This document shows, piece by piece, positions 1-64,000 of a stretch of 64,000 nucleotides of DNA (positions within the stretch are counted from its first letter, which is position 1; every line of letters begins with the position of its first letter). The position numbers were made by a program, and so were the translations under genes. Source of the stretch: Fimbriimonas sp. (GTDB lineage Bacteria > Armatimonadota > Fimbriimonadia > Fimbriimonadales > Fimbriimonadaceae). The notes below the pieces were generated by a model that saw only the letters and a program-made list of their open reading frames with translations, was not told the DNA's origin and searched no databases. The stretch spans positions 62,001-126,000 of the forward strand of contig JARLGV010000101.1 of assembly GCA_031292555.1 (NCBI GenBank). The letters are read 5' to 3'.

Positions 1-522
1 ATCAGTCCGGGGAGTTTCTCCGGGAAGTCGTCGAACCGGAGTTTTGAGTACGACACCCTATCGGATCGGTACTCGCGTTTCCTATTGGACGAGATCCTCC
101 CCGAGGTCGAGAAGACAGTCAAACTGCGCCAGGATCCGGGCAGCCGGGCGATTGCCGGCATCAGCAGTGGAGGAATCTGCGCGTTCACTGCCGCTTGGCA
201 GCGCCCGGACCAGTTCTCGAAGGTCATGTCCTGGGTCGGCTCATTCACTAACATCGCTCATGGCACAGACAATCGGGAGGGCGGTCACAACTATCCGGCG
301 TTGATACGGCTCACCGAACCGAAACCGATCCGCGTGTTTCTGCAGGACGGAAGCAACGATCTGGATAACGAATTCGGGAACTGGCCATTGGCCAATCAGT
401 CAATGGCAGCCGCGCTCAAGTTCAAGGGATACGACTATCGGTTTGTGTTCGGGCATGGATTCCACAGCGACCTTCAAGGAAGGGCCATTCTGCCCGATGC
501 GCTTCGATGGCTCTGGCGCTAA
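1..522 (+). CDS. Putative esterase, C-terminal part (5' truncated by window edge)
   Basis: The reading frame is open from base 1, so the start lies outside the window; about 173 residues are visible. The fragment carries an alpha/beta-hydrolase nucleophile elbow, GISSGG, at about fragment residues 53-58 (Ser55), a possible acidic residue in LQDGSND and a C-terminal His in FGHGFHSDL. This arrangement matches the enterochelin-esterase/antigen-85-like family (PF00756), serine hydrolases acting on ester bonds, often secreted. The substrate cannot be told. The gene ends about 40 bp before the next one, which seems to have its own promoter. Confidence 0.8.
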
Positions 523-552
523 GTTCTTGCATCCTGACGGTGATGCGTAACG

Positions 553-558
553 TACAAT
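553..558 (+). promoter_or_regulatory. -10 box TACAAT just upstream of the first 2TM gene
   Basis: TACAAT lies 3 nt before a GTG at 562 and 9 nt before an in-frame GTG at 568. Its position resembles the -10 boxes set directly before other starts in this window, which suggests an mRNA with almost no leader. No clear -35 box is visible. Confidence 0.4.
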
Positions 559-561
559 GTC

Positions 562-1143
562 GTGACCGTGGAAGGACCTGAGCATCGCTTTTACTCGGAT
601 GATGAAGCAGAGGAGATCCTGCGCCTTGCCGCGTCCCAATCAGCTTCGCCGAGAGCCATCGATCGAGAGCGTTTACTTGCTACGGCGTCGGAGCTGGGGA
701 TATCACCAGAAGCCGTGGAGCAGGCAGAGAACCAGTTGCGGTCGCAGAAATTGGAGTCCCAATTTCGCCTGGAGTTCGCCGACCGGCAACGGCGTGAATT
801 CGGAACGCACCTGGTCACTTACCTGATCATCAACGCGTTCTTGCTTGCCATAAACCTGCTGACAGGCATTCAGGAACTCTGGTTCGTATTTCCCCTTCTC
901 GGATGGGGGATCGGACTGGCGATTCATGCCTACGCTACTCTCGTCAAGAGCGGGGGCCTCTATCGGGACGGCTATGAAAAGTGGGTCGCCACAAAGGTGG
1001 TGACTCCCGAGGAACGTGCCGCCATCGCGACTGTCGTTGGGGCCAAGTCAGAGTTTTCTGAGGGAAGGCCGTTTGTCGTGGGGATACACATCGGCGCGAG
1101 ACCCGGAGAACGGAACCGCCATGCCAGAAACCGCCGGGACTGA
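562..1143 (+). CDS. 2TM domain-containing protein, paralogue 1
   Basis: 193 residues. An N-terminal helical segment contains FYSDDEAEEILRLA and a DRERLLATASELGIS motif. Two hydrophobic helices follow at about 84-101 and 106-126, with a GWGIGLA motif typical of the 2TM domain family (PF13239). It is clearly homologous to the next gene over residues 8-128, but the C-terminal third is unrelated and Arg-rich, so this copy lacks the L7/L12-like tail. Start: GTG at 562 or, judging from alignment with the paralogue (same distance to the RFY motif), GTG at 568. Probably an inner-membrane protein; function unknown. Confidence 0.75.
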   Translation: MTVEGPEHRFYSDDEAEEILRLAASQSASPRAIDRERLLATASELGISPEAVEQAENQLRSQKLESQFRLEFADRQRREFGTHLVTYLIINAFLLAINLLTGIQELWFVFPLLGWGIGLAIHAYATLVKSGGLYRDGYEKWVATKVVTPEERAAIATVVGAKSEFSEGRPFVVGIHIGARPGERNRHARNRRD

Positions 1144-1578
1144 CCAATTTGACCTTCCCGATCCAGCAAGAGAACTCCCAGGATTCGCCCCTTGCCGTCA
1201 ATTCGCAATATTGGCGAAGCCGCCGGCCAGTGACTGAACCTAGACTTGGCACCTGAACTGCATTCAGGTCCATGAACGGGAAGAGACTGTCATCGCTATA
1301 AGGAAATACCGCGCCGTTTCGGCAAGTCGATTCCCCCGCAGTTCCTTGACCTACCCCGTCGCTTGTCTTGGGGCGGTCACCAAGGCTGCCGCTTGGTTTT
1401 TGATTGCCGTCTTGGCCTGGGCGATCGTTCTCGTCGTCGATGGACCTCGGGCTTTAGGTGGATCGGACGACACCGAACGGTCCGGTTTGGCGCGATGGCG
1501 AATACGGTACATCTGGCTCGGCGCTCTAGATGGAAATTCGATCAACCCACATCGCTTTCAAGACGTACAATAGGATCG
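1144..1578. other. Gap between the two 2TM genes
   Basis: 435 bp without a convincing gene. A hairpin with 7-bp arms (ACCTGAA/TTCAGGT, about 1251-1270) without a T-tract could end the upstream transcript. A 75-codon frame beginning with TTG at 1346 encodes one hydrophobic stretch, but it has no family signature and runs out just before the next gene; I regard it as chance or decayed. The 3' end holds the -10 box of the next gene. Confidence 0.5.
1566..1571 (+). promoter_or_regulatory. -10 box TACAAT, leaderless-type promoter of the second 2TM gene
   Basis: TACAAT followed by 7 nt and the ATG at 1579, so transcription would start at or next to the A of the start codon. There is no Shine-Dalgarno sequence between box and start. 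The same hexamer precedes the paralogue. Confidence 0.55.
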
Positions 1579-2211
1579 ATGGCCGAGAGTCAGCAGCGCT
1601 TCTATAAAGAAGACGAAGCAGAGCAGATATTGCGTTTGGCCTCCAACATCTCGTCCCCGGCTGCAGGAATGAGTCGAGATCGACTCCTTGAAACGGCCGC
1701 TGAGCTAGGCATATCGCCCGAATCGGTGGAGCTTGCCGAACGGCAGCTTCAGGTGTCGCGACTCGAACAGAGCGATCGTGCGGAGTTTGATCGGAGGATT
1801 CGGCGGGATTTCTATAGCCACTTGGCCAGCTACGTTATTGTCAATGGCGGGCTCTGCGCCATTAACCTGGCGACAGGCGGCTACTTCTGGGCTATCTGGC
1901 CGATGCTTGGCTGGGGAATCGGATTGGCCTTCAGCGTGTTCGAGACTTTCTTTCGAAGCAGCGAGGGCTATCACGAGGAGTTCGAAAAGTGGCGAGCCAA
2001 GCGAGGTCGTATGGACGCACTGAAGGGCTCCTCACAAGCGGCCGTCGACCTGCTCTTGGAGGGATTCTTTCAGCGCCGGGCGGATCGGGGAAACCGGGCG
2101 GGGAAGCTCGAAGCCATCAAGTACATTCGCGAGAAGACAGGCTTGGACCTTGTCGAGGCGAAGGAAGTTGTAGAGTCCTTTGCCGCGAGAAACCCCGGCA
2201 TGTTCGTCTAG
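1579..2211 (+). CDS. 2TM domain protein with C-terminal ribosomal L7/L12-like segment, paralogue 2
   Basis: 210 residues from ATG 1579. Residues 1-75 form a helical N-terminal part shared with the upstream paralogue, followed by two membrane helices (about 81-99 and 104-122, GWGIGLA motif, PF13239-like). A charged linker leads to residues 176-203 (KLEAIKYIREKTGLDL then VEAKEVVES). This segment resembles the C-terminal domain of ribosomal protein bL12, where the same helix and the G-L-x-L-x-E-A-K signature bind translation GTPases. The frame is open further upstream, but ATG 1579 matches the paralogue N-terminus and sits just behind a -10 box. Function unknown; the fusion suggests a membrane protein with a cytoplasmic L12-like protein-binding tail. 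Confidence 0.75.
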   Translation: MAESQQRFYKEDEAEQILRLASNISSPAAGMSRDRLLETAAELGISPESVELAERQLQVSRLEQSDRAEFDRRIRRDFYSHLASYVIVNGGLCAINLATGGYFWAIWPMLGWGIGLAFSVFETFFRSSEGYHEEFEKWRAKRGRMDALKGSSQAAVDLLLEGFFQRRADRGNRAGKLEAIKYIREKTGLDLVEAKEVVESFAARNPGMFV

Positions 2212-2373
2212 CCGAGAACGTTCGAATCAATTGGCCGTTTTGTCCGTATGAACTTCTAGACTGAAGGGGGCGCCGCTCCGGGCCAACCCATTTGCAGGCG
2301 ACCAAAGACGCACCTCACACTGCTCCCTTCAACGAAGCGCACCGACGCGCGATTCATTCGAACGAGGTGCATT

Positions 2374-2766
2374 TTGAACAAGAAGACGATCGTCTCGTCT
2401 GTTCTCGCGGCGTTGACTTTGGGCGTGGTTGCGGCGGCGCTAAAAACGCCCGACTACGGCTTTAACTTTTTAAAGGGCTCGACTCGAATCGACCACAGTG
2501 AGTCAGTGATCAGGCCGCACGTTGAGGCGACAATTGAGCGTTTCAACCTTCACGAGCCATACGACAAAGCTTGGGGCGATGCGGAGATCGAGCTTTGCGA
2601 ATCCAAAGGCTGGTGCATAGGAACCGGCTCGCGGAGCCGGCAGAGCTTTGTCTTGAAGAACCAAGCGGTGGTTTCGATCTTTAGGGGCAAAGTTGATGCG
2701 AACCTGGATAATGTCGAGGGCACGGACGGAACCGACACATACGTGATCGTCGAGCGCGTTCGCTGA
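2374..2766 (+). CDS. Hypothetical protein with N-terminal signal/anchor
   Basis: 130 residues from TTG 2374; no ATG is available upstream of the hydrophobic segment. Residues 1-23 (KK then a hydrophobic run ending VVAAALK) look like a signal peptide or membrane anchor, and the remainder is a small soluble domain with two Cys (ELCESKGWC) that could form a disulfide outside the membrane. I recognise no family. It lies between the 2TM pair and a DtxR-type regulator gene. GAACGAGG about 8 nt upstream may serve as a weak ribosome-binding site. Confidence 0.55.
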   Translation: MNKKTIVSSVLAALTLGVVAAALKTPDYGFNFLKGSTRIDHSESVIRPHVEATIERFNLHEPYDKAWGDAEIELCESKGWCIGTGSRSRQSFVLKNQAVVSIFRGKVDANLDNVEGTDGTDTYVIVERVR

Positions 2767-2793
2767 CACCTGAGCCGGTTTGGACCGACGCAG

Positions 2794-2799
2794 TAAACT
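2794..2799 (+). promoter_or_regulatory. -10 box TAAACT, leaderless-type promoter of the DtxR-family gene
   Basis: TAAACT is followed by 6 nt and the ATG at 2806, which puts the expected transcription start on the start codon. No ribosome-binding site is present. Confidence 0.55.
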
Positions 2800-2805
2800 G
2801 ATCCT

Positions 2806-3516
2806 ATGCCGGCTAAGGAATTCTCTTTGCGTGTGCCCGCAAGTTGCCGTCCGGGCGACGAGCACAAGACTCAGCGCGCCTTCAGCGAAAGCGTTGAGGA
2901 GTACGTCGAGGGAATCTTCCGACTTCAGAAGGAGGTCGACCGGGTCTCCACTGGCGAGATCGCCGTTTACATGTGCGTGAGCGCGGGTTCGGCCACCTCG
3001 ATGGTCAAGAAGTTGGCCGAGCTCGGCTTGGTTGAGCACGCTCCGTATCAGGGCATCCGTTTGACCGATTTCGGCGAGAAAGTCGCCAAACAGCTGACGA
3101 GGGCTCATCGGATCTTGGAGCGGTTCCTCGTCGACCATCTCGAGTTGCCCTGGAACGACGTTCACGAATTGGCGTGCAAGCTGGAGCATTACATCTCCGA
3201 AGACATCATCGATCGAATCAACGAGAAGCTCGGACACCCGGCTACATGTCCTCACGGCAATCCGATCGACGCCGATGCGCCCGACCCGAGTATCCGACTA
3301 CAGGATGCTCGGGCAGGGAAGCTCCGAATGGTGCGTATCAGCGACGAGCGCGTCGAGTTTCTCCAGCACCTAGAGGAGTTAGGTTTGAAGCCGGGCGTCG
3401 AGTTCGAAGCCACCGGAAGCAGCCAGATCGACTCCTTGATTTACCTGGACATCGACGGCAAATCCGTCACAGTGGGCAAACAGGTATCGCGCCACGTATG
3501 GGTAGTTCCTGCTTGA
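2806..3516 (+). CDS. DtxR/IdeR-family metal-dependent transcriptional regulator
   Basis: 236 residues. After a 24-residue N-terminal extension come a winged helix (about 28-92), a dimerisation/metal-binding domain (about 95-160) and a C-terminal FeoA/SH3-like domain (about 165-235, ending VGKQVSRHVWVVPA). Metal ligands can be read: H101 and the C124-x-x-E127-H128 cluster (ACKLEH). DtxR/IdeR have this Cys at the site, whereas MntR has Glu, so iron rather than manganese sensing is favoured (inference). Such proteins repress iron uptake and oxidative-stress genes when metal-loaded. No metal transporter is adjacent, so the targets lie elsewhere. Confidence 0.88.
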   Translation: MPAKEFSLRVPASCRPGDEHKTQRAFSESVEEYVEGIFRLQKEVDRVSTGEIAVYMCVSAGSATSMVKKLAELGLVEHAPYQGIRLTDFGEKVAKQLTRAHRILERFLVDHLELPWNDVHELACKLEHYISEDIIDRINEKLGHPATCPHGNPIDADAPDPSIRLQDARAGKLRMVRISDERVEFLQHLEELGLKPGVEFEATGSSQIDSLIYLDIDGKSVTVGKQVSRHVWVVPA

Positions 3517-3559
3517 GGTATTTGGAACGCCTCGGCGGTAGACTGCGTTTGTTTTGTCC

Positions 3560-4297
3560 ATGCCGCATCTCAGCGTAGTCGTTCCCGCTTACAACGAAGA
3601 ACAGCGATTGCCCCGTACTCTTGCCAGGCTGCATGAATATTACGAGGCCCAGGACTATTCCTATGACGTGACCGTCGTATCGGATGGAAGCAAGGATCGT
3701 ACCGCCCAAATTGTCACCGAGTTTGCCAAGGAGCACCCGGCGTTTCGCCTGATCGATTACACGCCAAACCGTGGGAAGGGATATGCCGTTCGAACGGGGA
3801 TACTCGCCGCCGAGGGCGATCTGATTCTGTTTTGCGATGCGGATCTGGCGACGCCTCAGGAAGAGACCGAGAAGTTGCTGCCGCACATGGAGGCAGGAGC
3901 GGATATCGCAATCGGCAGCCGGCCACTGCGCGAGAGTCAACTCGATAAGCACCAGCCGCTGTACCGCGAGATGTTCGGCCGTCTTTCGAATAAGCTCATA
4001 CAGGTCCTTGCCGTTCGCGGGATCAAAGACACCCAGTGCGGCTTTAAGATGTTCAAGAAGCACGTGGGTCATGAGATCTTCAAACGCTGCAAGCTGAACG
4101 AGTTCGGGTTCGACTTCGAATCGCTGATGATCGCCAAGGATATGAACTTCCGCATCGACGAAGTGCCGATTCGCTGGCTCGATCAGGAGGGTTCCAAAGT
4201 AGTGCTTATGCGAGACGGGCCCCGTGCGTTGCGTGACCTCGTCAAGATTCGCATGTGGGGCAAGGCGCGGCGATTGACGATCCGCGAGGACGACTAG
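3560..4297 (+). CDS. Family 2 glycosyltransferase (dolichyl/polyprenyl-phosphate sugar transferase type)
   Basis: 245 residues from ATG 3560; a TTG two codons upstream is also possible. A GT-A fold is visible: N-terminal LSVVVPAYNEE, VSDGSKDRT, the metal-binding DADLATP and, further on, DTQCGFKMF and the FGFDFE region. This is the pattern of Alg5/DPM1-like enzymes, which transfer a sugar from a nucleotide donor to a lipid phosphate at the inner face of the membrane. No C-terminal membrane helices are present. It is followed by a methyltransferase gene, which suggests a surface glycan or lipid-linked sugar pathway. Confidence 0.88.
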   Translation: MPHLSVVVPAYNEEQRLPRTLARLHEYYEAQDYSYDVTVVSDGSKDRTAQIVTEFAKEHPAFRLIDYTPNRGKGYAVRTGILAAEGDLILFCDADLATPQEETEKLLPHMEAGADIAIGSRPLRESQLDKHQPLYREMFGRLSNKLIQVLAVRGIKDTQCGFKMFKKHVGHEIFKRCKLNEFGFDFESLMIAKDMNFRIDEVPIRWLDQEGSKVVLMRDGPRALRDLVKIRMWGKARRLTIREDD

Positions 4298-4397
4298 CAG
4301 GCCGGGATAGTCATATGTTTGGTTCCTGCAATCGACAAGTGCCCATTCTTTCGGCCAGACTTACGACCGGTTGCCAGGTTGGCGGCAGCAGACGAGC

Positions 4398-5147
4398 ATG
4401 AACCCAGACGAGTACACAAAGATGTTCGAGTTGGAGGACCACTACTGGTGGTTCGTCGGACGTCGCCGACTCGCTATCGACTTGTTGAAGGATCATGTAA
4501 CGGTCACCCAACCAGACGTCCTCGATTTGGGTTGCGGAACGGGAGTAGTCCTGCACGAACTTGCGGAATGGGCCAACCCTATCGGCCTCGATATGAGCAC
4601 TCTGGCAATGGGGTACTGCCGACAGAGGTCGCTCCGCAAGCTCATTATCGGCGACGGCGCGAAACTGCCGGTCGCGTCGGAACAGATGGACGCGATCATC
4701 GGCCTAGATATCTTTGAGCACATCGAGGACGATGCCGCCGCGTTTGCGGAGGCATATCGGGTCCTTCGGCCGGGAGGGATACTCGTGATGAGCGTTCCCG
4801 CGTTTCGAAGCCTGTGGGGGCCGCACGATATCGCCCTCATGCATTTCCGGCGGTACCGGACCAAGGAGGTGCGGAAGCGCCTCGAAGAGGCAGGTTTCGT
4901 GATTAAGCGGGCGAGCTACTCTGTCTTCTTCCTGTTTCCGATCATTGTGGTTTGGCGGTTCTTCGAGAAGCGGAAACGAGGCCCGGCCAAGGCCTCTTTG
5001 GTGGTGCTGCCGAAGGTTATGAACGACACGCTGATCGCCCTTCAGAACCTGGAGGCGGCGATGATATCACGGTTCGATTTACCTTGGGGAAGCAGTGTGA
5101 TTGCAGTGGCTCAGCGGCTGCCGTCCGATAAGGTAGAACCGCACTGA
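4398..5147 (+). CDS. Class I SAM-dependent methyltransferase
   Basis: 249 residues from ATG 4398. Motif I DLGCGTG (residues 43-49), an acidic residue after strand 2 in GLDMS, motif II LDIFEHIEDD and motif III RVLRPGGILV show a Rossmann-fold methyltransferase of the Methyltransf_11/UbiE-like type. A hydrophobic stretch near 173-188 (SVFFLFPIIVVWRFF) may touch the membrane. The stop codon overlaps the mqnA start by one base (TGATG), so the two are probably cotranscribed. The context suggests a quinone- or glycolipid-related substrate, but the sequence does not decide this. Confidence 0.85.
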   Translation: MNPDEYTKMFELEDHYWWFVGRRRLAIDLLKDHVTVTQPDVLDLGCGTGVVLHELAEWANPIGLDMSTLAMGYCRQRSLRKLIIGDGAKLPVASEQMDAIIGLDIFEHIEDDAAAFAEAYRVLRPGGILVMSVPAFRSLWGPHDIALMHFRRYRTKEVRKRLEEAGFVIKRASYSVFFLFPIIVVWRFFEKRKRGPAKASLVVLPKVMNDTLIALQNLEAAMISRFDLPWGSSVIAVAQRLPSDKVEPH

Positions 5148-5980
5148 TGTATACGGTCGGCAGTGTTCCTTACCTCAATGCCAAGCCACTGGTTCGGCTC
5201 TTCGAGGATCTGGGAGATCAGAGCCCCGTCAAAGTGATCTACGAGGTTCCGTCCCTGCTTCCACCGCTTCTGGAATCCGGCGAGGCCGATGCAATCATGG
5301 TGTCGTCCATCGAATCGCTACGGGCTCCCGGCCGGCGAGTGGCGCTGGGAGTATGCATCGGCACGCAGCAGGAGGTGCTAAGCGTGCGGGTGTTCAGCAA
5401 AGTACCACCCACCGAGATTCGGAGTCTGGCTCTGGATCGAAGCTCGATGACGAGCAACGCGCTCGCCCAGATTGTGTTGCACGAGAACTTCGGCGTAGTC
5501 CCTTCGATGGAGCCGCTACCACCGGATCTTTCGACAATGCTCGCCGACCATGACGCGTGCGTATTGATCGGCGACAATGGGATGCGAGAGGAGGGCGAAG
5601 GGCTGCATATCCTGGACCTTGGCGCCGAGTGGTACCGGCTGACTGAGCTTCCGTTCGTTTGGGCGACATGGATGGGTGTGGAGTCACTGAATTCCGAACT
5701 AGCGGGATGGCTATGGCTCGCGGAGAAAGAGGGCCAACGTCGGATGGATGCGGTCGTGGCCGACGCACCGGCGCAGACGCGACTGTCTTTCGAGATGTGC
5801 GACCGTTACCTGCGGCACATCATGCATTATCCGCTCTACGAGCGCGAACTAGAGGGGCTGCGCGAGTTCGGCAACCTCATTGTCGAGCACGGCATCCTGC
5901 CGGAAGTCTATTGGCCCGAACTGGTTGCACCGGACACCAGCGTCGCTTTGAGCGCCGCCTCCAGCACCGGTCCAACTTGA
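5147..5980 (+). CDS. mqnA: Chorismate dehydratase MqnA (futalosine menaquinone pathway)
   Basis: 277 residues, the usual family length. The N-terminal SVPYLNAKPLV motif is diagnostic of MqnA, a periplasmic-binding-protein-like fold enzyme that converts chorismate to 3-enolpyruvylbenzoate, the first step of the futalosine route to menaquinone. The start ATG overlaps the upstream stop (translational coupling). No other mqn gene is in the window, but chorismate supply genes (aroF, aroK, aroB) are. Its last 73 bp overlap the convergent glycosyltransferase gene on the other strand. Confidence 0.9.
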   Translation: MYTVGSVPYLNAKPLVRLFEDLGDQSPVKVIYEVPSLLPPLLESGEADAIMVSSIESLRAPGRRVALGVCIGTQQEVLSVRVFSKVPPTEIRSLALDRSSMTSNALAQIVLHENFGVVPSMEPLPPDLSTMLADHDACVLIGDNGMREEGEGLHILDLGAEWYRLTELPFVWATWMGVESLNSELAGWLWLAEKEGQRRMDAVVADAPAQTRLSFEMCDRYLRHIMHYPLYERELEGLREFGNLIVEHGILPEVYWPELVAPDTSVALSAASSTGPT

Positions 5981-7083
5981 TCCAGGCTGTAGGCGAACGC
6001 GATCTGACGTGCTTGCTCGAAAACCTCGGGGCGATCTGGCCGGATCTGATCCAGCATCGCACGCGCCATGGAGTCGACGTCACCCAATGGAACCAACACG
6101 CTCGAAGGAGCGCGCAGAAAATCCTCGGGCCCTCCGCATCGGGTCGACACGACGGGGAGGCCGCATGCCAAAGCCTCTAGCACGGCAACTCCGAAAGTCT
6201 CGACCTTGCTGGCGCAAACGTAGCAGTTCGCGCTACGAAGTACATCGCGTACCTGAGACGGGTCGAGTTCGCCTGAAAATGTGACGCAATCGCACAATCC
6301 CATCTCGCGGGCCATCTCGGATAGCCGGTTCCGCTCAACTCCGTCACCAACGATAGTCAGGGTCGACATTGGCGACTTGGCGTGGACGTTCGCGAACGCT
6401 CGCAACAGAAGATCGAAGTCTTTGAGGGGGATCAGATGACCGACCGAAACGAAGCGGCTAGTCTTGCTATCGGTGACCGGCCTTGGCTTTGCCCAGAGGT
6501 CGTATTCGATGCAATTTGGGACAATGGAGATCTCCTCGATCCCGGTTTTCTGCCGGAGATCTTGGGCAAGGGAAGTGCTGACGGCAGTTACCTTGGCCGC
6601 GTTCCGTGCGACCTCTCGGTAGAGGCCATTCATCGTCGGATCATCCGGCCCGGGCACGAAGTTACTGTGCTCGGTGAGGAGATACGGAATATGGAGGCGT
6701 CGGTGAAGCCTCAATGCTCCTAGGCCCGACCACATCCCACTCTGAACGTGCACGGCATCGGGCCTGCCGTAACGCCGTATGTAGGCCAGGGCAGCGCGTT
6801 CGTAAAGGAGCCCGCGCAGCTTCGCTCCTGCCGGTTTCTGCGACAACGGATTCCAGCCCTTGAGCCTGACGGTAGGGATGCCGAATTCCGGGCTGATCTG
6901 GGTTTGGAAGTGATTCTCTCGCAAGCCCTGGGGAGACAGGCTCCTGAGCACCCGTGCCTCATAGAATGCGATGCCGACCTGATGCCCCAGAGCCGCCAGA
7001 CTCTGGGCGTGGTGACGAAAGAAGATCCCCGATTGCGGTTGAAGGGAGTTCGAATACCACGACGGCATAACGAGAATGTGCAT
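5908..7083 (-). CDS. Family 4 glycosyltransferase
   Basis: 391 residues. GT-B fold: N-terminal HILVMPSWY and a GIFFRHHAQSLAALGH acceptor-side motif, then the donor-binding domain with VGHLIPLKDFDLLLRAF, LTIVGDG and an E-x7-E signature in VETFGVAVLEALACGLPVV. GT4 enzymes are retaining glycosyltransferases of lipopolysaccharide, exopolysaccharide or glycolipid synthesis at the cytoplasmic membrane. It diverges from another glycosyltransferase gene 47 bp away, and its 3' end overlaps mqnA. Confidence 0.9.
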   Translation of the reverse strand: MHILVMPSWYSNSLQPQSGIFFRHHAQSLAALGHQVGIAFYEARVLRSLSPQGLRENHFQTQISPEFGIPTVRLKGWNPLSQKPAGAKLRGLLYERAALAYIRRYGRPDAVHVQSGMWSGLGALRLHRRLHIPYLLTEHSNFVPGPDDPTMNGLYREVARNAAKVTAVSTSLAQDLRQKTGIEEISIVPNCIEYDLWAKPRPVTDSKTSRFVSVGHLIPLKDFDLLLRAFANVHAKSPMSTLTIVGDGVERNRLSEMAREMGLCDCVTFSGELDPSQVRDVLRSANCYVCASKVETFGVAVLEALACGLPVVSTRCGGPEDFLRAPSSVLVPLGDVDSMARAMLDQIRPDRPEVFEQARQIAFAYSLDQVGPVLEAALKATLVSGATSSGQ

Positions 7084-7115
7084 GTTTACCGCTTATTTGG
7101 GTTTGCGACTCACAA

Positions 7116-7121
7116 TATACT
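7116..7121 (+). promoter_or_regulatory. -10 box TATACT before the second glycosyltransferase
   Basis: TATACT lies in the 47-bp divergent gap, 9 nt before the TTG start at 7131; only a very short leader is possible. No ribosome-binding site can be seen. Confidence 0.45.
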
Positions 7122-7130
7122 GAAAAAACC

Positions 7131-8255
7131 TTGGCCTCCACCCGACGCATCGTCTTCATCTGTCCGGTCCAATGCGACCCGCGAGAGCAAAGGCGGGGCG
7201 CATCATTGATGGGCGAATTCGACGAATCGGTCGTGGTCTGCTATCAACGAGGCTACTACCCGGAAAACACCTGGCCGGTAGGCATGGAAGTGACTCTCAT
7301 GCCCAAGGCGACCGACGGCGAACACCTGAAACGATTGGTGGGATTTCCAAAGGCGTTCTCCGTCGCGAAGCGCAAAGTCCGAGAGTGTTCGGGGCCCCAG
7401 GTTCTCTACGGGTTTGGACTCGAATCCGGCATCTTGGCGTGCTTACTCAAGCGTCCCAGCGACCGGTTCGTTTGGGAGGTGGCAGACCTTCCGACGGCGG
7501 GCATGAGGCCCTCGCTGAAGAAGTCGGTGGCCGAGTGGTTGGAGATGCAGGTTCTCAAGCGGTGCGATCGACTGGTCATGACGAGCCGGCCGATGTTCGA
7601 CGCCCACTATCGCCTTCGACAGCCCAGCTCAGAAGACAAGCTGATCGTCCTGGAGAACCGGCTGGCGGCGGAGTATATACCTCTGGCAGGAACGACCAAG
7701 AAGCGCTGCGGGCGACCGATCCGGCTCGGTTGGACCGGGTTCCTGCGTAACGCCGAACTCTACGAGCGGTTGCTGAAGGCGGTCGCACTCGATGGCGGCG
7801 CCACGGTGACGCTCGGGATCTGGGGAGGGGGACCGGGAGCGGAAATGGCCAGGACCTTCGCCAATGCGAGCCCGAACATCCAGTTCCACGGGACCTATCG
7901 CGAAAGCCCGGAGACCTTGCGCGAAATCCATTCTCAGATGGACGTTCAAGTCATCCTCGACGACAGCTCAAACCTGAACGTTCGTCATGCGATACCTAAC
8001 CGGCTCTTCTACTGCCTGGCCTTCGAAACCCCGATGCTGGTGACGGCCGGTACCGCCAAGGAAACGAGGGTCCGATCATTGGGAGTCGGTGAAGGAGTGG
8101 ATGAGAAATCGGTCGATTGGCAGCGAGTTTTCGAGCGCCTGGCGAGCCAGCCGCTCATCGACGGCTGGCTTGAGAATCTCAAACATGTGCCGATGGAACA
8201 GCGCTTCTTGGACTCGGGACCTTTGATCGACGTGGTCCGGCAATGGACCCACTGA
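7131..8255 (+). CDS. Probable glycosyltransferase (GT4-like)
   Basis: 374 residues from TTG 7131; ATG at 7209 is the next in-frame choice but would remove the first beta strand (RRIVFICP). The C-terminal half has GT-B donor-domain features: IRLGWTGFLRNAELYERLL, VTLGIWGGGP, NIQFHGTY and NRLFYCLAFETPMLVT. Its acceptor domain has diverged, so the family call is less firm than for the divergent neighbour. The cluster of GT2, methyltransferase and two GT-B enzymes suggests a surface polysaccharide or glycolipid locus. Confidence 0.75.
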   Translation: MASTRRIVFICPVQCDPREQRRGASLMGEFDESVVVCYQRGYYPENTWPVGMEVTLMPKATDGEHLKRLVGFPKAFSVAKRKVRECSGPQVLYGFGLESGILACLLKRPSDRFVWEVADLPTAGMRPSLKKSVAEWLEMQVLKRCDRLVMTSRPMFDAHYRLRQPSSEDKLIVLENRLAAEYIPLAGTTKKRCGRPIRLGWTGFLRNAELYERLLKAVALDGGATVTLGIWGGGPGAEMARTFANASPNIQFHGTYRESPETLREIHSQMDVQVILDDSSNLNVRHAIPNRLFYCLAFETPMLVTAGTAKETRVRSLGVGEGVDEKSVDWQRVFERLASQPLIDGWLENLKHVPMEQRFLDSGPLIDVVRQWTH

Positions 8256-8379
8256 CGGCTTGGGCACGGAAAGGGGCCGTGACAATGGCGGTAGAGATTC
8301 TCGCCGGATCTCATTCCCGAAAAGGCGTACCAGAAACACGGGACTTGTTGACGCATCTCGGCGAGAGGATCATCTTCTT

Positions 8380-8559
8380 ATGGCGGCACGCGAAGCTAAG
8401 ACCCGAAACGAGAGGAACGATACTCTTGCGCTCCTTTTTGCGGGCACCATCATCGGCGCATTTTTATCCCTGATTGCAGGGTTCGTCCCTCTTGCCGTCA
8501 TCATTACCGCAATCGGCTCCTTTGGCGTAACGCGCCTGATGGTGAAGTCCGCCCTCTAG
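8380..8559 (+). CDS. Small membrane protein (59 aa)
   Basis: A good ribosome-binding site (GAGAGGAT, 8363-8370) stands 9 nt before the ATG at 8380. The product has a charged N-terminus (KTRNERND) and two hydrophobic segments (LALLFAGTIIGAFLSLIAG and LAVIITAIGSFGVTRLMV). No family is recognised. Its TAG stop is palindromically shared (CTAG) with the stop of the convergent AAA+ gene, so the two genes abut exactly. Confidence 0.65.
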   Translation: MAAREAKTRNERNDTLALLFAGTIIGAFLSLIAGFVPLAVIITAIGSFGVTRLMVKSAL

Positions 8560-10058
8560 GCCTTATCGACCTTTGAAGCCGGCCGAGTGCGCATCTGAGC
8601 CCAAGTCCTCAGTTCGTCGATCTCCTCGCGCATCATCACGCTGAGGGGCACGACCACCTTGGCTTCGGCGAGAAGGTCTTTTTGCATCAGCTCTCGCTTC
8701 TGGTCGAAAGCGACGTAAAGCGCACCGACGATCACCTGCTCGATCTCAGCCCCGCTAAACCCTTCGGTCGCCTTGGCGAGCGGTTTCATGCTGAACTTGG
8801 CCACGTCTCGCTTGCGCTTTTTGAGGTGAATCTCGAAGATCTCCGCGCGCTCGGCCTCGTCTGGCAGGTCGACGAAGAAGATCTCGTCGAAGCGGCCCTT
8901 TCGCAGCATTTCCGGCGGAAGCTTGGTAACGTCGTTTGCGGTTGCCATGAGGAAGACGGGCGCCGTCTTCTCCTGCATCCAGGTCAAGAACGTCGAAAAC
9001 ACCCGAGCGGTCGTACCGCCGTCGCTGACTCCGCCCCCGCTCGCACCGGCAAAGCCCTTCTCCAACTCATCTGCCCACAGGATGCACGGCGCCACCGACT
9101 CGCTGACTTCGATGGCTCGCCGAATGTTCTCCTCGCTTTGGCCGACGAGCGAACCGAAGATTCGGCCGACGTCGAGCTTGAGCAGAGGTAGATTCCATTG
9201 GGCGGCGATCGCCTTGGCCACGAGCGACTTTCCGCAGCCCTGCACGCCAAGAAGAAGGATTCCTTTCGGAGCGGGAATGCCAAATTCGCGAGCCCGGTCG
9301 GTAAAGCTCTCTGCGCGTTTGTCAAGCCAGGCTTTCAGCAGCTCCAGTCCGCCGACGTCCTTGATCTGCGCATCGGGGGCATAGTATTCGAGCAGTCCCG
9401 ACTTACGGATGATCTGCTTCTTCTCTTCGAGCACGATGTCCAGGTCGAACCGCTTTCTCTCGACCAGGCTGCGCGCAAAAACCGACTCGATCTCGTCCTG
9501 AGTCAAGCCCTGGGCACTCTTGACCAACGACTCCCGTTCGCTTGATTCGAGCTTGCTGTTGACGTTCGGATTGTCCCTCACAGCGGCGATGACGTGGTCG
9601 AGGATCGCCTCGATCTCAGCCGGTCCCGGCAAGTCGAAGTCGATGACAGTGATGTCCTTCTCCAACTCGGTGGGTAAGTTGAGCGTCGGCCCGATCAGGA
9701 TTAATGTTTCGGCACGTCCACGAAGCTTGATGGCAAGGTCCCGCATCAAGCGAACCACCCGATAGTCCCGCATGTATGGGTGGAAGTCCTTGAGGAGAAA
9801 CACTGTGTATTCCGGCGCCTCGTGGACCAACGCCAACGCCTCCAACTCGCCCGGAAGGGAGGATGTCTTGGGTGCGCCGGCCGGGCGGTTGACCGCCGGT
9901 TTCATTCCTTGGGTAACCGACCAGGTGTGAAAGGTCCGGTTAAGCGATGCGCAAACCTTTTGGAGCGCCTCTTCGACGCGTTGCTCCTCCCACGACACGA
10001 TGTAGAGGATGGGATATTTGGCCCGGATCAGAACTTCAATCTCTTGGGAGGCGTTCAT
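8556..10058 (-). CDS. AAA+ ATPase, Ycf46-like
   Basis: 500 residues from ATG 10058; 17 more codons are open upstream to 10109. The N-terminal half (ASQEIEVLIRAKYPILYIV, ALVHEAPEYTVFLLKDFHPY) is a divergent inactive AAA-like domain as in chloroplast/cyanobacterial Ycf46. The C-terminal half is a full AAA module: Walker A GVQGCGKS at 271-278, Walker B ILWADE at about 326-331 and an arginine-finger region RKGRFDEIFFVDLP. Ycf46 proteins bear on carbon/bicarbonate use in cyanobacteria; the role elsewhere is unknown. A possible -10 (TAGCAT) sits 8 nt upstream of the chosen start. Confidence 0.88.
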   Translation of the reverse strand: MNASQEIEVLIRAKYPILYIVSWEEQRVEEALQKVCASLNRTFHTWSVTQGMKPAVNRPAGAPKTSSLPGELEALALVHEAPEYTVFLLKDFHPYMRDYRVVRLMRDLAIKLRGRAETLILIGPTLNLPTELEKDITVIDFDLPGPAEIEAILDHVIAAVRDNPNVNSKLESSERESLVKSAQGLTQDEIESVFARSLVERKRFDLDIVLEEKKQIIRKSGLLEYYAPDAQIKDVGGLELLKAWLDKRAESFTDRAREFGIPAPKGILLLGVQGCGKSLVAKAIAAQWNLPLLKLDVGRIFGSLVGQSEENIRRAIEVSESVAPCILWADELEKGFAGASGGGVSDGGTTARVFSTFLTWMQEKTAPVFLMATANDVTKLPPEMLRKGRFDEIFFVDLPDEAERAEIFEIHLKKRKRDVAKFSMKPLAKATEGFSGAEIEQVIVGALYVAFDQKRELMQKDLLAEAKVVVPLSVMMREEIDELRTWAQMRTRPASKVDKA

Positions 10059-10550
10059 ACGAAGTGATGCTACCTTTGACAAAGCTCTCGGGTTTCGCTC
10101 GATCGCCATCGGCCCTCCAAATGATCTACCCAGGCTCTTGTGTCAAGGGCCACGCAGGGGCAGGTGGCAACGCACATAGTTGAGGGACAAACCTCGATCC
10201 GGTTATCCCCGTAGATTCCGTACACTAGCCCAGTGTTGCGGTTCTGTGCCGCTACCCTGGGGGCAGGTGGTGATGCTGCCAGAAGTCCGTGGCCGCTTGT
10301 CGGCCCACCAAGAACTAGAGCCGACTGATTGCCCGGACTTGGTGTTTCGGTGCTGCGTCGAAAACTGGGCGTGCACATGTCCAGACGGGCTTACTGCCTC
10401 TGCAGAGGTCATGCATTAAGCGCTTGCATCGCACGGATCTTAGTCCCGTCCGAATCGTGCCCCCAACATCTCGTTGGGCGTGACGCCGTATGCGCTGCTG
10501 AAGGGGAATTCGCCTTCTGAGCTGCTGGTCGACTCCCGACCGTGATACCG
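10059..10550. other. 492-bp gap between AAA+ ATPase and hydrolase
   Basis: No convincing gene. A TACACT hexamer at about 10221-10226 could be a rightward -10 for an untranslated RNA, but I find no conserved core of SRP RNA, RNase P RNA, tmRNA or 6S RNA. On the minus strand the hydrolase frame continues after its TAG for 36 codons to a TAA at 10440-10442 (see findings). Several short frames cross the region and have no family signature. Confidence 0.4.
10067..10072 (-). promoter_or_regulatory. -10 box TAGCAT before the AAA+ gene
   Basis: Read on the minus strand, TAGCAT is followed by 8 nt and ATG 10058. It fits the leaderless-type spacing seen elsewhere and supports the shorter start. Confidence 0.4.
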
Positions 10551-11453
10551 CTATTTTTTGCGAAGGAGCGAGACGTCGGGTTCTTTCTCCGTCAGGTCGG
10601 CAGTTATGTCGCCTCTGAGATAGCGATCGAGGAAGGCTTCGCAGTAGTGAACGATCGATGGCTGATACCGTCGGTTGAGGTCGGTCCAGGCGAAGTGCCC
10701 CGCGCCCTCTAACTCGACGTAATAGGCCGGCGAAGGCGTGGAATCGAACGCGGCCCCTCCCTTGATCACGGTCGGCGTGATCCCGAAGTCCCGGGTGCCG
10801 CCCTGGTACATTACCGGAGCCTGAAGGTGCGACAGGGTCTTGTGCTGGACATAGGGAGCGCAGAACGGGGAGAGGGCGATGACGGCCTTCACGTCGGCAA
10901 TCCTCCACGTGGGCCACGCGCCCCCGATCCCAAGGGCGGTGTAGCCACCGAGGGAATGACCCACGATCGCGACCTTCTTCCAATCCACGGCGCGCGACCA
11001 ATGGGGATCCGCCTTCATCGCTCCGATCAGCTTCCTGAAATCTTTCACCCGGTCCTCGTGGCTGCGATCGGTCCACGTTGAACCCTGTTTGAACTCGCCC
11101 AGCCCGTCCGTGATCGCCCCATGGCGGTACATCGAGGAGTCGGAGTGCTCGGGGGCGACAACCAGGTAACCGTGATCGGCGAGCGCCGAAGTCAGGAACT
11201 TCGACTGGTTGCTGGAACCGTGGAATCCGTGCGAGAAAAGGACGAGTGGCGCTGGGCCGGTTTCGCCTTTGGGGTTCCAGATACTCACGCTGATTCCGCC
11301 GATGACCGACTCTTCGCCCCGCAGCGACGAAGATGCCCGCTGGCCGGCGGAGTGTCGTGAAAGCAGCGATCGGGCAAGAAGGCGGGCGCATCCTCCGCTT
11401 ACTAGGGCGGCCAGAACGATTCCAACGGACCCGGCGACCAGAGATCGGCGCAT
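10551..11453 (-). CDS. Alpha/beta hydrolase (PAF-acetylhydrolase/chlorophyllase-like), probably exported
   Basis: 300 residues. Residues 1-22 form a signal peptide ending near a Cys (VSGGC), a weak lipobox. Next come the oxyanion region LVLFSHGFHGS, an acid-rich VVAPEHSDS, the nucleophile elbow GHSLGG and a late His in GAGHFAW, which complete a catalytic triad. The layout resembles PAF-acetylhydrolase and dienelactone-hydrolase-like esterases. The substrate is unknown. Transcription would begin at the start codon from a perfect TATAAT box 6 nt upstream. Confidence 0.82.
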   Translation of the reverse strand: MRRSLVAGSVGIVLAALVSGGCARLLARSLLSRHSAGQRASSSLRGEESVIGGISVSIWNPKGETGPAPLVLFSHGFHGSSNQSKFLTSALADHGYLVVAPEHSDSSMYRHGAITDGLGEFKQGSTWTDRSHEDRVKDFRKLIGAMKADPHWSRAVDWKKVAIVGHSLGGYTALGIGGAWPTWRIADVKAVIALSPFCAPYVQHKTLSHLQAPVMYQGGTRDFGITPTVIKGGAAFDSTPSPAYYVELEGAGHFAWTDLNRRYQPSIVHYCEAFLDRYLRGDITADLTEKEPDVSLLRKK

Positions 11454-11459
11454 ACCTGA

Positions 11460-11488
11460 ATTATAGGGCGAGTGAATGGCAGATCGAA
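11460..11488 (-). promoter_or_regulatory. Promoter TTCGAT-17-TATAAT, leaderless-type, of the hydrolase gene
   Basis: On the minus strand a consensus -10 (TATAAT, 11465-11460) is followed by 6 nt and the ATG at 11453. A weak -35 (TTCGAT, 11488-11483) stands 17 nt upstream. No leader or ribosome-binding site would exist in the mRNA. This is the clearest of the leaderless-type promoters. Confidence 0.6.
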
Positions 11489-11551
11489 CGGTTCGGGTGC
11501 TTTCGTCCCATGCGAGGATCTGGTAGCGTATGAAGGGTCAGGTTCGCTTGC

Positions 11552-12085
11552 ATGGATGTCGAGAGGCTCATCAATCAACACAAGGACGCCGTCTACAAGC
11601 AGATGGTCCGGACTTGCGGAAACTACGAGGACGCCGAAGATGCGCTTGCCGATGCACTTCTTGCCGCCTTAAGGGCCTCGGAGCAGCTTCGAGATCCGGC
11701 ACTGTTTCAAGCGTGGTTGGCTCGAATCGGGACGCGCGCTTGTGCTCGCATGCGCATCCGGGAAAGGCTCTCCCGCCAGACATCTTTGGCGGCGCTCGAA
11801 CTCAAAGGGTTTGAGATCATCGACACCCAATCGGGGCCGGACCGGGAGGCCGAGTTGTCGTCCTTAAAGTCCTGCGTCGCGGGAGCAATCGAACTCCTGC
11901 CCGAGATCTATCGGCATGTCTATTTGAGGCGTGAGGTGTTCGGCGAAAAGGCAGAGGATGTCGCGGTGCAGACGGGGCTGTCGGTGGCAGCGGTTAAGTC
12001 ACGCTTGCACCGGGCTCGCAATTTGGTTCGAGATGCGCTCGACAACGGTCTCGGCTGTCGAGGCATTCTCGAACCGGATAGCTGA
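11552..12085 (+). CDS. RNA polymerase sigma factor, sigma-70/ECF-like
   Basis: 177 residues. Region 2 is seen in INQHKDAVYKQMVRTCGNYEDAEDALADALLAALR, given here in parts as INQHKDAVYKQ and NYEDAEDALADAL. Region 4 is the HTH near the end (LPEIYRHVYLRR, AEDVAVQTGLSVAAVKSRLHRAR). Region 3 is absent, as in ECF sigma factors, which redirect RNA polymerase to envelope or stress genes. No anti-sigma factor gene is adjacent, which is unusual for the class. GAAGGGTCAGG upstream is a plausible ribosome-binding site. Confidence 0.88.
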   Translation: MDVERLINQHKDAVYKQMVRTCGNYEDAEDALADALLAALRASEQLRDPALFQAWLARIGTRACARMRIRERLSRQTSLAALELKGFEIIDTQSGPDREAELSSLKSCVAGAIELLPEIYRHVYLRREVFGEKAEDVAVQTGLSVAAVKSRLHRARNLVRDALDNGLGCRGILEPDS

Positions 12086-12100
12086 TCGGGTCTATCGGAT

Positions 12101-12511
12101 CTAAACGATGACGAACTCGGACGTGACCTTGGGCGTGGCCCGCAGGGTAGCGATCACGGTGCAGTACTTTTCGTCGCTCAGCTTGACGGCCTGATCGACG
12201 GCGGCCGGGTCGAGGTTTTCGCCTTCGATGATGTGGCGGAAGACCAAGCTCGTGAACGGACGCGGATAGGGGCCGTCTTCGGCGCGTATGCCTTCGATCT
12301 CGACGCGGTAGGAGGTCACCTTCTGGCGTTTCTTCTCCAGGATCTGGAGCACGTCCATGGCGGAGCACGCGGCCCCGGAGGTGAGGAACGCCTCAAGGGG
12401 TGTGGGACCCATATTCTGTCCACCGGATTCCGGATAGGCGTCCATCAGGAATCGATTCCCGCTGGGCGGAGTTGCTTCGAAAACGCGCTGACCTTTCCAC
12501 TCGACTTTCAT
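12101..12511 (-). CDS. OsmC family peroxiredoxin-like protein
   Basis: 136 residues, typical for OsmC/YhfA-type proteins. The two redox cysteines are in GAACSAMDV and DEKYCTVI, and the GPTPLEAFL motif precedes the first Cys. Family members reduce organic hydroperoxides in the cytoplasm. The ATG overlaps the TGA of the upstream thioredoxin gene by 4 bp, so the two are an operon; the thioredoxin could plausibly recycle the OsmC protein (inference). Confidence 0.9.
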   Translation of the reverse strand: MKVEWKGQRVFEATPPSGNRFLMDAYPESGGQNMGPTPLEAFLTSGAACSAMDVLQILEKKRQKVTSYRVEIEGIRAEDGPYPRPFTSLVFRHIIEGENLDPAAVDQAVKLSDEKYCTVIATLRATPKVTSEFVIV

Positions 12512-12873
12512 TTCGTCACCTCCTTAGTCTGACCGATCTTCAGGAGAACTTTGTCGACGAGAACTGCGCTTGGCACGAGGCCCACGTAAGCGTCCAAAAT
12601 TGCGTTGCCTCTAATGAGGACGCACGTCGGGATGCTCTTGATCCCGAACGCCTCGGCGATCGCCGGTTCCTCGTCGACGTTGACTTGAGCGACTCTGACC
12701 TGGCCTAGGAGTTTCTCGGCGGCCTGAACGAGGTTTGGCTTCATTGCGCGGCAGGGGCCGCACCATGGCGCCCAAAAATCGATGAGGATCGGATCGGGAT
12801 TATCGATGACCTCGGCTCTGAAACTTGCCGTCTTGATTTGGAGAATCGGCGCTTGAACTGGGCTTTCCTTCAT
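12508..12873 (-). CDS. Thioredoxin
   Basis: 121 residues with the active site WCGPC (Cys38 and Cys41) after the strand ILIDFWAP, and the cis-Pro segment GIKSIPTCVL. There is no signal peptide, so it is a cytoplasmic disulfide reductase. The 13-residue N-terminal extension is longer than in E. coli TrxA. GGGAG stands just before the ATG. It is the first gene of a two-gene operon with osmC. Confidence 0.9.
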   Translation of the reverse strand: MKESPVQAPILQIKTASFRAEVIDNPDPILIDFWAPWCGPCRAMKPNLVQAAEKLLGQVRVAQVNVDEEPAIAEAFGIKSIPTCVLIRGNAILDAYVGLVPSAVLVDKVLLKIGQTKEVTK

Positions 12874-12941
12874 ACTCCCATAGAGGCGTTTTGCTCGGAT
12901 AAGGATTCAAGCAAGCGTCTTCCCGGTTTGGTAACGGGGGA

Positions 12942-13424
12942 ATGGCGATAGCAGGAATCTCTGGCTTTTGGCAGCGCGGGGGCATGTGGGTGTTAGGGCA
13001 GTTCCTGCTCTTCGCTTTGGTGCTGGCGTCGCCCTATTTCCTTTCCGATCTGGGCGTGTGGCACGGGATTGGTCATACGGTTGCCGGAGTTGCCTTCATC
13101 GTTCTTGGGCTGATGCTTCTCACCGCCGGTTCACTTAACCTCGGAGCGGATCTGACGCCAATGCCGCAGCCTCGCGAGAAGGGCGAACTGCATACCACTG
13201 GGATCTACGGCGTGGTCCGACATCCGATCTATAGCGGCCTAACGCTCGCAATCCTGGGCTATTGCCTGATTCTGCCGTCAATTCTGGAGGTTGTGATTGC
13301 TGGCGTTGTCGCGTACTTCTTTGATCGGAAGGCCTCTCGGGAAGAGGCGCGGCTGCTTGCCCGGTTTGAAGGATATGCAGAGTACCGTCGCCGGACGTCG
13401 AAGCTGATCCCCTGGCTTTACTAG
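12942..13424 (+). CDS. Isoprenylcysteine carboxyl methyltransferase (ICMT/PEMT) family membrane protein
   Basis: 160 residues. Hydrophobic helices lie at about 15-35 and 43-63, with two more at about 97-127. The family signature GIYGVVRHPIYSGL sits at about 88-101, and the EEARLLARFEGYAEYRRR region closes the SAM-binding site of ICMT/PEMT-type membrane methyltransferases. The bacterial substrate is unknown. GGGGGA before the ATG serves as ribosome-binding site. The gene overlaps the convergent Rrf2 gene by 4 bp. Confidence 0.85.
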   Translation: MAIAGISGFWQRGGMWVLGQFLLFALVLASPYFLSDLGVWHGIGHTVAGVAFIVLGLMLLTAGSLNLGADLTPMPQPREKGELHTTGIYGVVRHPIYSGLTLAILGYCLILPSILEVVIAGVVAYFFDRKASREEARLLARFEGYAEYRRRTSKLIPWLY

Positions 13425-13879
13425 AAGTTTGCTGCTTCGTCGAGTTCAGGGACGGCCACACTGGCTCGCTGCTTTGCGGCCAGATCTTCAAACGTCGTCT
13501 TGTCAAGGACGCCGGCCATTGCGTTACGGGCATCGCGGAACGAGTTCTTGAGGGAGCAGATCTCCGGGTGAGGGCAGCCGCACTCGCCGTACTTGGTGAC
13601 GCTGACGCAGCTGATCGGAGCGATCGGACCGTCCATCGCCCGAACAACGGCGCCAAGCGTGATCTCCTTCGGCGCGGTGGCGAGGTAGTAGCCGCCGTTC
13701 GGTCCCTTCTTGCTGTGCACGAACCCGGTCATCCGGAGGGCGACGAAGATTTGCTGAAGGAATTTTAAGGGAATGTTCTGCCGCTCCGCGATGTCGTGAA
13801 TCGGTATAGGTCCCCGATCGAACTCGAGGCTGAGATCGAGGATGGCCCTCGTTGCATAGCGCGCCCGGCAAGAAAGCAT
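13421..13879 (-). CDS. Rrf2 family transcriptional regulator with Fe-S cysteine cluster
   Basis: 152 residues from ATG 13879; MLSCRARYATRAILDL is the standard Rrf2 N-terminus, so the 17 extra codons upstream are probably not used. A winged helix contains IAERQNIPLKFLQQIF and the wing KKGPNGGYYLA. Residues about 91-110 hold Cys in CVSVTKYGECGCPHPEIC, equivalent to the [2Fe-2S] ligands of IscR/NsrR, with one extra Cys. It therefore probably senses iron-sulfur status, NO or redox. The targets are not adjacent; the Trx/OsmC operon nearby is a guess. Confidence 0.88.
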   Translation of the reverse strand: MLSCRARYATRAILDLSLEFDRGPIPIHDIAERQNIPLKFLQQIFVALRMTGFVHSKKGPNGGYYLATAPKEITLGAVVRAMDGPIAPISCVSVTKYGECGCPHPEICSLKNSFRDARNAMAGVLDKTTFEDLAAKQRASVAVPELDEAANF

Positions 13880-14564
13880 CGTCGTCGTTACCCTAGTAAT
13901 TTTATGAGCCTTCCAGCCCCGATCCGTCAAGCCCTGGGCGTATAAAGCTTGGCCGTGCCACTTAGTCCTTGTGCTGAACCAACTGGGCGACCGACCTCAG
14001 CAGATCGTTCACCTGCTTGGAATCGTGGATAGTCTTGGTCGCGTCGTCGCTCGGCTTCAGCAAATCGCCACTCGTTGAATGAGTGATCCGGGTCTGGCAC
14101 GGAAGGGCCGAGCGAGTCGAAAGGCACTTCTGTCGGATTCTCAAAGGTGATCGTGTTTTTGGCCAAGCTGGACGCGTCCAAAGCAACGCCCCATTTCAAA
14201 GGTCGGCAAAGTCCCGCGAAATGGCGGCCGAGGCGAGCGGCGATACTCAGGTTGACTCCTCTGAGCGTCCTGTTCCTCGTCTCTACCACAGTAGAACAAC
14301 CCCCCTTTGTGAATGGCAAACATGGAAGTCCCTAACGACATTTGGCAGTGCACTTACCAGTAATTCAAAGGAAATGGCTTGACGTTCCCGTTCTGGGTGA
14401 CGTTGCTTGCCAGCATCGATCAGGCGACAGCATATCGTCAAAACAGTGTGGTTGTTAGTTCCTGGTCTCGTCGCCAGGTACATAAAGAGTCCCAGATGAG
14501 CCAGGTTCAAAGCAGCTTGAACAAGCATCGAGGTTTTGGGGACTAGAATAGTTCAAACAGTAAT
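13880..14564. other. Gap upstream of the TIR-like gene
   Basis: Apart from the doubtful frameshifted frame (13927-14319) nothing convincing is seen. The stretch 14320-14564 is AT-richer than its surroundings and holds short frames without signature. TAGAAT at 14544-14549 could be the -10 for the TIR-like gene, 15 nt before its ATG. Confidence 0.4.
13927..14319 (-). pseudogene. Possible frameshifted gene in accessory patch
   Basis: Two overlapping minus-strand frames appear to continue each other. One carries KWGVALDASSLAKNTITFEN and VPFDSLGPSVPDPDHSFNEWR. The other ends DDATKTIHDSKQVNDLLRS then VAQLVQHKD and stops at 13962. A single-base shift near 14040-14060 would join a plausible N-terminal part to a plausible C-terminus. 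No family is recognised. It may be a decayed gene, a sequencing error or chance. Confidence 0.25.
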
Positions 14565-15317
14565 ATGGATGTCATCGAAATTCTGGCCATGAATTGCGAA
14601 GCTCTGATTGCAGAAGCAACACCACGGAGCACCGGTCAGGCTCTTGTCTCAGTGACAAAATCATTGCTTGACATTGTCCAAGGCCGGGTCCCGATAACCG
14701 AAATGCACTCGATAACTCAGCGTTGCCAAGCTGTTTACGATACGTATTCCGGGTCGGTCACCAAGCAATTCCTCTCAAGTGCCCCACCTGTAGCCATAAG
14801 GAACGCGCAATATGAGTTCGATTCACTGACTCTCGATGATGTTAGGGCAATGGTAGCGCTACATACCACTCCTGCGACCGACCATAAATCCATCAATCAG
14901 GGGAATGGCGTATTCGTCGGGCACGGCCACAGCAAACTGTTCAACGAGGTTCTTCGATACCTGACCGAAGACTTCGGCATCGAAGCTCGGTATTTCGAGA
15001 ATTGCTCAATCAGCGGCGAACAGGTAATACCCAGCCTTCAAAGGATGCTAGACGAATGCGGCTTTGCAGTAATCGTTGCGACAGCAGAGGACGAATCCGA
15101 AGACGGGATTCGAGCACGACAAAACGTAGTTCACGAGACGGGCCTGTTCCAAGGAAGGCTTGGATTCGAGAGAGTCGCGATACTCAAACAAGTCGGGGTT
15201 GCTCACTACTCAAACCTATCTGGCTTGCTTGACATCCCCTTCCTAGGCGAAGGCATCGACGCCACCTTCCACAAGCTAGGTAAGCAGTTGAGGAAATTTG
15301 GCTACAAGCAAATCTGA
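14565..15317 (+). CDS. TIR-like nucleotide-binding domain protein (Cap12/PycTIR-type, PF10137-like)
   Basis: 250 residues. Residues 1-105 are an unrecognised helical N-terminal part. From 116 a TIR-like fold begins: VFVGHGHS (116-123), then IEARYFENCSISG, FAVIVATAED (about 167-176) and the hallmark ARQNVVHETGLFQGRLG (184-200), whose Glu191 would be the NAD-cleaving residue. Proteins with this domain act as effectors in CBASS, Pycsar and related anti-phage systems or occur as orphan predicted NADases. No cyclase gene is adjacent. Base composition is lower in GC than in the flanking genes, and a MITE-like element follows, which suggests horizontal acquisition. The specific role is inference. 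Confidence 0.75.
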   Translation: MDVIEILAMNCEALIAEATPRSTGQALVSVTKSLLDIVQGRVPITEMHSITQRCQAVYDTYSGSVTKQFLSSAPPVAIRNAQYEFDSLTLDDVRAMVALHTTPATDHKSINQGNGVFVGHGHSKLFNEVLRYLTEDFGIEARYFENCSISGEQVIPSLQRMLDECGFAVIVATAEDESEDGIRARQNVVHETGLFQGRLGFERVAILKQVGVAHYSNLSGLLDIPFLGEGIDATFHKLGKQLRKFGYKQI

Positions 15318-15361
15318 GGACAATAGGTTGCGCAGACCAATGCCAACAGCCGATTTCAGTC

Positions 15362-15591
15362 TGTAGGCGACGGATGATCGTCCCGGCGCATGAGCTGAGC
15401 GGGAGCAGAAGCCTCGCGCTCCAGCTACCGCCCATGCAAGATACGAACCTCCGAATGGTTGCTTCACAGTGCGCCAAGCCCTCGCTAACAACCTCCTTTG
15501 AATCTGAAACTGCTTGCTCTGGACAACCACATGGCTGGGGGGATGCAGGCAAATACAAGCGAAACGTCGGGACGATCATCCGTAGGCTACA
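15362..15591. mobile_element. MITE-like 230-bp element with 24-bp terminal inverted repeats
   Basis: The left end (15362-15385) and the inverted right end (15568-15591) match in 22 of 24 positions, including a perfect 16-bp core ACGGATGATCGTCCCG at 15370-15385 and 15568-15583 (inverted). Both ends begin TGTAG. The interior encodes no transposase. No clear target-site duplication is seen in the flanks. This is the structure of a non-autonomous transposable element or a long hairpin repeat. Confidence 0.5.
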
Positions 15592-15654
15592 CGCATTTAT
15601 TCGTGGGTGGCTGTTGCGTAAGGTCGTGGCAGGGAATTCGATTTCGGGCGATTT

Positions 15655-15680
15655 ACCCAGGAGTCTTGCGACTCCTGGGT
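15655..15680 (-). terminator. Hairpin terminator of the RND system 1 operon
   Basis: Perfect 11-bp stem (ACCCAGGAGTC/GACTCCTGGGT) with loop TTGC, starting 6 nt after the pump's stop codon on the minus strand. The T-tract on the minus-strand side is poor (AAATCG follows), so it may work as an mRNA 3' stabiliser as well as a terminator. Confidence 0.6.
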
Positions 15681-15685
15681 GGGCG

Positions 15686-18879
<3,194 letters not shown>

Positions 18880-18883
<4 letters not shown>

Positions 18884-20364
18884 CGCTGGCCGTCCTCGAT
18901 CTTGGCGCCGTCACTAACGTCGCTGCGATCTCCAACTACGATGCGATCCCCTGGGTTCAGGCCCGATAGAACTTCAACCTTGCCGCCCAGCGCGGTGCCA
19001 AGAGTCACGATGCGGAGCCGGGCGATTCCTTCTCCCGAGACGGCGAAGACGTACTGGAGCCCTTCGCGCGTCCAAGTTGAGGCAGCGGGAATCAAGATCC
19101 GCTTCGCAGATCCGGTGTGGATCGAAGCCCGGCCGAACATACCGGAACGGATGGCAGGTTGGTTCGGCAGGTCGAACTTGACCAGGAATTCGTGGGTCGA
19201 CATGTCGGCTTGCGGCACGATCTCGGCCACTTTGGCGTCGATCGCTGGACCGGCAAGGGCGTCGAGTCTGACGGAGACAGAGTTACCACCCTTCAAAGAT
19301 GCGAGAAAGCGCTCGGGGATTTTCGCTTCAAGCCGGTAGGTCCCACCTTCGACAGTTACGAGCGGGGATCCCGGGCTGGCCATCGAACCTGGGTCGACGA
19401 GGCGCTGGACGACCTTGCCGTCGAATGGAGCGAGGACTTCGGAGTACGAGAGGCCAACTTGGGCGGACCTCAAGGCGGCCTCGGTTTGAGCGACCTGGGC
19501 TCGAGCCACGTCGACCTCTTTGCGGCGAACAGCAGTTTGTAGACTTGCTGCCCTCGCCTGCATCACTCCTGCCTTGGCCTGTTCGAGGGATGCCCTTGCT
19601 TGAGCGACCTCGTCCTTCGCCGCCTTGATCTCCTGGCTGCGCGAGCCTTCGCGAGAGATGTTCTCGCTTTGGACCGCTATGTCGTATTGGCCCTTCGCCA
19701 AGTCGAAGCGGTTCTGAGCGAGGTCAAGCTCCCTCTTGGCGAGGGCGCCGTCCTGAACCAGTTTGGTGGTTCGGGCAAGTTCCTTCTGCGCGAGCGCCAT
19801 GTTGGATTCCGCCTGCATAACAGCCAGGTGACTCTGTGTGACCTCTTGACGCCGGGGTCCGGCGACGGCAAGGTCGCGCCTGGCTTCGGCCGCGGCGAGG
19901 GCGGCTTGGCACTGCCGAACTTGCGATTCGGCTTGGGCGATTCTCGCCTGGCTCGTCTTGGCCTCCATGTCGGCGATCGTCGAGGCGTTGCCCATCGACT
20001 GAACCGAAGACCGGTAGGTTGCCGACGCCATATCAACCGATGCCTTCAGTTCACGCGGATCGATCGAGGCGACGGTTTGCCCCTGTCTGATCGCATCTCC
20101 GTCGTGCACCGAGACCGCCACAATTCTCCCCATGACTTTGGAGGCGAGGGTCGCATTCAAGGCAGCCTTCACGGTACCGGTCGCTTCATAGTTCTGTGAG
20201 ACCTCGGTTTCATCGATCCTCGCGACTTGGGTGTGAACGATTTTCGGCGTCGCAACTTCCGCTTTGGGTTCGGCCGGTGAACCGCAGCCGAGCAGGATCG
20301 GCCCTAGGATGCCCAATGCGGCCATAAATCTTATCACTGTTGTATTGCTGTTTCCGGTTTTCAT
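18880..20364 (-). CDS. RND periplasmic adaptor (membrane fusion) lipoprotein, system 1
   Basis: 494 residues from ATG 20364 (MKTGNSN; ATG six codons upstream is possible). Signal peptide with lipobox LLGC, so it is lipid-anchored in the periplasm. Next a barrel-sandwich half ([21 protein letters not shown]), a long coiled-coil hairpin from about 105 to 285 rich in Ala/Gln/Glu, the second sandwich half ([19 protein letters not shown]) and a beta-barrel/membrane-proximal domain. The hairpin is longer than that of AcrA. It bridges the RND pump and TolC. Its stop overlaps the pump start by 4 bp. Confidence 0.92.
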
Positions 20365-20520
20365 GAGTAAAAGTGCTCGCACATTCGGTTTCTGAGGTGA
20401 AGAGCCGGTCTGGTCTGAAAAGGATTCACGTTTCTCGCCTGACCAAGAATCCTTTCTATGCCGGCGAGTCTCTTTGGTCTCATGGAATCCCCCTCAAGCG
20501 TGTCCCAGGGCCGCGAAGGC

Positions 20521-22008
20521 ATGAAGATGTCGATTGGCCGGTACTCCTATCGAGTCGCTCTCGTCGCACTCACCCTCCTTTCCGTAACTTACGGCACCGA
20601 AGCACGCACTTACGATCAGACCAAGGCGCGGGGGCAAAGCAGAACGGCGAAGTCCTCGTTGACACAGGCTGATCTGGACACCGTTCTTTCTGGCAAACCG
20701 ATGCGCCTGGATCAGGCGCTGGCGATCGCGATGGGATCGAGCCGGGCTCTCGATCAGTCCATCGCAAACCTCGATACAGCCCTAGGCGGAGTCGGAGAAT
20801 CCAAGTCGGCGTTGCTACCTCAGTTGAGTCTGGGCGCCCAGGCAGCCGAGTACGACAAGGCGAACGTCGTCGACCTCGGGGCGATGATGGGCGGTCCGAG
20901 TCTTCCTCTGACGATTGCGAACCGATGGAACCGTTCAGTCTATGCCGGGTTGAACTGGCAAATCGACCTCTCTGGAGCAGTTCGATCGGCCGTAAGCCAA
21001 GCGGAATTCTCCGCGTTGGCGGCTCGCATCGACGTCGATCGCGTCCGAAATCGCCTGGCCTTCGACGTGCGATCAGGTTTCCTTCAAGCGGTGCGAGCCC
21101 ACGCCCAGATCGGCAACGCGGAGGAGAACCTCAAGACGGCTGAGACGAGATTGAGCGATGCTCAAAAGTACGAGGCAGTCGGCACGGCACCTAAATTCGA
21201 CGTGGTTTCCGCTGAGCGGGACGTAGCCGAGGCGAGGCAAGCACTGATCGTTGCCGAGTCACAGGAAACCCTCTCCGTTGCCGCGCTCAAGGATGTAATC
21301 GGAATCGACCAGGCCACATCGGTTTCGCTGGATGACGAATCCAACCTCGCGACGCCGGAATCAACGGCAGGGGCAACTGAAAGAGATGCATCCGAATCCG
21401 GTTCTTTCGCAGCACTGGTCGCCGAAGGGCTGAAATATCGGCCGGAGGTGCTGGAGTCCAAGGCAGCGATAGCCGCTGCAAGACACGGGCTGCAGTACTC
21501 GCGCCGGTCGGAGCTTCCGACGCTTACTGCCGGTCTGGGATACAACTATCAGCCGGACAACGGGGCTTTCACGTTACAGAACTCGACGGTGGCGACGTTG
21601 ACCCTCTCGGTTCCGATCTTTGACGGCGGGTTGGCGAAGGCTCGTCGCAAGGAGGCGAACGGCGCGTTGGAATCTGCCGAGAGCAATGCCAGAGCCGCTT
21701 CGGATCAGGTGAAGCTGGAGATCCGGTCCGCTTCGATCGAATTGCTCCAAGCACGATCGAGGATAGCGGCAGCCGAGGCCGGACTGAAGATGGCGCGCGA
21801 AGCCTATCGCATCGCAAAGGAGCGATATGACGTCGGAGTCTCCCAGTCGTCCGTCGTATCGCCCCAACTTGAACTCAGCGCGGCGCAGAGCGCATTGGCG
21901 GGAGCATCCGAGCGACGAATCGACGCGTTGATCGACTACCGCATAGCGGAAGCGGCATTGGATCACGCGACTGGCAGATTTGCCTCGCACCAGAACCGCC
22001 CGCAATAG
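20521..22008 (+). CDS. TolC-family outer membrane efflux protein, system 1
   Basis: 495 residues from ATG 20521; further ATGs exist upstream (20458), but this start yields a proper signal peptide (RYSYRVALVALTLLSVTYGTEA). The two OEP repeats (PF02321) start near LRLDQALAIAMG and after the middle at FAALVAEGLKYRPEVLESK, with the usual long amphipathic helices and beta segments (YNYQPDNG, LTLSVPIFDGG). It forms the trimeric outer-membrane channel. It is divergent from the adaptor gene across 156 bp and is followed by a rhodanese gene 17 bp later. Confidence 0.9.
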   Translation: MKMSIGRYSYRVALVALTLLSVTYGTEARTYDQTKARGQSRTAKSSLTQADLDTVLSGKPMRLDQALAIAMGSSRALDQSIANLDTALGGVGESKSALLPQLSLGAQAAEYDKANVVDLGAMMGGPSLPLTIANRWNRSVYAGLNWQIDLSGAVRSAVSQAEFSALAARIDVDRVRNRLAFDVRSGFLQAVRAHAQIGNAEENLKTAETRLSDAQKYEAVGTAPKFDVVSAERDVAEARQALIVAESQETLSVAALKDVIGIDQATSVSLDDESNLATPESTAGATERDASESGSFAALVAEGLKYRPEVLESKAAIAAARHGLQYSRRSELPTLTAGLGYNYQPDNGAFTLQNSTVATLTLSVPIFDGGLAKARRKEANGALESAESNARAASDQVKLEIRSASIELLQARSRIAAAEAGLKMAREAYRIAKERYDVGVSQSSVVSPQLELSAAQSALAGASERRIDALIDYRIAEAALDHATGRFASHQNRPQ

Positions 22009-22025
22009 TTTTACGGAGAATTGTC

Positions 22026-22556
22026 ATGAAAAAGAACATTGAATCTAGTGAATTGAAGGCCAAGATCGATGCCGGCGAGAGCCTGCGCATCATCGACGTG
22101 CGTACCCCCTCCGAATTTGCTCGAGGTCATATTCCCGGCGCGACGAATGTCCCGCTCGGCACGATCGAAGGCCGGATAGCCGAGGTCGCGTCGAGCGAGA
22201 CTCTCGTTCTGGTTTGCCAAGGAGGTATGAGATCGGATACCGCATGCGATCGGGTGGGGGCGAGCTACCGGCGGCTGTACAACCTTGTGGGTGGAACGAG
22301 CGGATGGAGGAGCTTGGGCTATCCCGTCGAAGTCGTGCAAAGGGAACCTCGGACCTCGCGTGCCGTCGATCGGCAGGCTCACTTCGTCGCCGGTTCGATT
22401 CTATGCATCGCGTTCGTCCTCTTCCGTATCGTCGATCCCCGGTGGATCTATCTGGCTTTGTTGCCCGCGCTTGGGTTGTTGCTGGATGCGACGACGGGGT
22501 TCTGCCCGATGACGTGGCTACTGAAACGAACGCCTTGGAACAGCAGGGCTATCTAG
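22026..22556 (+). CDS. Rhodanese-domain inner membrane protein, YgaP-like
   Basis: 176 residues. An N-terminal rhodanese domain (IIDVRTPSEFARGHIPGATN; catalytic Cys in VCQGGMRSD) is followed by a C-terminal DUF2892-like hydrophobic part with helices about 123-137 and 139-156. This is the architecture of E. coli YgaP, a membrane sulfurtransferase. GGAG stands 7 nt before the ATG, and the gene is probably cotranscribed with the tolC-like gene. Together with the TauE-like gene next door it suggests sulfur-compound handling (inference). Confidence 0.88.
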   Translation: MKKNIESSELKAKIDAGESLRIIDVRTPSEFARGHIPGATNVPLGTIEGRIAEVASSETLVLVCQGGMRSDTACDRVGASYRRLYNLVGGTSGWRSLGYPVEVVQREPRTSRAVDRQAHFVAGSILCIAFVLFRIVDPRWIYLALLPALGLLLDATTGFCPMTWLLKRTPWNSRAI

Positions 22557-22662
22557 CAAGAACCGCTCCCATAAATTCGCTTAGGCAATTCACTTTAGGG
22601 GGCGCCGGCGCTTGCGTCATGATGGATTTGGGAAAGTAGCGGTTTGGCGTTCCGCGCAAGCT

Positions 22663-23034
22663 CTACTTCTTGCCAAAGATCAGCCAAGCCGCGACAATGA
22701 CGAGGAATGCGGCAAATGAACGGCGCATGGTCAGTTCATCCAGACCCAAAGCCAATTGGGAACCTCCAAACGCCCCGAATAGGAATCCAAGGGCGATTAG
22801 TCCCCCAAGTTTCAAGTCGGCTTCACCGCGTTTGTAATATTCGATCAGCGCCAGAATTCCCACCGGCGCCAGAAGGGCGACTAGGGACGTGCCCTGTGCC
22901 TTCTGTTGGGAAAAGCCGAATCCGACAACGAGTGCGGGAACGATCAAAATCCCGCCGCCAATGCCGAAAGACCCACCTAGAACACCGGCCATCGCTCCAA
23001 TAACGAGGGCAAGGATTTCGTTCTTCACAGGCAT
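22663..23034 (-). CDS. TauE/SafE (TSUP) family permease, half-size
   Basis: 123 residues from ATG 23034. The first repeat of the family is clear: LVIGAMAGVLGGSFGIGGGILIVPAL, given in parts as AMAGVLGGSFGIGGG and ILIVPAL, then QQKAQGTSLVAL. About four helices are present, where full TSUP transporters have eight. Short stand-alone TSUP proteins are known and may dimerise. The frame is open 61 codons further upstream, but that part lacks membrane character. The likely role is export or uptake of sulfite, thiosulfate or an organosulfonate. Confidence 0.82.
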   Translation of the reverse strand: MPVKNEILALVIGAMAGVLGGSFGIGGGILIVPALVVGFGFSQQKAQGTSLVALLAPVGILALIEYYKRGEADLKLGGLIALGFLFGAFGGSQLALGLDELTMRRSFAAFLVIVAAWLIFGKK

Positions 23035-23386
23035 AGTATTCAAGAATTCCTGCACACTAAGATACGGTTCCAGTGAAAGAACTAGGTGATCTTCCCGGAT
23101 TCTTACCTTATTACAGCCCTCCCAGGTAGATGAACTACCAACCTTGTTCTCTTTAGTTAATATGATTAGTAGACTATCGAGATGACCCCTCTTAATGGGC
23201 TCGACCACACCGGACATGGGGTAATTCGGCCCGCACGAGCAACTTCGTTGCCGACATGCTGATCAGGAGCAACGCTCTGATCTTTGCTTAGATTGATCAC
23301 AGCTTGGTCGAGTCCGTCGGTCCACAAGGGAAACGTGTGGAACACTGAAAGGGCTCCATCGTAGGGAAAGCTAAGGCGAAGCTATT
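23035..23386. other. Gap upstream of the Gly-rich protein
   Basis: No gene. It includes an AT-rich stretch with GATTAGTAGACTA (23164-23176), a motif found again upstream of RND system 2 (25244-25256 and 25294-25303), so it may carry an operator for a shared regulator. Confidence 0.4.
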
Positions 23387-24787
23387 ATGAACACTCATGT
23401 CATCAAGTCGATTCTAAGTGGCGTTCTTTGCGCAGTTGCGTTAACCGCCCTTGCTCAGCACGGCAGCAGCCGTGGAGGTGGTGGAGGCGGCGGCGGACAC
23501 AGCGGCGGCTTTTCTGGAGGTCACGGCTCTTCTGGCGGGTTCGGCGGCGGTCACAGCTCCTTCGGCGGCTATTCGGGCGGACAGAGATCTTACGGAGGAT
23601 CTTCGGGTAGCCGTGGTTCCTACGGCAGCTATTCGGGCGGACAGAGGTCTTACGGAGGATCTTCGGGTAGCCGTGGTTCCTACGGTGGCTATTCAGGCGG
23701 GCGAGGCTCCTTTGGTGGCTATTCGGGAAGCAGAGGTACCTACGGCGGATCGGCCGGGAGCCGAGGTTCCAAAGGTGGAGGCTATTCAACTCGAAGCTAC
23801 GGGTCGAATGGGTCCAGCAGCCGGTACGGAGAATCTTCCAGATATTCGCATAGCTTCGGCAGTGAGCGCAGTTCGGGAAGCCGGTACGGCGGAAGCCGAT
23901 CGGGAGGCAGTGGCACGAGTTCCTTTGGCAGCCGGGGCCCGACTTCGTCCGATCCGGCATTTGGGCGAGGTCATGCCGGTTCGTCCCGCAGCGGCGGCGT
24001 GCACTACTCGGGAAGCAACAATCTCAACGGTTCGTTTCATGGCTCGCTTGGCGGCGAGCGAGTTGGCAGGGCGCCTTCGGGCCGGCTCGGCCCCTCGCTG
24101 TTCGGCGGACGTGGCGGACGCGGGCCGGGCGGACTTGGCGGGCGGTTGTTTGGCGAGCATGCGGGAATGTTTCGCGATGGATACCGATGCGGCTACTACG
24201 GCTATTGGGGTGGATGGAGTGACAGCTTCTTCTGCTTCCCGTTCTACTGTTTCGATCCGTTCGCAAGCGTTTGCTACTGTTCGCCGTGGTACTACTATCC
24301 CTGCCTCCCAGCCTATGTGGCGGCGCCGAACGTGATCGTTGAGACGTCGTATCCCAGCGCCAATTGGTCCGGCAACGACTACAACTGGAGTCCAGATTCG
24401 CAGGGCGGCGGTAATCCAGTTTTGGACGACTCGGTTCGGGATATCGTCGAGGCGTTCCAGCATGACGACCACATGGCAATCAACCGCCTCGTCCCCCATG
24501 ATGGCAACGTGCAGATATTCACGGACGGCAAGTACAGTTACTCGCTCAAGTCGAACGACTTTTACGACACCTACGTGGACGGAATCGAAGGCACGAAGAC
24601 GACCCAATACGAGATTCTGGATGTTCGAGCTAACGGCGACGGAACCGCCAGAGTGGTCGCTAAGCACGAGTACACCGACCCTTGGGGTAAGCGCGCGTTC
24701 GTCTACCATCGCTACTTCCTGAAGAGGGAAGGGGACACTTATGTGATCAGAGAGTTCGGCACGAGCAACTACGCTGCTGGGTCGTAG
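23387..24787 (+). CDS. Secreted Gly/Ser/Tyr-rich repeat protein with folded C-terminal domain
   Basis: 466 residues. Signal peptide (residues 1-23, ending TALAQ), then about 260 residues of low complexity with motifs such as GGYSGGQRSYGGSSGSRGSY repeated imperfectly, followed by a Cys/Tyr/Trp-rich segment (CGYYGYWGGW, CFPFYCFDPF, CYCSPWYYYP). Residues from about 345 (LDDSVRDIVEAFQHDDHMAI) to the end form a globular domain of unknown family. Resin-like Gly/Tyr repeats suggest an extracellular matrix, adhesion or surface-layer role; that is inference. A terminator follows. Confidence 0.75.
   Translation: MNTHVIKSILSGVLCAVALTALAQHGSSRGGGGGGGGHSGGFSGGHGSSGGFGGGHSSFGGYSGGQRSYGGSSGSRGSYGSYSGGQRSYGGSSGSRGSYGGYSGGRGSFGGYSGSRGTYGGSAGSRGSKGGGYSTRSYGSNGSSSRYGESSRYSHSFGSERSSGSRYGGSRSGGSGTSSFGSRGPTSSDPAFGRGHAGSSRSGGVHYSGSNNLNGSFHGSLGGERVGRAPSGRLGPSLFGGRGGRGPGGLGGRLFGEHAGMFRDGYRCGYYGYWGGWSDSFFCFPFYCFDPFASVCYCSPWYYYPCLPAYVAAPNVIVETSYPSANWSGNDYNWSPDSQGGGNPVLDDSVRDIVEAFQHDDHMAINRLVPHDGNVQIFTDGKYSYSLKSNDFYDTYVDGIEGTKTTQYEILDVRANGDGTARVVAKHEYTDPWGKRAFVYHRYFLKREGDTYVIREFGTSNYAAGS
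23570..23689 (+). repeat. Two tandem 60-bp repeat units inside the Gly-rich gene
   Basis: Units 23570-23629 and 23630-23689 differ at only a few positions (e.g. AGA/AGG and CAGC/TGGC), whereas neighbouring units are more diverged. In-frame duplication of 20 codons shows recent expansion and predicts length polymorphism between strains. Confidence 0.8.
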
Positions 24788-25653
24788 GGGCGACCTAAAG
24801 CGGAGGGGCGGCTCGGGGAGTGATCCCTGCGCCGCCTCTCTGCTGTTTGTGCGTCGTCCTCCAGGATCCGCCTCTTCATCGGGGGACGGCGCTCCATGCC
24901 ATTGTTGTAGATCCCTATTTCACCTGTGCAGCACGCCACCCAGGCGTGCGGGGGGAAAGGGCGTGCCTCAGCTGCCCGGCAGCAGCAGAGGCCCCTAAGA
25001 GCTATCCACTTGGTTGCTCGCCTCTTCGCCTTCACCAAGAGATGCAGATAGACAAGAGCCTCTCAGCGACCCTCGGATGTAATGTCAAGACCCTGTAGGG
25101 ACATTTGGGAATGCGCGTCGAAGACTCGGATCGCTGACAGGCGCCCGGCAGGGAGTGCCGAGTTCGTCTCGAAATCGCAGTATGTCGATCTGACTGGTCT
25201 GTTAAGGCCCGGTGTCACTTACTAATTATCGATCGACGTAATAGATTACTAGTCTAGGCGATTTTGTTTAGTTTATAAGTTGGCCGGGTAAATGATTAGT
25301 CTAACCGAATGGCTCTGGTTGCTGGACGATTAGAAAGCTCTAAGGTTCTAACGTCTAGATGCAAGAGAACTGTCGTTATGCGCCAACCTGTAAACGCTGC
25401 CTCCGATCTTGGGCCAAGTGCAATCGAGTAGGCCTGATACCGAGTTTGAACCTAGAATCGTTCTTTTGGGACTCATCTTGGGGCAGCTATGCGGCACCAA
25501 GGGCAGCGTTCTCGCCTGATCCTTCCAATTCCATGGGGCGAATCTAGTGATTGGGAATGCGCCAATGTAAGGATGGTAGTATGGAACGGTACTCGCTAAG
25601 ACAACGTTTAATGTTCTTGGACAACGCGGTTCCAAGCCATCACCTCCTCCAAA
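24788..25653. other. 866-bp gap upstream of RND system 2
   Basis: No gene is supported. After the terminator come a 7-bp hairpin (GCACGCC/GGCGTGC, 24931-24949) and, from about 25215 to 25310, a distinctly AT-rich block with TTTATAAG (a possible -10 at about 25273-25280) and the repeated motifs GATTACTAGTCTA (25244-25256) and GATTAGTCTA (25294-25303). The sequence TTGGGAATGCGC occurs twice (about 25106 and 25553). If transcription starts near 25285, the pump mRNA has a leader of about 370 nt. Confidence 0.45.
24799..24844 (+). terminator. Hairpin terminator after the Gly-rich gene
   Basis: The arms 24799-24812 and 24831-24844 pair in 12 of 14 positions (GGGGCGGC/GCCGCCTC core), with a smaller GGGGA/TCCCT pairing in the loop, followed by TGTTTGT. 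It lies about 12 bp after the stop codon. Confidence 0.65.
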
Positions 25654-28600
25654 ATGTTCAACGTAGAGAAAGCGCTAAGCCGTCCCTATACTTACATCGT
25701 CATGGCCCTCTTGATCACGATCTTGGGGATCACTGCGTTCACGAGCACGCCAACCGATGTCTTTCCTAATATCGATATTCCGGTAGCAACCGTCATTTGG
25801 ACCTACACTGGCGCCTCGCCGGATGTGATGGAGAAGCGCATTGTCAACTACGCCGAGCGATCGTACAGTTCGGCGGTCAACGACATTCAACACATGGAGT
25901 CGCAGACGATGCCTGGCATCAGCATCGTCAAGATCTTCTTTCAGCCGGGCGCGCATGTGGATTCCGCGGTGGCCCAGTTGACGGCGACCTCGCAATCGAT
26001 CCTGAAGCAGCTCCCTCCGGGTATCACGCCGCCCCTTATCCTTCAGTTCAACGCGTCAAGCGTTCCCATTCTGCAGATCGGCGTGTCGAGCCCGGACATG
26101 ACGGAAGCCCAGTTGCGGGACTACGCACAGAACTTTGTGCGCATTCAGCTTGCCGCCGTGCGCGGGGCGGCGATTCCGTCTCCTTACGGTGGTAAGTCGC
26201 GTGTCGTCATGGTTGATTTGAACCAGGAGGCTCTTGAGGCAAAGCACCTCACCGCGATGGACGTTGCCAACGCGATCAATCTCCAAAACCTAATCCTCCC
26301 GACGGGAACGGCCAAGATGGCGGAGCGTGAGTACGTCGTCAGTTTGAATAGCAGTCCTTTGGCGGTAGACGAACTCAACGACATACCGATTCGCGAGGTC
26401 AACGGCGGCATGGTCTATATCCGTGACGTCGCCCACGTTCGAGACGGCTCGGCGGTACAGACCAACGTCGTCGACAAGGACGGTAAGCCTTCGGTCATTC
26501 TCACTATTCTGAAGAGCGGCGATGCGTCCACGCTCGATGTGGTCGACCGGATCCGAGCCGCGCTCCCGCAAGTTCGCTCCACCTTGCCTTCCGACGTGAA
26601 GGTTGAGATCGTTTCGGACCAGTCGTTTTTCGTGCGAGCTTCCGTCAACGGTGTGATCCGTGAGGGTGTCATTGCCGCCGTTTTGACGGCGATCATGATT
26701 TTGCTGTTCTTGGGAAGTTGGCGGAGCACCCTCATCGTCGCAATGTCGATTCCGCTTTCCATTCTCTTCTCGATCATCTGTCTCAAGGCGGTCGGGCAGA
26801 CGATCAACGTAATGACTCTCGGCGGACTGGCGCTTGCGATCGGCATCCTCGTCGACAATGCGATCGTCTCGATCGAAAACATATACCGCAACCTTGGGCT
26901 GGGAAAGAACCTCCACCGTGCCATCGTCGATGGCGCCGAACAGATTGCGGCGCCGCAGTTGGTGGCTACGCTTGCCATTTGCATCGTGTTCTTGCCGATC
27001 ATGGTCTTGAGTGGCGCGGCTGGCTCGCTCTTCAAGCCCTTGGCGATGTCGGTGGTCTTCGCCATGGTCGCCTCATATCTTCTGTCGAGAACGTTCGTGC
27101 CGGTTATGGCCAAACGCCTGCTCGAAAAGGAGGCTCATCTCCACGCGCACGGACATGAGCCGACCCAACTTGGGAAGATGCGGCACCACGATCATGCCGA
27201 TCATCAGGCCAGCGACGGAACTCATGCATTGCCCTTGCCGAAAGGAGATGTGATCTGGCGTCTTCATCTCAGGTTCAACATTCTCTTTGAGAGGGTATTG
27301 GACGCCTACCGATCGACGATCGAAAAGGCGGTGAAGAAGCGAACTGCGGTCTTGTGGGGCTTTGGCTGTTTCTTCGTGGGCTCATTCGGGCTGCTGCCAT
27401 TCATCGGAGAGGACTTCTTCCCGACGGTGGACGCGGGTTCGTTCCGTCTCCACGTGAGGGCGCCATCCGGCACGCGCCTCGAAGAGACCAAGCGGCTGTT
27501 CGCGGAAGTGGAGCAGACGATCGGCGAGGTCATTCCCGCCAAACAGCTTGACCTGACGATGGACAACATGGGCATGCCCGTAGGTGGCGTTAACGTGGCC
27601 TACAATACGACCGGCGCCATCGGAGAATCGGACGGCGAGATCATGGTTCAGCTTGCAGAGCAGCATGAGCCAACGAAAATCTATATAGAGAAACTGCGTT
27701 CGCTGCTGCGGGACAAATATCCGGGCACGACGTTCTTCTTCCAACCGGCCGATATCACAACCCAAATTCTGAACTTCGGTCTTCCGGCGCCAATCGATAT
27801 CCAAGTCGTGGGTAAGACGGCGGCCAACTATGCCATCGCGGCGCAGATCGCTCAGAAGGTGCGACTGGTGAAGGGGGCGGTCGATGTCCATGTTCATCAA
27901 GTCATCGACCAACCTGAAATACACATCGAGGTTGACCGAGACAAGGCGCAAGAGATGGGGCTGACTCAGAAAGATATCGCCAGCAACCTGCTTGTCACAT
28001 TGAGCTCGAGCGGACAAGTGCTTCCTAACTACTGGGTGAATCCGAGGAATGGAGTCAGCTACCTGGTTGCCGTCCAGACCCCTCAATACGACGTCACCAA
28101 CATGGATCAGCTCAAGCATCTGTCGCTGCCCGGCGATTCGAGGAAGTCAACGGAATTGCTCTCGAATCTGGCGACAATCACGCGCCAGAAGTCTGCCGGC
28201 GTCATAAACCACTACAATGTCCAGCCAACGTTCGATGTCTACGCGAACGTGCAAGGTCGCGATCTTGGCGGTGTAGCTCGCGACATTCAAGCAGTCCTTG
28301 ATACGTTCAAAGGACACCTTCCGCATGGCACGACTCTTGTCATGCGAGGCCAGATTGAGAGCATGAACTCGTCATTCATCGGGCTGGGTACCGGACTGAT
28401 TGCGGCGATCGTGCTGGTGTACTTCCTTCTGGTCGTCAACTACCAGTCTTGGATCGATCCGCTAGTCATCATCTCGGCGTTACCGGGAGCGATGAGCGGG
28501 ATCCTGATCATGCTCTTTTCCGCCGATACCACGTTTAGCGTGCCAGCCCTGATGGGGGCGATTATGTGCGTCGGTGTTGCGACTGCCAACAGCATTCTCG

Positions 28601-28911
28601 TCATAAACTTCGCAAACGACCGGCGACTGGAGGGTGATGACGCGGTCACGGCGGCCGTGACGGCTGGGTGCACCAGGTTGCGTCCCGTTCTTATGACCGC
28701 GTTGGCGATGATCCTTGGCATGCTTCCCATGGCGCTGGCAATGGGAGAAGGCGGCGAGCAGAATGCGCCGCTTGGCCGCGCCGTTATCGGCGGCCTTATC
28801 GTTGCCACATTCACGACCCTGCTGTTTGTCCCACTCGTCTACAGCGTCCTCCGCAAGGGCGCGCTCGTCAACTCGGACTCCGAGACCACAAGCACCTTGC
28901 CTGCACCATAG
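25654..28911 (+). CDS. RND efflux pump, HAE1-like (system 2)
   Basis: 1085 residues. Starts MFNVEKALSRPYTYIV with the first helix, then two large periplasmic loops and twelve predicted helices. In helix 4 the motif is GILVDNAIVSIENI: the second proton-relay Asp of AcrB is Asn here, as in a subset of HAE1 pumps. A His-rich insert lies in the central cytoplasmic loop (HLHAHGHEP and MRHHDHADHQ, about residues 500-525), which could bind metal. Followed 12 bp later by its adaptor and then a TolC protein, a complete tripartite operon. No regulator gene is adjacent. Confidence 0.92.
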   Translation: MFNVEKALSRPYTYIVMALLITILGITAFTSTPTDVFPNIDIPVATVIWTYTGASPDVMEKRIVNYAERSYSSAVNDIQHMESQTMPGISIVKIFFQPGAHVDSAVAQLTATSQSILKQLPPGITPPLILQFNASSVPILQIGVSSPDMTEAQLRDYAQNFVRIQLAAVRGAAIPSPYGGKSRVVMVDLNQEALEAKHLTAMDVANAINLQNLILPTGTAKMAEREYVVSLNSSPLAVDELNDIPIREVNGGMVYIRDVAHVRDGSAVQTNVVDKDGKPSVILTILKSGDASTLDVVDRIRAALPQVRSTLPSDVKVEIVSDQSFFVRASVNGVIREGVIAAVLTAIMILLFLGSWRSTLIVAMSIPLSILFSIICLKAVGQTINVMTLGGLALAIGILVDNAIVSIENIYRNLGLGKNLHRAIVDGAEQIAAPQLVATLAICIVFLPIMVLSGAAGSLFKPLAMSVVFAMVASYLLSRTFVPVMAKRLLEKEAHLHAHGHEPTQLGKMRHHDHADHQASDGTHALPLPKGDVIWRLHLRFNILFERVLDAYRSTIEKAVKKRTAVLWGFGCFFVGSFGLLPFIGEDFFPTVDAGSFRLHVRAPSGTRLEETKRLFAEVEQTIGEVIPAKQLDLTMDNMGMPVGGVNVAYNTTGAIGESDGEIMVQLAEQHEPTKIYIEKLRSLLRDKYPGTTFFFQPADITTQILNFGLPAPIDIQVVGKTAANYAIAAQIAQKVRLVKGAVDVHVHQVIDQPEIHIEVDRDKAQEMGLTQKDIASNLLVTLSSSGQVLPNYWVNPRNGVSYLVAVQTPQYDVTNMDQLKHLSLPGDSRKSTELLSNLATITRQKSAGVINHYNVQPTFDVYANVQGRDLGGVARDIQAVLDTFKGHLPHGTTLVMRGQIESMNSSFIGLGTGLIAAIVLVYFLLVVNYQSWIDPLVIISALPGAMSGILIMLFSADTTFSVPALMGAIMCVGVATANSILVINFANDRRLEGDDAVTAAVTAGCTRLRPVLMTALAMILGMLPMALAMGEGGEQNAPLGRAVIGGLIVATFTTLLFVPLVYSVLRKGALVNSDSETTSTLPAP

Positions 28912-28923
28912 GGCACCCTAGCT

Positions 28924-30618
28924 ATGCAACCAAACGAACCATCTCATGAGCCATCCGTTCCCGTGGAGCGGCCAAGACGCGTCCGGCACAAGCGGAAACG
29001 ACCGAAGTTCGGCCTCCTGTTCGGCCTACTGATTGTGATTTGCCTGGCGATCGCAGGAATGGCGCCGCGTATGGCGCAAGATCGCAAGCTGGACGAATCC
29101 GTTCAGGAAAGCAAGAGCCAAGTGACAACCGTGACGACCGTCAAACTGCAGATGACTCCTGGCGAGTCGGAGGTGACTCTCCCAAGCAACCTGCAGGCGA
29201 TCAACACCACGACAATCAATGCTCGCACGAGCGGCTATGTAAGGAAGCGGTACGTCGACATAGGATCGAAAGTCAAAGCGGGGGATGTTCTGGCAGAAAT
29301 CGAATCTCCCGAAGTCGATCAACAAGTGATGCAGTCGCAGGCTCAAGTCGCAAACGCTCAGGCAGCGGTCGGGCAGGCGCAGGCCAACTACAGTCGTTCT
29401 TTGGCATCGACTTCGGGGGCAAGATCGGACTATGTGCGGTATCAAGCGAACCTAGAAGGGGCAAAGGCTGATTTGTCTCATTTGCATGCTCGGTATTCGC
29501 AAGCTCAATCGGCGGTCGACGTGGCCCAAGCTCGACTGATCCAGGCGCAGAAGAAGCTGGATGGAATGCGGGCGGAGTTGGAACGGGCAAAGGTCGAGCG
29601 CCACCTCGCCGAGGTCACGCTCAAAAGATGGAAAGAACTCGAGAAATCCGATGCGGTGTCGGGACAAGACGTCGACGAAAAGCAGTCGATATACGACGCG
29701 AGCATGACCCGAGTCACCGCGGCGCAAGCGGATGTAAACTCGTCGGAAGCGGACGTTCAAGCCGCTCAGCAAACGGTTCGGGGGGCGCGCGCCGACGTCC
29801 TGGCCGCGAGCGCGGACATCACGTCGGGAGAACAACGAATCCAAGCGGCCAAAGCCGCAATCGGAACGAGTCAAGCCAATATCGATGCCGCGCTTGCTGC
29901 CAGCCGGGCCAGCCAAAGTGAAATCGTAGCGGCGCAGGCGACCGTTGCCTCAAACGAGTCGGCAGTACGGCGCTATGCGGCCGTTCAGTCCTTCGAAAAG
30001 GTCGTGGCGCCGTTTGCCGGTGTCATTACCGCCCGCAATGTGGATGAAGGCGACTTAGTCGGCGCCACGTCGGGAGGGTCTGGCGCTTCGGACCAGCTTT
30101 CGACCGTCACCAAGACCGGCCTCTTCGGGCTTGCCCGCACCGACACGATCCGCGCTCAGGCAAACGTTCCAGAAGACGCGGTCGGTCTCATTCGAAACGG
30201 CCAACGTGCCGAGATCACCACCCGCGAGTATCAAGGCAAAGTCTTTGTCGGACAAGTGTTCAACGTCTCGGGCGCCTTGGACGCAACCTCTCGAACACTG
30301 TTGGTCGAAGCAAGCATTCCCAACCCGCTGGGCCTGCTCAAGCCTGGAATGTACGGCCAGATCCGCTTTGTCGGAGCAAAAACCGCCTCGATCGTTCGAA
30401 TTCCGGCAAATACGTTGATCTTCGATGCGAAGGGCACGAGGGTTGCTGTCGTTGGCCAGGACAACACGGTGCACTTCGTGACGGTGAAGGTGGGAAGAGA
30501 CTACGGAAAGGAACTCGAGATCCTGAACGGGCTGCATGGAGACGAGATCTTGATTACTAATCCCGACGAGACCTTGGAGGAAGGTCAGAAGGTTAAGCCG
30601 GTTGCGAAACCGCTCTGA
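28924..30618 (+). CDS. RND periplasmic adaptor (HlyD/AcrA-like), system 2
   Basis: 564 residues. Cytoplasmic Arg/Lys-rich N-terminus (RPRRVRHKRKRPK), one membrane anchor (about 35-53), a barrel-sandwich segment (TTTINARTSGYVRKRYVDIG) and then an exceptionally long coiled-coil hairpin from about 115 to 345, rich in Gln-Ala repeats. The second sandwich half (VVAPFAGVITARNVDEGD) and a beta-barrel with C-terminal membrane-proximal domain follow. It should connect the pump encoded upstream with the TolC protein whose gene overlaps its 3' end. Confidence 0.9.
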   Translation: MQPNEPSHEPSVPVERPRRVRHKRKRPKFGLLFGLLIVICLAIAGMAPRMAQDRKLDESVQESKSQVTTVTTVKLQMTPGESEVTLPSNLQAINTTTINARTSGYVRKRYVDIGSKVKAGDVLAEIESPEVDQQVMQSQAQVANAQAAVGQAQANYSRSLASTSGARSDYVRYQANLEGAKADLSHLHARYSQAQSAVDVAQARLIQAQKKLDGMRAELERAKVERHLAEVTLKRWKELEKSDAVSGQDVDEKQSIYDASMTRVTAAQADVNSSEADVQAAQQTVRGARADVLAASADITSGEQRIQAAKAAIGTSQANIDAALAASRASQSEIVAAQATVASNESAVRRYAAVQSFEKVVAPFAGVITARNVDEGDLVGATSGGSGASDQLSTVTKTGLFGLARTDTIRAQANVPEDAVGLIRNGQRAEITTREYQGKVFVGQVFNVSGALDATSRTLLVEASIPNPLGLLKPGMYGQIRFVGAKTASIVRIPANTLIFDAKGTRVAVVGQDNTVHFVTVKVGRDYGKELEILNGLHGDEILITNPDETLEEGQKVKPVAKPL

Positions 30619-30625
30619 GTTTCAA

Positions 30626-32104
30626 ATGATGAAGTGCCTCACACGTCTGATTCCGTGGATCGGCCTTGCCAGCGCCGCAATGGCGATGGGGCAAGCAATT
30701 CCGACGACTCCTCCCCCGAATGGACCGATCGTCAGATCGCCTGATCTCAGCCAACTTGGCGCTCAACTTGCGGGAAGGCCGCTCACCCTCGATGAAGCGA
30801 TTAGGCTGACCTTCACCGTGAACCGATCGATCGCTCAAGCTCGGGCCAACCTCTTCTTCTTTCAAGGGAAGACGATGGAGGCGTATGCTGCACTCAATCC
30901 GACACTGTCGACAGCTTTGGAAGCGATCCAGCTCAACGATAGCGTCGATAGCAAATACTTGACGGTTCTTGACCCAAAGAGCCTCAGCCAGCCGATTGGA
31001 AAGGTCTTCGCGAGCCAAAACGTCGATCAGAAGTTTGCCGGTGTAACAGCCGATCTGCCGATCGATATCAGCGGATCGATTCGGGCCGCTGCGAGTCAGG
31101 CCCGATTTCAGGAGATCGCCTACCGGCTCGATATCGATCGTACGCGCAACCAAGTGATCTCGGACGTCAAGGCCGCATTCTACGATGCCCTGCGAGCCCA
31201 TGCGTTGGTTAGGGTCGCCGAGGAGGATTTGAAGAACTCGCAAGATCGGCTCAAGGATGCTCAAGATCGTTTGGCGGCACGAGTCGTGACCAAGTTCGAT
31301 GTGCTCCGCGCCGAAACCGACTTCGCCGCTTCTCAACAGCAGTTGATCACGGCGCGGAACGTCGAGAAGACCAATATCGCCGTGCTAAACACCATCATCG
31401 GTATTCAAGTCGATACGGCTGAGGAGATTTCAGATCAGGGTGCGGTCGTTCAACCCGAAACCGCAAAAACCGACGAACTGACGGCGGGCGGCAAGCTCGG
31501 ACCGGGCTATGACCGAGACTTGAGCGAAGCGATGGCTCACCGGCCTGAGCTACAGGAAGCGGATGCGTTCGAATCGGCGGCAAGAAAGGGGATCGAGGTT
31601 GCGCGCAAGACCCAATTGCCCTCCCTCAACCTTTCATGGACCTACCTCTATGCCCCGAATGCCGGCGGATCGAGTCCGATCAACCACAGTTGGGTTGCCG
31701 AAGCGCTTCTCTCGATTCCCATCTTCGATGGCGGCGTCGCCCGGGCACGCACCAAGGAGGCGCAAGGGAACCTCGCCGGCACGATCGTAAGCAAGCGGCA
31801 GGCGGTTGACCAAGTCACCCTTGAAGTAGAGCAAGCATTCCTCGCCGTGAACGAAGCTCAGCAACGGGTTACGGTAGCCAACGCGACGTTGGTCGAAGCG
31901 AAGGATGCGTTTAGCCTGGCTCAGGTTCGATACAAAGAGGGCGTAACAGCAGTCCAGGGTCTGTCCCCGCTGCTAGAGGTCAGCGACGCACAGTCGGCCC
32001 TAACATTGGCCGAGAGTAACCAGGTGAATGCCTTGTACGACTTCAATCGAGCTCAGGCACGTTTGGATCGCGCTCTGGGACGGTATGCCTCTCCAGTCAA
32101 GTAA
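30626..32104 (+). CDS. TolC-family outer membrane efflux protein, system 2
   Basis: 492 residues from ATG 30626 (ATG 30629 follows directly; a start at 30602 would overlap the adaptor gene by 17 bp). Signal peptide (LIPWIGLASAAMAMGQA), then two OEP repeats: LTLDEAIRLTFTVNRSIAQA and, after the midpoint, LSEAMAHRPELQEADAFES. Ends SPVK a few bases before a strong terminator. It is distant from the system 1 TolC protein but has the same repeat plan. Confidence 0.9.
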   Translation: MMKCLTRLIPWIGLASAAMAMGQAIPTTPPPNGPIVRSPDLSQLGAQLAGRPLTLDEAIRLTFTVNRSIAQARANLFFFQGKTMEAYAALNPTLSTALEAIQLNDSVDSKYLTVLDPKSLSQPIGKVFASQNVDQKFAGVTADLPIDISGSIRAAASQARFQEIAYRLDIDRTRNQVISDVKAAFYDALRAHALVRVAEEDLKNSQDRLKDAQDRLAARVVTKFDVLRAETDFAASQQQLITARNVEKTNIAVLNTIIGIQVDTAEEISDQGAVVQPETAKTDELTAGGKLGPGYDRDLSEAMAHRPELQEADAFESAARKGIEVARKTQLPSLNLSWTYLYAPNAGGSSPINHSWVAEALLSIPIFDGGVARARTKEAQGNLAGTIVSKRQAVDQVTLEVEQAFLAVNEAQQRVTVANATLVEAKDAFSLAQVRYKEGVTAVQGLSPLLEVSDAQSALTLAESNQVNALYDFNRAQARLDRALGRYASPVK

Positions 32105-32139
32105 CGCAATGCCCGCCTGTACCAATGGCGGGCATTGCG
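32105..32139. terminator. Bidirectional hairpin terminator between tolC (system 2) and aroF
   Basis: Perfect 13-bp inverted repeat (CGCAATGCCCGCC, 32105-32117, and its complement 32127-32139) with a 9-nt loop, starting at the tolC stop codon and ending 8 bp before the aroF stop. T-tracts are poor on both sides. Confidence 0.75.
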
Positions 32140-32146
32140 AATCGGT

Positions 32147-33169
32147 CTAGAAGGATCGCCCGACTGCACTTGCAATCGCTTGCAACTCGGGCATCAACTT
32201 CTCGAACGCTTCGATCGTGATACTCTGAGCGCCATCCTTGATCGCGTGGTCGGGATTCGGGTGGACCTCGATGATGAGCCCATCCGCTCCAACGGCAACG
32301 GCTGCCTTGCTCATCGCTGCTACCAAGTCTCGTCTGCCGGTGCCTTGAGATGGGTCAACAACAACTGGAAGGTGGGTCAACGAGTGGAGGGCCGGCACCG
32401 CGGAAAGGTCTAGAGTGTTTCGCGTGTATGGCTCAAACGTACGGATACCCCTCTCGCACAGGATGATTCTATCGTTTCCGCCGCTTGCGATGTACTCGGC
32501 GGCGAGGAGCCATTCTTCCAATTTCGCCGTCATTCCGCGTTTGAGCATCGCGGGCACTCTCGACTGGCCGACCTCACGCAACAGGTCATAGTTCTGCATG
32601 TTGCGGGTTCCAATCTGGAGGATATCGGCGTATTCGGCCACTTCCTCCACCTTGCGAACGTGCATTACCTCGGTGACGACCTTGAGGTTGTATCGCTTGC
32701 CGGCCTCCTTTAGGAGCTTCAGTCCTTCTAGACCCATGCCCTGAAACGAGTAAGGGGACGTGCTGGGCTTGTAGGCTCCGCCTCGCAGAATCGTTGCCCC
32801 CGCCTTGGCCACGCGTTCGGCGGTAGAGAAGAGCTGCTCTTCAGACTCCACCGTGCACGGCCCGGCCATCATCACGACTTGATCGCCACCGATCTTGATG
32901 CCGTCGATATCGATCGCGCTCTTCGCGCCGCGGGACTCCTTGGCGACGAACTTGTACGGCTTGGTGATCAGGATGACGTCCTCGACATAGTCATAAGACC
33001 GCAACTGATCGATCGCGTCGATCTTCATGTGTTCGCTGCCGCCGACGGCGCCGACGACCGTCCGCTCGACTCCAAAGATCGGGTTGACCTGATAACCCAT
33101 CTCCTCAAGTCGGCCCGCGATTTCCTGGACCTGTTCGGGCGTGGTTCCGCCCTTCATGACGACGATCAT
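32147..33169 (-). CDS. aroF: 3-deoxy-7-phosphoheptulonate (DAHP) synthase, type I-beta with N-terminal regulatory domain
   Basis: 340 residues. The first about 75 residues (MIVVMKGGTTPEQVQEIAG, VNPIFGVERTVVGAVGG) are the ferredoxin-like regulatory domain known from the Thermotoga enzyme, which gives Tyr/Phe feedback inhibition. The TIM-barrel follows with VVMMAGPCTVES, ILRGGAYKPSTSPYSF and VVVDPSQGTGRRDLV carrying metal and phosphate ligands. It condenses phosphoenolpyruvate and erythrose 4-phosphate, the first shikimate step; aroK and aroB are 21 kb away. Start ATG overlaps the hisC stop by 4 bp. Confidence 0.95.
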   Translation of the reverse strand: MIVVMKGGTTPEQVQEIAGRLEEMGYQVNPIFGVERTVVGAVGGSEHMKIDAIDQLRSYDYVEDVILITKPYKFVAKESRGAKSAIDIDGIKIGGDQVVMMAGPCTVESEEQLFSTAERVAKAGATILRGGAYKPSTSPYSFQGMGLEGLKLLKEAGKRYNLKVVTEVMHVRKVEEVAEYADILQIGTRNMQNYDLLREVGQSRVPAMLKRGMTAKLEEWLLAAEYIASGGNDRIILCERGIRTFEPYTRNTLDLSAVPALHSLTHLPVVVDPSQGTGRRDLVAAMSKAAVAVGADGLIIEVHPNPDHAIKDGAQSITIEAFEKLMPELQAIASAVGRSF

Positions 33170-34275
33170 CGAGCACCTGCCGTGCTCATCACGTTCCTTA
33201 GTTCTTCAGCAAAAATCTGCATTTCCTCTTCCGTACCGACGCTCACCCGCAGGCAGGTCGGATTTCCAAGTGCATGGCCAGAACGCGTGATTACGCCCCG
33301 TTCGAGAAGAGCTTGGAAGACGGGTCTGGCGGGCCTTCCAAGGTCGGCATACATGAAGTTGGCAAAACTCTCCATCGGTTTTGCGCCGACCTCGACAAAG
33401 ACGCCGGCGAGGAACTCGAGTCCTCGCCGGTTGTTCTCCACCGTCTTGCTTACATGCTCTTCATCGTCCAGGGCAGCGATGGCCGCTACCTGAGCGAGAG
33501 AATTCGCGTTGAATGGTTCTCGGACGCGGTTTATCGCGTCGATGACTTCGGCAGGGCCAAAACCGTATCCGATGCGGATTCCGGCGAGACCGTAAGCCTT
33601 GCTGAACGTTCGAAGCCCAATCACGTTCCGTCCTGCCCCAACGTAGTCTCTTGCGTTGGGAAAGTCGCCGGCGCCCGTCGCGAACTCAAAATAGGCCTCG
33701 TCAAGCACGACCAGGACGCAGGTAGGAACATCCGCCAGGAATCGATCGAACTCGGCCTTTCGAACGATCGTGCCGGTCGGATTATTGGGATTCGCGATGA
33801 TGATCAGTCGGGTGTGTTCCGTTACTGCTCGGCTCATTGCGGCCAAGTCGTGAACGAAGTTCGAGTCGAGAGGCACCTTGACCAGACGCGAAGGTCCGAT
33901 CTGTGCGGCGGCATCGTAGCGAGAAAAGCTTGGGTCGCCTACGATCAACTCGTCTTGCTCGGAGTTTAGGAACACTAATCCGATCAAGTGTATTAGCTCG
34001 TCACTGCCGTTCCCCATGATCAGATTCTCGACCGGCAGCCCGATTCGGGTCGAAAGTGCCTCCTTTAGCTCGTGAGCAGACCCGTCCGGGTAGAGGTGCA
34101 TTTTCTCGGCGACGCGCTTCACGGCGGCGACCGCTTTGGGCGACGGGCCGTATGGGTTCTCGTTACTTGCCAACTTAACGACACGCTCAAGTCCCAGTTC
34201 GCGCTTGACGTCGTCGATCGGTTTGCCGGGCTGATACGGCTCCATGCGAAGCACGCTGGAGCGAATGGGGATCAT
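33166..34275 (-). CDS. hisC: Histidinol-phosphate/aromatic aminotransferase (HisC family)
   Basis: 369 residues, a fold-type I aminotransferase. Visible are KLASNENPYGPSP, GNGSDELI, the NPNNPTG substrate loop, VVLDEAYFEF and the PLP lysine in RTFSKAYGLAGIRIGY. In histidine synthesis it converts imidazole acetol phosphate to histidinol phosphate; coupling to the DAHP synthase gene (4-bp overlap) suggests it may mainly act on phenylpyruvate/hydroxyphenylpyruvate or both. It has a leaderless-type promoter. Confidence 0.9.
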   Translation of the reverse strand: MIPIRSSVLRMEPYQPGKPIDDVKRELGLERVVKLASNENPYGPSPKAVAAVKRVAEKMHLYPDGSAHELKEALSTRIGLPVENLIMGNGSDELIHLIGLVFLNSEQDELIVGDPSFSRYDAAAQIGPSRLVKVPLDSNFVHDLAAMSRAVTEHTRLIIIANPNNPTGTIVRKAEFDRFLADVPTCVLVVLDEAYFEFATGAGDFPNARDYVGAGRNVIGLRTFSKAYGLAGIRIGYGFGPAEVIDAINRVREPFNANSLAQVAAIAALDDEEHVSKTVENNRRGLEFLAGVFVEVGAKPMESFANFMYADLGRPARPVFQALLERGVITRSGHALGNPTCLRVSVGTEEEMQIFAEELRNVMSTAGAR

Positions 34276-34281
34276 AAACTC

Positions 34282-34287
34282 ATTTTA
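34282..34287 (-). promoter_or_regulatory. -10 box TAAAAT, leaderless-type promoter of hisC-aroF
   Basis: On the minus strand TAAAAT is followed by 6 nt (GAGTTT) and ATG 34275. It shares the 87-bp divergent gap with the terC promoter. Confidence 0.55.
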
Positions 34288-34350
34288 CTTGGAGGCAGGT
34301 CCGGCACGCTGGCGATGGATCGGCGGCCGCCACAAGGAATCCGCTATCCT

Positions 34351-34356
34351 TATCAT
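34351..34356 (+). promoter_or_regulatory. -10 box TATCAT, leaderless-type promoter of the terC-like gene
   Basis: TATCAT followed by 6 nt (CGGCCG) and ATG 34363. No ribosome-binding site is present, and no -35 consensus is seen. Confidence 0.5.
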
Positions 34357-34362
34357 CGGCCG

Positions 34363-35250
34363 ATGAGTTTTCTCGCTTGGGTGAATGACCCTAAATCCTG
34401 GGTTGCGCTCGTAACTCTGACCTTTCTCCAGATCGTTCTGGGTGTCGACAACATCGTGCTTCTTACGATTCTGTCCGGCCAGCTTCCCAAGGAAGATCAG
34501 AGCCACGCACGCAAGCTCGGGCTCATTGCCGCGATGGTTTCGCGGCTAATCCTGCTTTGCACGCTGCTGTGGATCGCGAGCCTGCTCGTACATCCGATTG
34601 TGACGATTGCCGGTCACAGCGTTTCGGGTAAGGACCTGATCCTTATATCGGGCGGGCTCTTCCTAATCACGAAGGCAACGTCGGAAATCCATCAGAAGAT
34701 GGAGGGAGACGAACATCGGCGCCATGTTCGCGCCGCGCCGACTCTCTTTGCCGTTCTGATCCAGATCTTCATACTCGACATCGTCTTCTCGCTCGATTCG
34801 GTCATCACGGCCTTGGGCATGGTCAAGATCATGTCGATTCAGATCATCGCAGTGGTGCTTGCGGCGGGCCTGATGATGGCGGGGATCAACACTCTGGCCC
34901 GGTTCGTGGATCGGCACCCGACGGTGAAAATGCTGGCACTGTCCTTTTTGGTGCTGATCGGATTTAACCTGGTAGCAGAGGGATGGGGGCTCGATATTCC
35001 ACGAGGCTACACCTACTTTGCAATGGCATGGTCGGTGATTGTCGAAATGATGAACCTACGGTTTGCCAAGAAGCGGGGGCTGGTTCTGCAGAAGGCGGCT
35101 ACGTCTGGCCCACCCAGTCCGGCTGAGCCACCTCATGCCAGCGTCGACGAATCTCCTCGACCTGCGAAGACGGAAGCGCGCCCTGCGAAGCAAAGCTCGA
35201 ATTCACGCCCCAGCGGGAAGGGTTCTTCGTCCCGACGATCGCGACGTTGA
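34363..35250 (+). CDS. TerC family integral membrane protein
   Basis: 295 residues from ATG 34363. Seven to eight hydrophobic helices are present with the conserved intramembrane acids LGVDNIVLL and FSLDSVITA that define the TerC family (PF03741), linked to Mn2+ export and tellurite resistance. Residues about 245-295 are a hydrophilic Pro/Ser/Arg tail (ending SSRRSRR) that other TerC proteins lack. This tail lies wholly over the 3' end of the convergent aldo/keto reductase gene (152 bp overlap), which suggests that a stop codon was lost. Confidence 0.88.
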   Translation: MSFLAWVNDPKSWVALVTLTFLQIVLGVDNIVLLTILSGQLPKEDQSHARKLGLIAAMVSRLILLCTLLWIASLLVHPIVTIAGHSVSGKDLILISGGLFLITKATSEIHQKMEGDEHRRHVRAAPTLFAVLIQIFILDIVFSLDSVITALGMVKIMSIQIIAVVLAAGLMMAGINTLARFVDRHPTVKMLALSFLVLIGFNLVAEGWGLDIPRGYTYFAMAWSVIVEMMNLRFAKKRGLVLQKAATSGPPSPAEPPHASVDESPRPAKTEARPAKQSSNSRPSGKGSSSRRSRR

Positions 35251-36001
35251 CTCCAGACTGACTCAACGTAAACCGGAGGGCGATTCCAACCGCCTCATCG
35301 AGCGAGGACTCCGATAGAAAACCGTAAGCCAATTGCCTTAGGCGTTCCCAATACGGTTGCACATACCCATTAGCCGGTCCCGCTTCGCCCGTTTTCCATG
35401 CCGCGTTGGCGATCGGACGCTTCGCGATGACCGCCATTCCAGTGGCAAGTGCTTTGGGCAGGGTCAGATGAAGGCATTCCTGGTCCGCTATATTCACTGA
35501 AGTTTGTAGGCTATCGAAGGCTCCGCATTGCACTGCATAGAGAGCGTTCTCGCGATCGCCGCTGTATCCGATATAGCGTGTCTTGCCGGCTTCGCGGGCC
35601 CGAACGAGGACATCCACGACATCGCCCTGTTTCAGCAATTCGGCGGAGCACGAGTGCAGTTGGACAAGGTCCACACATTCGGTTTGGAGCCGCTTGAGGC
35701 TACGATCGATGGTTTGATCGAGCATCTTTGGGTTCCAGTCCGGCAGGTCAAAGCCGGAGGCGTGACCGCACTTGGTGAAAAGGAAGAAGTCGTTTCGACG
35801 ATGGGCGACCGCCTGTCCGATCTTTTCCTCACTGTCAGCGTAGCATTCGGCGGTGTCTATGACATTGAGGCCCTGGTCTAGCGCCGCATTAAGGAGTCGT
35901 TCGACGTCGCTGCCGGATGCCTGTTCGTATCCGATCTCTGCGCCACCGAATCCCAGAACGCTTACATTCATGTCGGTCGAGCCGAATTTCCTGGTTTCCA
36001 T
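35099..36001 (-). CDS. Aldo/keto reductase
   Basis: 300 residues, a TIM-barrel AKR. The N-terminal RKFGSTDMNVSVLGFGGAEIG, the catalytic Asp/Tyr pair in NVIDTAECYADSEEKIG, Lys in FLFTKCGHA and His in DLVQLHSCS can all be read. It is an NADPH-dependent carbonyl reductase of unknown substrate, cytoplasmic. It follows the ABC-F gene with a 4-bp gap and GAGAGG before its ATG, so the two are probably cotranscribed. Its C-terminal codons overlap terC on the other strand. Confidence 0.9.
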   Translation of the reverse strand: METRKFGSTDMNVSVLGFGGAEIGYEQASGSDVERLLNAALDQGLNVIDTAECYADSEEKIGQAVAHRRNDFFLFTKCGHASGFDLPDWNPKMLDQTIDRSLKRLQTECVDLVQLHSCSAELLKQGDVVDVLVRAREAGKTRYIGYSGDRENALYAVQCGAFDSLQTSVNIADQECLHLTLPKALATGMAVIAKRPIANAAWKTGEAGPANGYVQPYWERLRQLAYGFLSESSLDEAVGIALRFTLSQSGVNVAIVGTKNPSRWGVNSSFASQGALPSSQVEEIRRRWHEVAQPDWVGQT

Positions 36002-36005
36002 ACGA

Positions 36006-37931
36006 TTAACCTCTCAGGGCCGAAAGCTTGTCCAGCCTCTCCGACTGCTCCTGCCATGCCGCAAGCCGGCTTTCAAGCTGCTCCTGAAGCCGTTGGTGGT
36101 CGCGCGTCAACGTGAATACGTCTGCGGTGGGCTCGAGATTCGCCAATTGGCCCTCAAGGTCCTTGAGCGCAGCTTCGTCCGCCTCGATTTCCGCCTCGAT
36201 CTCCGTCACGACTTTGGTCATCCGCTCGATCTCTTTACTCAGTTCTCGCGGAGTGAGAGAGGGCTCTTCAACCTTCTCCGGCATTTTGGCGGATGGGGAA
36301 ACTGCCGCCTTTTTCGCGGAGACAGGTTTGGTCGAACGGTTTCGATATTCAGTGTACGAACCGGGATAGAGAACGACGCCGGAGCGGCGAATGTCCATAG
36401 TGTGATCGGTCACCTCAGACAGAAGCCATCGGTCGTGCGACACTAGAAGCAAACTTCCCTTGTAATCTCTGAGGACTCCTGCCAATGCCTCGCGGGAGGC
36501 CATGTCCAAGTGATTGGTCGGTTCGTCCAGAATCAGTAGGTTCGGATTCATTTGGGTTAGCTTGGCAAGCGAGAGCTTGTTCTTTTCGCCTCCGCTAAGC
36601 GTCTTGATCGGTCGGTAGACGTCGTCACCAGTGATCAGGAAACGAGCCAGCAGGTTTCGTGCATCCGGCGGCTGCATATCCAAATCCCAGACCATCGTAT
36701 CTAGGGGCGACATATCGGGGTCTAGGTCGGAGGCATCCTGGGAGAAATAGCCGGCCGATACATTGGACCCAAGACGCGTTCGGCCAGAGAGTGGTTCGAT
36801 CTCACCGAGAAGCACCTTGATGAGCGTCGATTTGCCCGATCCGTTTTCGCCGATGATGCCCCATCGGTCACCGAAGCGCACCGACCAATCCAGGTCTGAG
36901 AACAGGATCGTCCTTTCATTGCCGGGGTCTACGAAGCCGACGGTCAACCGGTCGGTGTCGAGAGCGATGTCGCCGCTTCGCTTTACGTCGCTGAAGCCCG
37001 CCTTCATGCCGCGCTCGTGCTTTGGAGCCTCCACTTTGGTCTCGATAAGCCGGTTCATCAGCTTGAGGCGTCCCCTGGCTTGGGCAGTGCGCTGCGAGTT
37101 CATGAAGCGCCGGACGTATTCGTCCATCTTGGCAATCTCCATATCCTGACGACGTGCCACTTCGGCTTGGCGAGCCTCCTCTTCGGCGCGAAGCTGCATA
37201 TATTTCGGAAATGGCCCCGGATAAGACTTGACGGTGCCGTCTCGCATGTCCAACACGCGTTCGGCGGTGTTGTCAAGGAATGCCCGGTCGTGGGAGACGA
37301 GGAGGACGGCGCCGTGGTAGCCGCGGAGCCACGATTCGAGCCATTCGGTTGCCTGTAGGTCGAGGTGGTTGGTCGGCTCGTCCAGAATCAGCAAGTCTGG
37401 CTCTTCCAAAAGTAGGCGAGCGATGGCCAGGCGGGTAGTCTCGCCGCCAGAGAGCTTCGAAGTCGGTTTACTGAACTCGCCCTCGGTGAAACCCATCTTC
37501 TGAAGCACCACACGCAAATCGCGCTCTGCGGAATATCCCTCGGCTTCGAGGAAGTGTTCGTGGAGCAGGGCGTACTCCTCGAGGTCCTCCGGTGTCGCCT
37601 CGTCGGCGTGCATGAGGTCTTCGAGTTCATTCAGGCGTGCCTGCAGCGTTAGTTGGCGCTTGACCGCCTCCTCAGCTTCTTCGAGTACGGTTCGGTCGGT
37701 GGCGACCAGGGCCTCTTGCCTCAGGTAGCCGATCTTTGCGCCTTTCGCGAGTTGTACCGCGCCAGAATCCGGTTCGTATTGCCCGGTGAGAATCTTGAGG
37801 AGGGTGGTCTTACCGGTCCCGTTCCGCCCGACGAGAGCGACCTTTTCCCGCGCCTCCATCCGGAACGTGACCCCCGTAAGAATCTGGTCGACCCCAAAGG
37901 CCTTGGCAACATTGGAGACAGACAGAAGCAC
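36006..37931 (-). CDS. ABC-F family ATP-binding protein (Uup/EttA-like)
   Basis: 641 residues from GTG 37931. Two complete nucleotide-binding domains: Walker A GRNGTGKT (about 35-42) and GENGSGKS, signature motifs LSGGE in both, Walker B LLILDEPTNHLD twice. Between them lies the interdomain linker that enters the ribosomal E site. No membrane domain is present, and a C-terminal coiled coil (about 560-641, EIERMTKVVTEIEAEIEADE) resembles the DNA-binding end of Uup. ABC-F proteins rescue stalled ribosomes or protect them from antibiotics. The promoter is of leaderless type. Confidence 0.93.
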   Translation of the reverse strand: MLLSVSNVAKAFGVDQILTGVTFRMEAREKVALVGRNGTGKTTLLKILTGQYEPDSGAVQLAKGAKIGYLRQEALVATDRTVLEEAEEAVKRQLTLQARLNELEDLMHADEATPEDLEEYALLHEHFLEAEGYSAERDLRVVLQKMGFTEGEFSKPTSKLSGGETTRLAIARLLLEEPDLLILDEPTNHLDLQATEWLESWLRGYHGAVLLVSHDRAFLDNTAERVLDMRDGTVKSYPGPFPKYMQLRAEEEARQAEVARRQDMEIAKMDEYVRRFMNSQRTAQARGRLKLMNRLIETKVEAPKHERGMKAGFSDVKRSGDIALDTDRLTVGFVDPGNERTILFSDLDWSVRFGDRWGIIGENGSGKSTLIKVLLGEIEPLSGRTRLGSNVSAGYFSQDASDLDPDMSPLDTMVWDLDMQPPDARNLLARFLITGDDVYRPIKTLSGGEKNKLSLAKLTQMNPNLLILDEPTNHLDMASREALAGVLRDYKGSLLLVSHDRWLLSEVTDHTMDIRRSGVVLYPGSYTEYRNRSTKPVSAKKAAVSPSAKMPEKVEEPSLTPRELSKEIERMTKVVTEIEAEIEADEAALKDLEGQLANLEPTADVFTLTRDHQRLQEQLESRLAAWQEQSERLDKLSALRG

Positions 37932-37935
37932 GCAC

Positions 37936-37971
37936 CTATTATGAAGCGCTTTTCGCAGCGCTTAGTAATAG
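37936..37971. repeat. Inverted repeat over the ABC-F promoter
   Basis: Arms 37936-37950 and 37957-37971 match in 13 of 15 positions with a 6-nt loop. The left arm contains the -10 box of the ABC-F gene. It could be an operator or a hairpin that insulates this promoter. Confidence 0.5.
37938..37943 (-). promoter_or_regulatory. -10 box CATAAT, leaderless-type promoter of the ABC-F gene
   Basis: On the minus strand CATAAT is followed by 6 nt (AGGTGC) and GTG 37931. It lies inside the inverted repeat 37936-37971, which could act as an operator. Confidence 0.5.
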
Positions 37972-38219
37972 GCGAACCTCCCTTCGGGCTATGGGAAAAG
38001 GCGAAAGGGCGGAGGGTTGAAGTTCGGCGTGCCCGCAGCCCCCGTAGCCGCTGCCTCCGTGGCAGCGCAAGGAACTCCGCTGCGCCTGCGCAAAGCGAAC
38101 CGCGCTTCGGGCTAGGCGAAGAGACAAAGAGGCGGGAGTTGCTGAAGTACCCTCACTCCTTGCCGCCTCCTTGCCTGGCGAAGCGTGTCGCCTCGTCGCC
38201 TGGCGCTCAGCGCCCTGCG
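37972..38219. repeat. Degenerate GC-rich repeat region between ABC-F and serA-like genes
   Basis: No gene is supported. The blocks GCGAACC + 3 nt + CTTCGGGCTA occur at 37972-37991 and again at 38095-38114 (123-bp period), each followed by a GCGAA- and AAAG-containing stretch and GGCGG. Several short palindromes (e.g. GGCGCTCAGCGCC near 38201-38213) lie close to the 3' end of the serA-like gene. This has the look of a decayed extragenic repeat family. Confidence 0.4.
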
Positions 38220-39425
38220 CTACTTCGCTATTTCGAAGCAGCTGGCGTCGAAGACGTTTGGGTTCAGTTTGATCAGCTTGAGCGCTTCGTCGGACGGCTC
38301 CTTGTCGATCGTGATCTGAGCGATGGCGGCTTTTGCTCCTCCGAGGACGATGTTCTCCATCTCTTGGACGCTGGCGCCTTCGTCTTTCAGGACGGCGAGG
38401 ATGTGAGCCAGAACGCCAACCTTGTCAAGGTGACGAACTACCAGCAGATGGGTGGCCACTTCGGCCTTGCCGATATTCACAACGTTTGGAACCATGCCGG
38501 TCAGCTTGTATTCGCGGACGATGCGGACGGTTTCGGCCGCGATCGCCTCTTGAGCCTGCTCGGTGCTGGCGCCTATGTGGTGCGTGCAATAGACGTTTGA
38601 TGCCGATTGGAGCTCGCCTTCATAGGGGCCTTCACCGACAGATGGTTCTCCTTCGAAGACGTCAAGGCCGGCAACCACGCCCTTCTCCTTGACCACCGTC
38701 AACAGGGCAGCTTGGTCCACGACTTCAGCGCGACTGGTGTTGACGAATATGGCGCCGGGCTTCAAGGTGTTGAAGAACTCGCTACCGATCATCCCCTTCG
38801 TGTCGGGGGTGAGTGAGACGTGGATGGAAACGATGTCCGACATACGGGCTAGGTCCTCGACAGTGGACGCACGTCCGATACCCAAAGCAGCAGCAATGTC
38901 GGGTGTCATCCAACGGGAGTATGCGATGACGTTCATCCCGAACGCTCTGGCTCGGGGGATCATCTCTTGGGAGATTTTGCCCATGCCGATCAGGCCGAGG
39001 GTCCGTCCGTAAAGGCCCTTGGCAGCGCTGTACTTCTTCTTGTTCCAGTGACCTGCCTTAAGGTCGCTCGCATTGTCTGGAATGTGCCTGTCGCAGGACA
39101 GAATCAACCCGAACGCCAACTCGGCGACTGCTTGCGAGTTCTTGCCCGGGCAATTGCTGACGAGGATTCCGCAACGGCTGGCGGCTGCTACGTCGATCGT
39201 GTTATATCCGGCGCCGGCGCGGATGATGACCGAGAGGTGAGAGTTCTCGATCATCGGGGCACTGACTTTCGTCCCCCGAACGATGAGGATGTCTGCCATG
39301 GTCTCAGATAACCGACCGGCCAACTTCTCGTCTTTGAGATCCGGCTCGTAGAGCACTTCTGCTCCCAGGGCCTTCAATCCATCTAGACCACTTTTTTCAA
39401 ACTTGTCCGCAACCAAGATGTTCAT
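38220..39425 (-). CDS. serA: D-3-phosphoglycerate dehydrogenase-like 2-hydroxyacid dehydrogenase with ACT domain
   Basis: 401 residues from ATG 39425. NAD-binding motif GLIGMGKIS in the middle, catalytic Arg in FVNTSRAEVVD, Glu in DVFEGEP and His in CTHHIGAST; the C-terminal about 75 residues (VVRHLDKVGVLAHILAVLKD) form an ACT domain as in serine-regulated SerA. It should oxidise 3-phosphoglycerate in serine synthesis. The N-terminal specificity loop GTKVSAPMI is the usual SerA version. Other hydroxyacid substrates cannot be excluded. Confidence 0.87.
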   Translation of the reverse strand: MNILVADKFEKSGLDGLKALGAEVLYEPDLKDEKLAGRLSETMADILIVRGTKVSAPMIENSHLSVIIRAGAGYNTIDVAAASRCGILVSNCPGKNSQAVAELAFGLILSCDRHIPDNASDLKAGHWNKKKYSAAKGLYGRTLGLIGMGKISQEMIPRARAFGMNVIAYSRWMTPDIAAALGIGRASTVEDLARMSDIVSIHVSLTPDTKGMIGSEFFNTLKPGAIFVNTSRAEVVDQAALLTVVKEKGVVAGLDVFEGEPSVGEGPYEGELQSASNVYCTHHIGASTEQAQEAIAAETVRIVREYKLTGMVPNVVNIGKAEVATHLLVVRHLDKVGVLAHILAVLKDEGASVQEMENIVLGGAKAAIAQITIDKEPSDEALKLIKLNPNVFDASCFEIAK

Positions 39426-39466
39426 TTCGTTACGGGAGTTTACCGACGAACCGAGGCGAATGGACG

Positions 39467-40327
39467 TCAACCGATACCGAAGAGGCCGCGTTGTTGAGGC
39501 AAGGTTTGGAGCGCTGTCCCGAGGGTCGTGGGATCCTCGATCGGGATGGCCCCCAGCCCGATGAGAGCCCGGCTTGACTGCGATCCGTCGTCGCGAACGA
39601 TGAGCGTTCCGGTCTTCTTGCGAATTGCTTCGAATGCGCCCATCCAGGTGCCGCCCTGCTTGAATCGCGAGGCGACGATGACGGTTGCTTCGGCTCCGGC
39701 ATAGATCAGGGTGTTTCGCTCCATCGCGGAGGCGGACGAGAACTCCTCATCGGGGACACACAGCGAGGCTCCCGTTTTACCGACCCCAACATATCGATCG
39801 ATGCCGTACGGAACGACTTCAAGAACTTGCCCTTTGGCTAGGAGCGCGCCCTTTGCCCCAGCGAGATCGGAGCCGGTTGCGCCACCCGACAAAACTGCGA
39901 ATCCAAGACGAACGGCCTCGCGGCCAATCGACTCCGCGAATTTCCGTGCTTCGAGATCGATCTCCCGACTGCCGACGATGCCTACGAGCGGTTTCAATAT
40001 GGGGGCTCCAGAAAGCCAGAGCGCGGGAGGCGCACCTTCTCCGAGCCTTTCAAGCCAACGGCGCGGGTAGGCGTCGTCTACCCCGGTCAGGACACAGCCC
40101 AATTCGACGAGTTCCCGCGCATGCTCGATGAGATCAGCGTCCCCTAGAGTCAATGCTTCTTCGAAGTAGCCTGCATCACGCAGGACATCCTGGAATTCGC
40201 TCAACGGACGGTCCGCGCTGCGAAGCACCGGGGTCAAACGAGTCCACCGCCTTCTGACCAGATTGGTTGGGCGCGTCAGGCCCCGCAGGTAGAGGGCGGC
40301 CAAGCATATCGACAGGTGGTTCAGCAT
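39467..40327 (-). CDS. DprA/Smf-like DNA-processing protein
   Basis: 286 residues. A Rossmann-like fold is visible with VGIVGSREIDLEARKFA, LSGGATGSDLAGAKGALL and MERNTLIYAGAEATVIVAS, corresponding to the DprA motifs SGLARGID and RNRIIAGLS but clearly diverged. Canonical DprA binds single-stranded DNA and loads RecA during transformation; with a type IV pilus operon in the window competence is conceivable. The changes make it a DprA-like relative rather than a sure orthologue. Confidence 0.7.
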   Translation of the reverse strand: MLNHLSICLAALYLRGLTRPTNLVRRRWTRLTPVLRSADRPLSEFQDVLRDAGYFEEALTLGDADLIEHARELVELGCVLTGVDDAYPRRWLERLGEGAPPALWLSGAPILKPLVGIVGSREIDLEARKFAESIGREAVRLGFAVLSGGATGSDLAGAKGALLAKGQVLEVVPYGIDRYVGVGKTGASLCVPDEEFSSASAMERNTLIYAGAEATVIVASRFKQGGTWMGAFEAIRKKTGTLIVRDDGSQSSRALIGLGAIPIEDPTTLGTALQTLPQQRGLFGIG

Positions 40328-40490
40328 CGTGACAAAGGAGGGTTGGCGTGATTCGGAAGGAGCCGATCGCTCAATACTGCGTCACACGACGAACCACCGG
40401 CAATAGTTTTCCACAAGCGGCGTCGTCAACCCGCCAGAGCCCCCCTTGCTATGCCCTGAACGGTAAACTGCGAGACCACGTTCTAACCCA

Positions 40491-43400
40491 ATGCCAATGC
40501 ACAAGCACACTGAACTCACTCGCAACCGTATCCATGCATTCCTCCGAAACGAACTGAAGCCCAGGCTGTATGGAGATCGAAGACCTCTCAAGATCGAGAT
40601 CAATTCCCGTCCGTGCGAAACCCAATTCGAAGCCAAAGAGGGCCCTTGGACCGAGGTAGCCCATGGTTACGAGTACGGTCCGGCGTATACGACATTTTGG
40701 TTTCGGCTGAGCGGAATTATGCCGCAGGAGTTTGCGGGGGCTCCAGTGGCCGTCGTTGCAGAAGTCGGCGGCGAGAGAACCGTTTGGAAGGATAACTCTC
40801 CTTGGTGCGGCGTCGACGTCGAGCACAGCGACTTCGGTTGGCTGGAGGGATCGGCGATGTCGAACGGCGGAACGCTTCCTCAGGGCGGAGAGCCGGTTGA
40901 GTTTTATATCCAATGCTACACCCGGAACGCACAAACGACGGTTCACGGCAAGGAGCAGCCTCGATCCCAAGTGACCGAGCGAGTCGATCGAGCGGAGCTT
41001 GTGGTCATTGACACTGACACAAAGGATCTGTATTACGACGTCGACTTCACTCTAAACCTGTTGGAATCGATCGACGACAAAGACCCAGCTTACGCCACGA
41101 TGTTACGCGCTTTGAACGATGTTGCCAACACCTACTCGGCGACGTCCAGGGATTCGATCTCCCGTTGCCGCAAGATCGTGAGGGATGCGTTGGGAAGCTT
41201 GAACGGCGAGTTCAAACACACGATTTTCCCGGTCGGGCACGCGCATCTGGACACCGCATGGCTATGGCCTCTGCACATCACACACAAGAAGATGGCGCAC
41301 ACTACGGCGACCCAGCTCGGCTTGATGGAGCGGTATCCGGAATACGTCTTCGCCCATAGTCAGGCGAGTCAATATGAGTGGATCGAGAAGGAGTATCCCG
41401 TTCTCTTCGAGCGCGTCAAGGAAGCGATAGGCAGGGGGCAATGGGAACCGGTCGGATCGATGTGGGTTGAGGCTGATTGCAACCTGACTGGCGCTGAATC
41501 ACTTATTCGGCAGTTCCTGTACGGGAGGCGTTACTTCCGAGAGAAGCTCGGATACAACACCGAAGACATGTGGCTTCCGGACGTGTTCGGATATGCCGCT
41601 GCTCTCCCCCAGATTCTGGCGAAGTTCAACATTAAGTACTTCATGACTCAGAAAATCTCGTGGAACCAGTTCAACAAGTTCCCGCATCATACATTTTGGT
41701 GGCAAGGCATCGATGGCACCCGCATCTGGTCGCATTTCCCGCCCGCCGACACGTACAACGGTTCCGCCGAGCCGAAAGAGGTCATCTACTCAGTCAAGAA
41801 CTATAAGGATCAGGGCCGAAGCGACCAATCGCTTTACCTGTTTGGGTTCGGAGACGGTGGGGGAGGCCCGACCGAACGGCACCTAGAGTTCTTGCGCCGT
41901 GGACGCATGGCTCCGAACTATCCGGATGTCGTATCCGGAAAGCGGGCTCAGGAGTTCTTCCGCGAAGCCAAAGCTAGATCGCGAGACCTGATGACCTGGG
42001 TTGGGGAACTCTATCTCGAGTTACACCGAGGCACTTATACTAGTCAGGCCGCCAACAAGAAGGGCAACAGGGTCAGCGAGTTCCTGCTGCGGGACGCGGA
42101 GTTGCTTGCTTGCTTTAGCCCCGGATTCCCTGCCGACTATCCGGCAACCGAACTGGAAGCGGCTTGGAAACTGGTGTTGCTGAATCAATTCCACGACATC
42201 ATTCCTGGGTCATCGGTTCACGAGGTTTACGAGGACAGTCGCGCCGACTATGAGAAGATAGCCGAGGTCGGAAACCGCATCGTCGCAGAGAGTCTCCACA
42301 AGATCGCGTCTGGATTCGATACTTCTTCGATGAAGAACCCAGTGGCTCTATTCCACAACGCCACGATGGTCACCCAGGGTTCCATTCCATGGGATGAGGA
42401 GCCGGCCCCAACTTCGATCGTCACTACCGAGGAAAGCCTGCCCGTTCAACTAGTCGACGATTTTGGCGAAAAGAAGCTGATTCTGCCCATTCCGCAGACT
42501 GCGTTGGGCACAGTCGTCGTTGCAGAGCTATCTGAGGCGGCCCCTGCGTCGAAATATCGACTCAAGAGCAGCAACCGAAGGATTGAAAACGAGGACTTGA
42601 TTGTACGGTTCGACCTTCACGGGAACCTGACGTCGATTCAGAGTCTAGAGGATCAGACTGAGTTCTTGGAGGCAGGGAAGCTCGGCAATGTCTTCCAGTT
42701 GTTCGAAGATAAGCCGAATTTCTGGTCGGCTTGGGACGTAGACGCGTTCGCCTTGGAAACAGGCCAAGACCTCGTCCGGAGCGAGAGCTTCGACATTGTG
42801 GAGCGGGGGCCGGTCCGAGTGGCCGCACTGGTCGTCAAGCGGTTCGGCAAGTCGACGATTCGCCAGAAGATCTCGCTTGGGCCGACGCCGGGCGTCCGAT
42901 TCGATACCGAGATCGATTGGCGAGAAGAGGACAAAATGCTCAAGGTCGCATTCCCCGTCAATGTGAACGCGGCGCGTGCCACTTATGAGATCCAGTTCGG
43001 AAACGTCGAGCGACCGACTCACGGCAACACGACGTGGGATATGGCCAAGTTCGAGGTATGCGCTCAGAAGTGGGTGGATCTGTGCGAGGGTGACCAAGGG
43101 GTTGCCCTCATCAATGACTGCAAATACGGCCACGACGTAAAGGGCAACGTAATGAGGCTTACGCTTTTGCGCTCCCCTAAGGCGCCGGATCCCCTGTGCG
43201 ATATGGGAGTCCATCGGTTCTCTTATTCGCTCGTACCACACTATGGGCCGTACAACTATGCGGGCATCGTTCAAGCTGCCTATTCGTTCAATGCACCGCT
43301 TCGATCGGTTCGGCTTGACTCAAATAAGGGAGTAACCGGCTCACTACCTGCCTTGGTCGCCTGCGAGGACCGTAACGTCATGACCGAATCGGTCAAGAAG

Positions 43401-43607
43401 GCAGAGGACTCAGACGACATCGTCGTTCGGTTGTACGAGTGTCATAACAGTCGAGGCAAGGCAGAGCTTTATTGTGCCAAGCCGGCAAAGGCGGCTATGC
43501 TTTGTGATCTGGAAGAGAATGAGATCGACGAATTGACTCTGCAAGATGGCGTGGTGAGCTTCGAGTACAAGCCATTCGAGATTATTACAATCAAACTGAA
43601 GATGTAG
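40491..43607 (+). CDS. Alpha-mannosidase, glycoside hydrolase family 38
   Basis: 1038 residues. After an about 240-residue N-terminal beta domain comes the catalytic (beta/alpha)7 barrel with the zinc-binding VGHAHLDTAWLWPL (His, Asp), the nucleophile region MWLPDVFGYAAALPQIL and the later zinc ligand His in LLNQFHDIIPGSSVHEVYED, then the all-beta C-terminal part. Length and motifs match bacterial and vacuolar GH38 enzymes that release alpha-mannose from glycans. No signal peptide is seen, so it is probably cytoplasmic. No ribosome-binding site precedes ATG 40491; a TAAACT -10 is about 21 nt upstream. Confidence 0.93.
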   Translation: MPMHKHTELTRNRIHAFLRNELKPRLYGDRRPLKIEINSRPCETQFEAKEGPWTEVAHGYEYGPAYTTFWFRLSGIMPQEFAGAPVAVVAEVGGERTVWKDNSPWCGVDVEHSDFGWLEGSAMSNGGTLPQGGEPVEFYIQCYTRNAQTTVHGKEQPRSQVTERVDRAELVVIDTDTKDLYYDVDFTLNLLESIDDKDPAYATMLRALNDVANTYSATSRDSISRCRKIVRDALGSLNGEFKHTIFPVGHAHLDTAWLWPLHITHKKMAHTTATQLGLMERYPEYVFAHSQASQYEWIEKEYPVLFERVKEAIGRGQWEPVGSMWVEADCNLTGAESLIRQFLYGRRYFREKLGYNTEDMWLPDVFGYAAALPQILAKFNIKYFMTQKISWNQFNKFPHHTFWWQGIDGTRIWSHFPPADTYNGSAEPKEVIYSVKNYKDQGRSDQSLYLFGFGDGGGGPTERHLEFLRRGRMAPNYPDVVSGKRAQEFFREAKARSRDLMTWVGELYLELHRGTYTSQAANKKGNRVSEFLLRDAELLACFSPGFPADYPATELEAAWKLVLLNQFHDIIPGSSVHEVYEDSRADYEKIAEVGNRIVAESLHKIASGFDTSSMKNPVALFHNATMVTQGSIPWDEEPAPTSIVTTEESLPVQLVDDFGEKKLILPIPQTALGTVVVAELSEAAPASKYRLKSSNRRIENEDLIVRFDLHGNLTSIQSLEDQTEFLEAGKLGNVFQLFEDKPNFWSAWDVDAFALETGQDLVRSESFDIVERGPVRVAALVVKRFGKSTIRQKISLGPTPGVRFDTEIDWREEDKMLKVAFPVNVNAARATYEIQFGNVERPTHGNTTWDMAKFEVCAQKWVDLCEGDQGVALINDCKYGHDVKGNVMRLTLLRSPKAPDPLCDMGVHRFSYSLVPHYGPYNYAGIVQAAYSFNAPLRSVRLDSNKGVTGSLPALVACEDRNVMTESVKKAEDSDDIVVRLYECHNSRGKAELYCAKPAKAAMLCDLEENEIDELTLQDGVVSFEYKPFEIITIKLKM

Positions 43608-43654
43608 CCTTACGTTTACGGTCAACAGGACGGGTCCCGTCGTAAAGGAGAGGT

Positions 43655-45442
43655 ATGAGGCTAGAGTGGCAGAGAGGCGTGGGAGGCAATTCCAATTCCC
43701 TGCCGTTCCTTGTATTTCTCCTTTCTGTGTCGGCCACGATCTGTGCATGGGTTTGGTCGGGCGTGATCGTCAAAGGGACAGATCAGGAACGCTTTAACTA
43801 TGCGACCGAAGAAGCCGAGCAGGCCATCCAGGGACGGCTTGACGACCAAGTGGACCTGCTACGCGCGACCGCTGCCACGTTTGCGTTTCAACGGTCATGG
43901 CCCCATACCCACTTCAAGAGCTATGTCAGCCACCTCGACCTGAGCACAAACTATCGGGGATTGCAGGGGATTGGCTTTATCCAAGTGGTTAGCCCATCCC
44001 GATTGACCAAGTTCGAGGCATCAATGCACGGAGAGGGATTTACGTCCTTCAAAGTGCATCCTGTCATATCAGGGCGAGACCTCTACCCTATTGTCTATCT
44101 TGAACCTGCGAATTCGTTCGGGGCGAATTCTATCGGCTTTGATGCCTATGGCGATGCCAATTTGAGGGGCGCCATGGAAGATGCGATGGAATCGGCATCG
44201 CCGATACTTTCGGGAATCGAGCCCGTCCTTCAGGCGACTGCGCGCCCGGCCAAGGAAACGGGTTTCATGCTGTTCTACCCGGTCTATCGTGGAGGGGAGG
44301 CCCCTGAGACGGTGTCGGACAGACGCAACTCGATCATCGGATTCGTCTTCTGCCCGCTAAAAGGGAGCGGCTTGTACCAGAACGTTTTGGAGGGTGAGGC
44401 ACGCCGGTATCTAGATGTCGGTATCTACGATTTGCCGAAGGGCGGGCCAATGCAGTTAGTGTACTCATCGTCCAGATACCGTCCAAACCGGTTGTCGGCG
44501 ATCATGGTAGACGCAACCATGCCGACGCTTGGCCGGCAGTGGATTCTCCGCTTCAGCACAAGCGGAGTGTTTGAAGAGGAGTCGGCTACTTGGCTCGTAC
44601 GTTGGATTCTAGTGTCGGGTCTTCTCGTGAGCTTTCTTCTGACCGCCGTCAGCTACACACAGGTCAGTGCCAATCGTCTGCTGTCGCACCAGGCCAAGGA
44701 ACTCGCCGAGCGCGGCGCCGAAGTCGTAAGGCTCAACGAAAACCTCGAGCACCTTGTCCATGATCGTACGACCGAGCTGAGGGCATCGAATATGGAACTG
44801 GAGGCGTTCTGCTATTCGGTTTCGCACGATTTGCGAGCGCCGCTGAGGAGCGTCGATGGTTTTAGCAAGTCACTTCTGGAGGACTACGGCGAACAGCTTG
44901 ACGAGCAGGCGGTGGACTACCTTAACCGAGTTCGCAGCGCATCGAAGCGAATGGACGAACTCATAAGCGCGCTCTTGAACCTATCAAGAATCACACGCCT
45001 CGAGATTGTACGGCAACCGGTGGACATCACCCAGGAAGCGATTGACGCGGCGGCAGAGGCTTTCGAACCCTATCCGGAAGTCCGGTTCGCATTGCAGGTT
45101 GAGCCGGGCCTGACCGCCGATGGCGATCCCAAACTAGTCCGGGTTCTGCTCGACAATTTGATTGGAAACGCAGTGAAGTTCAGTTCGACCTCCAAGCAAC
45201 CAAGAATTGAGATCGGCAAGAGTGACGGAGCGTTCTTCGTGAGGGACAACGGAGTAGGTTTCAACCCAGCTTATTCCGACAAACTATTTGCGGCCTTCGA
45301 ACGACTTCATACCCAAAACGAATTCCCTGGATCGGGTATTGGCCTTGCGACGGTCCAGCGCATTGTTCAGCGGCACGGCGGCGCGGTATGGGCGATATCC
45401 GGTGTCGGCAAAGGCGCTACGTTTTACTTTACACTGCGTTAA
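43655..45442 (+). CDS. CHASE-domain sensor histidine kinase
   Basis: 595 residues. Membrane helix at about 16-37, an extracytoplasmic CHASE domain (about 50-290, with YRGLQGIGFIQVV and GFMLFYPVY), second helix about 320-345, a coiled coil and then HisKA (SVSHDLRAPLRSVDGF) and HATPase (LLDNLIGNAVKF, VRDNGVGFN, GSGIGLATV). CHASE domains bind small ligands such as cytokinin-like molecules or peptides. GGAGAGG stands directly before the ATG. It converges on an OmpR-type regulator gene 4 bp away, so partner assignment is by proximity only. Confidence 0.92.
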   Translation: MRLEWQRGVGGNSNSLPFLVFLLSVSATICAWVWSGVIVKGTDQERFNYATEEAEQAIQGRLDDQVDLLRATAATFAFQRSWPHTHFKSYVSHLDLSTNYRGLQGIGFIQVVSPSRLTKFEASMHGEGFTSFKVHPVISGRDLYPIVYLEPANSFGANSIGFDAYGDANLRGAMEDAMESASPILSGIEPVLQATARPAKETGFMLFYPVYRGGEAPETVSDRRNSIIGFVFCPLKGSGLYQNVLEGEARRYLDVGIYDLPKGGPMQLVYSSSRYRPNRLSAIMVDATMPTLGRQWILRFSTSGVFEEESATWLVRWILVSGLLVSFLLTAVSYTQVSANRLLSHQAKELAERGAEVVRLNENLEHLVHDRTTELRASNMELEAFCYSVSHDLRAPLRSVDGFSKSLLEDYGEQLDEQAVDYLNRVRSASKRMDELISALLNLSRITRLEIVRQPVDITQEAIDAAAEAFEPYPEVRFALQVEPGLTADGDPKLVRVLLDNLIGNAVKFSSTSKQPRIEIGKSDGAFFVRDNGVGFNPAYSDKLFAAFERLHTQNEFPGSGIGLATVQRIVQRHGGAVWAISGVGKGATFYFTLR

Positions 45443-45446
45443 GGAT

Positions 45447-46118
45447 TTAGCCTGTAAACTTGTATCCAACGCCGCGAACGGTAAGCAAGCGCGTCGGGTT
45501 GTTTGCATCCAACTCGATGCGGGTCCTTAGCCAGCGCACGTGCACGTCTACGGTCCGAGCCGATACGAATGCGTCCCTACCCCATACTCGATCGAGTAGC
45601 GTCTCGCGGGAAAACACCTGGCCGATGTTGCGGGCAAGGAAGTAGAGAAGAGCGAACTCCTTCGGGGAAAGGGTAAGCGGCGCATCGTCGATGAAGACCT
45701 CATGACTTCGCGGGTCGATCTTGAGATTGCCGCGTTCGATGACCTCTTTGACCGGTTCACCGGTCGAGCGTCGCAAAATGGCCTTTACGCGGGCTGCCAA
45801 CTCCGAAAGGTTGAACGGCTTGACGACATAGTCGTCGGCGCCCATCTCAAGTCCCTTGATTCGATCAGCCTCGTCGGCGCGAGCAGATAGGAAGATGATT
45901 GGAGTAGAACTGTCCTTTCTGACCGCACGGCAGAAATCGAGCCCCGACCTTTGAGGGAGCATGATATCCAAAATGATCAGGTCGGGCTTTATGCGGCGAT
46001 AGAGCCGCATGCCTTCTTCGGCCGAGTCGGCGGTGAAGGTTGAGAAGCCCTCCTTGCGGAGTTTGTTCTCGACCGTTTCAACGATTGCCGGTTCGTCATC
46101 GATTATGAGTAGCTTCAT
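45447..46118 (-). CDS. OmpR/PhoB-family response regulator
   Basis: 223 residues from ATG 46118 (MKLLIIDDEP); an open extension to 46196 is unlikely because AAGGGAG precedes this ATG. Receiver domain with acidic pair in IIDDEP, phosphoacceptor Asp in LIILDIMLPQ, Thr/Ser in FLSA and Lys in YVVKPF, then a winged-helix DNA-binding domain (LTLSPKEFALLYFLA, RTVDVHVRWLRTRIE, LLTVRGVGYKF). It lies opposite the CHASE kinase gene. A 50-bp inverted repeat stands 69 bp upstream. Confidence 0.93.
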   Translation of the reverse strand: MKLLIIDDEPAIVETVENKLRKEGFSTFTADSAEEGMRLYRRIKPDLIILDIMLPQRSGLDFCRAVRKDSSTPIIFLSARADEADRIKGLEMGADDYVVKPFNLSELAARVKAILRRSTGEPVKEVIERGNLKIDPRSHEVFIDDAPLTLSPKEFALLYFLARNIGQVFSRETLLDRVWGRDAFVSARTVDVHVRWLRTRIELDANNPTRLLTVRGVGYKFTG

Positions 46119-46186
46119 TGAGCCGACTCCCTTGGATTCACTCTGTAATCTGTCAACAAGCGCCATGCGTTTACGCCCACGATCGG

Positions 46187-46236
46187 CGCTCTCCAATCAT
46201 TCATCGGCTTGAAGCCGAGTGAATGATTGGAGAGCG
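46187..46236. repeat. 50-bp near-perfect inverted repeat upstream of the response regulator
   Basis: Outer arms of 17 bp (46187-46203 and 46220-46236) are perfectly complementary, and the inner CGGCTT/AAGCCG arms pair as well, leaving a single unpaired central base and one bulge. It lies between the response-regulator gene and the 3' end of the next leftward gene, so it could terminate that gene or act as a large operator. No T-tract follows on the minus strand; TTTGG and TTTT are found on the plus side. Confidence 0.7.
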
Positions 46237-46338
46237 TTTGGCTACTTTTAACCCATAAACATTAAGAGACTGTAAAACCACCTGGTTATACACGAATAGC
46301 CTTGTACGTCGTCCTAGAGTCCGCGAACAGCCCACAGG

Positions 46339-47553
46339 TTAGCTGGACGCCATGATTTCGACATTTGCCCTTGGTACGGTGACCTCTTCGCCGTCGCTCA
46401 ATTTTGCGCGTAGCACACGAACCTCGGTTCCTGATTCGAGCACCACCAGTTGGGCAGGCAGATCGGTCACCGTTCCCAACCGGCCGAAATAGGGCTCTCG
46501 GATCACCCGGATGGCGGTCCCTGCTTTGAGCTCGAATGCGTCGGCAGCCACCGAAACCTGCTTGGCGGTCGTTGAGAGGGGAACGAGGATCTCGGGCCGG
46601 ATGACGCCGGCGCGTATTTGGGTGGCGCCGTTGATGCTGGCCTCTTGCCCGTCAAGCGACTTGAGAAGATTAAAGGTTCTCTCCGCCATATTGAGGTTGC
46701 CGAATCCCTCCGTGACCAACATTGTAAGCGTAATCGGCTCTTGGCCGGTAATGGCCACGCCGATATCGAACCCCAAGAATTTGATCAGGTCGCTATCTTT
46801 CACTCCACCGGCGATCAAGCCGATTGCTCCGACCGATGCGGCTCTGGTGATCGCCTCGTAGGCGATGATGGAGCCGCCGACCAAGATCTTGCCTCGATCG
46901 GAGTCGAGAACAGAATCGGCGGTGAGGGCGGCCGCAGCGTTCGGCACGGCCACGCGAATCGTTCCGACTCGCTCTCCCCCGACACCGAAAATGCCTTGGA
47001 TCATCGCGCACCGGGTTTCCACAATAACGCCTTCACTGGGAAGCGTCTCGGCGATCGAGCCCTTGACATAGGCCTTGATGTCGACCGGGATGGAGGGCTC
47101 GCGGATCAGAAGATTGCCGGTTACCTCGGATATGCTCTCAAGCACGCCTGCGTGTTCGGATGTGGCGGTGGGCGCCTTGAACAGTCCGAAGAGCTTCTTG
47201 CCTTCGGCGATGAGTTGATCTTTTTGGATGGCGTCGCCGAGCTTGACCTTCAGGAACGAAGGCACGTCCTGCGGTTCGATCCCCAGTTTCTCGGTGACCT
47301 TGACTGTTTGGAGCGCGCCTGGAAGCATCGCCTGTGCGACCACCTGCTCCGGGTTGACCAAATCGCCGACATTTACGAGCACTTCACCCTTGATGGGGAG
47401 CCTTCGCACCCGCCTCACAACGATGTCGCCACTAACAGTGAGTCCGGGGGTATATGCGCTTGCCAAGTGTTCGAGTTCCTCCAATACGCCGATGCCGGTC
47501 GTGAGTCTGATTTTACTAGATCGAATCAAGGGTAAATGCGTATACCCAGCCAT
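46339..47553 (-). CDS. Conserved-looking hypothetical protein with C-terminal KOW/SH3-like part
   Basis: 404 residues from ATG 47553 (GTG or other starts up to 47604 are possible). The N-terminal half has beta-rich segments such as VVRRVRRLPIKGEVLVNVGD and AMLPGALQTVKVTEKLG, reminiscent of barrel-sandwich/SLBB folds. The middle has IIAYEAITRAASVGAIGLIAGGV and ITGQEPITLTMLVTEGFG. The end (GTAIRVIREPYFGRLGTVTDL) looks like a KOW motif. No signal peptide or membrane helix is seen. I do not recognise the family; the Gly/Val-rich middle could bind a nucleotide or small ligand. Confidence 0.7.
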   Translation of the reverse strand: MAGYTHLPLIRSSKIRLTTGIGVLEELEHLASAYTPGLTVSGDIVVRRVRRLPIKGEVLVNVGDLVNPEQVVAQAMLPGALQTVKVTEKLGIEPQDVPSFLKVKLGDAIQKDQLIAEGKKLFGLFKAPTATSEHAGVLESISEVTGNLLIREPSIPVDIKAYVKGSIAETLPSEGVIVETRCAMIQGIFGVGGERVGTIRVAVPNAAAALTADSVLDSDRGKILVGGSIIAYEAITRAASVGAIGLIAGGVKDSDLIKFLGFDIGVAITGQEPITLTMLVTEGFGNLNMAERTFNLLKSLDGQEASINGATQIRAGVIRPEILVPLSTTAKQVSVAADAFELKAGTAIRVIREPYFGRLGTVTDLPAQLVVLESGTEVRVLRAKLSDGEEVTVPRANVEIMASS

Positions 47554-48041
47554 GCCACGGCTGATCGAATTCCATCTTCGACGAGCTGATTGCGGGTCGA
47601 TCACGAAGATAGGCTCCAGGCTGCGAAGTTTGGCGACTTTTTTTATGAAGGCATAGTGAACCTATTTACTCCTCGTTCTAGTTTCTATTCGTGACAAAGG
47701 GAGTTTGCAGGCAAGTGGAGACCAGCCAGCCCGCTAGCAGGCGCCACCGCATGCCCATTATTCGCTTTACGATAGTTTTAGTCGACAAACTTGTATGTTA
47801 TGACCGACTTTTCGGGGATTCCAGGCAACCGAACACTGTGCATCACTCTCGGCCCGGAGTATTGCAGAGCCTCGGAAAGCCGAGGAAATGACCTGTTTAT
47901 GGGTCGGCGGAGCAAAACTGCGAACTGATTTACGCTCGGTGTCCGTCCTTTGAGCGTGCCTGACCGGACCCCAGGCTTGTTGACAGCATCCTTGAACCGA
48001 TGATAAGATGGGTTCCAGTTAAGGGAAGGGATAGTTACCTA
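47554..48041. other. Gap upstream of the pil operon
   Basis: No gene is supported. It holds a perfect small hairpin CCTCGG-AAAG-CCGAGG (47870-47885), a second weak GACC/GGTC hairpin right after it, and the pilM promoter near its end. I compared the hairpins with the c-di-GMP-I (GEMM) riboswitch consensus and did not find its core. Confidence 0.5.
47980..48007 (+). promoter_or_regulatory. Sigma-70 promoter of the pil operon
   Basis: Consensus -35 TTGACA (47980-47985) and a -10 GATAAG (48002-48007; TAAGAT at 48004-48009 is an alternative), spacing 16-18 nt. The transcript would start near 48014 and carry the ribosome-binding site AAGGGAAGGG about 11 nt before the pilM ATG at 48042. Confidence 0.7.
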
Positions 48042-49301
48042 ATGGCCAAAAAGCTAAGTAGCGTGCTCGGCATCGATATCGGCAGTCAGAAAATAAAAGT
48101 ATGTGAGATCCGTTCCCAAGGTAAAGAACCGGTTATAACGGCGCTTGGAATCATTGACACTCCGGAAGGGGCTGTCGATCATACAGGTGTTTACAACAGC
48201 GACGCAGTAGGGTCGGCGCTGAAACAGGTTTTGTCCCAGAGTGGAGCGACGGTCTCTCAGGCAGTCATTTCGGTCGCAGGGCAGGCAAGTGTTCTTGTCC
48301 GTACACTCGAAGTTCCGAAGATGAATCCGACGGAACTGAAGGAGCATATGCAGTGGGAGATCAACCGTAACATCCCATTTGCTGAAAGCACCATCGTGAG
48401 CGATTTTCGTCCGTTGGGCGGAGACGATCCGAACTCGCCCAACATGGACGTGGTGATGGCAATTGCGCCTCAAAGTGCGATCGACACGATGATCGCATGC
48501 GTCAAAAAGGCGGGTCGCAGCACGAATGCGATCGACGTGGAGCCACTCAGCATGGCGCGGTCGATTCAGAAGAGCTACGACGATATTCTTGCCGGCAAGA
48601 CGGTTTGCATGGTTGACATCGGCCACAAGACGACCTCGATCAACATCTACCACGGCGATCGGTTGCTGATGCCGAGGCAGGTACCCGTCGGCGGAGAGAT
48701 GTTTACTAAAGCAATCGCAGACGCGTTCGCCATCGGAGTTCCGGATGCGGAAACGATGAAGATCGACCACTGCGATATCCCGGAGTGGGCTGGGCCCACC
48801 ACGCAGGCGATCGATCCTTTCGCGGATCCAGGAATTACCGCCGGATTTCAGGCATACAACCCGTTCGCTGACGATCCGTTGCCTTTCGCTTCGCCAACCG
48901 CTTCGCCGTTCGGCGAAACGGGGGTTGACGATGCTCCGGTTGCCCCTGCGCCAGAACCGCAGGCGGCCGCACCGGTGCCTGCGGATAATTCGCAGGCGGC
49001 ACAGATCTACAATGCGATCTCTCCGATTCTGGAGGAGTTCGTTTCAGAGGTGCGCCGCTCCATCGACTATTACCGGAGCCGAGGTGGCGACATCGATGCG
49101 ATCGAGCTCTGTGGCGGTGGCGCCAAGCTCGGAGGCTTGGTAGCGTATCTGTCTAAGTCGCTCGGAATTCCGTGTGACGCGTATGACCCGCTGCGACGTC
49201 TAAATCTAAACGTTCGCAAAGTTGCCCCGGCATTCGTCGAGGAGCACAAGCAAGAGTTCGCCGTGGCCGTCGGCAACGGCCTTCACATCTTCTTCGATTG
49301 A
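48042..49301 (+). CDS. pilM: Type IV pilus inner membrane platform protein PilM
   Basis: 419 residues from ATG 48042, after AAGGGAAGGG. Actin-like ATPase fold of the PilM/FtsA type: LGIDIGSQKIKVCEI at the N-terminus, VVMAIAPQSAIDTMI, VDIGHKTTSINIY and ELCGGGAKLGGLVAYL. Cytoplasmic, it binds the N-terminus of PilN. Residues about 252-318 are an Asp/Pro/Ala-rich insert, with two related motifs (DPFADPG, NPFADDP), absent from normal PilM (about 350 aa) and probably disordered. First gene of the pilMNOPQ-aroKB block. Confidence 0.92.
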   Translation: MAKKLSSVLGIDIGSQKIKVCEIRSQGKEPVITALGIIDTPEGAVDHTGVYNSDAVGSALKQVLSQSGATVSQAVISVAGQASVLVRTLEVPKMNPTELKEHMQWEINRNIPFAESTIVSDFRPLGGDDPNSPNMDVVMAIAPQSAIDTMIACVKKAGRSTNAIDVEPLSMARSIQKSYDDILAGKTVCMVDIGHKTTSINIYHGDRLLMPRQVPVGGEMFTKAIADAFAIGVPDAETMKIDHCDIPEWAGPTTQAIDPFADPGITAGFQAYNPFADDPLPFASPTASPFGETGVDDAPVAPAPEPQAAAPVPADNSQAAQIYNAISPILEEFVSEVRRSIDYYRSRGGDIDAIELCGGGAKLGGLVAYLSKSLGIPCDAYDPLRRLNLNVRKVAPAFVEEHKQEFAVAVGNGLHIFFD

Positions 49302-49307
49302 AACTGC

Positions 49308-50258
49308 ATGAAGCTAAACCTACTGCCAACAACGGTCTCGAAAGGAAAGCAAGCCAAATCTGGCATCGTCCTTTCTCTCTTGATAGCTCTCGCAGGAGCG
49401 GGCGCGGCGATCTTCGTGTCTACGTCCTCGGCGAAGGCGTTGAATGATGCCAAGGCAGCCTATGAGGATTCGAAAGGACCCGCGGAGGCCGCTTACAGCA
49501 AGTCAACTGAAGCCGATGCGATCCTGAACGCCGATTCGTCGGTTGCTTTGATCCGCGACGCGAGTCTCGCTGAGGCGATGATCAAGCACAACGACGTCTA
49601 TCCGGATCTCTACGAGAGTGTCAGGCCCTATGTGCCCTCGTTCTATCGCGTGAATAGCATGTACGCCACGCCTACGGGAGCAGGTTCGTCCACGATCACC
49701 TTGGTTGGCACACTCAAGACCTATCAACAATACGCCGACTTGATGCTGGCGTTCTCCCGGTACCCAGGCGTCGTCTCAGTGGGCCGGGCCGGCTACCAGT
49801 TCAATGACAACATCGTTCCCAATTTGACCCCGGGCGATCAAACCGGTACCCCGCACAAGCCGAGCGAGGCGCCAGTGCCTGACGACAAGCTTGCGCGGTT
49901 GACCTACTTTGAATCTCAGGTTCAGCCACAAGGCTATACGGGCGCCGGAAACTTCGGTAGCGGAACGGACAGCACTCGTGGCGCGATGCCGGACTACTCT
50001 CTTGTGACGGTGACCCTGACGGTGACCAAAGATCTGCAGGTGCCGCTTCCCAGAACAACGCTAACAAGCGCCGGTGGAGGAGCAGCGTCGTCAGCAATGA
50101 CGGCCGGTGGGCCACCCGCAGGAATGGGCGGTCCCGGTGGCATGATGGGCGGGGGCCCTGGAATGCCAGGTGCGGGAGCTGGCGCAGGCAGCGCTTCTTC
50201 GTCTGCCAGCGACAATGCCCCCGTCGGGAAAAAAGGCAAAGCTGACCAGAGCGACTAG
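49308..50258 (+). CDS. pilN: Type IV pilus assembly protein PilN-like
   Basis: 316 residues. The N-terminal MKLNLLPTTVSKGKQAKSG matches the conserved PilN peptide (I/L-N-L-L-P) that docks into PilM. One membrane helix at about 19-41, a short coiled coil, then a ferredoxin-like periplasmic domain (SFYRVNSMYATP, LVGTLKTYQQYADLM). The C-terminal 60 residues are Gly/Met/Ala-rich (GGPGGMMGGGPGMPG), an unusual tail. Position right behind pilM (6-bp gap) supports the call. Confidence 0.87.
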   Translation: MKLNLLPTTVSKGKQAKSGIVLSLLIALAGAGAAIFVSTSSAKALNDAKAAYEDSKGPAEAAYSKSTEADAILNADSSVALIRDASLAEAMIKHNDVYPDLYESVRPYVPSFYRVNSMYATPTGAGSSTITLVGTLKTYQQYADLMLAFSRYPGVVSVGRAGYQFNDNIVPNLTPGDQTGTPHKPSEAPVPDDKLARLTYFESQVQPQGYTGAGNFGSGTDSTRGAMPDYSLVTVTLTVTKDLQVPLPRTTLTSAGGGAASSAMTAGGPPAGMGGPGGMMGGGPGMPGAGAGAGSASSSASDNAPVGKKGKADQSD

Positions 50259-50269
50259 GAACTCTAACT

Positions 50270-51121
50270 ATGAAATTGGGCCGATTTGCAATAATAATGA
50301 TCGGAATCACGTTCTGCATCGGATTCCTCAGCTGGGGAATCTTTTGGCAGATGATTCCGAACAACGCGGAAGTCAAGCTTTTGGATAAGGCTACCGAAGA
50401 CAACAAGGCGCAGGCTGAAATGATGCCGCAGGCGAAAAAGCGTGTCGAGCAAGCCAAGCAGATGGTCGACGCAAAGGCCAAGGCTTGGGCAGCCTATGTA
50501 GCTACTCGAACTCCGGGAACCAGCCTGAAAGATGGTGGGATCGATCTTTCGGTGAACCCATGGCAGTTGGTCGTCGATACGCCCAAATTCAGAGATAGCA
50601 TCCAAAGGGCGGTCAACGAGCAGGTCAAGAAGGGTGGCATCAAGGTCGTCACCGCTCCGCTAGTGCCCTTGGTGGATTCGAGCATCCCGGCCAACCAGAT
50701 TTTGGATAGCTTCTACAACTATCCTTCTATCAAGTTCCCGGTCGTAATTTTCGACTTTGGTACAGTGACTGTCCAGGGCACTTACAAACAGATCATGGAC
50801 AATGTCAGGGCCTACAAGTCGATGCCGCACTATCTGGCAGTTGCCGATGGCCTTCGGATCGATGGAACTTCACCTAACCTGACCGGAACCTATAACCTTT
50901 CGATTGTCGGCTTCATTCGAACCAAGACGATCGCTCCTGCCGTCAATGAGGGTGCAGCAACCTCGGCCGCAGGCGGCTTCGGTGGAGGTGGCGCCGGTGG
51001 CAGAATGGGCATGGGCGGTCCTGGTGGAATGATGGGCGGTGGCGCAGGCATGCCGCCAGGTATGGGCGGTGGCGGCGGTCCTAGCCGTGGCAAACCGGGC
51101 GTTATGGGCGCGTCGTTCTAA
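50270..51121 (+). CDS. pilO: Type IV pilus assembly protein PilO-like
   Basis: 283 residues. N-terminal membrane helix (about 5-25, FAIIMIGITFCIGFLSWGIF), a coiled-coil stretch (DKATEDNKAQAEMMPQAKKR) and a PilO-type periplasmic domain with FGTVTVQGTYKQIMDNVRAY, the usual ferredoxin-like signature. Residues from about 230 to the end are a Gly/Met-rich tail (GGRMGMGGPGGMMGGGAGM) much like the end of PilN. It should pair with PilN to link the platform to the secretin. Confidence 0.85.
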   Translation: MKLGRFAIIMIGITFCIGFLSWGIFWQMIPNNAEVKLLDKATEDNKAQAEMMPQAKKRVEQAKQMVDAKAKAWAAYVATRTPGTSLKDGGIDLSVNPWQLVVDTPKFRDSIQRAVNEQVKKGGIKVVTAPLVPLVDSSIPANQILDSFYNYPSIKFPVVIFDFGTVTVQGTYKQIMDNVRAYKSMPHYLAVADGLRIDGTSPNLTGTYNLSIVGFIRTKTIAPAVNEGAATSAAGGFGGGGAGGRMGMGGPGGMMGGGAGMPPGMGGGGGPSRGKPGVMGASF

Positions 51122-51147
51122 ACGAGAACTCAGAGAGTCAGCATAAA

Positions 51148-51942
51148 ATGAAATTGAATTCCATGACGAACAAAGAACGGAATGCGCGAATCAGCGTCTC
51201 GATTCGAGTTCTTGCCCTGAGCGCGATTGTGGTTGCAGCCTACGGTTGTTCCGGTGGTTCTGGAGCGGGCCCTTCGGCTAACTCGGCTACTACGGCAACA
51301 ACCACTGCAACCACGCCGACTTACACGCCACCTAACGTGGATGCGGGTATTCCCGTCGAGCGATCGACCGACACGAAGGGCTACAAGGCTCTTGTCGATG
51401 CGTCTTCTCGATTTGGCAGTCGGCCAGACCCGTTTGCTCTTACGGGTGATGAGGCATCCTTCGATCACCAGCAGAACGCTGAACGCGTCATGGGGGAGAT
51501 GGGAGGCTTTACAGTTCGGTTCGAACTGCCGGAAGAAAAGGAAGTTCAGGTCATTCCGGAAGAAGCGCAGCCTTATCGTCGCCTTGCCGGCGTCGTCGTA
51601 GGGGACTCGGTTCTCGCGATTATCGACATGGGCAACGGGCAGCCGTTCGAGATTATCCGCCCAGGCATGAAGATCCCGAATTCGGAATGGACGGTCGTCT
51701 CGATTAACGAGGACCGAGCCATTCTTCATCGGGACGGAGATGTTCCTCCCCATACGGTATCGGTTCGGCTCGAAAGCCCTCCCGCAAATCAGACCTCGAC
51801 GGCAGGATTTGGTGGTGGTGCTCCCGGCAACTTCGGCGGTGGACCCGGATTCCCGGGCGCTCCCGGTGGAGGTAGGCCTGGATTCGGCGGAGGTAGAGCA
51901 GGAGTCGGCGGAGGGAAGCCGGGCTTCGGTGGGGCTCAGTAG
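51148..51942 (+). CDS. PilP-like lipoprotein of the pilus operon
   Basis: 264 residues. Signal peptide with lipobox VAAYGC, then a Thr-rich linker (TATTTATTPTYTPP) and a small beta domain (about 128-200) with RRLAGVVVGDSVLAIIDMG and GMKIPNSEWTVVSINEDRAIL. Lipoprotein status, position between pilO and pilQ and the homology-region-like beta domain make it the PilP equivalent. A Gly-rich tail (GGGPGFPGAPGGGRPGFGGG) again closes it. Identification rests mainly on gene order, and the sequence is diverged from proteobacterial PilP. Confidence 0.72.
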   Translation: MKLNSMTNKERNARISVSIRVLALSAIVVAAYGCSGGSGAGPSANSATTATTTATTPTYTPPNVDAGIPVERSTDTKGYKALVDASSRFGSRPDPFALTGDEASFDHQQNAERVMGEMGGFTVRFELPEEKEVQVIPEEAQPYRRLAGVVVGDSVLAIIDMGNGQPFEIIRPGMKIPNSEWTVVSINEDRAILHRDGDVPPHTVSVRLESPPANQTSTAGFGGGAPGNFGGGPGFPGAPGGGRPGFGGGRAGVGGGKPGFGGAQ

Positions 51943-51953
51943 CAAAATTCCTT

Positions 51954-51982
51954 TTCAACATGTACAATCGACGCTATAGAAT
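51954..51982 (+). promoter_or_regulatory. Possible internal promoter of pilQ
   Basis: TTCAAC (51954-51959), a 17-nt spacer and TAGAAT (51977-51982) in the 153-bp gap after the pilP-like gene. A small hairpin (AAGCCA/TGGCTT, 51988-52003) follows. This may allow separate control of the secretin. Confidence 0.4.
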
Positions 51983-52095
51983 CAAAGAAGCCAGTTTTGG
52001 CTTTCGATTGAATCGTGCGGCATGCGCAGTTTGAGCGGTGGTAACGGAAGTCGCGGTTAGGGCGGCAGAAAGAGCTAGGTTAACTTAGAGGGTTT

Positions 52096-53763
52096 ATGAG
52101 GATAGAAATGCGTATCAACTGGTATAAGATGGCAATGTTGGCGGTCCTCGCCGGAGTTGTCGTTGCACCAATGTCAATTGCGATGGCGCAGCAGGGGTCA
52201 GAGGTCAAGCTCGATCTCAACCTGAAAGACGCTGACATGATGTCCGCGACGAATGTGCTATTGCAGAGAACGGGTCTTCAGTGCGTCATCGAGCCCAGTT
52301 CGGTTCCCTATCAGAGGGTTACCCTGAAGCTTGATAGCGTGACCGGTGAAGATGCGCTTCGATACATCTGCCAAGCAGCCGGAGCTTATTTCAAGCGAGA
52401 TGAGAACGGGGTATTTATCATCAGCCACGAGAAACCCGTTACCGAGCCGCCGGCGCCGACTACTCCTTCGAAGGTTCCCAAGATCGTTCGCAAGATTAAG
52501 GTCATGAAGGCCGGAGCTCGCGACATCTACGATGCCATCGTTGGTGGAATGCCGTTCGACGTCAGCCGTGGGCTCAAGGCTCTCGATCAGTTTGCCAAAC
52601 TTGCTCAGCCTTCAGAAGTCCAACGGATGTATGGCGCTCAAGCCGATGCAGGCAAGCTTTCCCAACCGCAATTCGGTCCAGCAGTCGTCGCTTCACCGAC
52701 GCCAGGAAACCTCAACTCCGGCGAGTCCGGAGCCGACATTCAGTTGCCTGGTTCGGGCAATGAAGGCTCTCACCAGCTTGGTGGCGCCGGCGGATTTGGT
52801 GGAGGCATCGGTGGTGGCGGTCAGGGCGGCATCGGTGGCGGTATTGGCGGTGGCCAGGGTGGCATCGGTGGCGGTCAAGGCGGTGGACAGGGCTCTACGC
52901 GTCTCGTGGGTGGCACCGGCCTGGTTGGAGAGAGCATTGACTTCATCTCCTATGACCCAACCGATAACAGCCTCGTCGTACGAGGGAACGAAGACGATAT
53001 CAACGATCTTCAGCGCAACATCAATATCTTCGATGTGGCACCAAGACAGGTCGAGATCAAGGTTGAGTTCATCACTACGACGGACTCGATTTCTAGCGAC
53101 TTCGGAACGGAGTTCCTGTACCAGCGCGGAATCATTTCTGCTGGCACGACTCCTGGTACCTTCGTAAATACGTCGGACCCTGTGTTCGTGAACTATGCAT
53201 CGGGCAATATCACCTCCCGACTTCGAGCTTCTCTGGCAGAAGGTGCGGGCAAGGTCGTCAGCGCTCCGATCATTCGCACACTGAACAACCAGCCGGCTAC
53301 GATCTCGAGCGATATCATCACGTATGTGTTCCTCAACACGACGACTGTATCGAACGGTACGATCCTCACTACCTCCAATCCGTATCCGCTTGAGGCTTCG
53401 ACGACGCTCTCGGTTGCGCCTCGAATCAACGATGACGGAACAATCACGGTCTATCTGTTGCCGACCATTCAAAGTTTCGTTGGAACTTCTCAGGGACCGA
53501 ACGGTGAGCAGATTCCAAACGAAGCCAGCCAGGGTATTCGCGTCGTTGCTCGGGTCAAGAACAACGAGACGATCGTTCTCGGAGGACTTGTGAACAAGAA
53601 TGAGAACGACAGCGTCAACAAGGTTCCGATCTTGGCTGACCTGCCGATTATCGGCCAGTTCTTCCGAACGAACACAAAGTCTAAGACAAACAGCGAACTG
53701 CTGATCTTTGTGACACCAAGTATCGTTGACGAAGACACGTCGGCCGGCCCCGGTGGACCGTAG
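52096..53763 (+). CDS. pilQ: Type IV pilus secretin PilQ
   Basis: 555 residues. Signal peptide (about 1-33, ending MAQQG; ATG 52108 is an alternative start). An STN/N0-like domain (VTLKLDSVTGEDALRYIC) and an N1/NolW-like segment follow, then a Gly-rich insert (about 235-272, GGIGGGQGGIGGGQGGG) and the secretin core: EIKVEFITTTDS, VVSAPIIRTLNNQPATI, VAPRINDDGTITVYL and the C-terminal VPILADLPIIGQFFRT. It forms the outer-membrane gate for the pilus. AMIN domains of proteobacterial PilQ are missing. A perfect intrinsic terminator follows. Confidence 0.92.
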   Translation: MRIEMRINWYKMAMLAVLAGVVVAPMSIAMAQQGSEVKLDLNLKDADMMSATNVLLQRTGLQCVIEPSSVPYQRVTLKLDSVTGEDALRYICQAAGAYFKRDENGVFIISHEKPVTEPPAPTTPSKVPKIVRKIKVMKAGARDIYDAIVGGMPFDVSRGLKALDQFAKLAQPSEVQRMYGAQADAGKLSQPQFGPAVVASPTPGNLNSGESGADIQLPGSGNEGSHQLGGAGGFGGGIGGGGQGGIGGGIGGGQGGIGGGQGGGQGSTRLVGGTGLVGESIDFISYDPTDNSLVVRGNEDDINDLQRNINIFDVAPRQVEIKVEFITTTDSISSDFGTEFLYQRGIISAGTTPGTFVNTSDPVFVNYASGNITSRLRASLAEGAGKVVSAPIIRTLNNQPATISSDIITYVFLNTTTVSNGTILTTSNPYPLEASTTLSVAPRINDDGTITVYLLPTIQSFVGTSQGPNGEQIPNEASQGIRVVARVKNNETIVLGGLVNKNENDSVNKVPILADLPIIGQFFRTNTKSKTNSELLIFVTPSIVDEDTSAGPGGP

Positions 53764-53787
53764 CCTCTAGACCACACAACCAGCTCG

Positions 53788-53821
53788 GGTGGCAGGATAA
53801 ACTATCCTGCCACCTTTCTTT
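53788..53821 (+). terminator. Intrinsic terminator between pilQ and aroK
   Basis: Perfect 12-bp stem (GGTGGCAGGATA/TATCCTGCCACC, 53788-53799 and 53803-53814), 3-nt loop and the T-tract TTTCTTT (53815-53821). The aroK start codon follows on the very next base, so readthrough transcripts would have the aroK start next to the hairpin and no ribosome-binding site. Confidence 0.88.
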
Positions 53822-54367
53822 ATGAGTCGTTGTTGGATTTTGTTGGGGATGATGGGAGCAGGGAAGTCCTCGATTGGACGCTCGCTTGCCGAACTCACAG
53901 GACGAACGTTTGTTGACACGGACCTCGTTCTGCAGCAACGGCTTGGCAGGCCAATCAGCCAGATCTTCCAAATCTATGGGGAAGAAGCCTTTCGAGACCA
54001 CGAATCGAGCGTCATTCGCAACCTTTTGCCCGATCACTCGATTGTTTCCACTGGCGGCGGTGCAGTGTTGCGGCCTGAGAACTGGGATGAGTTTCGGCGA
54101 CTCGGTATCACGATTTACCTGAATGCCACGTTGGAGACCTTGCTTGGTCGACTCGCAACCAGCAAGAAGAAGAGGCCACTCTTGCAGGCCGATGATTGGG
54201 AAGAGCGAGCGCGAACGTTGCTCGGCAGTAGAATCGAGTTGTATTCGCGTGCAGACATAATTGTGCCCGTCGACGATGTGGATCTGAGCAGCGGGGCCCT
54301 TAGGGTGCTGAACGCGATCACAGAATATGAAGGCAATTACGATCGATCATCGGACGGGCAGTTGTGA
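53822..54367 (+). CDS. aroK: Shikimate kinase
   Basis: 181 residues. Walker A GMMGAGKSS (9-17), shikimate-binding DTDLVLQQ (about 37-44), VSTGGGAVLR and a lid with KKKRPLLQ show shikimate kinase (ATP + shikimate to shikimate 3-phosphate). No other start is possible because the next ATGs fall inside the Walker loop. No ribosome-binding site is visible; the preceding bases are the terminator of pilQ. Its 3' end overlaps aroB by 41 bp. Position after pilQ copies the pilMNOPQ-aroKB order of Proteobacteria. Confidence 0.93.
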   Translation: MSRCWILLGMMGAGKSSIGRSLAELTGRTFVDTDLVLQQRLGRPISQIFQIYGEEAFRDHESSVIRNLLPDHSIVSTGGGAVLRPENWDEFRRLGITIYLNATLETLLGRLATSKKKRPLLQADDWEERARTLLGSRIELYSRADIIVPVDDVDLSSGALRVLNAITEYEGNYDRSSDGQL

Positions 54368-55361
54368 GGTTCGCTTCGAGCCGCTGGCCTCGGCGCTCGT
54401 TGCGTTGCCTTCTGATGTACGGGTCATTACCGACGTTAACGTCGCAAAGTGTTTCGGTGAACGTCTTTCGCGATTCGAATTCGTCAAGGCGGTAACGCCA
54501 GGTGAAAGAAGCAAATCGAATGCGGTTCTCGCAGAGGTAGTGGATTGGTTGGCCACAACAAGGGCATCCCGAAAGACGACCGTATGCGCTTTCGGAGGTG
54601 GTGTTGTGGGGGATCTGGCCGGATTTGCCGCCGCAGTATATATGCGCGGTGTACCCCTCGTTCAGATACCTACCACATTATTATCTCAAGTGGACTCGTC
54701 GGTCGGCGGAAAAGTTGGCATCGATTTGCCCGCCGGCAAGAACCTCATGGGTGCGTTCTATCCGGCGATTTCCGTATCTGTTTCGCATGACGCCTTGGAA
54801 ACGCTACCGGATCGTGAATTTCGAAATGGGATGGCTGAAGTGTGGAAGTACGGCTTCATCATGGATGCCGATTTGGTTATGGAGTTGAGCCGACTCGGCC
54901 TACAGGTCGTGGGTCCAGAGCTTGAAGGCATTGTAGAGAGGTGTATCCGGTCAAAGGCCCTGGTCGTTCAAGAGGATGAGTTTGAGACCCTCGGGCGACG
55001 CGCAATTCTCAATTTTGGTCACACGGTCGGCCACGCAATAGAGTTTGTGACTGGGTATGGCCCTGTCCTCCATGGAGAGGCTATCAGCATCGGCATGGTG
55101 GTTGAGGCGAGGATCGGGGAATATCTCGGGCTGGCTCCTTCCGGCGTTCTGGAACGAGTTCGGGAGTGCCTCGTTCGCCAGGGGTTGCCGATAACCCATC
55201 CGTCGCTTCAGCAAGAGGATGGCCTGATTCGAGCGATGTACGGCGACAAGAAAGCTTCCGCAGGGCAGTTGGCATTGAGCCTTCTGACCGAGGTCGGTCA
55301 TTGTAAACTGATTGAGGCAGTCGATGAGTCGATCATCAGACGTGCCATGCGTGACTCATGA
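54327..55361 (+). CDS. aroB: 3-dehydroquinate synthase
   Basis: 344 residues. NAD-binding FGGGVVGDLAGFAA, the QIPTTLLSQVDSSVGGK active-site segment, FRNGMAEVWKYGFI and the zinc ligands in NFGHTVGHAIE and VLHGEAISIGM are all present. It cyclises DAHP to 3-dehydroquinate. The start ATG lies 41 bp inside aroK, which couples translation. Metabolically it continues from aroF, encoded 21 kb upstream. The 3' end overlaps a small membrane-protein gene by 4 bp. Confidence 0.95.
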   Translation: MKAITIDHRTGSCEVRFEPLASALVALPSDVRVITDVNVAKCFGERLSRFEFVKAVTPGERSKSNAVLAEVVDWLATTRASRKTTVCAFGGGVVGDLAGFAAAVYMRGVPLVQIPTTLLSQVDSSVGGKVGIDLPAGKNLMGAFYPAISVSVSHDALETLPDREFRNGMAEVWKYGFIMDADLVMELSRLGLQVVGPELEGIVERCIRSKALVVQEDEFETLGRRAILNFGHTVGHAIEFVTGYGPVLHGEAISIGMVVEARIGEYLGLAPSGVLERVRECLVRQGLPITHPSLQQEDGLIRAMYGDKKASAGQLALSLLTEVGHCKLIEAVDESIIRRAMRDS

Positions 55362-55567
55362 AGAACATTCGTCTCATGCTTTCGGTCTTGGTCTTGGCGT
55401 TCCTGGCGCTAGGATACGCCGCCAGCCAAATGGCGGTATTCCAAGGGACGACGTTTGCGTATGCCCAGAAGGTCGACTGCCCGCCGGTACAGTGGCTCTC
55501 CCTATTCTTTTTGGTCATCTGCATCGTCTTCGCTTTTATAAGGGATCCTGAGGCGAATGAAAAGTGA
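55358..55567 (+). CDS. Small membrane protein (69 aa)
   Basis: Two hydrophobic segments (LMLSVLVLAFLALGYAASQMA and WLSLFFLVICIVFAFI) flank a short loop with one Cys (KVDCPPVQ). Start and stop overlap the neighbouring genes by 4 bp each (ATGA), a translationally coupled position inside the aroB-kinase-rpe block. No family is recognised. It may work with the pseudokinase encoded directly downstream, but this is only inferred from coupling. Confidence 0.7.
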   Translation: MKNIRLMLSVLVLAFLALGYAASQMAVFQGTTFAYAQKVDCPPVQWLSLFFLVICIVFAFIRDPEANEK

Positions 55568-57384
55568 TTGGAAAGCTCCTCAAGGCGCGGTATGAGATTG
55601 TCGGGCTGATTCAGGATGGCCCCGTTTTTGCGACCTATTCTGCACGGGACAAAATACAGGGCCGCGATGTGTCCGTTCGCGTCGTGAAGCAACCGTTTGC
55701 TGAGGAAACTGAATTTGTCGATCGACTCGTGTCGACGATTCAGAAGTACGCGATTATCCAGAGCGCCAACATCGAGCGCCTTCATAGCGTCGAGTCGGAT
55801 CAGGGGATTCCCTTCATCCTGGGAGACCTGACGCGTGGACCGAGTCTGGCCGACCGGATCAAGAAACTCGCCCCATTCTCTGTTCCTGTATCGGTGGGCA
55901 CCGCGATCAGCATCCTTCACGCCCTTGACGCAGTACATCGGACCGGTCTCGTGCATGGTGACCTCAATCCACACCATATGGCGGTCATGGCAGACGGCGA
56001 TGTGCGGCTCCAGATGACTGGAGTGTGGGAAGCCTATTCGGGTAGCCCAACTGCAGGCATCATGGTTTTGCCAGGGATGGCGCCCTATCTCGCACCAGAG
56101 GTGAGTGCGGGGGCGATGCCAAACACTTGCTCCGACGTGTATGCCGTGGGCATTCTGCTGTTTGAACTCATCAGCGGCAGGCTGCCTTATTTTGCCGAGA
56201 CTCCTCTTGCGATGGCACTTCAGCACTCGACCGCGGCAACCCCCAACGTTCGCACATCAAATACGTCGATCCCTTCGGTCCTGGATGAGATTATCAAGAA
56301 GGCGATGTCAAAAGACCCGCGATCTCGGTATGCCTCGGCAGGAGAGATGCTTGCCGACCTTCGGATTCTCCAAGACGCTCTCCGGTTCGGAAGATCGCTT
56401 ACGTGGCCCCTCCGACCTGAGCACGTACAACCGGGCCCAGCCGCGACGGGAAGGGGGCCGGCTTCCAAGCCGCAGCCGGTTGCTCCCCGTATGTCGGCGA
56501 TACGCGGTGAAACCGAACAACTCGAGGTTAGCCGGAAGAAACAGCGTGCCGAGCGAGACGTTCCAGTTTGGATGCTCGTCGTCTTCACCTTCGTGCTGGC
56601 AATCTTTGGGAGCATCTGCCTCATGTGGATCTACATGAGCCTAAGCCGTCCAAGGATGGTGACAGTGCCCAACATCAAGGGGCTCTCCGTAACGGAGGCG
56701 ACCAGTCTGCTCAAAGATAGCAAACTCATTCTCAAGGTGGCGTCCCGCGAACCGAATGACACAGTGGACCAGGATAGCGTTCTAGACGTTCGGCCGGAAC
56801 GCGGAGAAAAAGTGCGCGAGGGCGGCGTCGTGTACGTCGTCTTGAGCTCGGGCAGTCGCATGGTGGCGGTACCGGAAATGGTGAGCCTGACCGTAGACAA
56901 AGCCAAAGCGCTCCTCGCCACTCTCAACTTGACGGTTGAGCCACGGATCGAGCGGATCAGCGATCCGAAAATCGCCCCCGACTTGATCGTGCGTTCGGAT
57001 CCTCCTGCTAGAGAAAAGGTGGCTCGGCAAAGCCAGATAAAGCTATATGTGAGCTCGGGCCCGAGCGAGGAGACTACCTCGTCCCGCCCGGCCGAGAACG
57101 ACGGGTACCTCTATACGCTTCACCTGAAGCTGAAGGACCTGCCTCATCCGACCCGGGTCAGGATCGAGATCATCGACGACAATGGCCGGCGGTCGGTCTA
57201 TGACCAGATGCACGACAGCGGGGACAAGTTCGATGTAACGACCCATGGCGCTCAGCAAACGGCAACGTTTAACATTTACTATGACGGCGTCCTAGTAATG
57301 TCAAAGGACAAGCAGGCGGAGGGCGACGAGGCGAGCAACGATACCCTAGAGCCCGATTCGCCAAACGGAGGTACGCCCCAATGA
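55564..57384 (+). CDS. PASTA-domain transmembrane pseudokinase (PknB-like, catalytically degenerate)
   Basis: 606 residues from GTG 55564. An N-terminal Ser/Thr-kinase-like domain (about 8-275), a membrane helix (about 334-357), two PASTA domains (about 366-430 and 434-499) and a C-terminal beta domain (about 515-585). The kinase core keeps APE (177-179) and the helix F Asp in SDVYAVGILLFEL, but the Gly loop is lost, VAIK reads VSVR (Arg39), HRD reads HGD with LNPHH in place of LKPEN, and DFG reads MTG (151-153). It can hardly transfer phosphate. PASTA kinases sense peptidoglycan/lipid II; here a scaffold or regulator role is likelier. Confidence 0.85.
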   Translation: MIGKLLKARYEIVGLIQDGPVFATYSARDKIQGRDVSVRVVKQPFAEETEFVDRLVSTIQKYAIIQSANIERLHSVESDQGIPFILGDLTRGPSLADRIKKLAPFSVPVSVGTAISILHALDAVHRTGLVHGDLNPHHMAVMADGDVRLQMTGVWEAYSGSPTAGIMVLPGMAPYLAPEVSAGAMPNTCSDVYAVGILLFELISGRLPYFAETPLAMALQHSTAATPNVRTSNTSIPSVLDEIIKKAMSKDPRSRYASAGEMLADLRILQDALRFGRSLTWPLRPEHVQPGPAATGRGPASKPQPVAPRMSAIRGETEQLEVSRKKQRAERDVPVWMLVVFTFVLAIFGSICLMWIYMSLSRPRMVTVPNIKGLSVTEATSLLKDSKLILKVASREPNDTVDQDSVLDVRPERGEKVREGGVVYVVLSSGSRMVAVPEMVSLTVDKAKALLATLNLTVEPRIERISDPKIAPDLIVRSDPPAREKVARQSQIKLYVSSGPSEETTSSRPAENDGYLYTLHLKLKDLPHPTRVRIEIIDDNGRRSVYDQMHDSGDKFDVTTHGAQQTATFNIYYDGVLVMSKDKQAEGDEASNDTLEPDSPNGGTPQ

Positions 57385-58025
57385 CTTGTGACCTCGCGCC
57401 ATCGATCCTCTCATTCGACCTCACCGATATCCGTCAGTCAGTTCGCACATTGGTAGCAAGCGGAGCTTCAATCGTTCACTTGGACGTGATGGACGGGCAG
57501 TTCGTGCCGCCGATCACGTTTGGCGATTCTTATACGAAATCCCTGCGCTCATGCACTGACGCATTGTTCGAAGCGCACCTGATGGTGAACACGCCCGAGC
57601 ACCAATTTGAAGCATTCGCTGCGGCTGGTTGCGGGCGGATCATCTTCCACGCCGAGGCAACCGTCCACAGCCATCGCCTCATTCAAAGGTTGAGGACCAT
57701 GAACGTCGAACCAGGTATCGCGATCAACCCGGGCACCCCGGTCGAGGCTGTTCTTCCGGTGCTGGATATGGTGGATATCGTCCTCGTAATGACTGTGAAT
57801 CCAGGCTGGGGTGGCCAGGTCTTCATCTCGTCTGCATTGGAGAAGGTGCGGCGCATCCGCGACCTTCGTCCGAATGTCCATATCGAGGTTGACGGCGGGA
57901 TCGATCCACACACATTGCCGATGGCAAGGGAGGCGGGGGCGAACGTGTTCGTTGTGGGAAGCCATCTGGCTCGTTCCGCCGAATTGGCACAAGCAACCAA
58001 GGAGATAGTCGCGCTGTGTGGCTGA
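57381..58025 (+). CDS. rpe: Ribulose-phosphate 3-epimerase
   Basis: 214 residues. LAPSILSFDLTDI, the metal/active-site segment HLDVMDGQFVPPITFG, FEAHLMVNTPE, VMTVNPGWGGQVF and EVDGGIDPHTL are hallmarks of RPE, which interconverts ribulose 5-phosphate and xylulose 5-phosphate. The start ATG overlaps the pseudokinase stop by 4 bp. The erythrose 4-phosphate made by this pathway feeds aroF, and ribulose 5-phosphate feeds riboflavin synthesis (ribD follows), so the cluster has metabolic logic. Confidence 0.95.
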   Translation: MTCDLAPSILSFDLTDIRQSVRTLVASGASIVHLDVMDGQFVPPITFGDSYTKSLRSCTDALFEAHLMVNTPEHQFEAFAAAGCGRIIFHAEATVHSHRLIQRLRTMNVEPGIAINPGTPVEAVLPVLDMVDIVLVMTVNPGWGGQVFISSALEKVRRIRDLRPNVHIEVDGGIDPHTLPMAREAGANVFVVGSHLARSAELAQATKEIVALCG

Positions 58026-58333
58026 AGCTGTTTACTACCGTTATGCTAGCGGCAACGTTGGCCCTCCTTATCGAGCGTCCGTCGATTGTAGGACCGCTAC
58101 CTCATCGGCCGGCAACGCGAGCCGCGGCGCTGGCCTTTAGTAAGCGGGCACTGGCTTTTACTGGCGCACTAATCGTCTCCATAACGTCGGCAGGAGTGGG
58201 TTCAATCGTTCTAGTGAGACGGGCGAACGCCGAGTTCAGGAGGCAATCTCTGGAGAACATGAAGTCGCTGATCGACGGTACGATCGAAGACCACAAGAGA
58301 AAGGCAGGCGGGCAAGATGGCCCAGCAGTCTGA
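58016..58333 (+). CDS. Small two-helix membrane protein
   Basis: 105 residues from GTG 58016, overlapping rpe by 10 bp and ribD by 17 bp. Hydrophobic stretches at about 5-19 and 48-67 (ALAFTGALIVSITSAGVGSIVLV), then a charged C-terminus (RRQSLENMKSLIDGTIEDHKR). No family is recognised. The tight overlap on both sides supports a real, coupled gene despite its size. Confidence 0.6.
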   Translation: MWLKLFTTVMLAATLALLIERPSIVGPLPHRPATRAAALAFSKRALAFTGALIVSITSAGVGSIVLVRRANAEFRRQSLENMKSLIDGTIEDHKRKAGGQDGPAV

Positions 58334-59351
58334 TACTGACGAACGCATGATGCGACGGGCAATTTCCCTCGCCAAGCGTGGTTACCCGGCACCCAACCCG
58401 CACGTCGGATGTGTGATTGCACGGGGAGACCATATCGTCGGCGAAGGTTTTCATCGCTTTGCCGGCGGTCCGCATGCGGAAGTGAATGCCCTGACCATGT
58501 CAGGCGAACATGCTATGGGGGCCACCGCATACGTGACCCTCGAGCCGTGCGATCATCATGGACGTACTCCGCCATGCACGGAAGCCCTTATGAGAGGCGG
58601 TATCTCACGTCTGGTAGTCGCCTGTCTGGATCCAAACCCCGTTGCCTCTGGAGGCCTAACCAGGCTGGCTGCCCATGGCATTGTTTGCGAATCGGGTCTT
58701 CTATGCGATGAAGCGCGGGTCGCAAATGTACGGTTCATGACGGCGATGGTGCGTCGACGGCCCTACGTCGTCGTCAAGGTCGCAGCCTCGTTGGACGGCC
58801 GAATCGCCATGCTGTCGGGAGAAAGTCAGTGGATCACCGGTCCGGATGCACGTAGAGCAGGGCACCGGTTGCGGGCAGAGTGCGGAGCGGTGCTGGTGGG
58901 GCGGGGAACGGTCGAATCCGACGATCCCAGACTTACCGCACGGCTGGCGGGCGTCATCAATCAGCCGACTCGCGTTGTGCTCGATCCGTATCGAAAGCTC
59001 GGACCTCACTGGCAGGTATTCGATACAAGCGCTCCGTGTCTCCACCTCTTCGAGGGGGCATTTGGGTTAAAGCTTCACGATGCGGCGTTCGACCTAAATG
59101 ATGTGTGCGCTCTGCTGTTCAATAGGGGTATCACGGGCCTGCTAGTGGAGGGAGGAGGCGAAACCATCACTCGTTTTCTCCGAGCGGACTTAGTCGACCG
59201 CATCGAGATGTTCGTCGCTCCCAAGATCCTCGGCAGCGGTCGTCCATGGGTGGGTGACTTGCAGATCTCGACGCTCGCCGATGCACCTCAGTTCAGGGTG
59301 GAGTCGGTAAAAAAGCTCTCAGGGGATCTGCGAATCACCCTTACTCGGTAA
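58317..59351 (+). CDS. ribD: Bifunctional riboflavin biosynthesis deaminase/reductase RibD
   Basis: 344 residues. N-terminal cytidine-deaminase-like domain with the zinc site H53-A-E55 and PCDHHGRTPPC (Cys78, Cys87); C-terminal reductase domain from about 147 (PYVVVKVAASLDGRIA, WITGPDARRAGHRLRA, LLVEGGGETI). It performs deamination and reduction of the GTP-derived pyrimidine in riboflavin synthesis. The start overlaps the small membrane-protein gene. ribE/ribBA/ribH are not in the window. Confidence 0.94.
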   Translation: MAQQSDTDERMMRRAISLAKRGYPAPNPHVGCVIARGDHIVGEGFHRFAGGPHAEVNALTMSGEHAMGATAYVTLEPCDHHGRTPPCTEALMRGGISRLVVACLDPNPVASGGLTRLAAHGIVCESGLLCDEARVANVRFMTAMVRRRPYVVVKVAASLDGRIAMLSGESQWITGPDARRAGHRLRAECGAVLVGRGTVESDDPRLTARLAGVINQPTRVVLDPYRKLGPHWQVFDTSAPCLHLFEGAFGLKLHDAAFDLNDVCALLFNRGITGLLVEGGGETITRFLRADLVDRIEMFVAPKILGSGRPWVGDLQISTLADAPQFRVESVKKLSGDLRITLTR

Positions 59352-59396
59352 TTCGAGGCCGACGTTTGCGTTATGAATGTTATAGGTCTCCAGACT

Positions 59397-60446
59397 ATGG
59401 CTAACTTGCGCACTCTCTCAGTCACTATGGGTCTTGTCGTCTTCACGGTTCTTCCTGCGATCGCCTTGGCCGATATCATCACGCTCAAGCGAGATAACGT
59501 GATTCCGGTCGTCCTTGAAGACAAGCTGTCGATTAGCGGCACCAAGGTCGGGGACATATTCACGGTCCGAGTCGCCGACGACGGTCCGTTGCCGAAGGGG
59601 ACGGAGATGCTGGGTCGAGTCGACCGGATCATTCCTGCCCGTGGCAAGCGACCAAGCAGCATGGATCTCAAGTTCACCAAGATCCTGATGCCGGACAACT
59701 CGCGTGTATCGATCGACGCGGCCGCAATCCCCCTGGATGATCGATACGTTACGCGCAACGGGGATGGTCGCTTGGTTGCCAAGCAAGATTTCCGAAAGCA
59801 GCAACTGGATGTTCTCGGCGGAGCTATCGGCGGCTTCATTGTGGGCTCGATTCTTCACCGACGGGTTGCCGGCACGGTAATAGGCACGATCGTTGGCGTA
59901 GCGGCAGCCGAGAACGAGAAGACTTCCGACAACAATAACATTGCCAACCCTGGCGACAAACTTGGCGCGCTTATCAACGATCGGCAGGTCATCGTTCAGT
60001 GGGGCGACGCTCCATCGCGGGAAGAGGTCAACAGCCATCTGGATCGGGGCATGAATCTCCCAGATCGCATCCCGCATGCCGAAGCAAAGGGCCACGACAG
60101 CGGTCAGAACACCCTTTTCTTCAAGGACAATGACATCCACTTTCCGACCGATGCCAGGCCTTACTGGATTGGAGATACGTTCATGGTGCCGCTTCAACCC
60201 GTGGCCACTCAGCTCGGCCTCGACGTCGACCGTCGGCCAGACAACACGATCTATGTGGACGGAAAGGACGACCATCTGAAGCTGAACGAGCACTCGAGGC
60301 GGGCACGGCTGAATGACGAAGATATCAGCCTTCCGCGGACCGTTGTAGAGCACAACGGTGTGATTTATGCGCCTCTCGACGCATTAGTTCTCCTTGTCAA
60401 GGATCCGGTGGTGCTTAATGGCACCAAATACTTGAGTAAGGCGTAG
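59397..60446 (+). CDS. Exported protein with copper-amine-oxidase N-terminal-like domain
   Basis: 349 residues from ATG 59397 (ATG 59373 also possible). Signal peptide (about 1-26, ending ALADI), a beta domain (about 28-120, VGDIFTVRVADDGPLPKGTE), a Gly-rich segment (VLGGAIGGFIVGSILHRR) resembling glycine-zipper motifs, and a C-terminal copper amine oxidase N-domain/stalk repeat (about 225-349, GDTFMVPLQPVATQLGLDV, NGVIYAPLDALV). Such domains occur in surface and cell-wall proteins of Firmicutes and Armatimonadota. Function unknown. Confidence 0.8.
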   Translation: MANLRTLSVTMGLVVFTVLPAIALADIITLKRDNVIPVVLEDKLSISGTKVGDIFTVRVADDGPLPKGTEMLGRVDRIIPARGKRPSSMDLKFTKILMPDNSRVSIDAAAIPLDDRYVTRNGDGRLVAKQDFRKQQLDVLGGAIGGFIVGSILHRRVAGTVIGTIVGVAAAENEKTSDNNNIANPGDKLGALINDRQVIVQWGDAPSREEVNSHLDRGMNLPDRIPHAEAKGHDSGQNTLFFKDNDIHFPTDARPYWIGDTFMVPLQPVATQLGLDVDRRPDNTIYVDGKDDHLKLNEHSRRARLNDEDISLPRTVVEHNGVIYAPLDALVLLVKDPVVLNGTKYLSKA

Positions 60447-60552
60447 AACAGTAAAACAAGAAAAGCTTATATCTGCCCACCCCTCAGCCCCGTGCCAGAC
60501 CCTCCGGCCGGGGCCTTAATCTATCTGGATCTGCCCCATCGAGTGTGGGGGA

Positions 60553-61119
60553 CTAAAGAGTCATGAAGAACCGGTGCAAGCGTATGTCGTCCGTCAGCTC
60601 TGGATGAAACGACGTACCGATCAGTTTGCCCTGACGGACACCAACGATCTTTCCATCGTACTTGGCGATCGTTTGGGCGGGTGCAGTTACCGAAGTGACG
60701 ATCGGGGCACGTATGAAGACACCGAGAACCGGTTGGTCCAGTCCTTCAACGGTGACTTCGTCTTCAAAACTGTGAACCTGGGCCCCGAACGCATTACGGG
60801 CGACTTCGATCTCAAGGAGTTCGAGCGTGTATTGGTGGCGACCGATCACCGATTTCGCCATCATGATCATGCCCATGCAGGTGCCCCATAGGGGCATGCC
60901 TTCGGATGCAGCCTTCTTTAGGGCATCGCCAAGGCCGTAGCGTTGCATGAGCAACCCGACCGTCGTGCTTTCGCCTCCAGGAATGATCGCCCGTTCTACA
61001 TGGGCGAGTTCTTCGGACGTCCTGATCTCAACGATCGTCGTGTTGTCGTAACCGCAAGCCAGAATTGCGGCAGCGTGCTTCTCAAAGTCGCCTTGAATAG
61101 CGACGACACCGACATGCAT
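60553..61119 (-). CDS. pdxT: Pyridoxal 5'-phosphate synthase glutaminase subunit PdxT
   Basis: 188 residues from ATG 61119. Class I glutamine amidotransferase: oxyanion/substrate loop IIPGGESTTVG (45-55), nucleophile Cys81 in WGTCMGM and the catalytic His-x-Glu in TSFHPELTDD. It supplies ammonia to PdxS for PLP synthesis. PdxS, usually adjacent, is not in the window. A TACACT box 7 nt before the start indicates a leaderless transcript. Confidence 0.94.
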   Translation of the reverse strand: MHVGVVAIQGDFEKHAAAILACGYDNTTIVEIRTSEELAHVERAIIPGGESTTVGLLMQRYGLGDALKKAASEGMPLWGTCMGMIMMAKSVIGRHQYTLELLEIEVARNAFGAQVHSFEDEVTVEGLDQPVLGVFIRAPIVTSVTAPAQTIAKYDGKIVGVRQGKLIGTSFHPELTDDIRLHRFFMTL

Positions 61120-61126
61120 ACAGCCT

Positions 61127-61132
61127 AGTGTA
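61127..61132 (-). promoter_or_regulatory. -10 box TACACT, leaderless-type promoter of pdxT
   Basis: On the minus strand TACACT is followed by 7 nt (AGGCTGT) and ATG 61119. The divergent arginase-like gene has the same hexamer 52 bp away. Confidence 0.55.
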
Positions 61133-61183
61133 CTTGGCGTGAGTCCACTGGCCGAAGGCACAGTGGGACGCCTAAGCCGGTGC

Positions 61184-61189
61184 TACACT
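61184..61189 (+). promoter_or_regulatory. Extended -10 box TGCTACACT, leaderless-type promoter of the arginase-like gene
   Basis: TACACT, preceded by TGC (extended -10), is followed by 6 nt and the GTG at 61196. This decides between GTG 61196 and the upstream GTG at 61139 as start. Confidence 0.55.
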
Positions 61190-61195
61190 CCAACC

Positions 61196-62125
61196 GTGGT
61201 CGACTTGATAGGTGCACCGTTCGATCTTTGCGGTCGAAGGCTTGGCAGCCGGCTCGGACCCGCGGCATTGCGCTTGGCTGGCATCGAGGAGGCGCTTGTG
61301 GCGATTGGGCTGGAAGTTCGCGACGCCGGCGACTGCGTCGCATCACTTGAGGCGACGGCATCAGAGGGTATTCGGAATTTCGAGCCCCTAATCGCCTGTT
61401 TGTACAGTCTCAAGGAGAAGGTCGCCGAAAGCCTTCAGGCGGGCAATATACCGGTTGTAATGGGTGGCGAGCATACTTTGGCCGCTGCCGGCGTGAGCGC
61501 CGCCCTGGAGCGTTTTGGGGGCAGAATGGGTCTTCTTTGGATCGACGCCCATGCCGACATTCATACACCGGGCAGTTCCGAGTCCGGAAACGGCCATGGC
61601 ATGCCGTTGGCCGCTCTGGCTGGCTTGCCTAGCGAAACGGACGGCCTGAAGGACGCTCAGTGGCGACAAATGCAGGCGCTTCTGTGTCCGCATCATCGGC
61701 TGGATGTTCGTAACACCGCGTGGTTCGGTCTGCGCGACGTTGACCTGCCCGAAAGGCGCCGCCTAATCGGAAAGCCGATCACGATGCATCGGATCGACCG
61801 ACACGGAGTCGAGCCGACCTTACGCGAGATCGACGTTTGGTTTAGGGAACGTCAGATTGATCATCTTTGGATCTCGTTCGACGTCGACGCGCTCGATCCG
61901 ATCCTGGCGCCAGGCACTGGCACGGCTGTGCGTGGCGGCCTGACCTATCGCGAAACCCATTTACTCGCCGAGTTGGTCCATGAGGCGCTTTGCGCACCGG
62001 GGTGCTCCTATTGTCTTGCCGGCGTGGATATCGTCGAGACCAATCCTCTGTATGACACCTTGAACCAGACCGCCGAGATGGCGGTCGAGTGGCTGTCCTC
62101 CTTGTTCGGGAAGACGATCCTGTAG
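61196..62125 (+). CDS. rocF: Arginase/agmatinase family hydrolase (probably arginase)
   Basis: 309 residues from GTG 61196; upstream codons to 61139 stay open but look unlike protein and contain the promoter. Mn-binding residues are seen in VVMGGEHTLAA, LLWIDAHADIHTP and ISFDVDALDP, and SSESGNGHGMPLAAL is the substrate loop of arginase-type enzymes. Arginase cleaves arginine to ornithine and urea. Agmatinase or formiminoglutamase activity cannot be excluded from sequence alone, but the SGNxHGM motif favours arginase. Confidence 0.85.
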   Translation: MVDLIGAPFDLCGRRLGSRLGPAALRLAGIEEALVAIGLEVRDAGDCVASLEATASEGIRNFEPLIACLYSLKEKVAESLQAGNIPVVMGGEHTLAAAGVSAALERFGGRMGLLWIDAHADIHTPGSSESGNGHGMPLAALAGLPSETDGLKDAQWRQMQALLCPHHRLDVRNTAWFGLRDVDLPERRRLIGKPITMHRIDRHGVEPTLREIDVWFRERQIDHLWISFDVDALDPILAPGTGTAVRGGLTYRETHLLAELVHEALCAPGCSYCLAGVDIVETNPLYDTLNQTAEMAVEWLSSLFGKTIL

Positions 62126-62264
62126 CCCAACTCCCAGTATCGCCGAACCGATGTGGTAAGCCGGTGTCCATCTCTAGGAAGACTCGACGCGGAGACGATT
62201 CACGGTGGGAAAACGGTGCATAAATCGTGGCTAAGTTGTTGGCGATTTGTGCGCAACATTTCAC

Positions 62265-62311
62265 TTGACTTTCAACCTGTAGTGGTTAGATAATGCTTAG
62301 GCCACTACAGG
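62265..62311 (+). promoter_or_regulatory. nrdR promoter and inverted-repeat operator
   Basis: -35 TTGACT (62265-62270), 18-nt spacer and -10 GATAAT (62289-62294). Arms CCTGTAGTGG (62276-62285) and CCACTACAGG (62302-62311) flank the -10 box, and GTAGTGGTT recurs directly after at about 62311-62319. Such a layout would let a repressor, possibly NrdR itself, block the promoter; the sequence does not closely match the known NrdR box. Confidence 0.6.
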
Positions 62312-62331
62312 TAGTGGTTGGAAGGAATTCG

Positions 62332-62808
62332 ATGCGGTGTCCATTCTGCGGTTATATTGACCAGAAGGTCCTCGATTCTCGCCCCGCGCGAGACGGTGAA
62401 GCGATTCGCAGGCGCCGCGAATGCATGGGATGCGGCCGTAGATTTACGACGTTCGAAGAGCCGGAAAGGCCGCGCCTTTTCGTGATCAAGCGAGGCGGAT
62501 CGCGCCAGGAGTTCAGCCGAGACAAGGTGCTGACTTCGATGTTAGTCGCCTGCCGAAAACGCCCAGTCAACCTCGAAACACTTCGAGAAGCCTCGGAAAG
62601 GGTCGAGCGCGACCTGTTTCAGGAGTACGAAGAAGAGGTCCCTTCCAACGTTATTGGACACCGCGTTCTGCAAGAACTGCGCAAAGTAGACACCGTCGCC
62701 TACGTGCGCTTTGCGAGCGTTTATTTCGAGTTTGAAACGGTGACCAATTTTGAAGAAATCATCAGTTCAGTTCAGCAAGGAGTAGCCGGGGAGGCCGTGC
62801 TACGTTGA
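62332..62808 (+). CDS. nrdR: Transcriptional repressor NrdR
   Basis: 158 residues from ATG 62332 behind GGAAGGAA; an ATG-initiated extension from 62293 is improbable because it would include the promoter. Zinc ribbon CPFCG (3-7) and CMGCGRRF, followed by the ATP-cone domain (VIKRGGSRQEFSRDKVL, VAYVRFASVYFEF). NrdR represses ribonucleotide reductase genes when dATP is bound. The reductase gene nrdJ starts 20 bp downstream, so the repressor and its target form one operon. Confidence 0.95.
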   Translation: MRCPFCGYIDQKVLDSRPARDGEAIRRRRECMGCGRRFTTFEEPERPRLFVIKRGGSRQEFSRDKVLTSMLVACRKRPVNLETLREASERVERDLFQEYEEEVPSNVIGHRVLQELRKVDTVAYVRFASVYFEFETVTNFEEIISSVQQGVAGEAVLR

Positions 62809-62827
62809 TCAAGGGAAGCGATCGATC

Positions 62828-64000
62828 ATGAAAATCAGCCGATACTTTACAGATAAGGGCGCAGACCCTTACGCAGGGATTCCGTTTGAGGCACGGAAGA
62901 GCGAAATCAGGAATCCCGACGGGTCCACGGTCTTCCTTATGGAAGACGTAATGGTCCCGAGCCACTGGTCGCAGGTTGCGACCGACATTCTCGCCCAAAA
63001 GTACTTCCGCAAAGCGGGATTGACCAAGGGCCAGATCAACGGCGTAGCCGAGGACGACCCAAACCGAGCATTCCTGGTGCCGACCGCCGAGCACGAAACG
63101 GACAGCCGCCAGGTGTTTCACCGATTGGCCGGATGCTGGCGGCATTGGGGGGAGCAATACGGCTACTTCTCGAGCACCGAAGATGCCCAGGCCTTTTACG
63201 ACGAATTGGTCCATATGCTTGCGATGCAAATCGCCGCACCTAACTCGCCTCAGTGGTTCAATACTGGGCTCCATTTCGCCTACGGCATCACCGGAGTCCC
63301 GCAGGGGCACTATTACGTCGATCCGAAGACCGGAGCGCTGACTCGCAGCGAGAACGCCTACGAACGGCCGCAGCCCCATGCCTGCTTCATTCTCAGTGTA
63401 AAGGACGACCTGGTGAACGAAGGTGGAATCATGGATCTCTGGACCCGAGAGGCGAGGATTTTCAAGTATGGATCTGGCGTCGGGACCAACTTCTCCCGCA
63501 TTCGAGGGGAGAACGAAAAGCTCAGCGGCGGCGGAAAGTCCAGCGGGCTCATGAGCTTCCTTCGCGTCGGCGACCGGAGCGCCGGCGCCATCAAATCGGG
63601 CGGCACTACCCGTCGAGCAGCCAAGATGGTCTGCCTGGATATGGACCACCCGGACATCGAGACCTTCATCAACTGGAAGGTGACGGAAGAGCAGAAGGTC
63701 GCCTCGCTCGTCACGGGCTCCAAGCTTAACGAGAAGCACCTAAATGCCGTCATGAAGGCATGCTGGACGCCGGATATCCCGCAAGCGGGGGAACAACAGC
63801 CCGACTTCAATCCGCGCACGAACGCCAATCTCCGACGGGCAATCGCAGAGGCGAAGGCGTGCGAAATCCCTCTAAACTACATCCAGAGGGTCATCCAGTT
63901 TGCTCAGCAGGGCTTCACGAGCGTCAAATTCCCGACCTACGACACTGGATATGAATCGGAAGCTTACCTAACGGTTTCGGGTCAGAACAGCAATAACTCT
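62828..64000 (+). CDS. nrdJ: Adenosylcobalamin-dependent (class II) ribonucleotide reductase, N-terminal part
   Basis: 391 codons are visible and the gene continues beyond the window. ATG 62828 follows AAGGGAAG. The N-terminal domain (SRYFTDKGADPYAGIPFE) and then substrate-binding segments APNSPQWFNTGL, HACFILSVKDDL, KYGSGVGTNFS, SGLMSFL and SGQNSNNS match NrdJ. It reduces ribonucleotides to deoxyribonucleotides with vitamin B12 and without oxygen dependence. The first active-site Cys is in HACFILS. The organism therefore needs cobalamin synthesis or uptake. Confidence 0.93.
   Translation, partial: MKISRYFTDKGADPYAGIPFEARKSEIRNPDGSTVFLMEDVMVPSHWSQVATDILAQKYFRKAGLTKGQINGVAEDDPNRAFLVPTAEHETDSRQVFHRLAGCWRHWGEQYGYFSSTEDAQAFYDELVHMLAMQIAAPNSPQWFNTGLHFAYGITGVPQGHYYVDPKTGALTRSENAYERPQPHACFILSVKDDLVNEGGIMDLWTREARIFKYGSGVGTNFSRIRGENEKLSGGGKSSGLMSFLRVGDRSAGAIKSGGTTRRAAKMVCLDMDHPDIETFINWKVTEEQKVASLVTGSKLNEKHLNAVMKACWTPDIPQAGEQQPDFNPRTNANLRRAIAEAKACEIPLNYIQRVIQFAQQGFTSVKFPTYDTGYESEAYLTVSGQNSNNS

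Follow-up and report, generated by a model that had tools for sequence, protein, structure and literature searches.

A PASTA-domain receptor pseudokinase between aroB and rpe in Fimbriimonas (Armatimonadota) and its probable non-catalytic role

PASTA kinases are central regulators of wall growth in many bacteria, and in species possessing an active PASTA kinase it is hard to separate out a receptor role that does without phosphorylation. A different wall-associated protein, DamX of E. coli, crosses the membrane once and has an outer domain for peptidoglycan binding. DamX binds peptidoglycan and stimulates PBP1A and PBP1B (PMC7642682). In B. subtilis, the PASTA kinase gene is found in the prpC-prkC-cpgA operon, and rpe has been described as belonging to the same operon (PMC6449344, PMC8631317). 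The families of bacterial pseudokinases listed in a 2025 review comprise ActPs1-3, GLW, CP1, DYD, DLHK, EssB, SidJ and SelO; in the portion of its text covered here no PASTA-bearing family was seen, and the word PASTA occurs once, in the reference list (PMC12599244). In a search of the open-licence literature, neither a PASTA pseudokinase family nor the PASTA kinases of Armatimonadota were found described.

The receptor gene and its neighbourhood

The window, that is, the whole stretch of DNA analysed, comprises 64,000 nucleotides of a contig of Fimbriimonas sp. (JARLGV010000101.1). The genome of the window and that of Fimbriimonas ginsengisoli Gsoil 348, whose chromosome has been published (PMC4072686), belong to the same genus (g1; Armatimonadota, class Fimbriimonadia). 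An earlier note on this DNA had assigned positions 55564-57384 to a pseudokinase of the PknB architecture, and both the limits of the frame and the architecture were borne out. The gene, located on the + strand, begins with a GTG codon at 55564, ends with a stop at 57384 and encodes 606 amino acids. The Pfam search of the product gave a Pkinase match at residues 19-257 (68.7 bits, above the cut-off) and two PASTA matches (73.3 bits), with a membrane helix between the kinase and PASTA parts, which is the domain order of PknB, PrkC and StkP. The NCBIfam equivalog of PASTA kinases, NF033483, matches residues 2-503 with 308.5 bits and does not reach its cut-off of 450. The features of the gene are as follows.

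55564..57384, + strand: PASTA receptor pseudokinase of 606 aa, starting with GTG; the genome's only PASTA protein
55564..56379, + strand: pseudokinase domain with predicted PknB-type fold, residues 1-272 (Pfam, StkP alignment, model)
55678..55680, + strand: Arg39 replacing the VAIK lysine (alignments)
55954..55977, + strand: HGDLNPHH, residues 131-138, replacing HRDLKPxN, Asp133 retained (alignments)
56014..56028, + strand: MTG-Val-Trp, residues 151-155, replacing DFG; Trp155 family-specific and conserved (alignments)
56569..56637, + strand: single transmembrane helix, about residues 336-358, a hydrophobic stretch after RKKQRAERD, read from the sequence
56659..56847, + strand: PASTA domain 1 (Pfam, 47.5 bits)
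56863..57057, + strand: PASTA domain 2 (Pfam, 38.1 bits)
57106..57333, + strand: C-terminal domain, predicted all-beta with six strands (single-sequence model, low-to-moderate confidence)

In the single-sequence prediction of the isolated ectodomain, which was poor overall (mean pLDDT 44.3), the blocks of the C-terminal beta part had pLDDT values of 43-75.

The pseudokinase gene is part of a chain of overlapping frames extending from 53822 to 59351 in the order aroK-aroB-two-helix protein-pseudokinase-rpe-105-aa ORF-ribD, with successive overlaps of 41, 4, 4, 4, 10 and 17 bp. Its other members, together with a hairpin at its start, are given below.

53787-53815: terminator-like hairpin of 13 pairs, upstream of aroK
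53822..54367, + strand: aroK, shikimate kinase (Pfam), first gene of the overlapping operon
54327..55361, + strand: aroB, 3-dehydroquinate synthase (Pfam)
55358..55567, + strand: 69-aa two-helix membrane protein, no Pfam match, 4-bp overlaps with aroB and the pseudokinase
57381..58025, + strand: rpe, ribulose-phosphate 3-epimerase (Pfam), 4-bp overlap with the pseudokinase
58016..58333, + strand: 105-aa membrane ORF, no Pfam match, conserved between rpe and ribD in most family loci
58317..59351, + strand: ribD-like gene with deaminase motifs visible in its sequence, a conserved neighbour and the last of the overlapping chain

Translational coupling to the small membrane protein and to rpe had been suggested previously and agrees with the overlap of 4 bp on each side (ORF 55358-55567; rpe from 57381). 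The chain of overlaps, from aroK through ribD, is longer than was stated then. No match to a PP2C gene beside the pseudokinase was found at the related loci, and its neighbours in the window are aroB with the two-helix (2-TM) gene and rpe.

Much of the phylum shares the order secretin-aroK-aroB-kinase-rpe-ribD: it recurs in families f10, f12, f13, f14, f19 and f26 and is partly present in f16, f27, f31, f33 and f34. In nearly all related loci with this arrangement, the kinase gene follows a small ORF for which helices are predicted. Homology of the two-helix proteins is clear within the taxonomic order of the window's genome; for their putative homology with the small proteins of other classes, the hhalign comparison returned a probability of 28%. 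Two peculiarities of composition were observed near the secretin gene: three consecutive proteins encoded upstream of it (49308-51942) end in low-complexity tails rich in Gly, Met and Pro, and the Gly-rich insert of the secretin itself contains a 33-bp tandem repeat (52693-52893).

In E. coli K-12 (NC_000913.3, 3513631-3522751; L162), the corresponding region reads hofMNOPQ-aroK-aroB-damX-dam-rpe. A block of the type pilus/hof-aroK-aroB-X-rpe is common to Armatimonadota and E. coli, X being the PASTA pseudokinase in the former and DamX in the latter. The earlier note had drawn attention to a block of shikimate, pentose and riboflavin genes; these genes are present, but their association is not odd, as the neighbourhoods of damX in E. 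coli and of prkC and rpe in B. subtilis demonstrate. These neighbourhoods suggest that the arrangement is old. In Armatimonadota as in the distant phylum of E. coli, the slot between aroB and rpe is occupied by a membrane protein that binds the wall, putatively so in the former. By analogy, and with the reservation that position is not function, this slot fits a role requiring wall binding rather than catalysis.

The kinase domain: fold, active site and history

The closest relative of the protein with a solved structure is, by sequence, StkP (124 bits). A structure prediction, as the earlier note had proposed, was made for residues 1-300, the alignment input consisting of 13 unrelated kinases from viral contigs gathered with a canonical profile. 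It yielded a confident model (pLDDT 87.5), whose best PDB matches were PknA, PknB and Stk1 with Z-scores of 31.6-34 (33-34 for PknA and PknB). Judged by this confidence and these matches, the predicted pseudokinase domain has an ordinary PknB-type kinase fold.

The substitutions were read against StkP, the 13 unrelated kinases and, from other Armatimonadota, 16 PASTA kinases of the canonical type. In the alignments, Arg39 replaces the VAIK lysine, Thr58 the alpha-C glutamate and Gly132 the arginine of HRD. The catalytic-loop Lys and Asn are changed to Asn135 and His138, turning HRDLKPxN into HGDLNPHH, and DFG is represented by Met151-Thr152-Gly153. The first Gly of the glycine loop is Gln17, the gatekeeper Met is Gly87 and the P+1 Gly-Ser/Thr is Gly-Met (Met172). 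The retained positions include Asp133, the APE motif (177-179), alpha-F Asp191 and Arg255, the last two of which hold the kinase C-lobe together. Among the VAIK Lys, the alpha-C Glu, HRDxKxxN and DFG, only the Asp of HRD (and its His) is left. The alignment with StkP is ungapped across residues 149-181, so the activation loop is of full length; its Thr sites and the P+1 Gly-Ser/Thr are absent, and the conserved stretch AGxxxLxxMAPYLAPE is found instead.

These alignments agree with the list of altered motifs drawn up previously (Gly loop, Arg39, HRD Arg, catalytic-loop Lys and Asn, MTG), with one refinement: the HRD Arg is indeed changed to Gly132, but a change of HRD to HGD does not by itself disable a kinase, and the base Asp133 is kept. 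The loss of the alpha-C Glu (Thr58) was missing from that list. The metal-binding positions of kinases are the catalytic-loop Asn and the DFG Asp, and in the family alignment no conserved acidic substitute for them was found near DFG and the active site besides Asp133. By established kinase chemistry, the combined loss of Lys, alpha-C Glu, Asn and DFG Asp makes canonical phosphotransfer by the protein very unlikely. The loss of catalysis is well supported by the alignments, and the protein would be expected to lack activity in vitro. The retention of Asp133 together with Arg39 could mean residual nucleotide binding or an unusual chemistry.

Orthologs were found in 59 of the 60 relatives searched, and all those alignable over the kinase domain have altered active sites; in the sole exception (G049) the search gave only an unrelated kinase. 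In the window's family (f1, 37 sequences) neither the alpha-C Glu nor the DFG Asp is kept in any member (0/37 each), and the catalytic-loop Lys is lost in all 37. The VAIK Lys persists in 2/37, with Arg at position 39 in 34/37; the loop Asn is lost in 10/37, and the catalytic base Asp133 is kept in 35/37 and lost in two. By comparison, Lys, alpha-C Glu and DFG Asp are intact throughout the canonical PASTA kinases sampled from other Armatimonadota (16/16). The family has also acquired conserved residues of its own, namely the activation segment AGxxxLxxMAPYLAPE and Trp155 at DFG+2, which is present in 36/37 members of f1 and in 42/43 of f1 and f5 together, this position being Ala in all canonical kinases. 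As is general for bacterial pseudokinases, divergent catalytic motifs are conserved across the clade and the fold is retained. The alignment, the family-wide conservation of the losses and the confident fold model bear out the status of pseudokinase. Profile scans for the window protein gave only one distant Anaerolineales kinase among the genome contigs and no match in the viral contigs.

A phylogenetic tree of 86 sequences, built by a quick method with the active-site columns removed and SH-aLRT support only, splits the canonical PASTA kinases from all HGD (or HAD) kinases without the catalytic-loop Lys. Lys, alpha-C Glu, Asp, Asn and DFG are all still present in the early-branching families f26, f33 and f31 (the last with DFW) and also in f16 and f27, which may all be active, judging by these residues. 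The loss order deduced from the tree begins with the alpha-C Glu, continues in the ancestor shared by f1 and f5 with the replacement of Lys by Arg and the gain of Trp, and ends with the DFG Asp in f1; the DFG Asp was lost separately in f2 and elsewhere. The counts of changes are independent of the root, and the direction of loss depends on rooting with the canonical kinases.

The state of the active site differs among the related families. In the sister family f5, DFG is kept, Arg stands for Lys and Asn is missing. In the sister family f2 (L049-L056, L058-L061, L064), the DFG Asp is replaced by Gly in 13/13 sequences, with Lys and HGDxRPxN mostly kept, and these residues mark f2 as a putative parallel PASTA pseudokinase, degraded in a different way from the window's family. 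The f3 representative (L057) has VALK and DFG intact and FGR for HRD; therefore, its catalytic Asp is lost and the other residues are kept. The single sequence of f4 keeps Lys, Asp, Asn and DFG but has neither the alpha-C Glu nor the Lys of the catalytic loop, and is therefore the least degraded of the order. The tree and these residue patterns show a graded loss of catalysis starting from canonical Armatimonadota PASTA kinases.

Proposed function and alternatives

The chemistry has been lost while the fold, the anchor and the wall-binding domains have been kept, which makes a non-enzymatic scaffold or sensor probable. Our main reading is that the protein is a receptor pseudokinase acting as a non-catalytic wall-tethered scaffold or sensor together with the co-encoded two-helix protein; we give this a probability of about 0.6. 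It builds on computed properties, i.e., orthology, architecture, the missing Lys, alpha-C Glu and DFG Asp, purifying selection, operon linkage and the uniqueness of the PASTA protein. What we infer is that the protein binds the wall, works with the two-helix protein, serves as a scaffold and affects wall synthesis. A muropeptide sensor or scaffold, as the earlier note envisaged, is the most plausible reading, the PASTA domains being present and their ligand binding putative.

A possible mechanism can be outlined. The ancestor, a PASTA kinase of the PknB/PrkC type, would have given up phosphotransfer step by step, with selection continuing to act on its fold. The PASTA domains would anchor the receptor to peptidoglycan or its precursors outside the inner membrane, and the dead but folded kinase domain inside the cell would serve as a protein-binding platform. 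This platform, probably with the co-translated two-helix protein, would recruit or tune proteins of wall synthesis or division.

The earlier note had also proposed looking for a second, active PASTA kinase. The PASTA profile search found no second PASTA protein in the window's genome. Just two PASTA units are present in 44 of 46 family genomes; of the remaining two, one shows an additional unit that scores below the cut-off and the other shows no unit. In 25 of 27 sampled genomes with this locus type the only PASTA units are the two of the locus kinase. Three other Ser/Thr kinases of the window's genome have intact motifs and no PASTA domains, and one of them adjoins a PP2C phosphatase gene (contig C38). 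These kinases suggest an alternative, namely that the pseudokinase is an allosteric partner which dimerises with an active kinase, such as the PP2C-linked one, and relays a wall signal to it. Kinases of the PknB type are activated by dimerisation via the N-lobe, which would suit such a partnership; however, the pseudokinase and the active kinases have no genomic linkage, and we consider this explanation unlikely.

A slightly less probable alternative is an unconventional enzyme that uses ATP in a non-canonical way, with Arg39 and Asp133 as the remaining catalytic residues. WNK, CASK, SelO and SidJ are kinase-fold proteins with non-canonical arrangements for ATP use. Both residues are conserved in most of the family, and in the window's clade the protein is most conserved in its kinase domain, which speaks for this idea, as does the existence of bacterial pseudokinases with new chemistry, SidJ and SelO, mentioned in the review (PMC12599244). 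Against it, all 37 members are without the alpha-C Glu, the DFG Asp and the Lys of the catalytic loop, 10 members have lost Asn, no conserved acidic replacement is seen near DFG, and Asp133 itself is lost in two members.

It might also be supposed that the protein is a pure peptidoglycan-binding anchor, in which only the PASTA ectodomain and the membrane helix matter and the kinase domain is left over and decaying, since active-site residues have decayed repeatedly and differently in each family. However, the pN/pS ratio of the kinase domain between close relatives is 0.02-0.19, and in the window's own clade it is 0.13-0.19, compared with 0.20-0.45 for the PASTA domains, all these ratios being rough because the synonymous sites are near saturation. 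The kinase domain shows newly conserved residues and is deleted in no locus studied. It is under strong purifying selection and is not freely decaying, which makes the pure anchor improbable. That the gene is a recent pseudogene, or an artefact of sequencing or assembly, was rejected because the open frame and like substitutions are conserved in many independent assemblies, including the closed F. ginsengisoli genome (L011/L068).

Nature seems to have made here the separation that is hard to achieve in species with an active PASTA kinase, the only PASTA receptor of the genome being one whose catalytic site is gone. A broader proposition, which we advance tentatively, is that the whole order has swapped its only PASTA kinase for a non-phosphorylating peptidoglycan-bound receptor with a dedicated two-helix partner, signalling or scaffolding by conformation and binding alone, and that intermediates still exist in related families. 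The graded series in Armatimonadota, from canonical kinases through HGDLRPxN forms with Lys and DFG to fully dead ones, makes the order of losses and gains testable, and one member of the family belongs to Fimbriimonas ginsengisoli Gsoil 348, a strain that is in culture and whose genome is closed.

Comparison with known systems

The protein resembles PknB, PrkC, StkP and Stk1 (NF033483) in its domain order, its fold and its rpe neighbourhood, the latter as in Bacillus. It differs from them by the absence of the catalytic Lys, alpha-C Glu, loop Lys and Asn and DFG Asp, by an NF033483 score below the cut-off and by the fact that no PP2C gene was found at the locus. A canonical PASTA kinase of Armatimonadota, in the one genome examined closely (L108, 1047-6282), is encoded behind genes for an FHA protein, FtsW/RodA and a PBP transpeptidase, an arrangement presumably resembling the actinobacterial pknB cluster.

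The likeness to DamX concerns position and topology, both proteins being encoded between aroB and rpe, DamX after the hof genes and aroK. DamX has a SPOR domain instead of PASTA domains and lacks a kinase fold, its gene is separated from rpe by dam, and Pfam gave no SPOR match in the window pseudokinase; the relation is a positional and topological analogy, not homology.

In MviN, aromatic residues fill the ATP pocket, and Trp155 might do the like in the window pseudokinase. As described in the review, the pseudokinase domain of MviN (ActPs3) is likewise membrane-linked, is tied to peptidoglycan synthesis and acts as a recruitment platform, but in ActPs3 members part of the activation loop is deleted, and MviN belongs to an integral membrane protein that peptidoglycan synthesis requires (PMC12599244). 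The window pseudokinase, in contrast, has an activation loop of full length and PASTA domains following a single membrane helix. EssB/YukC, in the same description, shares a cytoplasmic pseudokinase with one membrane helix and a scaffold role, and differs by an attenuated activation loop, the absence of PASTA and the context of type VII secretion (PMC12599244). As far as these descriptions in the review go, the protein of the window appears to represent a PASTA-kinase lineage turned receptor pseudokinase, set apart from ActPs3 and EssB (PMC12599244).
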